Below, piece by piece: positions 1 to 64,000 of a DNA stretch of 64,000 bases (position 1 is the first letter of the stretch; each line of letters begins with the position of its first letter). A program made the translations under genes and the position numbers. The DNA lies in contig CALDYU010000001.1 in NCBI GenBank assembly GCA_937944485.1, positions 1 to 64,000 on the forward strand. Reading direction: 5' to 3'. Origin of the DNA: an uncultured Flavobacteriaceae bacterium. Its GTDB lineage: Bacteria; Bacteroidota; Bacteroidia; Flavobacteriales; Flavobacteriaceae. A model generated the notes under the pieces. The model had not been told where the DNA came from. It did no database searches and saw only the letters and a program-made list of their open reading frames with translations.

Positions 1-3000
1 TGCCGTGATAGCTACCGTACCAGCTGCTAAGGCTGTGACTAGTCCATTAGCATCGACTGTAGCAAGTGTCGTATCTGCACTTGACCAGGTTAGCTCTTGA
101 TTATCAGCATCACTGGGCTCAATACTAGCAGTAATACTACTAGTCTCACCTACTTCTAAATTCAAAGTTGTAGGACTTACTGTTATACCCGTGACGGCTG
201 TCGCCGGAAGCTCAACCTCTAAGAAATCAATATCAACTCCACCAAAATTAGAAGCAGTAGTAACTCTAATAGTATTTAAACCTTCAACTAAATCAATATT
301 GTCTAATTGTATGGATTGCCAACTAAAACAATTCGCTGAGGAATTAAACTCAATTTCACCCAAATTATTCCCGTTTACTACCAAATTTGCCTGTCTTTTA
401 AATACAAAGCCACTATTATAAACAATGGTCAGAGAACCTGTTACTGCTTCGCTACTATTAAATTGCCATTCACCAAAGCTATTATTGGCACTTAAATCTA
501 AAAAGCCAGTCCCCTGAAATCCGGGAAGATAATTCCCAACGTTTCCATCAACTACCTGATCAAAGTCTTCCCCTTCCAAAGTAATCAAACGATCATTATC
601 AGGACTGCCTTCATCGCCAGTAACGATAAGTGTCTGGCCTTGAGAAACCGTCGCCATACCTTGATGAATTGCCTTAGCGTAAACACAATAATTATTGGCT
701 GCATCAGGGATGAAATTCAAGTTATACGGTGAAGTCGAAGATCGACCAATTTCAACATCATCAACATAATAGATGACTTCTTCGATACTGAGTATATTGG
801 TTGAAACCGATAATACTACTGATTCCTCAACAGTCGCAGTCGTCGGCACCTGAAGTTCAAAATTGATTCCTTCTGAAGCTGCAGCCTCTGTTCCATCTAA
901 TTGCAGCAGATAGGCTTCTAATAATTCCAAATCGTTCTGAGACAAGCTCGCTGCTATCGCATGCCGTTCAACAGCATCTTTTACTGTAGCCGCACTACCA
1001 TCATGAAGATAGGGTGCAGTAGCCCATACATCTCTTAAGGTAGGAACATCAATACCTTGCAGCGCCCTGCCCAAACGCTTACCACTACTTGCTTCAACAG
1101 TGCCAATATCGTATAAAAGCCCTTTAGAAGAATTTGTAAATGCCTCACCACTATGGCAATTCGCACATTTTAAGTCATTAAACAAGGCTTTTCCTTGAAG
1201 AGCCGTCGCCGTCATTGTCCCGTTTTCATTTTTATTAGGACTTTCATCAAAACTATTCAATGATTCAATATAAGCATTAAGGGCATCAAGCTCAGGAGAT
1301 CTACCTTCTTTAGTTCCCCCCAGTGGGTTCTCACGGTTTTCAGAGAAAAAGTCTTGATCAGTCATAAAACCTGTTCCACCAAATGCAAATCGAATATCAT
1401 TCTCAAAGTCATGAATTTCATCAAAATTTCCACTCCAATGCACGTTTCCATGATCGTTACCCGCTCGCCCCCTTAGAGAAATTGTATTCCGGAGGCCTTC
1501 TCCACGCTGCGTAAAGTCCCAAGTCTGACCATCATCGGTACCATCTATATGACAAGAAGCACAGCTAATATAACCGCCATCCGAATTTTCCTGTTGCGTC
1601 ATTCTGCTATCACGAGCATCATAAAACATCTGTTTTCCCTGTAACACTTGATTACTTAAAAGTTCACTGGACACCGTACCAACCTCTGATAATAAAGGTA
1701 AGACTCGATTTCCTGACGTAATCAAATCATTCGCGTCAAAAACATGAATGCTCCTACTTAAAAAGTTCTTGACGAAAAGGCGGTTGTTTGTAGGATCAAT
1801 TATAATACCTGATGGTGCAAATCCCACATCTCGCCTTAACACCTCAAGACCATTGTTGGCATCAAGAACTACGATACGGTTATTTGCGAGCATGGTGACA
1901 AAAACATAATTACCTAAAGGACTTATAGTAATTCCTGTGGGTAAACTATGATTATCAATATCTACACGATCTATTGTTCTCTCTTGTCCTGATCCGATTG
2001 AAAAGTTTGAAACCATAGCTCTGATCGTTGTGGCAAAATTCAAATTCTGCCCAGATCGAAATGCTCCAGTCAAAGTATTGTCCTTTTTAGCCGTAAACCA
2101 AGCTTTATCACTTTCTGGTTGTATTGCTATTCCCCCCAGGTAATTGGCAATTCCTTTTGCCTCAGTACTCGTATTTGAAGAAAAAGTATCTGCCTGGATA
2201 TTCACACTTGAATTAAGTTCGAAATCAGTTAGGTTAATCTTCGCGATCTTTCCTTGATTATTTTCTGTTACAAACTGAGTTACAAATAACTGCGATCCAT
2301 CTGCAGTAATAGCCAAGGCCCTAGGTTTAGCAAATACTGATAGTTCGTCTACTACGGTTTGGTTCGTCGCACTAATTTTTAACACTTTATTTGAAGCAAA
2401 CAAACTTATATAAAGAAATTCACCTTCAGGATCGTTTACGACACCATAAGGTTGTGACCCTCTACCAACGTTTATCGTATTCAGTAGGGTGCCTCCAGGA
2501 TTTAGAATTTGAACTACACCCGCATCTCTACAAGTTATCCAAATATTTCCTTGAGAATCTTTAGCAATACTGACGGGGTCAGCAGCAACTGTATACTCAT
2601 TAATAAGTGCAAAGGTATCAGCGTTAAGAACACTTACGGTATTATTGTCTGGGTTCACCACCCAAACTCTTCTTGTACTCGAATCAACAATAATTGGAGA
2701 ACTTTGAGTTGGTCTAAGAGGAAGACTCGAGACAACTACTTCCGCTTGAGCCATAAAATCACCATCATTTGTAGTTACGGTAATGGTTGCTGTACCTTCG
2801 CCTATTGCAGTTACCTGCCCGTTTTCATCAACAATAGCAATACTTTCATCACTACTTGACCAAGCAACTGACGAATCGTCGGCATCAGCTGGACTTACGG
2901 TAGCTGTTAAATTTCCAGTTTCCCCTTCAAGCAATTCCAATGTTGCGGTGTTAAGGTTTACTCCCGTTACAAGAGTTGGAAGCCTTTCTACAGTTATGGT

Positions 3001-5526
3001 GCTTGTAGCCTCAAAGCTACCATTGTTCGTGGTTACTGTAATTATTGCGGAGCCCTCAGAAACTGCTGTTACCTGCCCCATTGCATCAACGGTTGCCACG
3101 CCTTCATCACTACTTGACCAAGTGACCGAAGTGTCATCTGCATTCGTCGGTTGAACATTGGCGGTCAACTGTGCACTACTACCAGCAGTTAGGTCAAGCG
3201 TAATTGGTGTTACCATTACGCCTGTCACATTTACTGGAGCCAGTATTAAATTTGTAGAAAGCACGTTACCAGGTATTACCTCAGCAGGCTCACTACCATT
3301 GCCATCGCTAGGTCTTCTCCACCCCACGGCAAGGTTATCTCCCCCACCGCGCTCTTTCATGAAAGCTTCGATATAATAGCTCAATCCTTGAACTAAGTGA
3401 ATACCTACAGATTTTTGTTCAGGAAACTTGTTCCATTCTCGTGATGCGCTCCAGTTAGGTACGTTGGCAATCATGGCAACATTAGATACATCATTGTCAG
3501 GGCTCAGATTGAGGCGAGATTCATCATCGCCGGCTACCCAAAAGTAGTAAGTACCCGTCTCAGGGGCACATAGATAACCTCTAACTCTTACGCCATAATC
3601 ATCTGCAACATTTGTCGGAATCTCAAAACTATTAAGTTCTTGTGTTGAACTTGGATTGTTGGGGTAGTTTGGCGAATTAAACAATTCTTCTAATAAAACC
3701 CCTCCAATTCCATCATATCGTTCCATCAATATCGTACCACTGGCAATACACACGCCTTCGCTTTCAACTACAGTTACTAAAGTCTGAGCAGTAAAACTAC
3801 CGTCATTAGTTGTTACCGTAATCGTTGCTGTACCTGTTCCGACAGCCGATATATTACCGTTAGTATCGACCGTAGCAATGCTAGAATCTGAACTACTCCA
3901 ACTAACAGTTTGGTCATCTGCACTTGCTGGACTAATGGTTGCCATCAAAGAATAAGTGCGCCCTATTGCCAATTCAATACTATTACGGTTTACTTCCACA
4001 CCAGTCACAGAAATAATACTTTGTACCATCCGAACCGCTTCTGCTACACTAGGAACTCCATTTTGATCTATCGCAAATAGCATGTAATAGCCAGGAGGCA
4101 TTACATTTGCATTAGGAACATTTAAGGAATAAGTGTTTCCGTTTCTAGAAAATGAAACAGGAACTCTGCGTTGTTCATTATTTACACTGTGGGTTGCCGA
4201 CGACATTCTAATGAAAGAAAATGACTCAATATCGTCGCTACTTTGTACTTGCATTGTTTGATTATACTGCGCAATTTCAGGAGCTGAAATTTCAGGTCGG
4301 TCTGCTAAGTTTCCACTAGAATCAAAAAGATAAGGCGGACTATAGATTTCGGCATCCTCATGGTTAACTGTACAGCCACCACAAAGTCCTCCTCCACCTG
4401 AAAATACACGGCCGTCCATCATTAAGACTGATACACTGTGATAGTTACGGGGAACTTGCATACCTGCCACTGTTCTCCACATATTAGTCTGAGGATTCCA
4501 AATCTCCGCATTCAATCGAGATCCGCCATCGAAAAATACACGAGCTGTACTAAGCCCCCCTACGATTAAAACCTCTCCATTAGGCAATACTACGCTATTA
4601 TGATGGGTTCTTGTAAAAGCCACATCATTCGCAGTTCTTGTAACTGTTACATTACTCTCGTTATTGATATCGATAACATATGACTTCTCACTTGCTGGGG
4701 CTCCTTCCCCATAGTTAATAGCACCACCAACTTTTAATATTTTACCGATGTCATACATCACCGTAGTACCAGAGATAGAGTATAGGTCATCTGATCTTTT
4801 TCCTGCAAAAGTGAAGGAACCATTTCCATTAACATCAAGCCAATGCATATCTTCACTCGGCCCTGCATGGAATACTTTACCATTAGGTGCACTCCAGACC
4901 CAAGCATGGTCCGCTGGTCTACTATGACCCCCTGCTAAATCATTATTGTTGAACAAAACTTCCATTGGAATACCTGGCAAGCTCTTCCACCCATTCTCAA
5001 GGGTCCATATTTCTCCCATCTTTCCAGTACGTCCTCCATCCCATTGTCCTCCTATAGTAAACACTCCTCCATTGGCTAGTGTAACATTTCCCTGATACGC
5101 CCGTGCCACATTCATATTGTTGGATGGCGTCCAGGTCTCAGTCTGAGGATCATATAATGTCGTTCTAGGGGCAGAACCACCACCAGCTACCAGTATTCTT
5201 CCGTCCGCAAGGTTATTAATTCCCGAACAGAACATATTATGATTATTATCAGTGATTTTCAAACCCAGAGGTTGCCCATTTACGCCTAGATTTGGATCAA
5301 ATATTTCGGTATAGGTAAAACCGTCAGCCGCGTCAAATCGACTATCACGATAACGAGAAGACCATGTTAGAAGTCTACCATCGGGTAAATTAGCTACCGC
5401 AGAGGGGACCAGATTAAGTAGAATGGGGTCACTCCACTCTCCCACATTCTGCTGGTTTTGTGCCTTAAGATTAAAAGAAATGAGTAATAATAGTGTAACT
5501 GTAAGAGCTATGTAATTTTTTTTCAT
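1..5526 (-). CDS. Secreted multidomain galactose oxidase-like / di-heme cytochrome c peroxidase-like fusion protein (partial; C-terminus beyond left edge)
   Basis: Minus frame reads from ATG (5526-5524) to window base 1 with no stop in the lines checked. Starts MKKNYIALTVTLLLLISFNLKAQ (signal peptide). Contains MFCSG, VARAYQGN, FTIGGQWDGG, NYHSVSVLMMDGRVFSGGGGLCGGCTVNH and SATHSVNNEQRR (galactose oxidase motifs), Big2 repeats, a PA14-like region, a YVTN/YncE-like propeller, CASCH and CANCH heme motifs, and PTLRDVWATAPYLHDGSAATVKDAVERH. Absent from the ORF track because it is not closed in the window. Confidence 0.93.
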   Translation of the reverse strand, partial: MKKNYIALTVTLLLLISFNLKAQNQQNVGEWSDPILLNLVPSAVANLPDGRLLTWSSRYRDSRFDAADGFTYTEIFDPNLGVNGQPLGLKITDNNHNMFCSGINNLADGRILVAGGGSAPRTTLYDPQTETWTPSNNMNVARAYQGNVTLANGGVFTIGGQWDGGRTGKMGEIWTLENGWKSLPGIPMEVLFNNNDLAGGHSRPADHAWVWSAPNGKVFHAGPSEDMHWLDVNGNGSFTFAGKRSDDLYSISGTTVMYDIGKILKVGGAINYGEGAPASEKSYVIDINNESNVTVTRTANDVAFTRTHHNSVVLPNGEVLIVGGLSTARVFFDGGSRLNAEIWNPQTNMWRTVAGMQVPRNYHSVSVLMMDGRVFSGGGGLCGGCTVNHEDAEIYSPPYLFDSSGNLADRPEISAPEIAQYNQTMQVQSSDDIESFSFIRMSSATHSVNNEQRRVPVSFSRNGNTYSLNVPNANVMPPGYYMLFAIDQNGVPSVAEAVRMVQSIISVTGVEVNRNSIELAIGRTYSLMATISPASADDQTVSWSSSDSSIATVDTNGNISAVGTGTATITVTTNDGSFTAQTLVTVVESEGVCIASGTILMERYDGIGGVLLEELFNSPNYPNNPSSTQELNSFEIPTNVADDYGVRVRGYLCAPETGTYYFWVAGDDESRLNLSPDNDVSNVAMIANVPNWSASREWNKFPEQKSVGIHLVQGLSYYIEAFMKERGGGDNLAVGWRRPSDGNGSEPAEVIPGNVLSTNLILAPVNVTGVMVTPITLDLTAGSSAQLTANVQPTNADDTSVTWSSSDEGVATVDAMGQVTAVSEGSAIITVTTNNGSFEATSTITVERLPTLVTGVNLNTATLELLEGETGNLTATVSPADADDSSVAWSSSDESIAIVDENGQVTAIGEGTATITVTTNDGDFMAQAEVVVSSLPLRPTQSSPIIVDSSTRRVWVVNPDNNTVSVLNADTFALINEYTVAADPVSIAKDSQGNIWITCRDAGVVQILNPGGTLLNTINVGRGSQPYGVVNDPEGEFLYISLFASNKVLKISATNQTVVDELSVFAKPRALAITADGSQLFVTQFVTENNQGKIAKINLTDFELNSSVNIQADTFSSNTSTEAKGIANYLGGIAIQPESDKAWFTAKKDNTLTGAFRSGQNLNFATTIRAMVSNFSIGSGQERTIDRVDIDNHSLPTGITISPLGNYVFVTMLANNRIVVLDANNGLEVLRRDVGFAPSGIIIDPTNNRLFVKNFLSRSIHVFDANDLITSGNRVLPLLSEVGTVSSELLSNQVLQGKQMFYDARDSRMTQQENSDGGYISCASCHIDGTDDGQTWDFTQRGEGLRNTISLRGRAGNDHGNVHWSGNFDEIHDFENDIRFAFGGTGFMTDQDFFSENRENPLGGTKEGRSPELDALNAYIESLNSFDESPNKNENGTMTATALQGKALFNDLKCANCHSGEAFTNSSKGLLYDIGTVEASSGKRLGRALQGIDVPTLRDVWATAPYLHDGSAATVKDAVERHAIAASLSQNDLELLEAYLLQLDGTEAAASEGINFELQVPTTATVEESVVLSVSTNILSIEEVIYYVDDVEIGRSSTSPYNLNFIPDAANNYCVYAKAIHQGMATVSQGQTLIVTGDEGSPDNDRLITLEGEDFDQVVDGNVGNYLPGFQGTGFLDLSANNSFGEWQFNSSEAVTGSLTIVYNSGFVFKRQANLVVNGNNLGEIEFNSSANCFSWQSIQLDNIDLVEGLNTIRVTTASNFGGVDIDFLEVELPATAVTGITVSPTTLNLEVGETSSITASIEPSDADNQELTWSSADTTLATVDANGLVTALAAGTVAITA
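900..1690 (-). other. Di-heme cytochrome c peroxidase / MauG-like domain
   Basis: Two CXXCH motifs: CASCH at 1549-1563 and CANCH at 1153-1167; family-typical RDVWATAPYLHDGSAATVKDAVERH between them and the domain end. Confidence 0.88.
2743..3258 (-). repeat. Tandem Big2 (bacterial Ig-like) domain repeats, about 258 bp period
   Basis: Two adjacent copies of VTGV...A..DDSSV.WSSSDE.(S/G)(I/V)A.VD..GQVTA..EG.A.ITVTTN.G; ttcatcactacttgaccaag at 2845 and again at 3103 (258 bp apart). Further single copies near 3770-4015 and 1-210. Confidence 0.85.
4025..5460 (-). other. Galactose oxidase domain (kelch propeller plus C-terminal DUF1929-like domain)
   Basis: By-eye correspondence with fungal galactose oxidase: Cys at 5227-5229, Tyr at 5095-5097, Trp at 5041-5043, Tyr-His at 4438-4443, His at 4189-4191; ends PPGYYMLFAIDQNGVPSVAEAVRM. 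Confidence 0.88.
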
Positions 5527-5929
5527 GTATAATTTGACTTAGGTTCCCCTTTAACTTGTTAAAGGAAAAAAATCGAATAAGGCTTCAGAAATGAATTAGT
5601 TGAAATGATGATTTATTCGATAAAGGTTTCTTTGGCAAGAAAAATCCTTCAAAAAAAAACAAGTTCAAAAGACAAAATCTACCTCAAATAAGCTCCAAAA
5701 AAAGGTGGGTCCGGATGTGGTTCATTGCGGTTTCAGAAAAAACTGGTTCTATTTCCTTATTCGATATTAATAACATACTTTCAAACCATTGGATTTATGG
5801 TAGTAAAAAGCCAAAAAATAATTCATGAAATGGAGGCTTGCATTTTAATTAAAAAAACAATAAAAGAGGCTTTTTTTAGTTTTGCTAATTAACTTCTAGG
5901 CCATACTCGAAAGTCTTGACCACAAAACC

Positions 5930-8900
5930 ATGATTACAAGAATTACCAGTTTTCTGATAGATAACAAGATCTTAACTTCAGTAGGTCTATTATTCGTTAT
6001 CGCATTGGGTTTTATTACTGCTCCATTTGATCTTGGCGGCGACTTTTTGCCGAAAAACCCTGTGGCAGTGGATGCCATACCCAACATTGGAGAAAACCAA
6101 CAAATTGTTTTCACAGAATGGAATGGTCAATCTCCACAAGATATAGAAGACCAAATCACTTATCCCCTAACGTCAAATTTATTAGGAATACCAGGGGTTA
6201 AATCTATTCGAAGTAATTCCATGTTCGGATTTTCTAGCATTTACATCATTTTCGAAGACGATGTTGAGTTTTACTGGTCAAGGGCAAGGGTTCTCGAAAA
6301 ACTAAATTCATTATCTAAGCAACTTCTACCTAACGGAGTGCAACCTAAGTTAGGGCCAGATGCAACAGCATTAGGGCAACTATATTGGTACACCTTAGAA
6401 GGGCGCGATAGTCTGGGCAATGTTACAGGAGGATGGGATTTACCAGAACTGAGAGGCATACAAGATTTCTATGTGAAAAATGCACTTTCAGCTACAAGTG
6501 GTGTCGCAGAAGTGGCATCGGTGGGTGGTTTTGTAAAGGAATATCAAATTGATGTTAAACCTGAATTACTTAAGCAATATGGCATTTCACTACACCAAGT
6601 TGTAGATGCAATCAAAAGTACAAATAGAGATGTTGGAGCCCAGACCCTAGAAATTAATCAAGCAGAGTATTTCGTAAGAGGCTTGGGGTATATAAAATCT
6701 ATTGAAGATATTGAGCGCACCAGTATTGTAGCCACAAACAATACCCCAATAATTGTGGGCGATGTTGCCCAAGTATTTATGGGGCCAGCGGAACGCCGAG
6801 GAATATTAGATAAAGGCGGCGCCGAGGTGGTTGGTGGTGTGGTTACCGCACGTTTCGGGGCTAATCCCATGGAAGTTATTGAAAATCTTAAAAAGTCAAT
6901 AGAAGAAACGAGTACAGGTTTACCGAAAAAAACACTTAAAGATGGCAGAACCTCTCAACTGACCATTGTTCCATTTTATGACCGTTCTGAACTGATAAGT
7001 GAATCGTTGACTACTTTAGGAAATGCTTTAGCCTATGAAATTTTAATTGCAATTTTCGTGGTTTTGGTCATGCTTAGAAGCATAAAAGTGTCCTTTCTTG
7101 TTTCCGGACTAATGCCTATGGCGGTGTTGATGGTATTTCTTGCCATGAAGTTTTTTGAGGTTGATGCCAATATCGTAGCCCTTTCGGGTATCGCAATTGC
7201 TATCGGTACTGTTGTTGATTTAGGCATTATACTTACAGAAAATATTGTAAGGCATCAACAAGAATTTCCTGAGAAATTGCTGAAAGCAAATGTAAAGAGT
7301 GGTGCTAAAGAAGTTTCAGGAGCCATCCTCACAGCAGGTTTAACTACTATTTTGAGTTTTATTCCTGTATTTACCCTAACTGGTGCTGAAGGAAAACTCT
7401 TCTTTCCATTAGCTTTCACAAAAACTGTCGCGCTTATTGCTGCTATAGGGCTAACACTATTTGTTATTCCGCCACTAGCAGTTATTTTGTTTGATCGTCG
7501 TAAAACAAATTCAATGCCCACAATTGGTGCCATATGCTTTTTATTAATAGGGATATTAGTCTGTTTTTATGGATTTTATATAGGCATCTTTTTGGTATTG
7601 CTAGGATTGCTTCAATTGCTTTTTCTTTATGATAAAATAGGTGCTAGACAGAAAAAATGGATAACCTTAATTTTAGCACTGGGCGTTATAGTTTTATTAT
7701 TATCCTACTATTGGCAACCCTTGGGTCTGGGCAGCCATTGGCTTACCAATGGCCTATTTATTATCTTACTTTTAGCCTTTGTTTTAATCCCATTACATTA
7801 TTTCATAAAGCGATATGAAGATATACTAAGATGGGTGCTGCTCAATAAATGGAAGAGTATTGCTGCTCCTATTTTGTTTGTGTTTTTAGGAATTGCAATA
7901 CTATTATCATTAGGCAAAGAGTTTATGCCCACTTTAGATGAAGGAGATTTTGTGCTCATGCCTACGTCGCTTCCACAGGCTGGAGTTGCACAAAATTCTA
8001 GAGTTCTTAAAAAATTAGATCTTGCTGTAGCTTCATTGCCAGAAGTTGAATATGTAGTTGGAAAAGCTGGTCGTGTTGAATCTGCTTTAGACCCTGCGCC
8101 GCTATCCATGTATGAAAACCTAATCTCGTATAAATCAGAATACATTCTCAATGAAAAGGGGGACCCCATACGATTTGAAACTAATGAGAAAGGTAATTTT
8201 AAGTTGCGTTCAGGCGGATTTATTGCAGCAGGAAATCACGTTAAACGCCAGCAACTGGTAGAAGATAGTAGTGGCGAATATTATAGAAATTGGAGAACTC
8301 ACATTAATAACGAGGGGGATATTTGGGACGAGATAGTGCAAAGCACTAGATTGCCTGGTGTTACATCGGCACCACAATTACAACCTATTGAAACGAGGTT
8401 GGTGATGCTCCAGACGGGAATGCGATCTAATCTCGGAATAAAGGTAAAAGGACAAAATTTAGAGGCCCTAGAAGCCTTTTCCCTAGTATTGGAAGAAGAA
8501 GTCAAAAAAGTGAATGGAATACGTAAGTCATCGGTATTTGCTGATAGAATAGTAGGAAAACCCTATTTGTTGATTGATATTGACCGAAGTAAAATTTCTA
8601 GGTACGGTCTACGTATAGAAGCAATACAACAAACTTTAGAAGTTGCCATAGGTGGAAAAGTTGTAGGGCAGAGCATTGAAGGCAGGGAACGCTATTCAAT
8701 ACGTATTCGTTACCCACGTGAGTTGAGAGGAACCCCCGAAGCATTAAAGAATATCTATGTCGATTTACCTCATGGTGGAACCTTGCCGCTATCAGAATTT
8801 GTTGAAATAAATTATAAACAAGGTCCTCAAAGTATTAAGAGTGAGGATGGTTTCTTAGTAAGCTACGTTATTTTCGATAAGGTTAAAAGTATTTCTGAGG

Positions 8901-9610
8901 TAGCCCTAGTAGAAAGAGTAAAAAAAGTACTTTCTGATAAAATTGATTCGGGAGAAGTTGTAGTTCCTCAAGGTGTGAACTACGTGTTTAGTGGAACATT
9001 TGAAAACCATGTCCATGCCCAAAAAACTTTAGGTTTTGTTATACCCTTGGTGCTTATTATCATTTTATTATTGCTATATCTCCAATTCCGTTCACTATCA
9101 GTTTCATTGATGGTATTTTCTGGTATTGCAGTGGCTTTTTCGGGTGGATTTATTATGATCTGGCTTTATGGTCAACCTTGGTTTATGAATATGGATATAG
9201 GATTCGGGAATTTTAGAGAGCTCTTTAATATGCAAACCGTACATCTCAGTGTTGCAGTATGGGTTGGTTTTATTGCTTTATTTGGCATCGCAACAGATGA
9301 TGGTGTGGTTATGGCTACTTACCTTAAGCAATCATTTAACGATCATAAAACAAATGATGTTTCGGCGATAAGAGAAGCGGTCATTCTAGCTGGTAAAAAA
9401 AGAATAAGACCCTGTTTAATAACTACGGCGACAACCCTTCTGGCGCTCTTGCCCATTTTAATGTCGTCAGGAAAAGGCAGTAATATTATGATTCCCATGG
9501 CCATTCCAGCTTTTGGAGGGATGTTAATGGCATTAATTACGCTATTCGTCGTGCCTTTGCTCTTTTGTTGGAAAAAAGAAATAATTTTGAAAAAGCAATC
9601 CACTAATTAA
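5930..9610 (+). CDS. cusA: CusA/CzcA family heavy-metal efflux RND transporter permease
   Basis: 1226 aa; ENQQIVFTEWNGQSPQDIEDQITYPLTSNLLGIPGVKSIRSNS, GTVVDLGIILTENIVRH and the GIATDDGVVMATYL region are typical of HME-RND permeases. Confidence 0.93.
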   Translation: MITRITSFLIDNKILTSVGLLFVIALGFITAPFDLGGDFLPKNPVAVDAIPNIGENQQIVFTEWNGQSPQDIEDQITYPLTSNLLGIPGVKSIRSNSMFGFSSIYIIFEDDVEFYWSRARVLEKLNSLSKQLLPNGVQPKLGPDATALGQLYWYTLEGRDSLGNVTGGWDLPELRGIQDFYVKNALSATSGVAEVASVGGFVKEYQIDVKPELLKQYGISLHQVVDAIKSTNRDVGAQTLEINQAEYFVRGLGYIKSIEDIERTSIVATNNTPIIVGDVAQVFMGPAERRGILDKGGAEVVGGVVTARFGANPMEVIENLKKSIEETSTGLPKKTLKDGRTSQLTIVPFYDRSELISESLTTLGNALAYEILIAIFVVLVMLRSIKVSFLVSGLMPMAVLMVFLAMKFFEVDANIVALSGIAIAIGTVVDLGIILTENIVRHQQEFPEKLLKANVKSGAKEVSGAILTAGLTTILSFIPVFTLTGAEGKLFFPLAFTKTVALIAAIGLTLFVIPPLAVILFDRRKTNSMPTIGAICFLLIGILVCFYGFYIGIFLVLLGLLQLLFLYDKIGARQKKWITLILALGVIVLLLSYYWQPLGLGSHWLTNGLFIILLLAFVLIPLHYFIKRYEDILRWVLLNKWKSIAAPILFVFLGIAILLSLGKEFMPTLDEGDFVLMPTSLPQAGVAQNSRVLKKLDLAVASLPEVEYVVGKAGRVESALDPAPLSMYENLISYKSEYILNEKGDPIRFETNEKGNFKLRSGGFIAAGNHVKRQQLVEDSSGEYYRNWRTHINNEGDIWDEIVQSTRLPGVTSAPQLQPIETRLVMLQTGMRSNLGIKVKGQNLEALEAFSLVLEEEVKKVNGIRKSSVFADRIVGKPYLLIDIDRSKISRYGLRIEAIQQTLEVAIGGKVVGQSIEGRERYSIRIRYPRELRGTPEALKNIYVDLPHGGTLPLSEFVEINYKQGPQSIKSEDGFLVSYVIFDKVKSISEVALVERVKKVLSDKIDSGEVVVPQGVNYVFSGTFENHVHAQKTLGFVIPLVLIIILLLLYLQFRSLSVSLMVFSGIAVAFSGGFIMIWLYGQPWFMNMDIGFGNFRELFNMQTVHLSVAVWVGFIALFGIATDDGVVMATYLKQSFNDHKTNDVSAIREAVILAGKKRIRPCLITTATTLLALLPILMSSGKGSNIMIPMAIPAFGGMLMALITLFVVPLLFCWKKEIILKKQSTN

Positions 9611-9618
9611 TAAAAATT

Positions 9619-11340
9619 ATGATAAAAAAATGGAGCGTTTATACTGTTTTGGTTCTCGCAGGGCTCCTTCTTGGTTATCTTTTTTTTGGATTAGACAAGC
9701 CCTCGAAAGCCCCAGAAGATGAAATGGCTTTTGAAGCTGAGTCTGGCAGATGGACTTGCTCCATGCATCCAAACATAGATGGTGAAGAGCAGGGTAAATG
9801 TCCGTTATGTGCCATGGATCTAGTGTTCATGTCGAACCACCCAGAGGTATTAACTTCAAATCAAATATCCATGAGTGAAGAAGCGTCGGCTTTGGCCAAT
9901 ATTCAAACTACAGTTGTGGGCACAACAGATTCAGAAGGTATTTCTCTAAAATTGTCTGGGACAGTTACCTCTAATAAAAAAACCGATGCCATTCAAACCA
10001 TCCTTTTTGATGGCAGAATAGATGCCCTTTATCCAAATTATGTTGGAAAAAAAGTTAGAAATGGTCAAGAAATAGGAAAAGTCTATTCTCCAGAGCTGTA
10101 TTTAGCCCAAGACAAATTATTAACATCAGTTTCATATAAGGAAACCCATAAAAATTTGTATGAATCTGCTAGAAATACCCTTGGTTTGTGGAAGATGAAC
10201 GATAGCCAAATAGATGAAATGATTGCGCTTGGAAAGCCTATGGTAAACTTTCCACTTTATGCTGACGTCACGGGCACAGTTACAGAAGTTCTGGCTACAG
10301 AAGGAAATTATTACAAACAGGGAGACCCATTGTATCGAGTTTCAGATTTAAGATGGGTTTGGGTGGTTTTAGATGCCTACGAAGAACAACTTCAATTATT
10401 GCAAGTTGGTCAAGAAATGGAATTACGATTTACAGCATTGCCTAATGAGGTTCATACGGCAAAGGTCTCTTTTGTAGAACCTGTGATGCAAAAAAATAAA
10501 CGTACAATTGCTGTACGCGTTCTTTTGAAAAACGAAAAGGGAAAGTTAAAACCAGGAATGTTCGCAGAAGCCCAAATTAAAGCTACTAGCAATCAGGAAA
10601 ATACTTTAGCCATTCCTAAATCAGCTGTTCTTTGGACAGGAAAACGTTCTATAGTGTATAAAAAACCTAACCCCGAAAAACCCACATATGAATTGGTAGA
10701 AGTAGAACTAGGACAAAGTTTTACGGATAGTTACGAAGTAATTTCAGGGCTTTCCGTTGGCGACGAAATCGTTACCCATGGTGCTTTTACCGTTGATGCT
10801 GCAGCCCAACTCATGGGCAAAACTTCAATGATGAACAAGACCAAGAATAACGACTACCCTGTTCAAATGGAAGAATTACCTACTTTGGATACCCGAGAAC
10901 GTAAAACTTTATCTATTGACAAAAATATAGGCTTTGAACGATTGCTTAAGGTTTATTTTGAACTTAAAGATGCATTGGTTACTGCAGATTATAAGCTAGC
11001 TCAACAGAAAACAGTTAGTCTACATCAGGCTTTGGAAGTAACATTAAAAAACGAATCACTTAGCGAAGCTTCACTAAAAGTGATGCAAGGGGGAATGGAA
11101 ACTTTGATGAGTGCTACAGACATAGCATCACTAAGAAAAGGATTTAAGCCTTTTTCCCGTGATTTAATTCGGATAATCAGAGATGCCAAAAACCTATCAA
11201 AAACGGTTTACGTTCAATTTTGTCCCATGGCAGATGAAGGTAAAGGCGCAAGTTGGTTAAGTCTTAACGAAAAAGTTGAAAACCCATATTTTGGTGAAAC
11301 CATGTTGCATTGTGGAGTGGTCAAGGAAGAAATCAACTAA
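9619..11340 (+). CDS. cusB: Efflux RND transporter periplasmic adaptor (CusB-like) with N-terminal heavy-metal-binding domain and C-terminal DUF3347-like domain
   Basis: WTCSMHPNIDGEEQGKCPLCAMDLV metal-binding motif, membrane-fusion core, Cys/Met/His-containing C-terminus; 8 nt after cusA. Confidence 0.9.
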   Translation: MIKKWSVYTVLVLAGLLLGYLFFGLDKPSKAPEDEMAFEAESGRWTCSMHPNIDGEEQGKCPLCAMDLVFMSNHPEVLTSNQISMSEEASALANIQTTVVGTTDSEGISLKLSGTVTSNKKTDAIQTILFDGRIDALYPNYVGKKVRNGQEIGKVYSPELYLAQDKLLTSVSYKETHKNLYESARNTLGLWKMNDSQIDEMIALGKPMVNFPLYADVTGTVTEVLATEGNYYKQGDPLYRVSDLRWVWVVLDAYEEQLQLLQVGQEMELRFTALPNEVHTAKVSFVEPVMQKNKRTIAVRVLLKNEKGKLKPGMFAEAQIKATSNQENTLAIPKSAVLWTGKRSIVYKKPNPEKPTYELVEVELGQSFTDSYEVISGLSVGDEIVTHGAFTVDAAAQLMGKTSMMNKTKNNDYPVQMEELPTLDTRERKTLSIDKNIGFERLLKVYFELKDALVTADYKLAQQKTVSLHQALEVTLKNESLSEASLKVMQGGMETLMSATDIASLRKGFKPFSRDLIRIIRDAKNLSKTVYVQFCPMADEGKGASWLSLNEKVENPYFGETMLHCGVVKEEIN

Positions 11341-11406
11341 AGATCCCTCAAAAGTAATTAATCAAAAAGTTTTTAATTAAGAAATGTAAAGAATATAAGT
11401 AGAGGT

Positions 11407-12729
11407 TCACGTTTTCTTATGAACTCTTGTTAGTAATAGCACCCCTGCCAAAAAGAACAGCCCTAGAAAAATGATAGAAGTGCGCATACTGCCAGTTACT
11501 TGAGCAATATAACCATACATAAATGTACCGATTACAATACCAATTTTTTCAGCAACATCATAAAAACTGAAGAACGATGTAGTATCTGTAGTATCTGGTA
11601 AAAATTTGGAATAGGTGGATCTTGATAAGGCTTGTATACCTCCCATGACTAAGCCAACACCAGCTGCGCCAATATAGAAATCAATTGGGGTAATCATAAA
11701 GTAAGCATAAATACAAAGCAAAATCCATAAAATATTGACACAAATCAAGGTATTGATATTGCCGTACTTTTTTGAAGCTATGGCGGTTAAATACGCGCCC
11801 AAAATTGCAATAATCTGAATAATCAAAATACTACCAATAAGACCTAGGGTTCTTGCTTCGCTATCACCCCAATCTATTTCTTCTTCTCCGAAATAGGTGG
11901 CAATCAACATCACTGTTTGTACTGCCATGCTATACACAAAAAATGCAATTAAATATTTTTTTAAACGAACCTCATGACCAAGTTGATTCCAAACCTGCTT
12001 TAACTCTTTAAATCCGTTGAGAATGATATTATTTGGTTTCCCCTCTTTCTTAATGCCTTTAGGTAGATAATAAAAAGAAAACTGCGCAAAGAGTATCCAC
12101 CAGATTCCAACGGTTACAAATGAAATTTTCATGGCTTTAACCGTGGCTATTTCATTAGAACCATCTGTAATTCCAAATAAAGACGGTTCTAAAACCATCC
12201 ATAAATTAAATCCTAATAAAATAATACTTCCTAAATAGCCTAATGAAAACCCTTTGGCACTAATTTTATCCTGTTGATCTGCAAAAGCAACATCTGGTAA
12301 ATATGAATTATTAATGGCAAAACTGACCCAAAAGCCCACTATTCCGAAAAAATAGCATATCAATCCCAAATAAATATTCTCCAATGAAAACCAGTAAAGG
12401 CCTATGCATGAAATCCCGCCGAGGTAACAAAAAAACTGCATGAAAACTTTTTTGTTGCCCATATAATCGGCAATTCCTGAAATTAAAGGCGTAATAATGG
12501 CAATAAAAACAAATGCCAATGAGGTTGTATAACTTATCAAAGGAGCTCTGGCAATCTCGCTACCAAACACCGTTATTTTCTCAATTTCAGCGGCTCTAAA
12601 TAATGCGCCATAGAATATGGGAAAAATGGCAGAAGCAATTACTAAACTATATACCGAATTGGCCCAATCGTAGAATGCCCAAGCGTTTAATAGTTTTTTA
12701 CTTCCCTTTAATGCTATAGTTCGCGCCAT
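11407..12729 (-). CDS. MFS transporter, Atg22/UMF1-like
   Basis: 440 aa multi-TM; AFYDWANSVYSLVIASAIFPIFY and LSRSTYSKFLPD motifs. Confidence 0.85.
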   Translation of the reverse strand: MARTIALKGSKKLLNAWAFYDWANSVYSLVIASAIFPIFYGALFRAAEIEKITVFGSEIARAPLISYTTSLAFVFIAIITPLISGIADYMGNKKVFMQFFCYLGGISCIGLYWFSLENIYLGLICYFFGIVGFWVSFAINNSYLPDVAFADQQDKISAKGFSLGYLGSIILLGFNLWMVLEPSLFGITDGSNEIATVKAMKISFVTVGIWWILFAQFSFYYLPKGIKKEGKPNNIILNGFKELKQVWNQLGHEVRLKKYLIAFFVYSMAVQTVMLIATYFGEEEIDWGDSEARTLGLIGSILIIQIIAILGAYLTAIASKKYGNINTLICVNILWILLCIYAYFMITPIDFYIGAAGVGLVMGGIQALSRSTYSKFLPDTTDTTSFFSFYDVAEKIGIVIGTFMYGYIAQVTGSMRTSIIFLGLFFLAGVLLLTRVHKKT

Positions 12730-12749
12730 ACGTAATACTTGGTTACAAA

Positions 12750-12779
12750 AAAACCGTTCGCTGTTTGGCGAACGGTTTT
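12750..12779 (-). terminator. Intrinsic terminator-like hairpin downstream of the M48 peptidase gene
   Basis: AAAACCGTTCGC-TGTTTG-GCGAACGGTTTT, 12-bp perfect stem with A/T flanks. Confidence 0.8.
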
Positions 12780-12803
12780 CAATATACGATTATTACAGAT
12801 ATA

Positions 12804-13613
12804 TTATTTAAAGGAAGTTACCCCGAATTTAGCAGCTTCCTGTTTCGCAGCTGGCGCCCATGCGGTCAAATTTGCAATTCTAGTATCATTGGAAGGGTGC
12901 GTACTCATAAATTCGGGTGGTGCTTGACCACCACTTTTAGCTTTCATTCGTTTCCATAATTCAGCAGCTTCTTCAGGGTTATAGCCTGCAATTGCCATAA
13001 TCTGAAGACCGATACGATCGGCTTCTGTTTCATGACTTCTGCTAAAAGGTAGCATAATACCTAATTGAGATCCTATACCATAGGCTTGGTTGAACATATT
13101 TCTTTTTCGGGGGTCTTTTATAGCTACGTTACCGGCAACAGCACCAATTTGTTGTAAAGTACCCGCGCTCATTCGCTGTGCACCGTGATCGGCAAGGGCG
13201 TGCGCAACTTCATGCCCCATAACAACAGCAACGCCAGTTTCTTGCTGTGTTATTGGTAGGATTCCGGTGTAAAAAACTATTTTACCACCAGGCATACACC
13301 AAGCATTTACTGTTTCATCTTTAACGAGATTATACTCCCATTTGTAATCTTTTAAATACCCTGGATACCCATTAGCAGAAAGCCATCTTTCAGCAGCAGA
13401 TGCAATTCTTTGTCCTACTCTTTCAATCATTCGAGCATCTGCCGTATTTTCTAGTACAGCATTTTCACTTAAAAATTGATCGTATTGGGCAAAAGCCATT
13501 GGAAAAATCTGCTTGTTACCGTAAAAGTTTAGCATCTTTTTACCAGTAAACGGATTCGTCTTGCACGCTGATACGCCAAGGAAGATAATAAGTACAAGTA
13601 ATATTTTTTTCAT
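12804..13613 (-). CDS. M48 family metallopeptidase, lipoprotein
   Basis: Lipobox LGVSAC; HEVAH zinc motif; SRSHETEADRIGL. Confidence 0.92.
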   Translation of the reverse strand: MKKILLVLIIFLGVSACKTNPFTGKKMLNFYGNKQIFPMAFAQYDQFLSENAVLENTADARMIERVGQRIASAAERWLSANGYPGYLKDYKWEYNLVKDETVNAWCMPGGKIVFYTGILPITQQETGVAVVMGHEVAHALADHGAQRMSAGTLQQIGAVAGNVAIKDPRKRNMFNQAYGIGSQLGIMLPFSRSHETEADRIGLQIMAIAGYNPEEAAELWKRMKAKSGGQAPPEFMSTHPSNDTRIANLTAWAPAAKQEAAKFGVTSFK

Positions 13614-13652
13614 GGTTATAGTGTTTGTTGTCTTGAAATGTACAAAAAAAAA

Positions 13653-16052
13653 TTATTTTCCGATAAATCGTAAAATCGTAAAATTCTTATTCACTTCAAA
13701 AAATTTATTCTCTTTCAGCCCAGCTTTATCTAGACTTATCTTTTCATTATCAATCTCTATGCCATCAATCTCAAAAGGCAAACCATGTAAATTTATTTGA
13801 AACAACTCATAACTAGTAATATAACTGCCATCCTTATGTTGTTGTATAGTCAATTCTGTGGCTTTACCCGTAAGTTTAAATTTTCTTAAACTATATCTTC
13901 CTTTGGTATAATCATAACCATCTTGACCATCTTCATAAACCATAGAATTTTCAACGCCTTCTTTATAATAAACATCTAAAGAGAGCTCTTTTATCTCTTT
14001 TTCCCCTACATACTGCTGCACTGGGTATTTAGGTACAATTGCTCCTTCTTTCACAAATAAAGGAATACTATCAATATCAGCTTCTACCCATTTTTCTTTT
14101 CCGCCCTCTAAAATTTCATCAGTCCAGAAATTATACCATTTCCCCCTTGGGATATACATGCGTCTTCCGTGTGCATTAGGTTCTTGAACGGGGCATACTA
14201 AAATTTGATCTCCGAAAATAAACTCATCGGTTCTAAAATGTGTTTGGGCATCTTCTTGATCATACATAACCAAAGACTTCAACATGGCTATTCCATTTTG
14301 AGAATAATTATAAAACATCGAATACAAATAGGGTAGTAATTGATATCTCAGCTCAATAAATTTTCGAACAACATCTGTTATATCGCTATCAAAGGACCAA
14401 GGTTCTTGATCACCATGATCACCACTAGAGTGAACTCTAAAAAATGGGTGAAAAGTACCTAACTGAACCCATCTTGCAAAGAGTTCTCCATTTGGTTGTT
14501 CCGCGAAGCCGCCAATGTCTGAACCTACAAAGGAGTAACCACTCATACACATACGTTGCATCTGTACATTAGCCAACCACAAATGCTCCCAAGTAGCAAC
14601 ATTATCACCTGTCCAAGTGCAAGCATAACGCTGCGTACCAGCATAAGCCGCTCTAGTTATTACAAAGGGTCGCTTTGGATAACTGTGTTTTTTAACGCCA
14701 TTGTAAGTAGCACGTACCATTTGCATACCATAAACGTTATGTGCCTTTCGGTGTGTACTGGGGTTGCCATCATAATTATGCCTCGTATCTAAAGGTGCAG
14801 TTTTTGACGGAACCTCCATAATCGCAGGTTCATTCATATCATTCCATACGGCATGAACACCTATCTCTGCCATAAATTCTTTATACAATTCTGCCCACCA
14901 AGCGCGTACATCAGGATTTGTAAAATCTGGAAAGTGGCATTCTCCTGGCCAAACTTTACCATGCATATATGGGCCATCACCCCGTTTGCAGAAATAATCA
15001 TTTTCCATGGCCTCTTTATACACCCAATAATTGCGATCAATTTTAATTCCTGGATCTATCATGACCACAGTCTTAAAACCATCTTCTTCCAATTCATTGA
15101 TCATTCGTTTGGGATCAGGAAAACGAGTTTTATCCCAGGTAAAACATCGAAAACCATCCATATAATCGATGTCTAAGTAGATGGCGTCACATGGAATTTT
15201 TAGATTTCTGAAATTTCGAGCTATTTCTTTTACATTACTCTCGGGAAAATAACTCCATTTTGATTGCTGAAAACCTAATGCCCATAGGGGAGGTAATTCT
15301 GGTTTTCCTGTTAAGTCGGTGTACAATCGTACCACTTTTGACATATCAGGACCATAAATAAAATAGTAGTTCATTTCACCGCCATCAGCCCAAAAGCTTG
15401 TGGTATTTCGTCTTTCATGAGCAAAATCAAAATGGGTTTTGAATGAATTATCAAAGAATATTCCATAAGCCTTACCGTTCGTAAGCCCTACATAAAACGG
15501 AATTGCCTTGTACAATGGGTCGCGATCTTTACCATAGGCATAAGAGTCAGTTACCCAATTTTGAAACCTTTTTCCTTTTAAATTAGAATGTGTAGCCTTA
15601 TCACCCAAACCATAAAAACTCTCTCCTATTTGGGTTATTTTGCTCATTTTAACGGTATTGCCGCCGTATTCATAATTCTCTTCCCAGTGAAAGCCTATTT
15701 CATCTTCATTGATAATATGCCCTTCAGGATCCGAAATTTGAACACGCATGGTTTTTTTATCAACCAAAACCTTCATTCTAATCGTTTCAATCAGATATTC
15801 CGTAGCGGTTTCTTCTACTAAGAGTTTATCGTAGCCTCTTCGTCCGACTTTGCTAATCGCATAAGAAAAATCAGTACTGAAATTATAATCTGTTGTATAT
15901 CGAAACCTCAGCATACTATTTCTAAGCACGGTAATTTGTAGTACAACGCCGTTTTCTGAAGTAAAGTAAAGCTTGTCAACATCTTGTAAAAAATCGACAA
16001 TTTGATTCGGGTATAAATTCCCCTTATATTCTAATTCTGTATTTGTAATCAT
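13653..16052 (-). CDS. GH31 family alpha-glucosidase
   Basis: 799 aa; PCDAIYLDIDYMDGFRCFTWD, HAVWNDMNEPA, RPFVITRAAYAGTQRYACTWTGDN. Confidence 0.94.
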   Translation of the reverse strand: MITNTELEYKGNLYPNQIVDFLQDVDKLYFTSENGVVLQITVLRNSMLRFRYTTDYNFSTDFSYAISKVGRRGYDKLLVEETATEYLIETIRMKVLVDKKTMRVQISDPEGHIINEDEIGFHWEENYEYGGNTVKMSKITQIGESFYGLGDKATHSNLKGKRFQNWVTDSYAYGKDRDPLYKAIPFYVGLTNGKAYGIFFDNSFKTHFDFAHERRNTTSFWADGGEMNYYFIYGPDMSKVVRLYTDLTGKPELPPLWALGFQQSKWSYFPESNVKEIARNFRNLKIPCDAIYLDIDYMDGFRCFTWDKTRFPDPKRMINELEEDGFKTVVMIDPGIKIDRNYWVYKEAMENDYFCKRGDGPYMHGKVWPGECHFPDFTNPDVRAWWAELYKEFMAEIGVHAVWNDMNEPAIMEVPSKTAPLDTRHNYDGNPSTHRKAHNVYGMQMVRATYNGVKKHSYPKRPFVITRAAYAGTQRYACTWTGDNVATWEHLWLANVQMQRMCMSGYSFVGSDIGGFAEQPNGELFARWVQLGTFHPFFRVHSSGDHGDQEPWSFDSDITDVVRKFIELRYQLLPYLYSMFYNYSQNGIAMLKSLVMYDQEDAQTHFRTDEFIFGDQILVCPVQEPNAHGRRMYIPRGKWYNFWTDEILEGGKEKWVEADIDSIPLFVKEGAIVPKYPVQQYVGEKEIKELSLDVYYKEGVENSMVYEDGQDGYDYTKGRYSLRKFKLTGKATELTIQQHKDGSYITSYELFQINLHGLPFEIDGIEIDNEKISLDKAGLKENKFFEVNKNFTILRFIGK

Positions 16053-16131
16053 TAATGGTTGATTAATATCTTAAAAAATACGGCAGACCTTATAAATTTG
16101 TGATAACATCTATTCGGTTGCGCGTATTGTC

Positions 16132-18030
16132 CTATTTAAAAATAATTATACTCAATGGCGGAATGGTCATCTCGATAGACTTCTTATAGCCATGCCATGC
16201 TATCGCGCTAAGCTTAGAAATATGGGTTTCCATTCCTGAACCTCCATATTTCTTAACGTCACTATTGAACAATTCTTTCACTTGTCCTGATTTTTTAGGA
16301 AGACCTATTCTATAATTTTTGCGTGGCACGGGCGTCAAATTTAAGGCCACATAGATATCATTCTCCTCGTCATGCCCTTTTCGAACATAGGTAAGTACAG
16401 AATTCTCATGATCGCCATAGTCTATCCATTGGAAACCATCAGGGCTAAATTGTTTCTCATACAAAGCCGGATGTGATTTATAAAATACATTCAAATCTTT
16501 TACTAATTCTTGAACACCAGGATGCACCTCATAATCTAATAAATGCCAATCTAAACTCTGCTGAAAATTCCATTCAGCCGTTTGTCCAAATTCTGATCCC
16601 ATAAAGATTAAATTGGTACCAGGGTGGGTATACATATACCCAAAAAGTAATCGAAGATTTGCGAATTGCTGCCACTCCTCTCCAGGCATTCTGTATACTA
16701 ATGATTTTTTGCCATAAACGACCTCATCATGAGAAAAGGGAAGCATGAAATTCTCTGTAAATGCATAGGTCATGCTAAATGTCAGATCATTTTGATGATA
16801 CTTTCTATTGATCGGGTCTTTCTTAAAATATTCTAAGGTATCATGCATCCATCCCATCATCCATTTCATTCCAAAACCAAGTCCACCTTGATTAACTGGC
16901 TTAGACACCCCTGAAAACGCCGTAGATTCTTCAGCAATAGTCTGAACTCCTTCAAAATTATCATACACCGCTTGATTCAGTTCACGAATAAAAGATAGTG
17001 CCTCTAAATTTTCGTTATTTCCGTACATATTAGGCTCCCACTCTCCTTCTTCCCTAGAATAATCTAAATAAAGCATTGAAGCTACAGCATCAACACGCAA
17101 TGCATCAGCATGAAACTGATCTAACCAGAATAACGCATTACTTATTAAAAAAGCACGGACTTCATTGCGTCCATAATTAAAAATTAAACTTTTCCAATCG
17201 GGGTGATAGCCTCTTCGTCTATCAGGATGCTCATACAAATGCGAACCATCAAAAAAACCAAGTCCGTGGGCATCTTCAGGAAAATGAGAAGGCACCCAAT
17301 CTAAGATAACACCTATATCATTTTGGTGTAGTTTATCTATAAGCAGTTTTAAGCCCTCTGGAGCCCCAAATCTTGAGGTTGGCGCGAAATAACCAGTCAG
17401 TTGATAGCCCCATGAAGGATCATAGGGGTATTCCATAACTGGCATAAACTCAACATGCGTAAAACCCATTTCCTTAACATAACTCACCAAATCTTTTGCT
17501 AAATTATCGTAGGACAAAAATTCATTTTCACCTTTCTTTTTCCAAGAACCTAGGTGAACTTCATATACCGAATAGGGTCGATCTAAACCATTTTTTTCAG
17601 CGCGATAACCCATCCACTTTTTATCCTTCCAAGTATATTTCGCATCCCATATAATTGAGGCTGTATTGGGTGGGTGTTCACAGTAACGGGCGAAAGGATC
17701 TGCTTTTTCAGTAACTATTTCACTATTATTTGATCTTATTTTATACTTATATATTTCGCCATGACCTATAGCTGGAATAAATCCTTCCCAAATACCACTT
17801 TCATCCCAGCGTACATTTAATGCATGCTCTCCTTCTTGCCAAGCATTGAACTCTCCAACAACAGAAACGGTCTTTGCCGTTGGTGCCCATACCGCAAAGT
17901 AAGTGCCTTCTTTTCCATTTAATTCTAAAGGATGCGCTCCCAACTTTTCATATAAGCGATAGTGCTTTCCTGACTTGAATAAATCAATATCAAACTCAGA
18001 AAATAAACTATGTGCAATAACATTTGGCAT
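16132..18030 (-). CDS. glgB: 1,4-alpha-glucan branching enzyme
   Basis: 632 aa; YEVHLGSWKKKG, DALRVDAVASMLYLDYSREEGEW, FSHDEVVYGKKSLV, GSEFGQTAEWN. Confidence 0.96.
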   Translation of the reverse strand: MPNVIAHSLFSEFDIDLFKSGKHYRLYEKLGAHPLELNGKEGTYFAVWAPTAKTVSVVGEFNAWQEGEHALNVRWDESGIWEGFIPAIGHGEIYKYKIRSNNSEIVTEKADPFARYCEHPPNTASIIWDAKYTWKDKKWMGYRAEKNGLDRPYSVYEVHLGSWKKKGENEFLSYDNLAKDLVSYVKEMGFTHVEFMPVMEYPYDPSWGYQLTGYFAPTSRFGAPEGLKLLIDKLHQNDIGVILDWVPSHFPEDAHGLGFFDGSHLYEHPDRRRGYHPDWKSLIFNYGRNEVRAFLISNALFWLDQFHADALRVDAVASMLYLDYSREEGEWEPNMYGNNENLEALSFIRELNQAVYDNFEGVQTIAEESTAFSGVSKPVNQGGLGFGMKWMMGWMHDTLEYFKKDPINRKYHQNDLTFSMTYAFTENFMLPFSHDEVVYGKKSLVYRMPGEEWQQFANLRLLFGYMYTHPGTNLIFMGSEFGQTAEWNFQQSLDWHLLDYEVHPGVQELVKDLNVFYKSHPALYEKQFSPDGFQWIDYGDHENSVLTYVRKGHDEENDIYVALNLTPVPRKNYRIGLPKKSGQVKELFNSDVKKYGGSGMETHISKLSAIAWHGYKKSIEMTIPPLSIIIFK

Positions 18031-18225
18031 TGACTACTGTTTATAACAAAAGTAATCAACTTTACAGTACAAATTCAGAAAGACCTAGTATACCTAAAGC
18101 TCGCTAAAACGAATTGCGAAATACGCAATAATTAAATAGATTTTTACGAAAATCAAAAAGTGGAACGCTTTTTGAAAGCAAGCTATTATGTTAAAAGAAA
18201 TCATGTAAACTAAAAATTAAATATT

Positions 18226-18792
18226 ATGAAGAAAATAACTCTAGTACTCGGCACATTTTTAACCTTATTCTTAGTTTCATGCGAAATAAATGGTGTGGAC
18301 GGTCGTGATGGTTTCGATGGCCGTGACGGCAGCGATGGTGTTGATGGCGTTGATGCACCTTTACCGAAGGTAATTGACATTGTTGGTACTTTTGACGCAT
18401 CTAATGATTTTGGTATTAGACATACCTTTGACAATTCAATTGAAGTTTTACCTACTGATGTCGTATTAGTCTATATTCTTTGGGATCAAGTAGATGGTTC
18501 TGATGGTGAACCTATTGACATATGGAGGTTACTTCCGCAAACTCGAATTTTAGATCAAGGGCTGCTTATATACAATTACGAGCATACCTTTGTGGATGTC
18601 GATATTTTCTTAGAATCAGACTTTGATCTTGCAACATTGTTGCCTGGCGATACTGACGATCAAGTTTTTCGAATTGCAGTATTACCGGCAGAGACTACCA
18701 GCAAATCAAATATAGATCGATCAGATATTTCTGCTGTTATGTCTTTTCTAAATATGCAGGAAAACGATGTAAAAAAAATAACATTGGATTAA
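18226..18792 (+). CDS. Lipoprotein with collagen-like G-X-D triplet repeat
   Basis: Signal/lipobox MKKITLVLGTFLTLFLVSC; GVDGRDGFDGRDGSDGVDGVD repeat at 18292-18354. Confidence 0.82.
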   Translation: MKKITLVLGTFLTLFLVSCEINGVDGRDGFDGRDGSDGVDGVDAPLPKVIDIVGTFDASNDFGIRHTFDNSIEVLPTDVVLVYILWDQVDGSDGEPIDIWRLLPQTRILDQGLLIYNYEHTFVDVDIFLESDFDLATLLPGDTDDQVFRIAVLPAETTSKSNIDRSDISAVMSFLNMQENDVKKITLD

Positions 18793-18816
18793 CATTTTCA
18801 ATGAAGCCCCAAGTTT

Positions 18817-18848
18817 AAATCCTGTTTTGCAAAAGACAGGATTTTTTT
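18817..18848 (+). terminator. Intrinsic terminator
   Basis: AAATCCTGT-TTTGCAAAAG-ACAGGATTTTTTT after the 18226-18792 CDS. Confidence 0.8.
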
Positions 18849-18998
18849 ATTTTAAAGTCCTACATTTATCATTAAAAATTAGGAATTGAAACAATGTTCA
18901 GCAAGTTTTTATTATTGTGCATATGTTTCTTTTAAAAAATAAAAGTGGTTGAAAGGTACATCCATTTATTCCGTCTAATTTTAAATTAAAGCAACGTT

Positions 18999-19496
18999 AT
19001 GTTACGAACAATTTTAGTTTTATGTTGTTTTCTTTTAGCAAGTTGTAAAGGAAACACACAAGTGAATAAAAAAATGACTGATAAAACAAGTCAAAAAGAA
19101 AAAGTGTACCCTGTTACTAAAACGGATGCGGAGTGGCGTAAACAGCTTACACAAGATCAATATTACGTTTTAAGAAAAGCGGCCACTGAAAATCCGTTTA
19201 CTAGTGAATTATTAAATAATAAGGCAAAGGGCGTTTATGTTTGTCAAGGATGCGATACGCCGCTTTTTGAAAGTAGTACAAAATATAAATCAGGAACCGG
19301 CTGGCCTAGCTTTTATCAAGAAATTGAAGGGAATGTGGCTTATGATGTAGACTATAATATTGGCTACAAACGTACTGAAGAACATTGTGCTACCTGCGGT
19401 GGTCATTTAGGTCATGTTTTTGATGATGGACCCGCACCCACTGGAAAACGTCATTGTATTAACGGAGTGGCTTTAAAGTTCGTTCCTGCGGAATAA
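18999..19496 (+). CDS. msrB: Peptide-methionine (R)-S-oxide reductase MsrB, lipoprotein-type signal
   Basis: MLRTILVLCCFLLASCKG signal; CQGC/CATC zinc motifs; SGTGWPSFYQ; GKRHCINGVALKF. Confidence 0.95.
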   Translation: MLRTILVLCCFLLASCKGNTQVNKKMTDKTSQKEKVYPVTKTDAEWRKQLTQDQYYVLRKAATENPFTSELLNNKAKGVYVCQGCDTPLFESSTKYKSGTGWPSFYQEIEGNVAYDVDYNIGYKRTEEHCATCGGHLGHVFDDGPAPTGKRHCINGVALKFVPAE

Positions 19497-19521
19497 TTTC
19501 CATCATACTGCTAAAAAAATT

Positions 19522-19566
19522 AAGCACCAGATATTCAAGAGAACCTCTTGTTATTTGGTGCTTTTT
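19522..19566 (+). terminator. Intrinsic terminator after msrB
   Basis: AAGCACCA...TTGGTGCTTTTT inverted repeat with T-tract. Confidence 0.7.
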
Positions 19567-19640
19567 ATTTGGAATTTTTAGAATCAATTTTATCACAATA
19601 TTTCGGATTTTGCCTCTTGGTTTTTGCCCTTTGAATTGCG

Positions 19641-19648
19641 TACTTTTG
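19641..19648 (+). promoter_or_regulatory. Bacteroidetes-type -7 promoter element (TAnnTTTG) upstream of lpdA
   Basis: TACTTTTG matches the consensus exactly, about 45 bp before the ATG; TTGG lies about 20 bp further upstream. Confidence 0.6.
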
Positions 19649-19693
19649 CATTCGCCCCGATAGCTTTCGGGTTGAATACTAAAAATTAAGTTT

Positions 19694-21085
19694 ATGAATA
19701 ATTTTGATGTGATTGTTTTGGGTAGTGGTCCTGGAGGATATGTTACTGCAATTAGAGCTTCTCAACTAGGATTAAAAACCGCCGTTATTGAAAAAGAAAA
19801 CTTAGGAGGCGTTTGTCTCAACTGGGGTTGCATACCCACGAAAGCACTTTTAAAATCGGCACAAGTATTCGAATATTTGCAACATGCGGGAGATTATGGA
19901 CTTAAAGCCGAGGGGATTGATAAAGATTTTGATGCCGTAATTAAACGAAGTAGAGGTGTTGCCGATGGCATGAGTAAAGGAGTTCAATTTTTGATGAAAA
20001 AAAACAAAATTGAAGTCATTAAAGGTTTCGGAACTTTAAAAGCGGGAAAAAAAGTTTCAGTTAAAAGTGAAGATGGTAAAGAGACCGAATATAGTGCGAA
20101 TCATATTATTATAGCTACTGGTGCCCGAAGTCGCGAATTACCAAGTTTGCCGCAAGACGGTAAAAAAATTATTGGATATCGTGAAGCAATGACCCTGAAT
20201 GACCAACCAAAGAAACTAATCGTAGTAGGTAGTGGTGCCATTGGTATTGAATTTGCACATTTTTACAATGCCATGGGGTCTGAAGTTACCGTTGTAGAAT
20301 ATTTACAACGAATAGTTCCTGTTGAAGACGAAGACGTTTCGAAACAACTTGAGCGCAGCTTTAAAAAAGCAGGGGTTAAAATAATGACTTCTGCTGAAGT
20401 TACTGGTGTAGACACCTCAGGTAAAGGTGTAAAAGCAACGGTAAAAACTTCTAAGGGAGAACAAATAATAGAAGCTGATATGGTACTTTCTGCAGTTGGC
20501 ATTAAAACAAATATTGAAAATATTGGTTTAGAAACTGTTGGTATTGCCACAGATAGAGATAAGATTTTAGTTAATGATTTTTACCAAACAAATATTCCGG
20601 GATACTATGCTATTGGTGATGTTACCCCAGGTCAGGCCTTAGCCCATGTAGCCTCAGCAGAAGGTATTCTTTGTGTAGAGAAAATTGCAGGTATGCATGT
20701 CGAAGCCTTAGATTACGGTAATATACCAGGTTGTACTTATTGCTCACCTGAAATTGCATCTGTCGGTCTTACTGAAGCACAGGCTAAAGAAGTAGGTCAT
20801 GATATTAAAGTTGGTAAATTTCCTTTCTCAGCAAGTGGTAAAGCAAAAGCATCAGGTGCTTCTGATGGTTTTGTTAAGGTAATCTTTGATGCCAAGTATG
20901 GAGAGTGGTTAGGTTGTCATATGATAGGCGCAGGAGTTACAGATATGATTGCGGAGGCTGTAGTAGCTAGAAAATTAGAAACTACAGGTCACGAAGTATT
21001 GAAAGCTGTTCACCCGCACCCTACAATGAGTGAGGCGGTGATGGAAGCTGTAGCTGATGCCTATGACGAAGTAATTCATTTGTAA
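19694..21085 (+). CDS. lpdA: Dihydrolipoyl dehydrogenase
   Basis: 463 aa; GSGPGGYVTAIRASQLG, GGVCLNWGCIPTKALL, HPHPTMSEAVMEA. Confidence 0.97.
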   Translation: MNNFDVIVLGSGPGGYVTAIRASQLGLKTAVIEKENLGGVCLNWGCIPTKALLKSAQVFEYLQHAGDYGLKAEGIDKDFDAVIKRSRGVADGMSKGVQFLMKKNKIEVIKGFGTLKAGKKVSVKSEDGKETEYSANHIIIATGARSRELPSLPQDGKKIIGYREAMTLNDQPKKLIVVGSGAIGIEFAHFYNAMGSEVTVVEYLQRIVPVEDEDVSKQLERSFKKAGVKIMTSAEVTGVDTSGKGVKATVKTSKGEQIIEADMVLSAVGIKTNIENIGLETVGIATDRDKILVNDFYQTNIPGYYAIGDVTPGQALAHVASAEGILCVEKIAGMHVEALDYGNIPGCTYCSPEIASVGLTEAQAKEVGHDIKVGKFPFSASGKAKASGASDGFVKVIFDAKYGEWLGCHMIGAGVTDMIAEAVVARKLETTGHEVLKAVHPHPTMSEAVMEAVADAYDEVIHL

Positions 21086-21086
21086 A

Positions 21087-21641
21087 ATGAAATGGGTAAA
21101 CAGAAATATTCATAGAGATGTGGCCTATTTTTACATTGGGCTGATTATTGCCTTTTCCTTTTCTGGAATCATCTTAAATCATCGTCAAGATTGGTATCCA
21201 ATGGATTATTCCTATGAAACGAAAGAGGTACAATTAGAACTGCCGGCCGATAAAAACGAAGTTGTTCTTGAGAAATACATTAAAGGTATTTCGGCAACCT
21301 GGGAACTAGATGCCGAATATGACAGTCATCGAATTCGCGATAATGAATTACGGGTATATTACAAAAACAATATTGTTTTAGATGCCGATATAAAAACAGG
21401 TAAAGGAGTTGTTGAATACAAACGCAAAACGCCAGTTGTAGGGCAAACCATGTTTTTACATAAAACCACGAATAAATTTTGGATTTGGTATTCTGATATC
21501 TTCGGAATTGGCATGCTGGTAATTGCCTTTACGGGTATGTTTATAATAACCAAAGGAAAAAACACTTTTAGAAAAAGAGGGTGGAAACTAGCACTAGCTG
21601 GATTGGTTTTTCCTGTTATAATATTAATCTTATTTAGTTAA
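21087..21641 (+). CDS. PepSY-associated TM helix domain protein
   Basis: 184 aa; N-terminal TM (YIGLIIAFSFSGIILNHRQ), C-terminal TMs, 1 nt after lpdA. Confidence 0.7.
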   Translation: MKWVNRNIHRDVAYFYIGLIIAFSFSGIILNHRQDWYPMDYSYETKEVQLELPADKNEVVLEKYIKGISATWELDAEYDSHRIRDNELRVYYKNNIVLDADIKTGKGVVEYKRKTPVVGQTMFLHKTTNKFWIWYSDIFGIGMLVIAFTGMFIITKGKNTFRKRGWKLALAGLVFPVIILILFS

Positions 21642-21648
21642 AACGAAA

Positions 21649-21933
21649 ATGTTGAACCTCTTTAGATTTACTTCAATTTTAGAAGGTATATCCTATTTAT
21701 CGCTTTTCGCTGTAACCATGCCCTTGAAATATTTAGCAGGTTTACCTATGCCAAATAAATATGCAGGTTATGCCCATGGGGTTCTATTTATAGCTTATGT
21801 GCTTTTGGCGATAGTTTTTTGGTATCAAAAAAAATGGTCGTACAAAAGAGGATTTGTTTTATTATTGGCTTCTCTCTTGCCTTTTGCTACCTTTTATGTA
21901 GATAAAAAATATTTACAGCCGCTATCAAAATAA
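21649..21933 (+). CDS. DUF3817 family membrane protein
   Basis: 94 aa; LFRFTSILEGISYLSLFAVTMPLKYLAGLP...GYAHGVLFIAYV. Confidence 0.85.
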   Translation: MLNLFRFTSILEGISYLSLFAVTMPLKYLAGLPMPNKYAGYAHGVLFIAYVLLAIVFWYQKKWSYKRGFVLLLASLLPFATFYVDKKYLQPLSK

Positions 21934-21948
21934 GTCAATAAGCCTTTC

Positions 21949-23142
21949 TTAATTTTCAACCAATTTATAGATCGCCCCATCAAAACCGCAGATATACAAT
22001 TCGTTGCGTATATCAGTACCAAAAGATGCGACGTTAAAGCCAAGGTCAACAAGAAGTTGATTTTCTAAGTCGTCATTTAAATTGGTTGTCAGTGCCCAAA
22101 TTCTTCCTGATATAAAATCTCCGTAAATATACCTTCCCTCTAATGAAGGTGTATTCATACCTCGATAAACATACCCGCCCGTAACAGATCGATCATTATT
22201 ACTTTGATCGTACTCAAAAACCGGAGCGATTAATCCGTCTGTATCACAATTACTTGAACCAAAACAAGAGGTACCTTCTTGAATATTCCAACCATAATTA
22301 CCTCCTCTGTCAATCACATTAATTTCTTCAATTTTATTCTGACCAACATCACCCAACCATATATTTCCAGTTTCCGAATCAAAACTAAATCGCCAGGGGT
22401 TGCGAAGGCCATAGGCATATATTTCATCACGGGCACCTGTGTTTTCGATAAACGGATTATCACCTGGTATGGCATAATTTAGTCCATTTTCATTAGTATC
22501 AACATCAATTCTTAGAACTTTACCTAATAAATTGGTTAAATTTTGAGCATTGCCTTGCGGATCACCACCTGAGCCTCCATCACCAGATGCTATATATAAA
22601 AAGCCATCGGGACCAAACGCGATTTGACCACCATTGTGATTCGTAAAGGGTTGCGGAATTTCAAGTAAAATAGTTTCGCTATTTGCAATTGCATTATTCG
22701 CATCAGAAGGGTTTACCTGAAAACGCGCTACTACTGACATTGTTCTGGTAGGCGTATACATAACGTAGAAAAAGCCATTATCACCATAATTGGGGTGAAA
22801 CGCCAAACCTAAAAGTCCCAATTCATTCTGACTTACTAGCTGATTACTAATATCAAGAAATGTATTACTGTCAGTGGTTTCCTCCACATTGGGAAAAACT
22901 TTTATGGTACCCCCTTGCTCAACCACAAAAATTCGATCTGTATTATCAGAAGGGCTTTGAAAATCAACGGGTCTGACAAAATTTAAATTCGGAAACGCGT
23001 TTATTGCAGAAACTGTCATTTCACCCACCGGAGGTTCTTCTGTAGGGTTTTCCGATTCATCAGGATTCATTGGTGTATTATCTGAACCTGCGCATCCCAT
23101 AAAAAAAACTCCAAAAAATAAAAGACAATAGTTCCAATTCAT
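21949..23142 (-). CDS. PQQ-dependent sugar dehydrogenase (soluble aldose dehydrogenase-like), lipoprotein
   Basis: Lipobox VFFMGCAGSDN; ELGLLGLAFHPNYGDNGFFYVMYT, NHNGGQIAFGPDGFLYIASGDGGSGGDPQGNAQNL, GLRNPWRFSFD. Confidence 0.92.
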   Translation of the reverse strand: MNWNYCLLFFGVFFMGCAGSDNTPMNPDESENPTEEPPVGEMTVSAINAFPNLNFVRPVDFQSPSDNTDRIFVVEQGGTIKVFPNVEETTDSNTFLDISNQLVSQNELGLLGLAFHPNYGDNGFFYVMYTPTRTMSVVARFQVNPSDANNAIANSETILLEIPQPFTNHNGGQIAFGPDGFLYIASGDGGSGGDPQGNAQNLTNLLGKVLRIDVDTNENGLNYAIPGDNPFIENTGARDEIYAYGLRNPWRFSFDSETGNIWLGDVGQNKIEEINVIDRGGNYGWNIQEGTSCFGSSNCDTDGLIAPVFEYDQSNNDRSVTGGYVYRGMNTPSLEGRYIYGDFISGRIWALTTNLNDDLENQLLVDLGFNVASFGTDIRNELYICGFDGAIYKLVEN

Positions 23143-23248
23143 AGCAGTGAATTTATATGTATTTACGAGAACTAGCCCATAAAAGTTGTAGAGCCGCTCT
23201 AAATTTGAGCAATTTTTACGAACATCTATACGGATTCTATGAGCTAAG

Positions 23249-23662
23249 CTATAGAAAACTCTGAATGGCTAAATCATAGCTTTGCAGGCCGAAACCTAAA
23301 ATTACGCCTTTAGCCCCTGGAGAAATATAGGAAATATGGCGAAATTCTTCGCGTTGATGCGTATTTGAAATATGCACTTCAATAACCGGTGTGTCAATAG
23401 CTTTAACGGCATCACCAATGCCGACTGAAGTATGTGTGTAAGCGGCTGCATTCAAAATAATTCCGTCAAACGAAAAACCAACCTCTTGAATTTTGCTTAT
23501 GATTTCACCTTCAATATTCGACTGGAAATAATCAAGGTCAATCTCAGAAAATTTACTTTTTAAACTTTTAAAGTACGATTCAAATGTTTGATCGCCATAT
23601 ACTTCAGGTTCACGTGTACCCAATAAGTTCAAATTGGGGCCATTAAGTATAAGAATTTTCAC
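23249..23662 (-). CDS. aroQ: 3-dehydroquinate dehydratase, type II
   Basis: 137 aa; ILNGPNLNLLGTREPEVYG, LNAAAYTHTSVGIGDA, EVHISNTHQREEFRH. Confidence 0.97.
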   Translation of the reverse strand: MKILILNGPNLNLLGTREPEVYGDQTFESYFKSLKSKFSEIDLDYFQSNIEGEIISKIQEVGFSFDGIILNAAAYTHTSVGIGDAVKAIDTPVIEVHISNTHQREEFRHISYISPGAKGVILGFGLQSYDLAIQSFL

Positions 23663-23747
23663 AGAGTAAATGTACTAATAAAACTAGCATCAAAAAAAAC
23701 CATTAATGCAATAAAATGTTATTGGTTTCGACAGCGTCAAGATTCAA

Positions 23748-24272
23748 CTAAAAAAGAAACAAATAACCCAAAAGAACTGACGAAAATACAGTCTCATCAT
23801 TGACAGCAAAATAAGAAAGGTGAAATTCTGAAGTGCCGCCGCGAACATCAATACCTAGTGACGGTCGATAATATAAAGCACCATTATTACCTTCATTAAT
23901 ACCTATAGCGTAACCGATATCTGTACCAAATTTGAAACCTACATTTTTACCTGGGTAAATTCGAAAAGAGACACCTACTGGTACAAATTGTAAATTATCA
24001 AAACCGTCGACAAATATTGGGTCGTTTACGGTTTCTGGCTCTTCGCCAAAAGCATTAAAGAACCCGGTTGTTACGCCGATATCAAAAACTTTAGAAACAC
24101 CCCAATGATGATACATGTCAACACCCAATAAAAAACTATAAGAATCAGAAAAATCACCAACAACAAGACCGCCATTGACGCCTGCTCTAAAATTGGTTAT
24201 ATCAACGTTTCGCTGCGCATGTAACGCCAAAACGGTAAAAACAAAAAGTAAACTAAGAATGCCCTTTTTCAT
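23748..24272 (-). CDS. Outer-membrane beta-barrel protein, hypothetical
   Basis: Signal peptide MKKGILSLLFVFTVLALHAQ; alternating amphipathic strands; terminal Phe. Confidence 0.65.
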   Translation of the reverse strand: MKKGILSLLFVFTVLALHAQRNVDITNFRAGVNGGLVVGDFSDSYSFLLGVDMYHHWGVSKVFDIGVTTGFFNAFGEEPETVNDPIFVDGFDNLQFVPVGVSFRIYPGKNVGFKFGTDIGYAIGINEGNNGALYYRPSLGIDVRGGTSEFHLSYFAVNDETVFSSVLLGYLFLF

Positions 24273-24419
24273 TATAACTGTGGTTTGTTGGTTAAGCTAT
24301 AAAACTAAACGCATTTTGAACCACTGCCGTATTTTTGTTGTCAAACCTATAAATGTATACCTGAAATGCCTTTTTTTGTATGCATAATACCTGTATTATT
24401 TTACTCTTAAGTTATAAAA

Positions 24420-24440
24420 AAAGCCGCTTAAAGCGGCTTT
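24420..24440 (-). terminator. Intrinsic terminator after the 24459-25040 gene
   Basis: AAAGCCGC-TTAAA-GCGGCTTT with A/T-rich flanks on both sides. Confidence 0.75.
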
Positions 24441-24458
24441 CTAATATTTTTTTACTTT

Positions 24459-25040
24459 TTAAAAAGTGAATACGGCTCCCACAAATAAGTTATTTGGTCT
24501 AATCAGTAAAGCACTTGATGCTGGTCCTGAATACCTATTTGTTAACTCAAAACTATATCTAGCTTGTATCGCAATTTTATTCGTAACATCGTAGCCTGCA
24601 CCTATTCCTAAATCGATTCCTGTAGATTTAACAACGTCATCTAAATCAGAATCAATGAGCTCAATTACTTGCTTAATTTCATCAACATTTGATGAAAAAG
24701 TAAACTGAGGCCCTACTTGAATATTTAATTTGCCTGCTACATAGTACTTTGCCATTAAGGGTAGATAAACAAATGACAAATCACCTGCGCTACCATATAA
24801 TAATTCAGGTTGCACATGAATTTTCGGAGTTACTTCAATATCCACCAATCCGCCAATATAAAAACCCGTTTCATTAATAGCATCAAAATTTGCAATGTTA
24901 CCGATTATTGGTACATCAATTTTAACATCAGTATTCACATTTAATAATCCACCTGATAAACCAATTTTCACATTACCCTGTGCATGAATAGTGGTTGCCG
25001 TTAAAGCCAGTAAAGAGCAGATAAAAAGTATTTTTTTCAT
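24459..25040 (-). CDS. Outer-membrane beta-barrel (porin family) protein
   Basis: 193 aa; signal MKKILFICSLLALTATTIHAQ; terminal NNLFVGAVFTF. Confidence 0.75.
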   Translation of the reverse strand: MKKILFICSLLALTATTIHAQGNVKIGLSGGLLNVNTDVKIDVPIIGNIANFDAINETGFYIGGLVDIEVTPKIHVQPELLYGSAGDLSFVYLPLMAKYYVAGKLNIQVGPQFTFSSNVDEIKQVIELIDSDLDDVVKSTGIDLGIGAGYDVTNKIAIQARYSFELTNRYSGPASSALLIRPNNLFVGAVFTF

Positions 25041-25168
25041 AATAGTTTGTTCTAGTGTTAATTCTCAAATATATAAAACTTTGGCATGCAATTTTCAAAC
25101 ACCATGCCAAATTGCCAAAAATCAACATTTAAAAACCAAGAGCCATTCCCCAATATGTATATTTACAT

Positions 25169-26068
25169 ATGCATTGGAAGCCTGCACAAAAAGATTATGA
25201 AAATTACCTTCGTTTAGAACGAGGCTTGTCCAAAAATTCTATAGACAACTATTGCCGAGATGTAAACAAATTAGTCGCTTACTTAGATGAACACCAGATA
25301 CTTGAAGGGCCCCTTAAAATTCGAAAAGAGTCCATTCAAAGCTTCATTTATACCATTGCCAAAGAAGTTAATCCGCGATCGCAAGCGCGAATAATATCTG
25401 GATTAAAAAGCTTTTTCTCTTATTTGATCTTCGAAAATTATAGAGATGACAACCCTATGGATTTAATTGAATCTCCGAAAATAGGGCGAAAATTACCTGA
25501 TACCCTTTCAGAAGAAGAAATAAATAGTCTCATTCGAGCCATTGATTTGTCAAAACCAGAAGGGGAACGCAATCGCGCTATACTCGAAACACTATATGGC
25601 TGCGGACTTCGGGTTTCTGAACTGGTGCATCTTAAAATTTCAGATCTCTATTTTGAAGAAGATTTTATCAAAGTAACGGGTAAAGGAAATAAACAACGTT
25701 TTGTGCCAATAAGTGCGGTAAACAAAAAATATATTAGCATTTATAAAAAAGAAATAAGGTCGCATCAAAATATTCAGAAAGGGGCCGATGACATTCTATT
25801 TTTAAACCGAAGAGGTAAACAACTAACACGCAGTATGATTTTTACTATAATTAGACAACTAGCGACTAAAATCGGTCTTGAAAAGAAAATTAGTCCGCAT
25901 ACATTTCGACACTCATTTGCAACACATCTACTTGAAAATGGGGCTGATTTAAGAGCCATTCAGCAAATGTTAGGCCATGAAAGCATTACCACTACAGAAG
26001 TTTATGTTCATGTTGATCGTTCGCATTTAGCGAAAGTGATGCAACAATATCATCCTAGAAAATCATAA
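25169..26068 (+). CDS. xerD: Site-specific tyrosine recombinase XerD
   Basis: 299 aa; ETLYGCGLRVSELVHLKISDL, SPHTFRHSFATHLLENGADLRAIQQMLGHESITTTEVYVHVD. Confidence 0.95.
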   Translation: MHWKPAQKDYENYLRLERGLSKNSIDNYCRDVNKLVAYLDEHQILEGPLKIRKESIQSFIYTIAKEVNPRSQARIISGLKSFFSYLIFENYRDDNPMDLIESPKIGRKLPDTLSEEEINSLIRAIDLSKPEGERNRAILETLYGCGLRVSELVHLKISDLYFEEDFIKVTGKGNKQRFVPISAVNKKYISIYKKEIRSHQNIQKGADDILFLNRRGKQLTRSMIFTIIRQLATKIGLEKKISPHTFRHSFATHLLENGADLRAIQQMLGHESITTTEVYVHVDRSHLAKVMQQYHPRKS

Positions 26069-26165
26069 AACTTTTAAACAACAAACCTTGTAGTTCGCTA
26101 AGCTTACAACTTCTAATTATTATATGCTCTTTTAATAATATATTTAAGGATAAATATAATTCACT

Positions 26166-27860
26166 ATGCAAAAAAAAATTATCCGTAAATGGTGGAAAGA
26201 AGGTGTCGTTTATCAAATTTATCCGCGAAGTTTTCAAGATACAACGGGTAATGGCATCGGTGATCTTCAAGGTATTATTCAACGATTAGATTATATCGAG
26301 AGCCTTGGCGTTGATATCATTTGGTTAAATCCGGTTTATGAGTCCCCTAATGATGATAATGGCTATGATATCAGTAACTACCGGAACATTCTGAAGGCCT
26401 TTGGTAGCATGGCAGATTTTGATGAATTGTTGGCTGGAATGAAAGAGCGCGGACTTAAATTGGTGATGGATTTGGTGGTTAACCATACTAGTGATGAACA
26501 TCAATGGTTTCAAGAGTCAAAAAAATCAAGAGATAATGCGTACCGCGATTATTACCATTGGTGGCCAGCTGAAAAAGGTACGCCACCCAAAAGATGGAGC
26601 TATTTTGATGTAGATAGCAATGCTTGGAAATATGATGAAACTACAGATGCCTATTACCTACATTACTTTGCTGTCAAGCAACCGGACCTTAATTGGGAAA
26701 ATTCAAAGGTACGTCAAGCAGTATACGATTTAATGCGATTTTGGTTTGATAAAGGGGTAGATGGATTTCGAATGGATGTCATTTCTTTTATTTCAAAGGA
26801 TATTGAATTTCCTGAATTACCAACAGCTTATAACGGTAAATTCATTCCCTTCTACTCTAACGGACCAAAGCTACATGAATACCTGCATGAAATGAACCAA
26901 ACTGTACTTAGCAACTATGATGTTATGACAGTCGGAGAAGCACCAGGTGTTACTATAGATCAGGCTTTACAATTTGTTGACGAAGATCGTGAAGAGTTAA
27001 ACATGTTCTTTCATTTTGATTTGATGGAATTAGACCGGGCACATGGCCAACCCTTTTTAATGGCATCGGAACTATGGAAACTTACAAAGTTTAAAAAAAT
27101 ACATTCTGATTGGGACGCTGTTTTTTCTGAAAAAGGCTGGGGCAGTATGTTTTTAAACAATCATGACTTTCCACGAACCGTGAGCCGTTGGGGAAACGAT
27201 TCTAGAACGCATTGGTTTAATTCTGCTACAATGCTACAAACTTTTTTATTAACTATGCGAGGTACTCCGTATTTCTATTACGGAGAAGAAATTGGCATGA
27301 CCAATATTCGATTCGATAATATTACAGATTATCAAGACATTAATACGCTCAATCGGTATAAAATAGCGCAACAAAATAACGATGACCTCGAAACATTCAT
27401 TGAAAATGAAAAAGATGCTAGTAGAGATAATGCTAGAACACCAATGCAATGGAATACTAATGAATACAGTGGGTTTTCAGTAGTAAAACCATGGTTAAAA
27501 GTAAATACTAATTACGAAGAAGGTATTAATGTTGCTTCTCAAGAAGGAAAGAAAAACTCGGTATTAAACTATTTTCGGAAAATGGTACAAGTACGCAAAG
27601 ATCAATTGACTTTGATTTACGGTTCGTATCAACTTCTACTGCGTTCTAACGAAGAAGTATATGCTTATTTACGAACATTAGGTAAGGAAAAATGCCTGGT
27701 CTTACTGAGCTTTTCAACACAAAAAACATATATAAAAATTGATGAAATTGAGTTTAAGAAAGTAACATTACTCATATCAAATGACGAAGTTTACGAAACG
27801 AATCAAGTAAACACTTTTGAACTTATGCCTTATCAGGCATGTGTTTACAAACTAAGCTAA
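26166..27860 (+). CDS. GH13 alpha-glucosidase / oligo-1,6-glucosidase-like
   Basis: 564 aa; WWKEGVVYQIYPRSFQDTTGNGIGDLQGI, GVDGFRMDVISF, TVGEAPG, FLNNHDFPRTVSRWG. Confidence 0.94.
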   Translation: MQKKIIRKWWKEGVVYQIYPRSFQDTTGNGIGDLQGIIQRLDYIESLGVDIIWLNPVYESPNDDNGYDISNYRNILKAFGSMADFDELLAGMKERGLKLVMDLVVNHTSDEHQWFQESKKSRDNAYRDYYHWWPAEKGTPPKRWSYFDVDSNAWKYDETTDAYYLHYFAVKQPDLNWENSKVRQAVYDLMRFWFDKGVDGFRMDVISFISKDIEFPELPTAYNGKFIPFYSNGPKLHEYLHEMNQTVLSNYDVMTVGEAPGVTIDQALQFVDEDREELNMFFHFDLMELDRAHGQPFLMASELWKLTKFKKIHSDWDAVFSEKGWGSMFLNNHDFPRTVSRWGNDSRTHWFNSATMLQTFLLTMRGTPYFYYGEEIGMTNIRFDNITDYQDINTLNRYKIAQQNNDDLETFIENEKDASRDNARTPMQWNTNEYSGFSVVKPWLKVNTNYEEGINVASQEGKKNSVLNYFRKMVQVRKDQLTLIYGSYQLLLRSNEEVYAYLRTLGKEKCLVLLSFSTQKTYIKIDEIEFKKVTLLISNDEVYETNQVNTFELMPYQACVYKLS

Positions 27861-27920
27861 CAAATTGATCTTAAAACCAATACATTTTATATATTTAAAG
27901 AACTCAAAAACGACATTAGT

Positions 27921-29348
27921 ATGAAAAACCAACTTCTTTCTCTCATCGTTATGCTAGCTTCTATAGCTACATTGCAATCTCAAAAAAAAGCAAAAGACGT
28001 ACTCAAAAAATTAGATAATCAATCAGAATCTTATAGTGCCATAGCACAAGAGATATGGAACCTTGCAGAAATGGGTTATCAAGAAGAAAAAAGTTCAGCC
28101 CTGCTACAACAAACTTTAGACGATGCTGGTTTTTCTATAAAGAAAGGGGTAGCAGCAATACCTACCGCATTTATTGCTGAATACGGAAATGGTACTCCAG
28201 TAATTGCCATTTTAGGCGAATATGACGCTTTACCTGGGTTATCGCAAGAAGCGGTAGCCGAAAAAAAATCAGCAGGTAAGGTTGCAGGTCATGCCTGTGG
28301 TCATCATTTATTCGGAACAGCTTCTGCCGCGGCAGCTATTGCTGTAAAAAATTGGTTGTCCGCTAATAAAACCTCAGGCACCATTCGTTTTTATGGAACA
28401 CCTGCTGAAGAAGGTGGCGGAGCAAAAGTATATATGTCACGCGCTGGTCTATTCGATGATGTGGATGTTGCCTTACATTGGCACCCAAGTTCTCAAAACG
28501 CAGCCAGTGCGGCCGCTGCATTGGCTAACATTTCTGCTAAGTTTCGTTTTTATGGTGTTTCTTCACACGCAGCAGGTGCACCAGAAAGAGGGCGTTCTTC
28601 GTTAGATGGGGTTGAAGCAATGAATACCATGGTCAATATGATGCGTGAACATATTCCACAAGAAACGCGTATTCATTATGTCATAACTGATGGGGGAAAG
28701 GCACCAAATGTAGTGCCTGATTTTGCGGAAGTTTACTACTATGCCCGCCACAATCGAAGAGATGTTGTTAAAAGTGTTTTTGATCGTATCGTAAAAGCCG
28801 CCGAAGGAGCAGCCCTAGGTACAGGTACTACTATGGACTATGAAATTGTAAATGGTGTTCATGAACTTTTGCCCAATTTAGTACTGCAAAAAATAGTTCA
28901 TGAGAATTTATCTGAAGTTGGAGGAGTTACCTATACTACCGAAGAAAAAATATTTGCCGATAAAATAGCAATCAGTTTAGGACAAAAACAAGCCAACCTT
29001 GATGTTGCCAAAAATGTGCAACCCTATAAAGAAGTTGCAAGAGCTTATGGTTCGACAGATGTAGGCGACGTGAGTTTTGTGGTTCCTACCGTTGGTTTTG
29101 GTACTGCGACCTGGGTACCTGGCACCTCAGCACATAGCTGGCAGGCAGTGGCTGCTGGTGGAACCACCATCGGAAAAAAAGGAATGATGGTAGCCGCTAA
29201 AACATTGACACTAACAGCTATTGATTTATTCGAAAACGATGAACTTATTGCTAAAGCAAAGGCCGAATTTATTGAGCGACGTGGTATTGATTTTAAATAT
29301 GTACCACTTCTAGGAGACAGGCCACCAGCACTTAATTACCGACAATAA
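27921..29348 (+). CDS. M20D family amidohydrolase (AbgB-like)
   Basis: 475 aa; signal peptide; ILGEYDALPGLSQ, GHACGHHLFGTAS, GTPAEEGGGAKV. Confidence 0.9.
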   Translation: MKNQLLSLIVMLASIATLQSQKKAKDVLKKLDNQSESYSAIAQEIWNLAEMGYQEEKSSALLQQTLDDAGFSIKKGVAAIPTAFIAEYGNGTPVIAILGEYDALPGLSQEAVAEKKSAGKVAGHACGHHLFGTASAAAAIAVKNWLSANKTSGTIRFYGTPAEEGGGAKVYMSRAGLFDDVDVALHWHPSSQNAASAAAALANISAKFRFYGVSSHAAGAPERGRSSLDGVEAMNTMVNMMREHIPQETRIHYVITDGGKAPNVVPDFAEVYYYARHNRRDVVKSVFDRIVKAAEGAALGTGTTMDYEIVNGVHELLPNLVLQKIVHENLSEVGGVTYTTEEKIFADKIAISLGQKQANLDVAKNVQPYKEVARAYGSTDVGDVSFVVPTVGFGTATWVPGTSAHSWQAVAAGGTTIGKKGMMVAAKTLTLTAIDLFENDELIAKAKAEFIERRGIDFKYVPLLGDRPPALNYRQ

Positions 29349-29465
29349 TATACCATAAACTGGCTGCACCTTTCACATTTGAAATTATGCGAATTATTTT
29401 AATATAGTCCGTTGTAACAAATGACATCATCTAGCTACTAACTAGTAACACCTCCAACCAATTAA

Positions 29466-29960
29466 GTGAATAAAGCACTGGAACATCAATTTGTGACGGA
29501 ACTTGAGAACAACCAAAACATTGTTCACAAGGTCTGTACCTTGTATACCAATGACCGAGATTCACACAATGATTTGTTTCAAGAAATAACAATACAATTA
29601 TGGAAAGCCTATCCTAAATTTAGAGGAGACAGCAAATTTAGTACATGGATGTATCGTGTGGCCCTAAATACGGCCATTACCTTATATCGAAAATCGAAGA
29701 AACGAGTAAAGACGCAAGATTATGAATCTGTTATTTTTAAAATAAAGGCCGAAGAGTACGATGAAACAGAAGAACAACAATTGAACTTGATGTACAGGGC
29801 CGTAAAGCAACTAGGGGACGTTGACAAGGCCTTAGTATTTTTGTATTTGGAAGACAAAGATTACAGAGAAATTTCGGAAACTTTAGGTATTTCAGAAGTG
29901 AATGCCAGAGTGAAAATGAACCGAATAAAAAATAAATTAAGAACCATATTGAATCCTTAG
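29466..29960 (+). CDS. ECF-type RNA polymerase sigma factor
   Basis: 164 aa, GTG start; DLFQEITIQLWKAYPKFRGDSKFSTWMYRVALNTAI (region 2) and DYREISETLGISEVNARVKMNRIKNKL (region 4 HTH). Confidence 0.92.
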   Translation: MNKALEHQFVTELENNQNIVHKVCTLYTNDRDSHNDLFQEITIQLWKAYPKFRGDSKFSTWMYRVALNTAITLYRKSKKRVKTQDYESVIFKIKAEEYDETEEQQLNLMYRAVKQLGDVDKALVFLYLEDKDYREISETLGISEVNARVKMNRIKNKLRTILNP

Positions 29961-29964
29961 GATT

Positions 29965-30612
29965 ATGATAGACGAATTAGAATTATTAAAAAAAGACTGG
30001 CAAAAAAAGGACGATCAGCTCCCAAAATTGTCTTATAAAGAATTACATACCATGATTTGGAAGAAATCCTCTTCTATAGTAAAATGGATTGTGATTATAA
30101 GTATACTTGAATTTGCCTTACCGCATCTACTCTATTTAATACCAGGAACAAAAGACAGTATTTTGATGTACGAAAAATTAGGTATTAAAAATTTATCAAT
30201 TGGGTTATGGGTTACCGGGTATGGCATCACCGGATATTTTATTTTTCTTTTCTATAGGCGTTATAAAGAAATTTCTATTCTTGACAGTACCAAAGGGTTA
30301 ATGGAGAAAATTTTAAAAACAAGAAAAACGGTTAAATACTATGTAATTTACAGTCTCTCTTTTTTATTTTTAACATGCTGTATTCTCTTTATCAGTATGG
30401 CATTATCAGATAATCTATTGACGATTTTTAATCAGAATGGTAATGATCTTGCTGTTGCTCCTGACAAATTTCGAAGCATGTTATTATGGACAATGGGGAT
30501 TTTCTCCGTTGTAATGATACTTGTTATGGGGGCAATTTATTTTCTTTTATATGGGCTTTTGCTGCGAAGGTTAAATGGAAATTATAAAGAGCTTAAAAAG
30601 CTAGAAGTCTAA
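29965..30612 (+). CDS. Membrane protein, putative sigma-factor partner
   Basis: 215 aa; four hydrophobic helices; starts 4 nt after the ECF sigma stop. Confidence 0.7.
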   Translation: MIDELELLKKDWQKKDDQLPKLSYKELHTMIWKKSSSIVKWIVIISILEFALPHLLYLIPGTKDSILMYEKLGIKNLSIGLWVTGYGITGYFIFLFYRRYKEISILDSTKGLMEKILKTRKTVKYYVIYSLSFLFLTCCILFISMALSDNLLTIFNQNGNDLAVAPDKFRSMLLWTMGIFSVVMILVMGAIYFLLYGLLLRRLNGNYKELKKLEV

Positions 30613-31418
30613 TTTTTAGCACTATATCTTCTTGCTTGGTTTTCTTCTTCATAGGCTAATAATTCTTCTTTAGGTATAACTTTTAAAAAGGATGGATGTT
30701 GCTCAATAGCATACTCTAACTTTTCAATTATCGCATCAAAAGATTCTTCTTCATAGTCAATTTCTAAAGGCTCTTTAATGACCATTGATTGTAGAATTCC
30801 TTTTTTCTTTATGCGCAAGCCTTTTTTGTCAAAAGAACGCCGAAATCCATCAATTACAACTGGGACAACAACAGGTTTGTATTTTTTGATGATATGAGCG
30901 GTTCCCTTACGCAAAGGCTTCCAAGGGGTTGTAGTTCCCTGTGGAAAGGTTATAACCCAACCGTCATCTAAAGCTTTACCAATGTTAGAAATATCGCTAA
31001 ATTTTACTTTGCGATTGACATCTTTGCCTTCTGAACGCCATGTTCGTTCTACGCTGATAGAACCGGCATAGGCCATTATCTTTGTGAAAAAGCTCTTTTT
31101 CATTGTTTCAGCAGCCGCGATATAGTAAAAGTTCAACTTAGGCTGCCACAAATATCCCAAATTGCGAATAGAATCGTCGCGCCCTTTCAAACTAGCATTA
31201 AATACATGAAACATGGCAACTACATCTGCGAAGTAAGTCTGGTGATTACTAACAAAAAGAACATTGTTTTCAGGAAGGTTTCGTATTATTTCAGACCCCT
31301 CAATTTCGAGTTTATTAAAACGTTTGTATCGTTGATGCGTCATCACTCCTAAAATGCGGATGACCCATTTTTTTAATAATAAAATATGTCCGAAAGGATT
31401 TCTTTTAAATAATTTCAT
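30609..31418 (-). CDS. 1-acyl-sn-glycerol-3-phosphate acyltransferase
   Basis: VLFVSNHQTYFADVVAM (NHxxxxD variant) and FPQGTTTP motifs; start refined to MKLFKRNPFG. Confidence 0.88.
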   Translation of the reverse strand: MKLFKRNPFGHILLLKKWVIRILGVMTHQRYKRFNKLEIEGSEIIRNLPENNVLFVSNHQTYFADVVAMFHVFNASLKGRDDSIRNLGYLWQPKLNFYYIAAAETMKKSFFTKIMAYAGSISVERTWRSEGKDVNRKVKFSDISNIGKALDDGWVITFPQGTTTPWKPLRKGTAHIIKKYKPVVVPVVIDGFRRSFDKKGLRIKKKGILQSMVIKEPLEIDYEEESFDAIIEKLEYAIEQHPSFLKVIPKEELLAYEEENQARRYSAKN

Positions 31419-31470
31419 ACTACATACTATCAGGGGAATTCGTATTTGTGCAATGTACAAAATAAGTAGG

Positions 31471-32112
31471 TTAAAGTACCTGTCTCAAAAGTGCTTTGAC
31501 TTCACTAAGCATCATTGCCGTTGCTCCCCAAACCGTGTAACCATTTAGGCTAAAGGCAGGTACAAGAATATCTTTAGCATATGAGGTACTTAAATTTTGC
31601 TCAAATAAATTTCTGTCATCCATAAAATCGACTAATGAAACTTCAACAAGCGCCGCTACTTCTTCATCTTGTTTTATAAAAGGTAGTGGGTTTTTATAGA
31701 GACCTAAAAAAGGATAAACCTCAAAATTACTTGGAGGAATATAGACCGCACTCAATTGCTTTAGCACCTCTATTTCGGAAACTGGAACACCCACTTCTTC
31801 CCATGTTTCACGAAGGGCTGTTGCTTTCAAATCAACGTCAATGGCTTCAAATTTACCCCCAGGAAACGCGATTTGATTTGAATGCACGCCTTTATAAGTC
31901 TTTCTTAAAATCAATAATAAATGTGTCAGATCATGTGCATCAGGATAAAACAAGGCCATTACCCCAGCTTTCTTAGCAGCGTTGCGATCAAATTTTGAAT
32001 TCCGCAATTCCGCAACACGACCTTCTGGAGCCATTAAAAAGTGTGCCTCTTCTCCTGGTAAGGGTAGATTTTCTATTTTTGAAATTCGTTGTGTAAATAA
32101 ATTAAAATTCAT
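31471..32112 (-). CDS. NUDIX hydrolase, CoA pyrophosphatase-like
   Basis: GGKFEAIDVDLKATALRETWEEVGV NUDIX box; start refined to MNFNLFTQRISKIENLPLPGEEAH at 32112. Confidence 0.88.
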   Translation of the reverse strand: MNFNLFTQRISKIENLPLPGEEAHFLMAPEGRVAELRNSKFDRNAAKKAGVMALFYPDAHDLTHLLLILRKTYKGVHSNQIAFPGGKFEAIDVDLKATALRETWEEVGVPVSEIEVLKQLSAVYIPPSNFEVYPFLGLYKNPLPFIKQDEEVAALVEVSLVDFMDDRNLFEQNLSTSYAKDILVPAFSLNGYTVWGATAMMLSEVKALLRQVL

Positions 32113-32824
32113 GATATCTCGGAAAGTCTCGTTGTTTACAATAATAACACTATTATTTTTAGTGGGGTGCAAAGATGATTCTAGAAAAAAAAGTGTCACT
32201 ACACCTACTAAAAAAATTGTAGTGGATACCGTCGTAACACCAATTGACACTGTAGAGAAAAAATCTGAACCCTTTAAATTAACGGAAGAAAATGCTATTG
32301 AATTTTTCTTTAATTATCAAAAAGGACTGAATGTTAATAAGGTTAAACTAACTACAAATCTAGGTAGTTTTACAGTGCAATTATTTGACAACGTACCTTA
32401 CCACAAGGCCAATTTTATATATTTAGCACGATCAGGCTATTTTGATGGCACACAATTTCATAGGGTAGTTAAAGATTTTATTATTCAAGGTGGAAATGCA
32501 GATGACAAGGCAACGGCAGACCGAAGACGAAAAATAGGGCGTTATTTATTACCCCCAGATACGCGTAAAGGTCATAAACATCATAGGGGTGTTATCTCTA
32601 TGCCCAGTAGCGAAACTGATAATCCGCATAAGTTGGCATCACCCTATGAATTTTTCATTGTGGTTACCAAACCAGGTTCCTATCATCTTGATGGTGACTA
32701 TACCCCTTTTGGAAAAGTCATTCAAGGCATGAGCGTAGTTGATAAAATTAATAATGTACCTGTTGGCAAAGGAGATTGGCCTTTTAATAATGTTTACATT
32801 GAAAAAGTAGAGGTACTGAAATGA
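32111..32824 (+). CDS. Peptidyl-prolyl cis-trans isomerase (cyclophilin type), lipoprotein
   Basis: Start refined to MISRKVSLFTIITLLFLVGC (lipobox); FDGTQFHRVVKDFIIQGGN cyclophilin motif. Confidence 0.9.
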   Translation: MISRKVSLFTIITLLFLVGCKDDSRKKSVTTPTKKIVVDTVVTPIDTVEKKSEPFKLTEENAIEFFFNYQKGLNVNKVKLTTNLGSFTVQLFDNVPYHKANFIYLARSGYFDGTQFHRVVKDFIIQGGNADDKATADRRRKIGRYLLPPDTRKGHKHHRGVISMPSSETDNPHKLASPYEFFIVVTKPGSYHLDGDYTPFGKVIQGMSVVDKINNVPVGKGDWPFNNVYIEKVEVLK

Positions 32825-32833
32825 TTCATACTA

Positions 32834-33445
32834 CTAGCTTTCTTTTTTATAGATAGAAGGCAATGATATCTTAAATTTTACAACGAGTAGACGTATTGCT
32901 ATAATCACCAGTATACCTCCTAAATAAGCGTATTCTGCATTCATCGGCAGTAATCGAAAAAGAAAATAGCAAAACCCACCAAATATACACGCGGTTGCAT
33001 AAATCTCTTTTCTAAAAATAACCGGAATTTCATTGCATAAAATATCACGTAGTACGCCTCCAAAGCTCGCCGTAATAGTACCAAGAGCCACACAAATTAT
33101 TGGAGACAAATCTGCCGAAAGTCCCTTTTCTATACCCGCCATAGTAAAAAGGCCGATACCAATTGTGTCAAAAAGAAATAGCGTTTTTCTTAAGTATTTC
33201 AGTTGATTTACGAGCAAAACTGCCAATATTACATTCACCAAAACAATTACGATGTATGTATGGTCACGCATCCAAACAACTGGTGTATTACCAATTAATA
33301 TATCTCTTAGCGTTCCCCCGCCAATTGCAGTTACAAATGCAATGATAAATACCCCAAATAAATCGAGTTTCTTTTCCATCGCAATTAAAACCCCTGATAT
33401 GGCAAAAGCTGCTGTACCTAAAACATCAATAGTTAGATAAAACAT
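32834..33445 (-). CDS. Trimeric intracellular cation channel (TRIC / UPF0126) family protein
   Basis: 203 aa; duplicated GTAAFAISGVLIAMEKKLDLFGVFIIAFVTAIGGGTLRDIL / GLFTMAGIEKGL...GTITASFGGVLRDIL. Confidence 0.92.
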   Translation of the reverse strand: MFYLTIDVLGTAAFAISGVLIAMEKKLDLFGVFIIAFVTAIGGGTLRDILIGNTPVVWMRDHTYIVIVLVNVILAVLLVNQLKYLRKTLFLFDTIGIGLFTMAGIEKGLSADLSPIICVALGTITASFGGVLRDILCNEIPVIFRKEIYATACIFGGFCYFLFRLLPMNAEYAYLGGILVIIAIRLLVVKFKISLPSIYKKES

Positions 33446-33695
33446 GAATCATTAAATATTCAAAGTTCAAAGTTCAAATGTATTGTAAAATTAACATCTT
33501 CAAAGATGCAGCAAACTTAATTTATTAATTTCTAAATCATTATAACCTAATTTCTAAATAAGATAAAGCGTATATTTTATCAATTTCTACTTAGAAATAT
33601 TGAACACTGGTTAAATTATTCTACTGACCCGAAATATCCTTTGCCGTAAGTAAAAAATGCCAAACTTTCGCTTAGCATTCCATATCAGCATAGTA

Positions 33696-34742
33696 CTATT
33701 TAGCCAATTGCCTATCTAATTCTTTTTGCTGAGAAATTCTATATTTCAATACATTAATATAACGTAATGCTTCTTTAATGTCATATTCTGTATAAGAGCG
33801 CTGTGCCCATGCTAGGGCTTTGTTTAAATCACCATTAATTTCATTAATGATAGCCATATTGTAACATGCCCGACCTGCTATTTTAGCATTATCATTTGAT
33901 ACTTCTTCTTGCCATAACTCCGCAGCACTATCCCACTGTCCACTTCTTGCTCTACGCATAGCAGCTTCAAATTTATCAGTGCCTTTTACAAAGTAATCAC
34001 GTGTCACTCTTCGCTTTTGAGGTGATATCCGTTTCGCATAATAATCGCCAATATGACTACTCGTTTGAATCACTTTTTCTTTACGATTTAAAATTGCTTT
34101 TACAGCATTCATAGGATTAATACCCTTCCCACTTGAAACTATATTATTGTCAAACGCATATTCATCCAAAATTTGTTTAACTGCTGGATCATAAATACGC
34201 CAACCATTTTTTACTTTCGTTCTTAAGGTTAAGGCTACAGCTGGAACTTTTTTCTTTATTCCGAAAGCATTCGGAATTTCCATTTCTGTCACCTCTGAAT
34301 CGGCTTTAGTATCTGTATCATAAAATGCAAGAGAAAACAAAACATCAACCTTATGTTCCTCGCATATAGCCTCTACCTGATCCCAAGTTAAAGCAGCAGG
34401 CAAAACACCCAATCCTTTTCGTACATTAGGTGCTTCGAGTACTCGAACAACATCAAAACGTCCTAAGCGCTCTAGTTCTGATTTCACAGATGCTACCGCT
34501 GCCGCTGCGCCGTCTTTATCTAAATTCTTTCCTTCAGCTGACAATATTTTATCAATTGTATCGATACCATGTGTACCTTCAGCAGGAAGACTTCTATTAA
34601 TAATACCAATGTGTAAAACATCGGAAGCGATCGACACGGGGGCGGGTTCTACCGTGTTCATAGTTAATTGGTTCGTAGCGCTACAAGAAGCAAACAAAAA
34701 TCCGATGGTTGCAACTACATAAATGTGATTGAAAAGTTTCAT
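33696..34742 (-). CDS. DUF6340-like lipoprotein
   Basis: 348 aa; lipobox FLFASCSATNQ; VLHIGIINRSLP; C-terminal TPR-like YNMAIINEINGDLNKALAWAQRSY. Confidence 0.75.
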   Translation of the reverse strand: MKLFNHIYVVATIGFLFASCSATNQLTMNTVEPAPVSIASDVLHIGIINRSLPAEGTHGIDTIDKILSAEGKNLDKDGAAAAVASVKSELERLGRFDVVRVLEAPNVRKGLGVLPAALTWDQVEAICEEHKVDVLFSLAFYDTDTKADSEVTEMEIPNAFGIKKKVPAVALTLRTKVKNGWRIYDPAVKQILDEYAFDNNIVSSGKGINPMNAVKAILNRKEKVIQTSSHIGDYYAKRISPQKRRVTRDYFVKGTDKFEAAMRRARSGQWDSAAELWQEEVSNDNAKIAGRACYNMAIINEINGDLNKALAWAQRSYTEYDIKEALRYINVLKYRISQQKELDRQLAK

Positions 34743-34894
34743 GGGCGTAGGTTTTTGGGAAATTACGTCGAAGCCCTATATTTTTAGCTAAGACGCTTAC
34801 AACCAAACAGATAAAATGTTAAATTATTGTATCTTGATTGATTTTAAACCTACGTTTTTTAAAAATTATGAAGTAAAATAGAATTGCAATTAAA

Positions 34895-35833
34895 TCACTT
34901 AATTGGCGTAATTACAATATTGCGTAATTCAACCGGACCATGATCTCCTTGAATCATAATAGGCCCAGCGACGGCCTCATTATTGTCTAAGGCACCACCA
35001 GTCATTCCAGGTATATTTTGATTATTAATTATCGTTTTACCATTAGCAACTATGGTGACCCGTCGTCCGATGAGTGTAATATCATATTCTTGCCATTCCT
35101 CTGCTGGTTTGGCTACCATTTCATTGGGCGTTAGTAATCCGTAGATTCCTCCAAAAAGTATATTCGAAGGCTCTAAACCAATATTATCAGCAATTTGCAC
35201 CTCATAACGTCCTCTCAAATAAACACCGCTATTACTTCCTTTAGGGTATTTAAATTCTAGATGTAATTTAAAATCTGTAAACTTCTCATCCGTTATTAAA
35301 TTCGCTCCTGATTTCGGACTTTGTAGTACGCCATCTTTTACAACCCACTGGTTTTCACCTAAGGCTGTCCAACCACTTAAATCTTTTCCATTAAATAGTA
35401 CTTTTGGTTTGCCCCATTTCGGATTTTCAACATAAGCTAATTTTGGCGATCTCTTGGCTTTCCATGCATATGCCTTCCCATCTGTATAAATTAAAGTGCC
35501 TCTTAGTTCATCAGCCTTTAACGTACCAAACAATTGCATATCGAACCCTTTGGGCTCCCATTGATTAGGAATTGTAAAATTAAACGTACCGTCGTGAAAC
35601 TTGATCTCAGCAACAGGTCTCGCACTACCAAATTTATAACAAAAACGACCTATTAGTGTACTGTTACCTGAATGTTTGATTTCTAACCATGAAGGCACCT
35701 CTTTATCATCTTCAGTAATGGTAAGGTTCCACCGTCCTTCAAGTGCTTTCATATCTTGAGAAGCCACAAAAAACACATTTACTAAAAGTACAGCAAGGGT
35801 AATGACGGTTCTAATTTTCATAGTTATCTTCAA
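34895..35833 (-). CDS. DUF1080 (3-keto-disaccharide hydrolase) domain protein, secreted
   Basis: 312 aa; VLFNGKDLSGWTALGENQWVVKDGVLQ, EFKYPKGSNSGVYLRGRYEVQI. Confidence 0.9.
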   Translation of the reverse strand: MKITMKIRTVITLAVLLVNVFFVASQDMKALEGRWNLTITEDDKEVPSWLEIKHSGNSTLIGRFCYKFGSARPVAEIKFHDGTFNFTIPNQWEPKGFDMQLFGTLKADELRGTLIYTDGKAYAWKAKRSPKLAYVENPKWGKPKVLFNGKDLSGWTALGENQWVVKDGVLQSPKSGANLITDEKFTDFKLHLEFKYPKGSNSGVYLRGRYEVQIADNIGLEPSNILFGGIYGLLTPNEMVAKPAEEWQEYDITLIGRRVTIVANGKTIINNQNIPGMTGGALDNNEAVAGPIMIQGDHGPVELRNIVITPIK

Positions 35834-35882
35834 TAGTGATTAGGTAACAGTAAATATAATGAACTCATCTAAAGAAAAAAAC

Positions 35883-35890
35883 TACTTTTG
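35883..35890 (+). promoter_or_regulatory. Candidate -7 element (TACTTTTG) upstream of the thioesterase gene
   Basis: Exact TAnnTTTG match about 75 bp before the ATG at 35968; no clear -33 TTTG. Confidence 0.35.
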
Positions 35891-35967
35891 AGAAGTACAA
35901 TTACGAACATCTTGAAATAAATGATACACGATGCTGCGCATTGAGATTTTTTTTAAAACTCCTACAT

Positions 35968-36405
35968 ATGAACAAAGCAATGGCCTTATTTAAATCATAC
36001 TTGGGTAAAGACTCTTCAAATTCTATTTCTCCTTTAATGCGCTGGCTAAACCCTACGCTTTTGAGTGCTTCTGAAGGAGTATTAGAATTTTCATATCTTA
36101 TTCGTGAAGAAATGACCAACCCAATGGGCATTCTACATGGGGGCACTACCGCTGCAATTATTGATGATGCGGTAGGTGCAGCCGTTTATTCCTTAGGTAA
36201 ACCAAATATATATACTACTGTAAATTTAGCCGTTGATTATTTTGCATCTGCTAAAGCAGGAGATACTATAATTGCGCTAACATCGATTACTAAAAACGGG
36301 AATCAAATTGTCAATACCTCTTGCGAGGTATGGAATGCTGACAAAACGCAAATGATCGCGAAAGGTCATTCAAATTTGATTAAAATAGATCGCATTAAGA
36401 AATAA
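35968..36405 (+). CDS. PaaI family (hotdog-fold) thioesterase
   Basis: MTNPMGILHGGTTAAIIDDAVGAAVYSLG hotdog motif. Confidence 0.9.
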   Translation: MNKAMALFKSYLGKDSSNSISPLMRWLNPTLLSASEGVLEFSYLIREEMTNPMGILHGGTTAAIIDDAVGAAVYSLGKPNIYTTVNLAVDYFASAKAGDTIIALTSITKNGNQIVNTSCEVWNADKTQMIAKGHSNLIKIDRIKK

Positions 36406-36454
36406 TTTGGCTATCTAATTAAACAGAACAATGCGCCGTGTTCAACTTTTCAGT

Positions 36455-38110
36455 CTATTTCTTTTTGCCAGGTATTTCTTGTCCGTTTTGATGTAATGTA
36501 AGTTGAATTACATTACCAGAATCGTCTCGGTCAAAGACCAGTTTTGCCGCCACTACTTTCAAAAAGAAAGTATCTTTTGATTCAGGAAAAACTTCAAACT
36601 GTGGTTGCCCTGTTGCTTGAATATAAAGTTTGTCATCTTTCGTAGTTACCGTGATACTAAATGTAGGAGCGAGCTCATATTCCCCTACATATTGCGGTAA
36701 TATTTTCGTGTCTATCTCGATTTCTTCTTTTTCAGTAGCTGGTTTTCTATCTGTTTCAACACCTTCGCTTTTGTTTATACGTTCAGAAAAAATTACCGTT
36801 TTCTTACCATTTTGAATTGCAAATTTACAAGAGGCTAATCCGTCACTAAAAACAAATTCGTTTTCTGATAGTGCATAAATAGGAAGCTTATCACTACCCT
36901 CCCTTTGGCTAAATAAACTGCCATTTTCGAAAGTTATAGACCTTAAAACATCTTCATCAAAAACGTAGTTTCCTACCCATTTCTTCATTTGCGCATCAGT
37001 TAAAGAAATTTTAGCAGTAGCAGCAGTTTCATAAGGCTTTCCCAGCGCATGTGCTGCTATTTTAACAGAAATTTCTTGAGGGTGAGATCCGTCGCGATTA
37101 GTTAAAACAATGAGATACATATCTTCCGAAGGAACATAAATTCCCGAAGTTGTGTAGCCAAAAATACCTCCTCCGTGCTCTATCGAAGGTGTTCCATTAA
37201 TTTCACTTACTGCCCATCCGTAACCGTAATTTGTTGGTTTGCCATTATTTAGGGTAGTATTAGAAAATGCTTTTTTTCTGCTTTCTTGCAAGATTAAAGT
37301 ATTACTATGAATAGCTCTATGCCATAATAACATATCATCTACAGTAGACATTAATGCACCGGCTGCATAAGGCCAAGTCATACTCATTGGTATAGCCTTC
37401 TGCCATCCATCCTGATAAGGCGAATAACCTTCTGCTCTATTTGAAATTAACTTTGTCTTGCTACCGTAATAAGAATTTTTCATGCCCAAAGGTTTGAAAA
37501 TATGATCTGTAATAAAATCAGCATAAGACTGCCTTGATACCTTTTCAATAATCTGCCCCAAAAGAATATAGCCCGAATTGTTGTACAAATATTTTTCTCC
37601 TGGATCAAAATCCATTGGTTCATTTTTAAAAAAGTCCACAATATCTTTTGGAGTATGATCTTTGCGTGCGAATTCTATAAAATCTAGCATACCCGTATAG
37701 CTTTTTATACCCGACGTATGATTTAATAAATGGTGTATGGTAATTGTTTTTCCATTCGTAGGATAATCTGGAATATGCTTCGTGATTTCATCTTCAATAG
37801 CCAATTTTCCTTGTTCTTCAAGCATTAAGATTGCAACAGCTGTAAATTGTTTGGTAATTGATCCTATTTCTATGACATTCTCTGGTTTCATAGGAACTTG
37901 TAATTCTAAATTAGCCATTCCAAAAGCTTTACGATACAGCACTTTCCCATCTTTATATACTAAAGCAGTAACACCAGGGTTATTTCCTGAATAATCCTGA
38001 GAAAGAAGGTCATCAACTTTGCTTTCAAAGTTTTGTGTAAGTGAAAAATTACTACTTAACATCGCCGCTACAAATAATATAAGCGTACCTATTTTATTGC
38101 TGTTCTTCAT
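36455..38110 (-). CDS. Serine hydrolase (class C beta-lactamase/penicillin-binding family)
   Basis: 551 aa; EIGSITKQFTAVA (SxxK), YNNSGY (YxN), EHGGGIFG. Confidence 0.93.
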   Translation of the reverse strand: MKNSNKIGTLILFVAAMLSSNFSLTQNFESKVDDLLSQDYSGNNPGVTALVYKDGKVLYRKAFGMANLELQVPMKPENVIEIGSITKQFTAVAILMLEEQGKLAIEDEITKHIPDYPTNGKTITIHHLLNHTSGIKSYTGMLDFIEFARKDHTPKDIVDFFKNEPMDFDPGEKYLYNNSGYILLGQIIEKVSRQSYADFITDHIFKPLGMKNSYYGSKTKLISNRAEGYSPYQDGWQKAIPMSMTWPYAAGALMSTVDDMLLWHRAIHSNTLILQESRKKAFSNTTLNNGKPTNYGYGWAVSEINGTPSIEHGGGIFGYTTSGIYVPSEDMYLIVLTNRDGSHPQEISVKIAAHALGKPYETAATAKISLTDAQMKKWVGNYVFDEDVLRSITFENGSLFSQREGSDKLPIYALSENEFVFSDGLASCKFAIQNGKKTVIFSERINKSEGVETDRKPATEKEEIEIDTKILPQYVGEYELAPTFSITVTTKDDKLYIQATGQPQFEVFPESKDTFFLKVVAAKLVFDRDDSGNVIQLTLHQNGQEIPGKKK

Positions 38111-38253
38111 AATATGCTGGGATTGATTTTTTATTATTTAAAGATATGACGCCATGTTTAGCTTTGAGTTACATAATATGAAAATTTTTTATCAATTCCA
38201 CTATCTTGGAAAGATCTAAAAATCAGTATCTTTCTTATCTAAAATTTCGGAAA

Positions 38254-40446
38254 ATGAAACACCAACTTCTGACTCTCCTATCCGCCTTAATTTTTTGCAG
38301 TTTAAACGCACAAGAATCGATATTAGGCTTTACTCCTGAAAATACAAAAAAGCAACAACAATTAGAAGTAGCATTTGAATCTAAATTAAAGGCTAGCAAT
38401 CTTGATAAATGGATGCAACGCATGGCTGCCGAACCCCATTGGGTAGGCACAGCGTACGGAGAAAAAAATGCCAATTGGATTCAAAAGCAATTCAAATCAT
38501 GGGGTTATGATGCCAAAATTGAAACCTATCACGTCTTATTTCCGTATCCGAAAATTCGATTATTGGAATTAAAAAGTCCAACACCTTATAAAGCAAAATT
38601 AAAGGCAGTACCTGTGGCAGGAGATGAATTCACAGCGCAAGGTGATGCTTTACTTCCAAGTTACAATGCCTTTTCTAGGGATGGAGATGTAACAGCAGAG
38701 TTGGTTTTCGTGAACTACGGAATTCCTAGAGACTATGAAATCCTAGAAAAATTAGGAATTGATGTGAAGGGTAAAATTGTAATAGCTAAATACCAAGGTT
38801 CATGGCGAGGCATCAAACCAAAACTGGCAGCAGAAAAAGGAGCTATCGGATGTATTATTTATTCTGACCCTGCGGATGATGGTTACGGTCGCGGTGATGT
38901 TTATCCCAAAGGAGCATTTAAAAATAAAACTGGAGTGCAAAGAGGTTCGGTAATGGATATGCCTACCTACCCTGGCGATGTATTGACACCAGGCTATGGA
39001 GCAACTAAAGACGCCAAGCGTTTGGATCGCAAAGACGCACCAACGATTACAAAAATTCCCGTTTTACCAATTTCTTACGAAGATGCCCAACCTTTATTGG
39101 CAGCTTTAGACGGAGCCGTAGCCCCCCGATCTTGGCGAGGTGGTTTACCCATTACCTATCATATTGGTCCTGGACCTGCCAAAGTACATTTGAAATTAGA
39201 GTTTGATTGGAAACTCGTACCAGCCCATAATGTAATCGCTACCATGAAAGGAACAGACTTTCCTGATCAATGGGTAATGCGCGGTAATCACCACGATGCA
39301 TGGGTACATGGGGCTAATGACCCCGTAAGTGGAATGGTGGCTTTAATGGAAGAAGCCCGTGCCGTGGGTGAATTGGTTAAAAAAGGAAATAAACCCAAAC
39401 GCACCTTAGTGTATTGTGCTTGGGATGCTGAAGAACCTGGACTTATTGGGTCTACCGAATGGGTGGAAGACCATAAAGCCGAATTACAACAGAAGGTAGT
39501 AGCCTATATTAATACAGATGGCAACGGTCGCGGTTTTCTGGGCGCAGGAGGTTCACATAGTTTGCAAGCGATGGTTGGTCAAGTAGGTGCTGCGGTTGCT
39601 GACCCTCAAAAAGGAGTTTCTATCAAAGAACGAAAAAGTGCGGTAGATATGGTTCGTGGTGGTAACGAAGCCTTTGAACTTTATGCTTTAGGTTCTGGTT
39701 CAGACTACACCCCCTTTATTCAACATGCTGGTATCGCTTCTTTAAACCTTGGGTTCGGTGGAGAAAATGCCGGTGGTGAATACCATACCATATACGATAC
39801 CTACCCACATTACAAACGCTTTAAAGATCCCGATTTTGCTTACGGAGTAGCTTTAGCAAATACGGCTGGGCGAATCACATTACGATTGGCAAATGCCGAT
39901 GTATTACCCTTTGAATTCAGACAATGGCATAGTACCGTATCTGGCTATCTCACTGAAATAATGACCGAGACTGATAAAATGAGAACCTCTGTTGAAAAGC
40001 ATAATATGATGGTCGCCAAAAATATGTTTGAATTAGCGGCTGACCCTAAAAAACCTTTTCTAAAACCAGCTAAAAAAGAAGCTGTGCCCTATATGGATTT
40101 TACCCCCCTACAAAATGAATTAGCTAAGTTAAAAATAACCATTAGTGCCTTATCTAAAATTGAAATTTCGACGCTTTCTAAAGAACGCCTCTTAAGTTTA
40201 AATAGTCGTCTAATGCTTGCAGAACGTGTTTTAACTTCAGAAGAAGGCCTACCAAGGCGTTCATGGTACAAACATCAAATTTATGCCCCTGGTTTCTACA
40301 CAGGTTATGGCGTTAAAACATTGCCTGGCGTAAGAGAAGCGGTAGAAGAAAAGAACTGGAAAGAGGCACAAGATCAGATTATAAAATTGTCAAAAACCCT
40401 TAAGAACTTTAACAAGCATTTACAAGAAATAGCCGCAATGCTCTAA
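38254..40446 (+). CDS. M28 family metallopeptidase (glutamate carboxypeptidase II-like) with PA and dimerisation domains
   Basis: GNHHDAWVHGANDPVSGMVALMEEAR, AWDAEEPGLIGSTEWVE; start refined to MKHQLLTLLSALIF. Confidence 0.92.
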   Translation: MKHQLLTLLSALIFCSLNAQESILGFTPENTKKQQQLEVAFESKLKASNLDKWMQRMAAEPHWVGTAYGEKNANWIQKQFKSWGYDAKIETYHVLFPYPKIRLLELKSPTPYKAKLKAVPVAGDEFTAQGDALLPSYNAFSRDGDVTAELVFVNYGIPRDYEILEKLGIDVKGKIVIAKYQGSWRGIKPKLAAEKGAIGCIIYSDPADDGYGRGDVYPKGAFKNKTGVQRGSVMDMPTYPGDVLTPGYGATKDAKRLDRKDAPTITKIPVLPISYEDAQPLLAALDGAVAPRSWRGGLPITYHIGPGPAKVHLKLEFDWKLVPAHNVIATMKGTDFPDQWVMRGNHHDAWVHGANDPVSGMVALMEEARAVGELVKKGNKPKRTLVYCAWDAEEPGLIGSTEWVEDHKAELQQKVVAYINTDGNGRGFLGAGGSHSLQAMVGQVGAAVADPQKGVSIKERKSAVDMVRGGNEAFELYALGSGSDYTPFIQHAGIASLNLGFGGENAGGEYHTIYDTYPHYKRFKDPDFAYGVALANTAGRITLRLANADVLPFEFRQWHSTVSGYLTEIMTETDKMRTSVEKHNMMVAKNMFELAADPKKPFLKPAKKEAVPYMDFTPLQNELAKLKITISALSKIEISTLSKERLLSLNSRLMLAERVLTSEEGLPRRSWYKHQIYAPGFYTGYGVKTLPGVREAVEEKNWKEAQDQIIKLSKTLKNFNKHLQEIAAML

Positions 40447-40488
40447 TTTAAATTCGTATTTTAGATAGTATACATTTTCAAAATTATT

Positions 40489-40695
40489 ATGGACTCAAAT
40501 TATATCAGACTTTTTATTGGCAGTAGTGTAGCGGCAGAGCGTATTGTTGATAATTTAAAAGAGATCGGTATTGTTGCCATTCTTAAAAATGAAGCTGAAT
40601 CAGCTCGTTTAGCTGGTTTTGGTAATGTAATGCAAGACAACGTAGAGGTTTATGTTCATAATAATGAGTTTGAGCAAGCTTCTTCAATATTGTAA
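40489..40695 (+). CDS. DUF2007-like small protein
   Basis: 68 aa; IRLFIGSSVAAERIVDNLKEIGIVAILKNEAESARLAGFG...VEVYVHNNEFEQASSIL. Confidence 0.8.
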   Translation: MDSNYIRLFIGSSVAAERIVDNLKEIGIVAILKNEAESARLAGFGNVMQDNVEVYVHNNEFEQASSIL

Positions 40696-40798
40696 TAACT
40701 TACCCTATTTTTAATAAAGTCAATTAATAAGACTATATTAATGACTTATTAAGCTTTTGCTGAAAACTAAATTATAGTTTTCCATAACGCATCGAGCT

Positions 40799-42010
40799 AT
40801 GATTTTACCAGAACTACATATTAAAGAGTCTCTACGACTCGAAGTACTTGACAAATACGATGTTCTTGACACCCCATACGAAGATTCATATGATAGCATT
40901 ACTGAGTTAGCATCTGAAATTTCGAAAATGCCTATTGCTTTAATCAGTCTTATCGACGAAAAGCGACAATGGTTCAAATCTCACCATGGCTTGGCCATTC
41001 GAGAAACGCCAAGGGAATATGCTTTTTGTGCGCATGCTATTAATTGCAAGAAAGATATTTTTGTGGTTAATGACTGTAGAACAGATCCACGTTTTAAAAA
41101 CAACCCTTTTGTCATTGGTGAACCTAAGGTTGTTTTTTATGCAGGTGTTCCGTTAATTGGTTCTGACAAATTACCATTAGGAACCTTATGCATTATTGAT
41201 AATAAACCTCGTCAAATAAATGCACAAGGTATTCAAGCACTTAAATTGCTTGCAAAGCAGGTAATGATTCTCTTTGAAAGCAAAAGGGTAACCAATGAAT
41301 TAAAACAATCAATTGTACATCTCAGTCGAAAAAATAAAGACTTAGATAAATTCGCTTTTACTATTGCGCATGACCTAAAATCACCGCTAAACAATATTGC
41401 TGCTATCAGTGAATTGCTATCAAAACAATATGATAATGAATTAGATACCGAAGGCCACGCATTAATAATGCTTATCAATAAGTCTTCAAAGAAATTGAAA
41501 GTGCTTATCAATGATATTTTAAATTATTATACCAATGAAAACAAAATGCACGAGGAAGTATCTGTGATACGTATCTCAGAATTTTACAATCAGTTGTTTG
41601 AACAATTTAATTATGAACCATCATTACATTTAAAGCTAGAAACGTCTATAAAAGATATCGTTACAAATAGCACCATGTTATATCAAATCATGGTCAATCT
41701 AATTTCTAATACGCTTCGTTACTCCGACAAAAAAAATATTACTAGTACGATTCGTGTTTTTGAGAAGTCCAGTTTTTACGAATTTCACGTAGAAGATAAT
41801 GGCCCAGGTATACCTGAACACTTGCATAATGCGGTATTTGATTTATTTAAGGTCGGAAAAAAAGTGGACAAAGATGGAAAAAAGGGAAAAGGAATAGGGT
41901 TAGCTACGGTAAAAAGGTTAGTTGAAAATTTAGGTGGTACTATTAAAGTCGTAAATGGCACTCGCAGCGGTTGTGCTTTTATATTTCAAATAAAGAAATT
42001 GCAAATATAA
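40799..42010 (+). CDS. GAF domain sensor histidine kinase
   Basis: N-terminal GAF; FAFTIAHDLKSPLNNIAA H-box; VEDNGPGIPEHL and GKGIGLATVKRLVENLGG. Confidence 0.93.
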   Translation: MILPELHIKESLRLEVLDKYDVLDTPYEDSYDSITELASEISKMPIALISLIDEKRQWFKSHHGLAIRETPREYAFCAHAINCKKDIFVVNDCRTDPRFKNNPFVIGEPKVVFYAGVPLIGSDKLPLGTLCIIDNKPRQINAQGIQALKLLAKQVMILFESKRVTNELKQSIVHLSRKNKDLDKFAFTIAHDLKSPLNNIAAISELLSKQYDNELDTEGHALIMLINKSSKKLKVLINDILNYYTNENKMHEEVSVIRISEFYNQLFEQFNYEPSLHLKLETSIKDIVTNSTMLYQIMVNLISNTLRYSDKKNITSTIRVFEKSSFYEFHVEDNGPGIPEHLHNAVFDLFKVGKKVDKDGKKGKGIGLATVKRLVENLGGTIKVVNGTRSGCAFIFQIKKLQI

Positions 42011-42034
42011 CTGTACCCTAATAGTTAAACGATA

Positions 42035-42976
42035 TCATAATTGATCTAAACTATCTTTCGCCTCAGTAAACTCACGTATCATATCTTCAATAATTTGTGC
42101 CGCCGGTTTAATATCATGTATTAACGTGGAAACCTGCCCTATTTCTAATTCGCCCTCATCCATATCACCTTCGAACATACCTCTTTTGGCGCGTGCACGA
42201 CCTAGCACTTGTTTTAGTTCTTCAACCGTAGCACCTCTATTATAGGCCGCCTGCACATCATTGTAAAACTTATTTTTTAATAAACGTACTGGCACCAATT
42301 CTTTCAGGGTAAGGTGCGTTTCACCTTCAGTGGTTTCAATTACTTTTTCTTTAAATAAATGATGCGAGGAGGCTTCATCACTAGCAACAAAACGACTACC
42401 AACTTGTACACCGTCCGCACCTAATATCATTGTCGCCAGCATTGCGCGTCCCGTTGCAATTCCTCCAGCAGCAATAAGGGGAGTTTTTATTTTTTCTTTC
42501 ACGGAAGGAATCAAGGTCAAAGTAGTTGTTTCATCCCGTCCATTATGCCCTCCAGCTTCAAATCCTTCCGCTACAATAGCATCTACACCCGCCTCTTGAG
42601 ATTTCAAAGCAAATTTCAAGCTACTTACTACATGTACCACAATAATTCCATTTTTTTGTAAGTGAGAAGTCCATGTTTTTGGGTTTCCCGCGGAAGTAAA
42701 TACAATCTTCACACCCATGGCAATAATAATATCGATCAATTTATCAATATCAGGATATAACATCGGAATATTTACCCCAAATGGTTTATCTGTAGCTTTT
42801 TGGCATTTTAGAATGTGTTCTCGCAATACTTCCGGATACATACTACCTGCACCAATAAGTCCCAAACCGCCCGCATTAGAGACAGCAGATGCCAATCGCC
42901 AACCACTGGTCCAGATCATTCCTCCTTGAACAATAGGGTATTGAATTCCGAAAAGTTGAGTTATTTTGTTTTGCAT
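42035..42976 (-). CDS. Nitronate monooxygenase family FMN protein
   Basis: 313 aa; IVQGGMIWTSGWRLASAVSNAGGLGLIGAG, EGFEAGGHNGRDETTT, GADGVQVGSRFVASDEA. Confidence 0.92.
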   Translation of the reverse strand: MQNKITQLFGIQYPIVQGGMIWTSGWRLASAVSNAGGLGLIGAGSMYPEVLREHILKCQKATDKPFGVNIPMLYPDIDKLIDIIIAMGVKIVFTSAGNPKTWTSHLQKNGIIVVHVVSSLKFALKSQEAGVDAIVAEGFEAGGHNGRDETTTLTLIPSVKEKIKTPLIAAGGIATGRAMLATMILGADGVQVGSRFVASDEASSHHLFKEKVIETTEGETHLTLKELVPVRLLKNKFYNDVQAAYNRGATVEELKQVLGRARAKRGMFEGDMDEGELEIGQVSTLIHDIKPAAQIIEDMIREFTEAKDSLDQL

Positions 42977-42981
42977 GCGAA

Positions 42982-44172
42982 TTAAGAAATTACTCCTGAA
43001 CCTACGAGCTCATCATTCAAGTACCAAGCCACAAATTGACCTTCGGTGATTGCAGATTGTTTTTCCTCGAAATCAACGTAAAGTCCGCCATCAATTTTAT
43101 AAAGTGTCGCTTTTTCTAACGCCTGGCGATAGCGAATACGTGCCATTACTATCATTTGTTCGTCACACTTCAACGCCACATCTGGGCGTACCCAATGTAT
43201 CTCTGAATCAGTAACAAAAAGTGTTCTGCGATACAAACCGGGGTGATTTTTTCCTTGTCCCGTATAAATGATATTTTCTTCAACATCCGTTTCAATAACA
43301 AATAAGGGTTCTTTAGTACCCCCAACATCCAGTCCTTTCCGTTGCCCTTTCGTAAAATAGTGCGCTCCTTGGTGCTCACCTACAACTTTACCATCCGCTA
43401 CTTGATAGATAGGTTTTTCAGCAGTGTAAGCTAACTCTTCTTCTTTCGTTTCAAATTTTGTTTTCAAACGATTAAATTGTTCTGCTTGTTTTGGCACTTC
43501 TACAATAACACCTTTTTTGGGTTTTAATTTTTGCTGCAAAAATTCAGGCAAACGCACTTTTCCAATAAAACAAAGTCCCTGAGAGTCTTTTTTGTCTGCG
43601 GTAATTAAATGATTTTCAGCTGCAATTTTACGCACTTCTGGTTTTTGCAGTTCTCCAATAGGAAAAAGTGTTTTAGCCAACTGATCTTGCGACAACTGAC
43701 ATAAAAAATAGGATTGGTCTTTATTATTGTCTGCTCCGGCAAGTAATTGGTAGGTTTCACTACCATCGGTATTTTTGATAATTCCCTTTCTGCAATAGTG
43801 TCCTGTTGCCACAAAATCGGCCCCAAGTTGAAGTGCTATTTTAAGAAAAACATCAAATTTAATTTCGCGATTACAAAGCACATCAGGATTTGGGGTTCGC
43901 CCCATTTCATATTCTTTGAACATATAATCGACAATACGTTCTTTGTATTGAACACTTAAATCAACTGTCTGAAAAGGTATCCCTAATTTTTCGGCAACTA
44001 TTAAAGCGTCATTACTATCTTCTAACCATGGGCATTCTTCAGAAATAGTCACAGAATCGTCGTGCCAGTTTTTCATGAAAAGACCAATTACCTCATACCC
44101 CTTTTGTTTTAATAGGTATGCAGCAACACTTGAATCAACACCACCGGAAAGCCCGACGACTACTTTTTTCAT
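42982..44172 (-). CDS. mnmA: tRNA 2-thiouridine(34) synthase MnmA
   Basis: [61 protein letters not shown]; start refined. Confidence 0.96.
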
Positions 44173-44445
44173 TTCTTTTAAAAATTGGGCTACAAAAATA
44201 CGAAATAACCCAGACAACTATTATTTACGAATATGCGTCAATTAAAACTGCAATTAAGAAGTGGCAGGTAAGATAACTTTGTGCAGTTCGTCGATATAAT
44301 CAGGCGCATAATATCTCATACATCATTTAATTCATAGTTAGCATACAAAAATGAAGACTTGACAACTCAATTTTTTTTATTCTTTAAAAAGGGTACATCT
44401 TTACATCCCCAAATCTTACCAAACTTAACCTACTTATTGCTAAAA

Positions 44446-44467
44446 GCCCCAACAGTTTTGTTGGGGC
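44446..44467 (-). terminator. Intrinsic terminator downstream of yidC
   Basis: GCCCCAACAGTTTTGTTGGGGC hairpin flanked by AAAA/TTTTT. Confidence 0.85.
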
Positions 44468-44493
44468 TTTTTAATTTATAGGCAATTATATGA

Positions 44494-46377
44494 TTAGCGT
44501 TTGCCTGCTTTTTTCTGAGCTTCCGCTTGCTCCATCATTTCACGCATCTTACGTTGAAATTTACTTTCTTTTTTTGGTTTTTTCTTATTCTCTTGAATTT
44601 GCGCATGAATTTTATCATTATCTAAAATGAAGTTTTTTATCACCAACATGATGCCTATCGTAATCAAATTCGATACAAAATAATACAAACTCAATCCACT
44701 TGCATAGTTATTAAAGAAGAACAACATCATAAATGGCATGAGATACATGATAAATTTCATGTTCGGCATTCCTGGCTGGGTTGGCATATTCTGACCTGTA
44801 GTCATCATCATATAGAAGAAAATAGCAATCGATGCTAATATCGGAAACAAACTCACATGATCACCATAAAAAGGAATATCAAAAGGAAGTTGTGCGATAC
44901 TATCATACGAGGATAAATCATCGGCCCATAAAAATGATTTTTGACGCAGTGCGAACGAGGTCGGAAAAAACATAAACAAGGCGTAAAAAATCGGCATCTG
45001 TATTAAAGCCGGCAAACAACCGCTCATGGGGCTAGCCCCAGCTTTACTGTACAGCTTCATTGTCTCTTGCTGCTTTTTCATAGCATTGTCTTTATACTTT
45101 TCACCCAAAGCGGTAATTTCAGGTTTAAGCACTTTCATCTTCGCTTGCGACAAGTATGATTTGTAAGTCACAGGAGACATGGCTAATCGCACCAGTATTG
45201 TCATAACGACCACAGCGATACCGTAGGCCCAACCCGGACTCAAGAATCCGCTAAAAACAGAACTTAAAAATGAGTAAAAAGGAGTAAAAATATACCTATT
45301 AATCCAGCCGAATATTCCCCAACCAAAATATATAGTATCTTCTAATTCATAAGTATCATACTGACTCAAAACGGCAACATCTGCAGGGCCATAATACCAG
45401 TCTAGGTTTTCTGAAAACTCACCTCCTTCAAGGGTAATAGGTATTGATGCTCCAAAATTCTTAGTAAAAGCAACAGATTTACTCTCTTCTTCTACAAGAT
45501 TTTCAGAACTTAATTTAGCAGTTTTGAAATTCTTTTTCGTTGCTAGTATAGAGGTGAAAAAGTGTTGCTTATATGAAATCCATTGTACGTCTTCTTCTGT
45601 TTCTTCATCAGAACTTCCTGCAGATAAATAATCAATTTTACCAGCTTCAAAATTGTACATGACTTCTGTGTATCTATTTTCATACTGTACACTTTTATTA
45701 TGGCGAATACCTTTCAAGTTCCAATCTATTTGTATGGGCTGACTGGAGTTAATTATTCCGCTAATTCCTTGTGAACGAACATTAAAGCCAACCAAATACT
45801 CTTCTGGTTTCATTTCATATCGAAACTCCAAATATTTGTCCGCAGCCGCCTTGGCTTTCATAGAAAGCACCTGATTATCCCCATTTTGGGATAATGAAGG
45901 TTCAAAATACAAGTCTTTCGTATTTAAAACTCGATTATCAGTGGTAGTAAAGTTCAATCCGAAATCAGCATTGCCATCTTTTACCAAATAGATGGGTACA
46001 GAATCATAGGCATTATACTTCTTCATTCGCGCCTCAATAATTTGCCCGCCTTTATTACTTATTTCAAGATATAAGAGGTTGTTTTCTAATGTTGTAGTTC
46101 CTTCATTAGGTTGCGTATAACCAAAAGCACCAATCTTACTCTGATAGTTAGCAACGGCTACCGAGTCTTGTAAATTAATCGGTTTTGCCGTAGTAACTTT
46201 ATTTTCTTGTAACACATTTTCAGTGGCTTTCTGCTGTGCTTCAACCTGTTCTTGTTTTGCTTTTTCGGCCTCTAATTCTTCAGGAGTAGGCTTGTTTTGC
46301 CACAACATGTAAATGATTATGGCAAATATGAGGACAAAACCTATTAGCGAGTTAACGTCCAATTTTTTTTCTTCCAT
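44494..46377 (-). CDS. yidC: Membrane protein insertase YidC
   Basis: 627 aa; MSPVTYKSYLSQAKMKVLKPEI, SGCLPALIQMPIFYALFMFFPTS. Confidence 0.96.
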   Translation of the reverse strand: MEEKKLDVNSLIGFVLIFAIIIYMLWQNKPTPEELEAEKAKQEQVEAQQKATENVLQENKVTTAKPINLQDSVAVANYQSKIGAFGYTQPNEGTTTLENNLLYLEISNKGGQIIEARMKKYNAYDSVPIYLVKDGNADFGLNFTTTDNRVLNTKDLYFEPSLSQNGDNQVLSMKAKAAADKYLEFRYEMKPEEYLVGFNVRSQGISGIINSSQPIQIDWNLKGIRHNKSVQYENRYTEVMYNFEAGKIDYLSAGSSDEETEEDVQWISYKQHFFTSILATKKNFKTAKLSSENLVEEESKSVAFTKNFGASIPITLEGGEFSENLDWYYGPADVAVLSQYDTYELEDTIYFGWGIFGWINRYIFTPFYSFLSSVFSGFLSPGWAYGIAVVVMTILVRLAMSPVTYKSYLSQAKMKVLKPEITALGEKYKDNAMKKQQETMKLYSKAGASPMSGCLPALIQMPIFYALFMFFPTSFALRQKSFLWADDLSSYDSIAQLPFDIPFYGDHVSLFPILASIAIFFYMMMTTGQNMPTQPGMPNMKFIMYLMPFMMLFFFNNYASGLSLYYFVSNLITIGIMLVIKNFILDNDKIHAQIQENKKKPKKESKFQRKMREMMEQAEAQKKAGKR

Positions 46378-46437
46378 CTATATAAAGTGTCGTTTGGTAA
46401 TTCTATGATTTTTTATCTGCATCTAATTCTGAACAAG

Positions 46438-46445
46438 CAAATATA
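46438..46445 (-). promoter_or_regulatory. Candidate -7 element (TATATTTG on minus strand) upstream of yidC
   Basis: Exact TAnnTTTG match about 60 bp before the yidC ATG; TTTGG about 21-22 bp upstream, inside the pyrG 3' end. Confidence 0.4.
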
Positions 46446-46461
46446 TGTCCAAATGAGCAGT

Positions 46462-48141
<1,680 letters not shown>

Positions 48142-48152
48142 TCAAATAAGGG

Positions 48153-48389
48153 TCAGCCTTTCGGGAAATCTTTTTGGATTCTCCGAATTAAAGGCTCTAA
48201 TCCGTTAACCTTGATTTCGTGCATTGATCGAAGTAATATGCCTAATTTATCTTCAGGAAAACCCTTTTGATTGAACCACACCAAATATGGTTCGGGCAAA
48301 TCAACCAAATAACGTCCTTTATATTTTCCGAAAGGCATTCGATAGTGAGCAATTTCAATCAACTTATCTTTATCAGGACTTATATTCAT
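48153..48389 (-). CDS. DUF3820 family protein
   Basis: MPFGKYKGRYLVDLPEPYLVWFNQKGFPEDKLG; start refined to MNISPDKDKL. Confidence 0.85.
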   Translation of the reverse strand: MNISPDKDKLIEIAHYRMPFGKYKGRYLVDLPEPYLVWFNQKGFPEDKLGILLRSMHEIKVNGLEPLIRRIQKDFPKG

Positions 48390-48440
48390 ATGGATGTTAG
48401 AAAAAAATATATCTTTAGAAAACACAAATATACCACGAAA

Positions 48441-49310
48441 ATGAAGCGAAGAAATTTTATTGGCACTTCTGCCGTAGCGTCCGTCGGACTGCTCGCCTGC
48501 AAAACAACAGCAGCAATGCCTACGCAAACAGCTAAATTGAACAATAATTTAAAAGGTAATATTAATCACAGTGTATGTCACTGGTGCTATAGTAATATTC
48601 CTTTAGAAGATTTTTTAAAAAATATTAGCGATTTAGGTATAAGAGCCATTGATTTAATGGGCCCGAAAGAATGGCCATTATTAAAGCAATATGATATTCA
48701 TTGTGCCATGTGTAATGGGGCGGAAATTAGTCTTACTGAAGGATGGAATGACCCCAAGTACCATGAGACTCTCATTAAAAATTATACGGAGATGATTCCT
48801 AAAGTTGCCGAAGCTGGGTATACTAATCTGATTTGCTTTAGTGGTAATCGTCGTGGTATGGATGATGATACTGGCTTAGCGAATTGTGTCATGGGGCTAC
48901 GCCAAATTATGCCACTAGCCGAAAAACATGGCGTTGTTATTCAAATGGAACTTTTTAATCAAATAGATCATGCCGATTATATGTGTGATAGTAGCGCATG
49001 GGGCATTGCTTTGTGCAAAGCGCTGGGTTCTGAAAACTTCAAACTACTTTTTGATATTTATCACATGCAAATTCAAGAAGGTGACCTTATACGATCAATA
49101 CAAAATAATCACACCTATTTTGGTCACTATCATACCGCGGGTAACCCCGGTAGAAATGAAATAAACCAAACGCAAGAAATATATTATCCAGCTGTTATGA
49201 AGGCTATCGTGGCTACTGGCTACAAGGGCTATGTCGCTCAAGAGTTTATCCCTACTTGGGACGATAAACTGGCAGCTTTAAAAGAAGGGATCACTATTTG
49301 TGACGTTTAA
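48441..49310 (+). CDS. Hydroxypyruvate isomerase-like TIM-barrel protein with twin-Arg/lipoprotein-like signal
   Basis: MKRRNFIGTSAVASVGLLACKTT; LLFDIYHMQIQEGDLIRSIQNNHTYFGHYHTAGNPGRNEI. Confidence 0.9.
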   Translation: MKRRNFIGTSAVASVGLLACKTTAAMPTQTAKLNNNLKGNINHSVCHWCYSNIPLEDFLKNISDLGIRAIDLMGPKEWPLLKQYDIHCAMCNGAEISLTEGWNDPKYHETLIKNYTEMIPKVAEAGYTNLICFSGNRRGMDDDTGLANCVMGLRQIMPLAEKHGVVIQMELFNQIDHADYMCDSSAWGIALCKALGSENFKLLFDIYHMQIQEGDLIRSIQNNHTYFGHYHTAGNPGRNEINQTQEIYYPAVMKAIVATGYKGYVAQEFIPTWDDKLAALKEGITICDV

Positions 49311-49415
49311 TTAGCATATAAATTCGCAGAATATAGTATCTTTCTTTATTAAAACTTTACATTGAAAGATGGAGTAAAACCAATATTTTTATAAACCACT
49401 TAACATTAGAACATT

Positions 49416-49931
49416 ATGAAAAAAACAATTTATTTAAGCATTATATCACTATGTTTCTCTTCTTTGGTATTTGCACAAGAATTTGAAGTCGGTGATAATG
49501 TAGTATCTGCACATATCGGTATAGGAAGTTCCTTTGGTGTTGGTGGATCTGAAAGCATAGGTCTGTCTTTGAACTACGAACACGGCCTTTGGGATGTTGG
49601 TGATGATGTGGTTAGTCTTGGCGGATATTTAGGGCTTAAAACCTTTAATTTCAATGGGGCTATCGATGGTAAATTGACCTACACCATTATTGGAGCTCGA
49701 GGAGCATACCATTTCAATAGTTTAAATATCGACAATGTAGATATTTATGGAGGGGCTATGATTTCTTTTAACAATGTCTCCTTTTCGGGCCAAGGAAGTA
49801 ATTTTAGTAGTGCCCTAGGAGCGACTATTTTTGCTGGTGCGCGCTATTATTTTTCGGATAATTTAGCAGCATCAGTTGAAGTCGGATACGGAGTTGCTTT
49901 TCTAAACTTAGGGGTTGCTTTAAAACTCTAA
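49416..49931 (+). CDS. Outer-membrane beta-barrel protein
   Basis: 171 aa; signal MKKTIYLSIISLCFSSLVFAQ; Gly/aromatic-rich barrel strands. Confidence 0.7.
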   Translation: MKKTIYLSIISLCFSSLVFAQEFEVGDNVVSAHIGIGSSFGVGGSESIGLSLNYEHGLWDVGDDVVSLGGYLGLKTFNFNGAIDGKLTYTIIGARGAYHFNSLNIDNVDIYGGAMISFNNVSFSGQGSNFSSALGATIFAGARYYFSDNLAASVEVGYGVAFLNLGVALKL

Positions 49932-49962
49932 TAGTTAGTACAATAATTCAATAACCATGCTT

Positions 49963-50496
49963 TTATTCTTGTAAGAGTGTGGTTATTTTTTTTTGCCAAC
50001 GCTGTTGTGCTTCACGATCTCTAGAAAAATTGGTTTCATTATCATACTGATTCTGAAAATCATTAAGCGCTTGGTTGTTTTTTCTATATATCGCTTTCAC
50101 TCGTGCTTTGACATTACTATGGGTAAATACGGTGGTATTCAGTTTTTTTCGAAGCTTACGTGCAAATAACTCAGATATATCAAAGTGCAATTGTTCATGA
50201 CTTAAAATTACATCATCGCACAAATCAGGTTGATACCACGATTTATTTGGATAAAAATGAGTTTCTATTTTAAAATCGACTTCAAATTTATTTATGGTAC
50301 TCGACGTTGAAAATCGATAGGTAATTCCGCTTGCGGTAGTTGCCGCAGCTCGCGCGCCCTTGGGTGGCTTCGCTTTAAAATCACTCCAAGATAGGCGTTC
50401 ACCTGCACGCCAAGCAATAACAATGTCATCTTGTATAGGCAAAAAACTAATCAATGCCCATAAACCTAGAAGCAAATTATATTTTACAAATTCCAA
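49963..50496 (-). CDS. DUF922-like putative metal-dependent protease-fold protein
   Basis: 177 aa; LSWSDFKAKPPKGARAAATTASGITY and VILSHEQLHFDISELFARKLR. Confidence 0.75.
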   Translation of the reverse strand: MEFVKYNLLLGLWALISFLPIQDDIVIAWRAGERLSWSDFKAKPPKGARAAATTASGITYRFSTSSTINKFEVDFKIETHFYPNKSWYQPDLCDDVILSHEQLHFDISELFARKLRKKLNTTVFTHSNVKARVKAIYRKNNQALNDFQNQYDNETNFSRDREAQQRWQKKITTLLQE

Positions 50497-50891
50497 TGAA
50501 ATCTAATTTCTTTTTCGATATCGGGGTGTAAACTGTAATGTACAGGACAAGTATTAGCGGTATGTACTAAAACTTTACGATGCTTTTCAGAAAAGCTACT
50601 CGGTAAATGTAAATCAACTTCCAATTTAGAAATTCGTCGTGGATTAGAAGCCATGTGTTTGGTTACCTCAGCAAAAGCATTACGCAAATCTATTTTCAAC
50701 CCTTGAGCTTTAATACCCATCACTGTTAAAATACAACTTGCTAGGCCAGTTGCTACAGTGTCAGTAGGCGAAAAAGCTTGCCCTAAACCATTATTGTCAA
50801 TTGGAGCATCAGTAATAAATGTACTTCCTGAACGCAAATGCTCACATGAGGTTCTTAACTCTCCTGTATAAGTTACTTTAGACGTTATCAC
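50484..50891 (-). CDS. OsmC family protein
   Basis: 135 aa; GLGQAFSPTDTVATGLASCILTVMGIKA; NTCPVHYSLHPDIE. Confidence 0.9.
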   Translation of the reverse strand: MITSKVTYTGELRTSCEHLRSGSTFITDAPIDNNGLGQAFSPTDTVATGLASCILTVMGIKAQGLKIDLRNAFAEVTKHMASNPRRISKLEVDLHLPSSFSEKHRKVLVHTANTCPVHYSLHPDIEKEIRFHWNL

Positions 50892-53083
50892 TATTCTTCA
50901 ATTTCTTTAATCCTCATTTTATCAAAAGACATAAGATAAGAAGATTGGTTAAAATACCCCGAACTGTACTTCTTTTCGTAGTCAAATTTACTACCCGTAT
51001 AGCTTGTTTCACCAATTGAATTAGAGACTTCCATCAAATTATTTTTATACGCTAATTTCAATAATAGATCAAAGGTAAGATCAAACCCCCTTGTTGCGTA
51101 ACGATCGGGCTTGTTACCAAAACGTTTTCGGTAACGGTTCACAAAAGCTCCTGAAGTCACTTCACGATAAACCGATGGGTAGGTAAAATTTAAATTAGAT
51201 AAATGCGAACTAGAGATTACATCATTTTCGAAAGCCCTGTTATTCGTTGTGAACATTTTTACAAATACTTTTTTATCACTAAGCTCTATATCTAAAGGAG
51301 TATTATGAAACGCGTTTAAAATAGACGTTATACTGGCTGCCAATCTGTAATTATCGGTTTCTACAATGACCCAATTTTGCACATCTTCAACCAAATTTTC
51401 AGCTACCTTTTCTCTGTCGACTCCGATATTTTTTTCTTCTTCAATAACGTCTACTATTTTAGCATCAGGAAACCTAGAGATTATAGAATCTCTTAAAACT
51501 TCATTGGCCTTGTCCGCAATGACTATTATATTTTCATCAGTTCTTTTTTGCTCTATATGATTTAATATTTTTTCTTGAAGTACCTTTTTTGGCGAAAATG
51601 AAGAAAACACATTACTGAAACGCAACTCTTCTTGAGGCCGCATAGGTAATATTACGGGCACCTCATGAGCCAAAGCATTAGCAGCTACCAGCTTTATTGA
51701 AGGTGCATCTAAGGGCCCAATAATAGCGCTATACTTTGAAATGTCTTGACTAACTAATGCTGTTTTTGTTTTAAGTGCGCTATATGCATTATCAAGAGTC
51801 TTGATGTCAACCGAAACGCCCAATTCGGCAATAGAATCAGCAGCGATTAATGCCCCTGAATATAAGCCTAAAATCACTTGAAGACTTCTTGTTTTACGAA
51901 TTTTAGATTGCATGTTACTAGCATCATCTAGATTTAACCTATCTAAACGAAAAGGCAACATAAATAATAGTCGAGGTCTATTACTGGTTTGAATGCTATC
52001 TATTAAGTTAAACTTATCTAATATCAAAGTATTACGAATTTCAAAGTCGCCCTCTTGCTCTTTAGGCAATTTCAAAATCATACCTGCTTTTACTCCATCG
52101 CTCAAAGCAGGGTTCAATTGTACCAATTCTTTCCAAGTCATTCCGAATTTACGAGTGAGACGAAATTCGTTCTGCTTTGGTTTTACTTCATAAAAAATAA
52201 AATTATCAGTAGTTACCGCACCTAAATCTACTTTTTTTATCGGCAATCTGATAATCATACCTTCCTTCAAACCACCCTTTTCTTTAATCTCAGGATTGAG
52301 GTCCATGATCTCTTTAGCCGTCACATTAAATTCTTGAGTAACTCTAAAAATTCCAATTCCTTTCGGAACAGTATACGATCGATACAATTGTGTTTTCTGA
52401 CCTTCAACGGCATTACCACCTATCTTAGGAAGTTTTAGCTGATAACCTTCTGCTAAATAACTAGATTCTTTGGGCAAATCAGGGTTTAGCACTAACATAC
52501 TATCGATTGTAATACTGTACCTATGCGCTATACTCCAGCGTGTTTCTTTAGGAGCAACAGTATAGGTCTCAAAATTATTTTCATCAATTGCCACATTATT
52601 CTCAGGCTTTACGCTTTTATATTTTGGAATGCGAAGCACCATTTTCTTTTTCAACTGCATCGAATATAAAGCTCGGTTGTAACGCTTTATATCTTCTTCA
52701 GAAATTTTATACCGTTTAGCAATGCCATATAATGTTTCACGCTTTCGCACTTTATGCGAAGTGAAGCCAATAGGTTCCTCTTGGTCCTCTTTATTTACTT
52801 GCGTATTCGAGGTGCCCTTAGTTTCAGAAACACTTGGGGTACTTTGGCTCACGGTGCCGCTCACAGGGATAACTAATATGGTATTCGGTTTTAATTTTTG
52901 ACCAGCTTTGATCTCTTTATTATAAGCCAATATATTTTTAGGCGTTACCTTGTATTGCTTTGCAATTTGTTCTAAGGACTCTCCTTTTTTAACGGCATGC
53001 GTGGTAAACTTTTGAGCAGTTGCTTTGCATCCTACAAAAACAAATAATAGAAGAATTAGTATCTTTTTATAAACTTGATTCAT
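50891..53083 (-). CDS. LysM-repeat lipoprotein fused to a periplasmic-binding-protein-like domain
   Basis: Lipobox LLFVFVGCKATAQ; repeated LysM units (HAVKKGESLEQIAKQYKVTPKNILAYN, HKVRKRETLYGIAKRYKISEEDIKRYN, etc.); C-terminal PBP-1-like region. Confidence 0.88.
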   Translation of the reverse strand: MNQVYKKILILLLFVFVGCKATAQKFTTHAVKKGESLEQIAKQYKVTPKNILAYNKEIKAGQKLKPNTILVIPVSGTVSQSTPSVSETKGTSNTQVNKEDQEEPIGFTSHKVRKRETLYGIAKRYKISEEDIKRYNRALYSMQLKKKMVLRIPKYKSVKPENNVAIDENNFETYTVAPKETRWSIAHRYSITIDSMLVLNPDLPKESSYLAEGYQLKLPKIGGNAVEGQKTQLYRSYTVPKGIGIFRVTQEFNVTAKEIMDLNPEIKEKGGLKEGMIIRLPIKKVDLGAVTTDNFIFYEVKPKQNEFRLTRKFGMTWKELVQLNPALSDGVKAGMILKLPKEQEGDFEIRNTLILDKFNLIDSIQTSNRPRLLFMLPFRLDRLNLDDASNMQSKIRKTRSLQVILGLYSGALIAADSIAELGVSVDIKTLDNAYSALKTKTALVSQDISKYSAIIGPLDAPSIKLVAANALAHEVPVILPMRPQEELRFSNVFSSFSPKKVLQEKILNHIEQKRTDENIIVIADKANEVLRDSIISRFPDAKIVDVIEEEKNIGVDREKVAENLVEDVQNWVIVETDNYRLAASITSILNAFHNTPLDIELSDKKVFVKMFTTNNRAFENDVISSSHLSNLNFTYPSVYREVTSGAFVNRYRKRFGNKPDRYATRGFDLTFDLLLKLAYKNNLMEVSNSIGETSYTGSKFDYEKKYSSGYFNQSSYLMSFDKMRIKEIEE

Positions 53084-53150
53084 ATACTGTATTGGTTTAG
53101 GGGTCAAAGGTCAACTGTAATATTGATATTCATTGCTCATAACTTCAATA

Positions 53151-54683
53151 TCACTCCCACTCTATCGTTGCTGGGGGTTTTGAGCTTATATCATATACGA
53201 CACGATTCACTCCAGGGACTTTATTAATGATATCATTTGATGTTTTCTGCAAAAACTCATACGGTAAATTTACCCAATCAGCTGTCATACCATCAGTACT
53301 TTCAACCGCTCGTAAAGCTACACATTTTTCGTAAGTACGCTCATCACCCATTACTCCTACACTATTGACAGGCAATAACATAGCACCGGCTTGCCATACT
53401 TTATCATACAAACCCCAGTCACGGAGTCCGTTAATAAATATATGATCAACATCTTGTAAAATAGCTACTTTTTCTCGCGTAATATCACCCAAAATTCGAA
53501 TTGCTAAGCCAGGACCTGGAAAAGGATGCCTTCCCAATAATTCATGATCCAATCCCATGCTAGCTCCTACTCTTCGCACTTCGTCTTTAAATAGCATTTT
53601 CAAGGGTTCTACCACTTTCAATTTCATATAATCTGGCAATCCACCAACATTATGATGGCTCTTTATTGTTGCGGAAGGACCGCCCGTCGCCGAAACTGAC
53701 TCAATCACATCAGGATAAATCGTACCCTGTGCTAACCAATTTGCTCCCTCCACCAGTTTCGATTCATCATCAAATACCTCAACAAAAACACGACCGATGA
53801 TTTTTCTTTTCTTCTCTGGATCGCTCTCTCCAGCCAATTCATCCAAAAAGCGTGCCGAAGCATCTACACCCTTGACATTAAGACCCATACCTTCATACTG
53901 TTTCAGTACACCGTCAAACTCATTTTTACGAAGCAAACCGTTATTTACAAATATGCAATGTAGGTTTGAACCAATTGCTTTATGAAGCAATACGGCAGCT
54001 ACCGAAGAATCTACACCACCTGATAAGCCTAAGATTACTTTTTCATCACCGAGCTTCTCTTTGAGATCAGAAACTGTGGTTTCTACGAAAGCATCAGGGG
54101 TCCAAGTTTGTTCGATTCCTGCAATATGAACTAAGAAATTCTCTAACAATTGCTTTCCATCTGTAGAATGATATACTTCAGGATGGAATTGTATGCCGTA
54201 GGTTTCCTCTCCTTCGAACTTAAAAGCGGCATTTTCTACATCATGTGTACTTGCTAAAAGCACTGCGTTTTCAGGAAGTTGTTTAATGGTATCGGCATGG
54301 CTCATCCAAACTTGGCTTCCATTGTTAACACTAGCTAAAAATGGGTTTCCTGTTTGAACATGGGCAAGATTTGCGCGACCGTATTCACGCGTATTCGACT
54401 TCTCAACTTTACCGCCATTAAAATGTGCTAAATACTGCGCTCCGTAACAAACACCTAATAAAGGCTTCTTACCTCTAATTGCTGACAAATCAGGATGTGG
54501 AGCGTCATCGGCTCTCACCGAATACGGTGAACCTGAAAGTATCACAGCCTTGTATTCAGAAAGGTCTTTCGGAGGCTTATTAAAAGGTTTTATTTCAGAG
54601 AAAATATTCAACTCTCGAACACGTCTACCAATGAGTTGGGTATACTGTGAACCGAAGTCTAGAATCAGGACTTTGTTTTGCAT
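53151..54683 (-). CDS. guaA: GMP synthase (glutamine-hydrolysing)
   Basis: [60 protein letters not shown]. Confidence 0.97.
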
Positions 54684-54796
54684 GGGCAAAAATAGGAAAA
54701 TCGAAAATTTGAAGAAGTGTTCTTTCTAGATATTTGTAATAGGTTTTTAACAAACTTATATTCTCAAAAAAGTCAACTTCGTTTCACTATAAAAAA

Positions 54797-54895
54797 GAAA
54801 AGCTCGGGAACCACCCCGAGCTATTTTTGTTGAATCGATGTTAGTCATCGAAATCAACCAACCAAACAAACTAATCTAAACCTATTATTATGCCT
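54797..54895 (-). ncRNA. Candidate small RNA A ending at the hairpin terminator
   Basis: Shares an upstream segment (GTTTAG...GGTTGG..TTGATTT.GATG) plus the identical hairpin with the 58678-58735 locus; CGTCTAA precedes the conserved segment. Confidence 0.4.
54801..54822. terminator. Hairpin copy A (AGCTCGGG-AACCAC-CCCGAGCT)
   Basis: 8-bp perfect stem, 6-nt loop; minus-strand read is followed by TTTTCTTTTTT. Identical hairpin at 58683-58704. Confidence 0.75.
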
Positions 54896-55269
54896 CTTTA
54901 GACGCTTAACTTTCACAAAACTTTCATTTTAATACGTTAAATTTTGTTAAAACGAAATCTTTTTATTTACTCAAAAAAATGAGTATAGAATAAGTCTATT
55001 TGAAATAAATAGACACCTTGTATCTGCCGTATTTCTTCTATCAAGACATTATCTTATCCATTCTAGACCGTAAAACGAAAAAACAATTACGATTGTAGGT
55101 CTACACTCACATTTATCGTTTTGTTAACAACGCCATATAAAAAATAGTTCTTTCTTGCAGTCAAATCAAACCAACCAACGAATTGAGTATTGCTGGAAAA
55201 CTGCACGTAAAAAACCAAACCATTTGCCACTAATTCAACTCGATATTTAAAAATTTTAGTTGGTAGTTC

Positions 55270-57735
55270 TTGCAAATTTTACGAACCAAAACCCGAACCA
55301 GTTTGACAAACAAAATCTATTGCATATCAATTTTTCTAGCCCTTTTTTTTCAAGGATTTGCAAAAAACAACACCAACCCTCTGGTCAATTCAAAACTACT
55401 TTATCAATCTTCCGATTATACCATCAGTGGTTATATTACAGAAACTGGCAGTGGAGAAAACCTTTTAGGCGTTTCCGTTTATGTTCCTGAGTTGAAGCTA
55501 GGAACGACTTCGAATGACTACGGATTCTTTTCATTAACCCTTCCCGAAGGAAGCCATGAGGTTTATATTTCGTACATCGGATATGGCACGGAGATTAAAA
55601 AATTAGAACTAAGCAAAGACACCGTATGGACTGTTGAATTGACCACTTCCACAGAATCATTAGAAGAAGTTATAGTCACAGCAGATGAAAAAGTCAAGGA
55701 GAGTAAAGTAACACAAATGAGTACCGTGAAGATTAATCCATCGGTTATTCAAGATGTGCCTGCACTTTTAGGAGAAAAAGATGTTTTAAAGACGCTGCAA
55801 CTACTTCCTGGTATTCAGGCGGGGTCTGAAGGTAGTTCGGGTTTCTTCGTTCGTGGGGGTACTCCTGATCAAAACCTTATCGTTCTAGATGATGCTGTAG
55901 TTTATAATTCCAATCATCTCTTCGGATTCTTTTCTGTTTTTAACGGTGATGCCATAAAATCGGTTGAAGCTTTCAAAGGTGGTTTCCCTGCCCGTTTTGG
56001 CGGGAGGTTATCTTCAGTAATCAAAATCGATATGAAAGATGGTAACAAAGAAAAGATTGCCGGAAAGTTCAATATCGGCCTAATTTCCTCTTCAGTGTTA
56101 CTGGAAGGTCCAATTAACAAGGGGAAAACATCTTTCATAGTTAGTGGACGGCGTACCTATGCTGATATTTTGGCACGTCCATTTATTAAAGCAGAAACTG
56201 ACGGTGAGGGAGCCGGCGGGTACTATTTTGCAGATCTCAATTTTAAAATCCATCATATTTTTAGCCCCAAAGACAAAATCTATTGGAGTAATTATTATGG
56301 AAGAGATAAATTCTATGGGGAAACAAATGAGCAAAATTATGAAGATAAAGTTCGCCTCGGCTGGGGAAATATTACCTCAACCCTACGTTGGAATCATCAA
56401 TACAATAACAAACTTTTCTCAAACACCTCACTTATTTTTAGCAACTATGAATTTAAGGTGACAGGTGATTTTAAAGAGACGTTTCAAGATGGTGAAGTTG
56501 AAGAATCATTCTTTAGAACCAGTTCAGGAATAAATGATTATACATTGAAAACCGATTTTGATTATTTTCCTAATAGTAAACACAGCATTAAGTTTGGCGC
56601 ATTGGCCACCAATCACAAATTTAAGCCACAACGCATTTTAATCAAAGACGATTTCGCCGGCAATGTTGATGCCACCCAAGAGCTCAACTCTTTTGAAGGA
56701 GCTGTATATTTGGAAGATGATTGGAAACTTACGGATAAATTGCGAGTATCCCCTGGGTTTAGATTGAGCTATTTTAAACAAGCTGTCAAACAATATATAA
56801 ATCCAGAACCACGCCTGGCACTTGCCTATAATTATAAGCCAGATTTAGCCTTTAAGGCCTCCTATACTCGAATGAATCAGTACATTCATTTGTTATCTAG
56901 TTCGGGCATCGGGCTCCCCACGGATTTATGGGTTTCTTCTACAGACAGAGTAAAACCGCAGACCTCACAACAGTTCGCTATTGGAGTAGCTAAAGATTTT
57001 TTTGATAAGGATTACTCGATTACCGTGGAAGGGTATTACAAAACTATGGATGATGTCATAGCTTATAAGGAGGGAGCCTCTTTTTTAGCTATTGAAGATT
57101 TAGAAGATGGTAAGACCACTAATTGGGAAGATAATATTACATCAGGACAAGGATGGGCCTACGGCGGAGAAATTCTGTTAAGAAAACAAACCGGTAAACT
57201 TACCGGATGGCTGGGCTATACCATTGCTTGGTCTGAACGGCAATTTGATGAATTGAATTTAGGAAAGAAATTCTTTGATCGTTATGACCGGCGACACGAC
57301 ATTTCATTAGTGAGTATATACAAGCCACATGACCGTATCACACTTTCCGCAACTTGGGTATTTGCTACCGGCAACAATTATACTTTGCCAAATTTGCAAC
57401 GTTTAGATACTCCTGACGGGTTTCCAATTCAAAATTCCAGCAATTTCTTTGATGGTGCTACCCAACAGTTTTCTACGCAACGAAATAACTTTAGAGGCGA
57501 ATCAAGCCATCGTTTAGACTTAGGGGTACAGTTTCATAAAAAACTAAAAAAAGGGCGCGAACGTACTTGGGGCTTTTCTTTATATAACAGTTATGCTCGG
57601 CAAAATCCGTTTATCTATACTACAGGAGAATCTCGTTATGATTTTGACGACCCGAATGCCACAGTAGAAAACGAACTCACTAGAACCTCTGTACTGATGT
57701 TGATTCCGTCATTTAACTACACTTATAAATTTTAA
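55270..57735 (+). CDS. TonB-dependent receptor with carboxypeptidase-regulatory-like domain
   Basis: 821 aa; YTISGYITETGSGENLLGVSVYVPELKLGTTSNDYGFFSL, VPALLGEKDVLKTLQLLPGIQAGSEGSSGFFVRGG plug; start codon uncertain (TTG). Confidence 0.92.
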   Translation: MQILRTKTRTSLTNKIYCISIFLALFFQGFAKNNTNPLVNSKLLYQSSDYTISGYITETGSGENLLGVSVYVPELKLGTTSNDYGFFSLTLPEGSHEVYISYIGYGTEIKKLELSKDTVWTVELTTSTESLEEVIVTADEKVKESKVTQMSTVKINPSVIQDVPALLGEKDVLKTLQLLPGIQAGSEGSSGFFVRGGTPDQNLIVLDDAVVYNSNHLFGFFSVFNGDAIKSVEAFKGGFPARFGGRLSSVIKIDMKDGNKEKIAGKFNIGLISSSVLLEGPINKGKTSFIVSGRRTYADILARPFIKAETDGEGAGGYYFADLNFKIHHIFSPKDKIYWSNYYGRDKFYGETNEQNYEDKVRLGWGNITSTLRWNHQYNNKLFSNTSLIFSNYEFKVTGDFKETFQDGEVEESFFRTSSGINDYTLKTDFDYFPNSKHSIKFGALATNHKFKPQRILIKDDFAGNVDATQELNSFEGAVYLEDDWKLTDKLRVSPGFRLSYFKQAVKQYINPEPRLALAYNYKPDLAFKASYTRMNQYIHLLSSSGIGLPTDLWVSSTDRVKPQTSQQFAIGVAKDFFDKDYSITVEGYYKTMDDVIAYKEGASFLAIEDLEDGKTTNWEDNITSGQGWAYGGEILLRKQTGKLTGWLGYTIAWSERQFDELNLGKKFFDRYDRRHDISLVSIYKPHDRITLSATWVFATGNNYTLPNLQRLDTPDGFPIQNSSNFFDGATQQFSTQRNNFRGESSHRLDLGVQFHKKLKKGRERTWGFSLYNSYARQNPFIYTTGESRYDFDDPNATVENELTRTSVLMLIPSFNYTYKF

Positions 57736-57738
57736 GCT

Positions 57739-58629
57739 ATGAAAAAGTATATCCTATTTTTTATTGCAACCTTAACGCTATGCGCTGCCTGCCAAAAAGT
57801 TGTAGATGCAGATGAATTACTAGATACAGAGGCCAAGGTATTTATAAGGGGATATATATCTCCTCAAGATACTGTTCTTCGCGTTCATGTATCAAAGGCA
57901 CTTCCCGCTTTTGGCACCCCTTTGAGCGTCCGAGACCAAGAAGCCAACCAAGAGAAATTCTTAATCAAAGATGCACAGGTTACTATTTCAGATGAAGCTG
58001 GCAATAGTTCTAATTTATCATATTCTGAAGAAGATAGAACCTACTTGGCAGATGCTAGTACTTTGGCCATTGTAGCGAATCAAGATTATTTTTTAAGAGT
58101 ACTCGTGGATGGACAGGAATACAATTCTTTCTGTACTATTCCGACTAAGGTTCCCGAAATAAATGAACGAATTAATCTAAGGGATGATAATTTTGGCGGA
58201 CGGGAGGTTGATATCAATCTTTCTTTTGAAGATATTCTAGGTGAACAAAATTTTTATGTTTTAGGCGGTTTGGTCACCACAACTGTTCAATTTGAAGGTG
58301 AAGAACCGTCAACCTTCTCTTTCTCCCTATTTTTTGATACAGATGAATTTTTACGAGACAATCTAGTCGATGGAAATACATTGAGCGGTAATACACTGGA
58401 ATACATCGGGAATGACACGGAAGTTATAGCAACTACAATCACTCTTCAATTGGCAAATGTTGAAGAAACCTTATTTCAAAACTTGAAAACAGCCTCTACC
58501 AATAGTGATGTCGATGGTAATCCCTTTGTGGAATATGCCATTGCTCCAAATAATATTCAAGAAGAAGGTGCGGTTGGCGTATTTGCTGGGTACAACCTTA
58601 CAGAAAAAGAAATTGAATTAATGTTGTAA
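57739..58629 (+). CDS. DUF4249-like lipoprotein paired with the TonB receptor
   Basis: 296 aa; lipobox LTLCAACQKVVD; 3 nt after the TonB receptor. Confidence 0.82.
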   Translation: MKKYILFFIATLTLCAACQKVVDADELLDTEAKVFIRGYISPQDTVLRVHVSKALPAFGTPLSVRDQEANQEKFLIKDAQVTISDEAGNSSNLSYSEEDRTYLADASTLAIVANQDYFLRVLVDGQEYNSFCTIPTKVPEINERINLRDDNFGGREVDINLSFEDILGEQNFYVLGGLVTTTVQFEGEEPSTFSFSLFFDTDEFLRDNLVDGNTLSGNTLEYIGNDTEVIATTITLQLANVEETLFQNLKTASTNSDVDGNPFVEYAIAPNNIQEEGAVGVFAGYNLTEKEIELML

Positions 58630-58677
58630 ACAGGATTGTACTAAACATTAAATAATCAAATCGAGACTTCATTCAAA

Positions 58678-58735
58678 TTAAAAGCTCGGGAACCACCCCG
58701 AGCTTTCATCAAAATCAAAAACCAACCTAAACACT
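58678..58735 (-). ncRNA. Candidate small RNA B ending at the hairpin terminator
   Basis: Minus strand CAATAGTGTTTAGGTTGGTTTTTGATTTTGATGAAAGCTCGGGGTGGTTCCCGAGCTTTT, related to the 54797-54895 locus. Confidence 0.35.
58683..58704. terminator. Hairpin copy B (AGCTCGGG-AACCAC-CCCGAGCT)
   Basis: Identical 22 nt to 54801-54822; minus-strand read followed by TTTT; also positioned to terminate the plus-strand TonB/DUF4249 operon. Confidence 0.75.
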
Positions 58736-58874
58736 ATTGTTTGACGATTGATTATTTAACTAACTCAAATAAACAATCATAGCAATTTTTTTATATAACA
58801 ACCATGTTTTAAAAAACCCTACTTCAAATTGCATTTTTTTTAGAAAGTTTGAAAATATGTTTTCAAACGCCAGT

Positions 58875-60476
58875 TTAAATGGTAACGATACTAAACTTCA
58901 ATTTTAAAGGATCTAAGGCCTTCATTAAGGTAGGAATTAGTTCTTCACCCCATTCTAAATACAATTCAGAAAAATTTTGATTCCTTTCCTGAAGAGATTG
59001 ATTCGGAAACAATTCATTCTGAATTTCGGTCATTCGAATTACATGATCTTTTAACTTTCGTTTTTGCGCTTTCAAGAGTCGTTTTTCAAGATGCTGCAGT
59101 CCCTTTTTTTGTTTTATTTCTTGCGCTTTTACGGCGCTCAAAAAAGAGAGGTCTGTTTCTTCAGCAAGCACATAAAGCGCCTTGAACTGGTCTTCTAATA
59201 ATTCTTTTTGCGGACTAAAATCAATATCTATATTCGAAATAGTCCTTATTTTCTTATTGATAAAGCTTGTTTGTTTTAAAAAAAGATCAACCACTTCAAC
59301 TTTCATCTTTTGCAATCTTTTACGCTGCTTTTCAGTAAGCACTAAGGCAGAATTTCGTAGAAGCAACATCGGAAAAGGCACCTTCATCGCAGCGAACATC
59401 CCTTTCAACTCTAACCAATAAGCAAGCTCACCACCACCACCAATATAACAGAGATTAGGTAAAATTACTTCTTGATATAACGGACGCGCAATCACATTTG
59501 GGGAGAATCGTTCAGGAAAGGCTTCAATTTCTTCACTCAACTCATTGGGCCTCCATGTAATGTTTGAATCTATTACCTTATAGTTTTCATCACTCTTAAC
59601 AATACGTTTACGATCGTTCTTCGTGAGGTAGAAATAGTTTATTTCACGCGGATTCACTTGAATCTTATAATTGTCAGCTATAGTGCTCAGATGTTGTATC
59701 GTATGAGTGACTTTCTCATGAGAAAGCTGCTCAAAAATGTCTTTTTTTATATAGGGTACTAATTGTTGCTTTAAAACTTTATCATCACCATCAACTATCA
59801 CTAAACCATATTCACCAAACAAGGCATTCGCCAAATAGCGCGTTGCTTCAGTTAGCGTTTCATTTGCTAAATAAGCTTCTTTAAAAAGAGATTTTAAGTT
59901 TTTCGCATGTTTTGTGCTTCCTAATTCATTTGAAAAAGCTTCAAAAACTTCCTTTAAGCCAGCCGTGTTTAAATGACCTACAGCACCAGAAGCATCATGG
60001 TGCCAACGTAATCTTTTTCCTTTGAAATTAAAATAATTTATTTCATCGAAATCGTGATCTTCAGTTGCCATCCAGTATACTGGAATAAAATTATATTTGG
60101 GGTATTTCTTTTTAAGTTCAACAGTTAAATTAATGGTTGAAATTATTTTGTATAAAAAATACAAAGGTCCTGTAAAAACATTTAATTGATGCCCTGTAAC
60201 AACTGTAAAACTATGCGGTTCGTTAAGTTGTTTGATATTCGTTGAAGTTTTTTTAGTAAGCTTGGTGTTCACATATTGATTTTGAATAGCAGTATACAAA
60301 ATCGCTCTACTTTCAGCTGTGAAGTGTTTTACCTTTTCTTCTATTTGAGCTTCAAAATTTTCGAGCAGCGGAAAACGATTGTATAGTGGCTTCAGCTCTT
60401 CTTTTTGATCTACATAATCACAAATTAAATTCGAAAAATACCCAGTTTCCTCAAAGGATAAACAATCAACATCCAT
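58875..60476 (-). CDS. bshC: Bacillithiol biosynthesis cysteine-adding enzyme BshC
   Basis: VVTGHQLNVFTGPLYFLYKIISTINL, FIPVYWMATEDHDFDEINYFNFKGK; start refined to MDVDCLSF. Confidence 0.94.
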   Translation of the reverse strand: MDVDCLSFEETGYFSNLICDYVDQKEELKPLYNRFPLLENFEAQIEEKVKHFTAESRAILYTAIQNQYVNTKLTKKTSTNIKQLNEPHSFTVVTGHQLNVFTGPLYFLYKIISTINLTVELKKKYPKYNFIPVYWMATEDHDFDEINYFNFKGKRLRWHHDASGAVGHLNTAGLKEVFEAFSNELGSTKHAKNLKSLFKEAYLANETLTEATRYLANALFGEYGLVIVDGDDKVLKQQLVPYIKKDIFEQLSHEKVTHTIQHLSTIADNYKIQVNPREINYFYLTKNDRKRIVKSDENYKVIDSNITWRPNELSEEIEAFPERFSPNVIARPLYQEVILPNLCYIGGGGELAYWLELKGMFAAMKVPFPMLLLRNSALVLTEKQRKRLQKMKVEVVDLFLKQTSFINKKIRTISNIDIDFSPQKELLEDQFKALYVLAEETDLSFLSAVKAQEIKQKKGLQHLEKRLLKAQKRKLKDHVIRMTEIQNELFPNQSLQERNQNFSELYLEWGEELIPTLMKALDPLKLKFSIVTI

Positions 60477-60703
60477 AGTACCTATTAAAAACAAATTCCA
60501 TAAAAAAAAATTACAAATACCAAATTTCAATCACCACATTCGATCAGCTTGTAAAGATAAAAGACTTGAATTCTGTGCTTTGCTAAAATTACGTTAATTA
60601 CTGCAAACCTTTCATCTTAAAAATGAAACAAATCAAAGAATTAAGCTTAAGAAATTAATCTTTATTTACTACCTTACCCTTCGCTCAAAATTAAAAGAAC
60701 ACG

Positions 60704-63160
60704 ATGAAGCAACTACTACGCCTTAGCCTATTATTCATTTTAAACTACACCATTGCACAAGAAATAAAATCGCCTTCTGAGTTTTTGGGGTATGAATTAG
60801 GAACACAATTTACACGACATCATGAAGTGATTGATTACTATCAATACTTAGCGTCAGTCGCTAGTGATCGTATGCAATTACAAGAATATGGTAAAACCTA
60901 TGAACGACGACCCTTAGTGCTTGCCTATGTTTCTTCTGCTAATAATCTTAAGAATTTAGAAGAAATTCGAAAAGAACATCTAAAAAATACTACTGGTGAA
61001 GGTTCGCCAACAAAGGCCATAGTTTGGTTGAGTTATAACGTACATGGTAACGAAAGTGTGAGCACAGAAGCGTCAATGCAAACTATTTATGATTTACTTA
61101 CCAGTGAACAGAAATACCTAGAAAATACAGTGGTATTGATTGACCCCTGTATTAACCCTGACGGACGTGATCGTTATGTCAATTGGTATAATCAATTTAA
61201 GAATACACCTTATAATGTAGACCCTAATAGTAAAGAACATCATGAGGGTTGGTTGAATGGTAGAGCTAATCATTATATGTTTGACCTCAACAGAGATTGG
61301 GCTTGGCTTACCCAAGTTGAAAGCCAACAACGTTTGAAAGTATTTAAAGAGTGGTTACCGCACGTGCATGTTGATTTTCATGAGCAAGGGGTTGATAACC
61401 CATACTTCTTCGCTCCGGCTGCGGAACCCCTACATGAGGTTATTACCGATTTTCAAAGGGGGTTTCAAAAAACCATCGGAAAAAATCATGCGAAGTATTT
61501 CGATGCCAACGGTTGGTTTTATTTTACAAAAGAAGTCTTTGATTTATTATACCCAAGTTATGGGGACACCTACCCTACCTATAATGGTGGCATAGGCATG
61601 ACCTATGAGCAAGGAGGCAGTGGGCGTGCAGGTTTGGGTATTACAACAAGTATTGGCGATACGCTTACACTGAAAGATAGAATAGCGCATCATTATACTA
61701 CAGGAATCTCTACCGTTGAGGTGGCTTCCAAAAATGCGCAAAAATTAAATGACGAGTTCAAGAAATTTTATACCACAAAGAATTTTAAATACAAAAGTTA
61801 CGCCTTGAATGGGCATGCTGATAAATTAAAAGCTTTGAAAGCGCTTTTAACGAAACATGATATTCAATTTGAACAAGGTGCCAATGGTACCGCGAAAGGC
61901 TATACCTATCATACTGGCAAATATGGCAGTCTCAAAACTACACAACAAACTTTGGTAGTTTCTACGAATCAGCCTAAAGGAAAACTGGTAAAGGTACTTT
62001 TTGAACCTAAAACGATGCTCAGCGATTCATTAACTTATGATATTACGGCTTGGTCTTTACCCTATGCCTATGGCCTAGACGCTGTCGCTTCTGAGCAAAA
62101 AATACCGACTAGTTCAACTCTTCTCAGCAATGAGAACCCTATGTCGCAAATCGATCAAGAAAGCTATGCTTACGTTGCCAATTGGAAGAGCATGAATGAT
62201 GCTCGATTTTTAGCGGCCTTATTAAAAGCAAAAATTCGTGTACGCGTTGCCCATAAACCGTTTGCTCTTGATGGGCAAAGCCATGACCGCGGTAGCTTGA
62301 TCATCACACGCGCTGACAATAAAAATAACAAGCAATTTAATACGCAACTAAGTAGTATAGTAAAAGATCATGCGGTACAACTTACGTCTGTTCAGACCGG
62401 TTTTGTAGACAGGGGTAAAGATTTTGGTTCTGCCTATGTGCAAATGGTCGATGATTTAAAAATAGCGGTATTATCTGATGGTCCTACCTCAACATTACAG
62501 TTCGGTGAAATTTGGCATTTCTTTGAACAACAACTGAAATATCCTGTTTCTGTAATTGGCAGTAATTATATGAATCGTATCGATCTAGATACTTATGATA
62601 TTTTAATATTACCTAGCGGATGGGGCTACCAAACTTTTCTATCAGAAGATAAACTAAAGGCATTGAAAGAATGGGTCAGTAATGGTGGTAAACTAATTGC
62701 TATGGGGCGCGCTATTAAATCTTTAACGGGAGATAATGGCTTCTCGATAAAAGCAAAAACCGTAGCGAAGGATAGTACACAGCCTATACAACCTTTTGAC
62801 GGATCAGAGCGTGAACGTATTAAAAATGCAATTACTGGAGCTATTTTCAAAACAAAGGTCGATACAACACACCCGTTGGCTTATGGTTATGACAATAGTT
62901 ATTTTACTTTAAAACTAGGCGATGACGCTTATGAATATCTCAAACAAGGAAATGTGGTTTATTTAGAGGAAAATCAAAACAAACCCATGTCAGGTTTTGC
63001 AGGTAGCAAAGCGCAAGAGAAAATTGCAAAAACACTCGTGTATGGCGTAGAATATCATGGTCGTGGCAGTGTGATTTATATGGTTGATAATCCCTTATTT
63101 AGAGGATTTTGGGAAAACGGAAAGTTGTTTTTTGCTAACGCCCTGTTTATGGTGAATTAA
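60704..63160 (+). CDS. M14 family zinc carboxypeptidase
   Basis: 818 aa; NVHGNESVSTEASMQTIYDLL, INPDGRDRYVNWYN, HVDFHEQGVDNPYFFAPAAEPLH. Confidence 0.92.
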   Translation: MKQLLRLSLLFILNYTIAQEIKSPSEFLGYELGTQFTRHHEVIDYYQYLASVASDRMQLQEYGKTYERRPLVLAYVSSANNLKNLEEIRKEHLKNTTGEGSPTKAIVWLSYNVHGNESVSTEASMQTIYDLLTSEQKYLENTVVLIDPCINPDGRDRYVNWYNQFKNTPYNVDPNSKEHHEGWLNGRANHYMFDLNRDWAWLTQVESQQRLKVFKEWLPHVHVDFHEQGVDNPYFFAPAAEPLHEVITDFQRGFQKTIGKNHAKYFDANGWFYFTKEVFDLLYPSYGDTYPTYNGGIGMTYEQGGSGRAGLGITTSIGDTLTLKDRIAHHYTTGISTVEVASKNAQKLNDEFKKFYTTKNFKYKSYALNGHADKLKALKALLTKHDIQFEQGANGTAKGYTYHTGKYGSLKTTQQTLVVSTNQPKGKLVKVLFEPKTMLSDSLTYDITAWSLPYAYGLDAVASEQKIPTSSTLLSNENPMSQIDQESYAYVANWKSMNDARFLAALLKAKIRVRVAHKPFALDGQSHDRGSLIITRADNKNNKQFNTQLSSIVKDHAVQLTSVQTGFVDRGKDFGSAYVQMVDDLKIAVLSDGPTSTLQFGEIWHFFEQQLKYPVSVIGSNYMNRIDLDTYDILILPSGWGYQTFLSEDKLKALKEWVSNGGKLIAMGRAIKSLTGDNGFSIKAKTVAKDSTQPIQPFDGSERERIKNAITGAIFKTKVDTTHPLAYGYDNSYFTLKLGDDAYEYLKQGNVVYLEENQNKPMSGFAGSKAQEKIAKTLVYGVEYHGRGSVIYMVDNPLFRGFWENGKLFFANALFMVN

Positions 63161-63307
63161 TAGGTCTTTGTTGCATTTAATTTTTTGTTTCCTTTTAGGG
63201 TTACCTGCGCACTAAAAGATATTTTTCTATACCGTTTGCCTTTCTTAGAAGAAAACTGTATTCTTAAATACGCAATTAGCGTCAATCAATTCAAAAATCA
63301 AATAAAA

Positions 63308-63682
63308 ATGAAAGTAACACCCGAAAAAAATGAAAAGGTTGCCTCTATGATATTTGCATCCATTTATCCACTTTATCTAAATAGATTGGAGAAAAATGGT
63401 AGAACTAAAGAAGAACTCGACCAAGTTATTAAATGGTTTACTGGTTTTGATCAAGATGCTTTACAAACGCTTATTGATGAAAAAGCAACTTTCAAAACAT
63501 TTTTTCAAAAAGCTAAAATTCATAAGAACGCGCACATGATTAAAGGAGTCGTATGCGGTTATAGAATTGAAGAAATAGAAGATGAATTCGAATTGTATAA
63601 ACAATGTAGACAAATGGAAAAACTGATTGATGAATTGGCAAGAGGTCGTAAAATGGAAAAAATTTTACGTGAAGAAAAATAG
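63308..63682 (+). CDS. DUF2200 family protein
   Basis: MKVTPEKNEKVASMIFASIYPLYLNRLEKNGRTKEELDQVIKWFTGF; start refined. Confidence 0.9.
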   Translation: MKVTPEKNEKVASMIFASIYPLYLNRLEKNGRTKEELDQVIKWFTGFDQDALQTLIDEKATFKTFFQKAKIHKNAHMIKGVVCGYRIEEIEDEFELYKQCRQMEKLIDELARGRKMEKILREEK

Positions 63683-63757
63683 TTTTTTTAGTAAGAACCT
63701 GTGCAACAAACACAGTAGCTAAAAGCAATTTTGATCCTGTAATTTTTATTCCCAATA

Positions 63758-63890
63758 CTGTAGGCTTCCCTAAAAATAGGACAGCTTAAAATTAGAATTT
63801 TCTAACTTTAAATTTTTAACTGTCACATGAAAAAAAGCAAGTTTACAGAGAGCCAGATTATCAAGGCATAGAAAGAGAACTAACAATGGT
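63758..63890 (+). mobile_element. Degenerate IS3-like element 5' end (inverted-repeat-like sequence plus truncated orfA)
   Basis: TGTAGGCTTCCCTAAAAATAGGACAGC followed by ATG encoding MKKSKFTESQIIKA*KEN*, a typical IS3-family OrfA N-terminus with two in-frame stops. Confidence 0.7.
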
Positions 63891-64000
63891 TTTGCAAACG
63901 CAAATAACTATTAACCAACAAGCATACTAATGCAATAAATCAACAAAAAAGCAGCACATCCTAGAATTAAGGTTCCCATGGTCAACACCTGATTGCCTTG

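Follow-up and report, generated by a model that had tools for sequence, protein, structure and literature searches.

At the start of the 64,000-nucleotide stretch of DNA analysed here (the window), from an uncultured Flavobacteriaceae bacterium, a long open reading frame appears to join a galactose oxidase to a di-heme cytochrome c domain. This raises the questions of whether a copper-radical oxidase and a heme pair truly belong to one polypeptide, how widely such a combination occurs, and what the heme half might do for the oxidase. Copper radical oxidases are valued biocatalysts, and their laboratory use depends on added peroxidase and catalase.

A galactose oxidase and a di-heme domain in one reading frame

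Positions 1-5526 on the minus strand form a single open frame of 1842 amino acids from its ATG, and no stop or frameshift, which the sequence-only reading had named as what would refute it, separates the two halves. As that reading had claimed, one uninterrupted polypeptide contains both the site of a copper-radical oxidase and a pair of heme c sites, and its domain order was found to be correct when domains were called by Pfam, NCBIfam and PDB sequence searches. The features, all on the minus strand, are as follows.

5461..5526, minus: predicted signal peptide, aa 1-22, the hydrophobic N-terminus MKKNYIALTVTLLLLISFNLKAQ, read from the sequence
4015..5457, minus: galactose oxidase/copper radical oxidase, aa 24-504 (matches from aa 19), kelch propeller and GO-like E-set
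4189..5229, minus: copper/Cys-Tyr site, residues aligned across 42 galactose oxidase domains
5227-5229, minus: C100
5095-5097, minus: Y144
5041-5043, minus: W162
4441-4443, minus: Y362
4438-4440, minus: H363
4189-4191, minus: H446
3757..4014, minus: Big_2, aa 505-590 (PF02368)
3247..3738, minus: PA14, aa 597-760, putative glycan binding (PF07691, E 1.3e-8)
2731..3240, minus: two Big_2, aa 763-848 and 850-932 (PF02368)
1735..2712, minus: YVTN/YncE-like beta-propeller, about aa 939-1264 (TIGR03866, Vgb_lyase and L-NosZ matches)
883..1659, minus: di-heme domain of the CcP/MauG superfamily, hydrazine-synthase-gamma-like, about aa 1290-1548 (hmmsearch, Foldseek)
1549..1563, minus: heme 1 attachment CASCH, aa 1322-1326; C, C and H invariant in 53 modules
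1402..1440, minus: distal-pocket motif HWSGNFDEIHDFE, aa 1363-1375 (alignment of 53 modules)
1153..1167, minus: heme 2 attachment CANCH, aa 1454-1458 (CXXCH motif)
961..1011, minus: PYLHDGS motif (H1508) and candidate heme 2 sixth ligand H1522 (alignment)
607..882, minus: Ig-like (Big_7-type), aa 1549-1640 (PF17957, E 0.003, below cut-off)
217..579, minus: carbohydrate-binding-module-like, aa 1650-1770 (phmmer to CBM 2w3j at aa 1661-1771, E 5.6e-9)
1..216, minus: fourth Big_2, cut by the contig end, aa 1771-1842; terminal 141 bp common to contig C28

PF02368 (Big_2) thus accounts for four stretches of the window protein. The frame had been described as running off the edge; it is indeed open-ended, but the cut is the end of contig C1 and not the window edge alone. 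Contig C28 ends in exactly the same 141 bp as C1. Contigs C8 and C24 likewise overlap by exactly 141 bp, and the break in C1 is therefore an ordinary assembly fork of k-mer length (k=141) at a shared repeat. Recovery of the full frame from flanking sequence, as the earlier reading had proposed, was attempted without success, as none of the genome's contigs continues the 141-bp repeat towards the C-terminus. Type IX secretion (T9SS) tails at the starts of C3 and C24 were considered as the missing part and rejected: they do not extend the repeat, and C24 continues C8. The lost C-terminus possibly included a sorting domain; there are 16 matches to TIGR04183 in the genome by profile search, and a related fusion in another genome (G609, described below) has a Por_Secre_tail at its C-terminus. 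The gene at the end of C28 (G000; L004, L042) encodes an FG-GAP/UnbV-ASPIC protein with two CXXCH motifs and ends in the Big2 unit of the window gene (98% identity over 196 bp), a domain that appears to have been shared recently between these two secreted proteins.

In a draft assembly, and with contig C1 itself terminating in a shared Big2 repeat, the frame might be a chimera of two genes fused through such repeats. However, nothing else in the genome is nearly identical to the DNA of the junction between the oxidase and heme halves (2650-4060), base composition is even along the whole frame, and the same domain order is found in isolates and in other assemblies. On these grounds an assembly chimera was rejected, and it deserves hardly any credence.

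The galactose oxidase half

The N-terminal half matches the solved galactose oxidases 9g8h (E 6e-135) and 1gof (E 1e-100) as well as PF09118 (GO-like_E_set, E 5e-21) and Kelch_6. In an alignment of 42 galactose oxidase domains, C100, Y144, Y362, H363 and H446 are invariant and the stacking Trp (W162) varies; the five invariant residues correspond to those which, in the fungal enzyme 1gof, form the Cys-Tyr pair and supply the axial Tyr and the His ligands. Because all five are invariant, the copper/Cys-Tyr site appears complete at the level of sequence, and the oxidase half may be regarded as secure.

The propeller and di-heme half

An AlphaFold model of aa 927-1554 has a pLDDT of 91.5 and a pTM of 0.92, with the propeller mostly above 90, and the best Foldseek match of the propeller is hydrazine synthase beta (5c2v_B). 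The di-heme domain had been read earlier as cytochrome c peroxidase/MauG-like. This holds at the level of the superfamily, as there are two CXXCH motifs in a two-domain di-heme fold, matches to CCP_MauG/Cytochrom_C profiles, and an hhalign probability of 99.6 (E 3e-24) against MauG/MbnH-type proteins. The closest relatives, however, are the beta and gamma subunits of hydrazine synthase: the di-heme domain matches 5c2v_C (hydrazine synthase gamma) with an hmmsearch E of 2.8e-26, Foldseek places 5c2v_C at the top, followed by bacterial cytochrome c peroxidases (bCcPs), MbnH and MauG, and the propeller is followed directly by the gamma-like domain, as in the beta-gamma arrangement. Judged by sequence and modelled fold, the heme half is best described as a hydrazine-synthase beta-gamma-like propeller and di-heme module, not as MauG itself. 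Two marks of a functional hydrazine synthase, a full-length match to NF052342 and an alpha subunit among the scanned neighbours, were not found: this beta-gamma model scores 74.8 bits against a cut-off of 1250, and no alpha-like gene was identified among the scanned neighbour genes. According to PMC12758564, bacteria other than anammox organisms, Bacteroidota among them, commonly have fused beta-gamma homologues without known function; galactose oxidase is not mentioned in that paper. No close relatives of the window protein were found in viral contigs, and a fold search of viral proteins returned mostly propeller matches.

The two CXXCH motifs, HW..NFDE..D in the pocket and PYLHDG show little or no variation across 53 module sequences, with H1363, W1364, D1369, E1370 and D1373 of the distal pocket invariant, as is H1508, and with a His near 1522 in most modules. 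H1522 falls near the sixth-ligand position of heme 2 in an alignment offset by one residue; since a His stands near the position where CcP has Met and MauG has Tyr, heme 2 is probably bis-His, like the gamma-II heme of hydrazine synthase (PMC12758564; PMC12607021). At heme 1, the distal Gln, Pro and acid-base Glu that are canonical in bCcP and MauG, a set which BthA shares (PMC6405878), were not found by hhalign: the MauG-type Gln/Pro segment aligns to a gap, and no conserved residue of the module matches the Glu. The residues of the module therefore leave peroxide chemistry plausible without securing it, and the invariant D1369, E1370 and D1373 might be putative stand-ins for the distal triad.

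Fused relatives across phyla

The GTDB species-genome collection (85,462 species) was scanned with a three-sequence alignment of the module, and 80 module loci were found. In 59 of the 80, the N-terminal part belongs to one similarity group, whose scanned members contain Big_5 and PKD domains and often LVIVD. Galactose oxidase accompanies the module at 15 of the 80 loci, of which 12 are intact single frames with both hemes (L074, L076, L080, L082, L088, L090, L096, L103, L111, L114, L123 and L126) and in three the frame is broken or contains gaps (L107, L119 and L121). Two more intact fusions are present in another Bacteroidota family, one (G609) a collinear protein of 2480 aa and the other (G817) with 66% identity over 1524 aa. 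Beyond the window, therefore, there are 14 intact and 3 interrupted loci, distributed among Pseudomonadota, Verrucomicrobiota, Deinococcota and Bacteroidota, and intact fusions are found in the isolates Brevifollis gellanilyticus, Methylobrevis albus (a compact version of 1695 aa), Marinobacter salicampi and M. changyiensis. Both catalytic parts are retained between orthologues, with identities of 70% for the galactose oxidase, 76% for the di-heme domain and 59% for the linker in G609 and G817, and of 70% for the galactose oxidase, 59% for the propeller and 57% for the di-heme domain in the Marinobacter pair (L111 and L123). Galactose oxidase and the module each occur separately in Flavobacteriaceae and, among about 400 genomes drawn, are joined only in the window. 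Most members of the module family are without galactose oxidase, and the module might therefore carry out chemistry that does not involve H2O2; hydrazine synthase gamma, the closest relative with a solved structure, has been proposed to reduce NO.

In the complete genome of Marinobacter salarius (L107), the fusion gene lies in at least three frames, which may reflect decay or sequencing errors. A large family with Big5, PKD, YVTN and di-heme domains and an N-terminal LVIVD-type propeller (L047-L072 and others), whose members can reach about 2,300 aa or more, is found in Aquimarina, Tenacibaculum, Flammeovirga and relatives, and its N-terminal part occupies the position of the galactose oxidase in the window protein. 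One Flavobacteriaceae genome (G365; L158 and L159) encodes two different propeller/di-heme proteins.

A search of open-licence papers found no report of a fusion of galactose oxidase and heme domain, although with 17 further loci the architecture is not unique. The parts that make up this combination of galactose oxidase and heme module are known ones; the architecture itself is real, recurs and has apparently not been reported.

Independent origins of the fusion

In the module tree, the window module is placed within Bacteroidota modules that are without galactose oxidase (support 99). The remaining fused modules cluster apart from it, together with L089 and L099, the latter a truncated protein. 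A single clade of all fused modules was rejected (AU p 7.8e-6, or 0.008 with L089 and L099 added). At L089 (4393-8595), an FG-GAP N-terminus replaces galactose oxidase on the propeller/di-heme module, yet this module is inside the fused clade. The galactose oxidase tree, made by a quick method and with two long rows, places the window as sister to 24 heme-less domains of Flavobacteriaceae (support 99) and rejects a single clade of fused galactose oxidases (AU p 2.5e-47). These trees show that the window fusion arose separately, with at least two separate fusion events overall. Repeated joining of the same two parts argues for a functional link, and recurrence in several phyla together with an independent second origin makes such a link between the halves likely.

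Gene neighbourhoods

Genes for copper handling or of MauG type flank 9 of the 17 fused loci and only 1 of 65 others (Fisher p 7e-7, a value overstated because the loci are related and represent about four separate lineages). A gene fusing MbnP to MbnH is directly upstream at L080, L103 and L121; these one-gene fusions of a copper-binding protein and a MauG-like modifier are found in Verrucomicrobiota (L080:1253-3085, L103:1-1503 and L121:986-2878). A small gene and a MauG-like gene are directly downstream at L107, L111 and L123; the small genes are mutually similar in all three, and two of the three match YtkA. SCO1/SenC adjoins L090, L119 and, as a weaker case, L088. Both MbnP and SCO belong to families that handle copper, and their presence fits loading of the copper site.

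Directly upstream of the window fusion gene (5930-11340, plus strand) are genes for a divergent CusA/CzcA-type RND efflux pump and a CusB-like adaptor (HlyD_D23, HMBD, DUF3347). This pair is divergent and absent from the other fused loci, and it was set aside as context only; its position may be a coincidence. Genes downstream (13653-18030 and 21949-23142) encode a GH31 glycosidase, an alpha-amylase/CBM48 protein and a glucose/sorbosone dehydrogenase-like protein (GSDH).

Possible functions of the fused protein

Copper radical oxidases drop to an inactive state, reduced by one electron, from which heme peroxidases re-activate them; fungi encode an oxidase and a peroxidase side by side, and activation occurs even with modest peroxidase activity (PMC9770985; PMC10928124). 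The preferred reading of the window protein is that of a secreted, glycan-targeted copper-radical oxidase with its own heme redox partner, in which the heme uses H2O2 to reactivate the copper site, a proposal that is given somewhat less than an even chance. The galactose oxidase would oxidise a primary alcohol (C6 of galactose or a glycan side chain) to the aldehyde and yield H2O2, with which the di-heme domain would react; the oxidised heme would then withdraw a single electron from the oxidase in its inactive Cu(II)-tyrosine state and so restore the active radical. The di-heme domain would also use up peroxide that might otherwise accumulate, and the PA14, Big2 and CBM-like domains would keep both enzymes on one carbohydrate surface. 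This would be the logic of the fungal tandem of peroxidase and alcohol oxidase, transferred in cis to a single chain whose heme domain is unrelated to the fungal one. In its favour are the complete oxidase site, the two-heme fold, the recurrence of the pairing and its retention between orthologues, and the copper or MauG-type neighbours. Coupling of the two halves is what we infer. The weakest point is the missing conservation of the canonical Gln/Pro/Glu peroxidase pocket; the linker domains of about 430 aa between the halves, the many members of the module family that are without galactose oxidase and the single fusion among about 400 Flavobacteriaceae genomes also count against it. The sequence-only reading had offered peroxide removal, electron routing and modification of the Cys-Tyr site as possible roles, and each of these is likewise an inference.

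The other explanations differ in what the heme pair would act upon. An oxidase-peroxidase cascade, in which the di-heme domain oxidises an outside substrate (a phenolic, a dye or a glycan-linked aromatic) or scavenges H2O2 with electrons from an outside cytochrome or reductant and leaves the copper site untouched, would suit a module of the bCcP superfamily placed on a secreted protein with multiple CBMs; it is considered unlikely, as the canonical acid-base Glu and Gln are not conserved and an extracellular electron donor is not known. That domain shuffling has simply brought the halves together in one large, adhesin-like secreted protein, where a general-purpose heme unit has no chemical coupling to the oxidase, is judged quite unlikely. 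The pairing with galactose oxidase recurs across phyla from at least two origins, with conserved order and retention between orthologues, and copper or MauG-type neighbours are concentrated at the fused loci, even though the module is also found behind LVIVD/Big5/PKD, laminin-G, CBM6 or FG-GAP N-termini and galactose oxidase alone occurs with many CBMs and lectins.

A maturase of MauG/MbnH type would use peroxide to modify residues, such as those of the Cys-Tyr cross-link of the galactose oxidase or of a neighbouring copper protein, and the MauG-superfamily fold, the MbnP-MbnH genes immediately upstream of three fusions (L080, L103 and L121) and the MauG-like gene of the Marinobacter loci are in its favour. 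It is nevertheless improbable: formation of the Cys-Tyr link needs only copper and O2, many galactose oxidases in the same family are heme-less, and the loci with MbnP-MbnH or MauG already possess a separate canonical MauG/MbnH. Finally, the heme pair could be the electron acceptor of the oxidase, which would then be an alcohol dehydrogenase passing electrons to outside acceptors. Galactose oxidase reduces O2 efficiently, and the nearby genes of the window do not encode a further cytochrome chain, which makes this very improbable, despite the resemblance of the hydrazine-synthase-gamma-like heme 2, probably bis-His, to an electron-transfer heme (HZS gamma-II, PMC12758564).

Reactivation of the copper site by the heme module can be extended to a broader and distinctly tentative proposal: a previously undescribed class of bacterial self-activating copper-radical oxidases would use the H2O2 that they make to fire and protect the radical through the heme module, would have arisen at least two times, and would obtain copper through dedicated MbnP-MbnH, SCO and YtkA neighbours. 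A natural single-chain solution of this kind would show how bacteria keep a radical site active, and it would suggest what some of the hydrazine-synthase beta-gamma-like modules that are widespread but uncharacterised in bacteria other than anammox organisms may do. Because one bacterial family contains both heme-bearing and heme-less versions of the oxidase, coupling between oxidase and heme is open to a direct test.

Comparison with known systems

AA5 galactose oxidases (1gof, 9g8h) have the same full domain with the Cys-Tyr, Tyr, His and His ligands, but the solved enzymes have no heme domain, and the Flavobacteriaceae relatives of the window oxidase have only CBMs and lectins. MauG, MbnH and bacterial CcP (CCP_MauG) share with the window protein two CXXCH motifs, the PYxHDG motif, a Trp near heme 1 and the fold, whereas in the window module the distal Gln-Pro-Glu set is not conserved, the ligand of heme 2 is probably His instead of Met or Tyr, and a propeller is attached. 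Hydrazine synthase beta-gamma (5c2v; fused in Scalindua; NF052342) likewise places a di-heme gamma-like domain behind a seven-bladed propeller and is the best match in both sequence and fold; the window module differs in having a conserved Trp beside the pocket, as in non-anammox homologues (PMC12758564), and in being joined to galactose oxidase, with no alpha subunit seen nearby. The peroxidase and alcohol oxidase pair of the fungi Colletotrichum and Magnaporthe (PMC9770985) likewise combines an AA5-type oxidase with a heme peroxidase, both secreted, and there the peroxidase activates the oxidase by one-electron oxidation, as the heme half of the window protein may do. The fungal pair is encoded by two head-to-head genes and employs a class II plant-type peroxidase, whereas the window protein unites its copper-radical oxidase with a c-type di-heme domain in one polypeptide.
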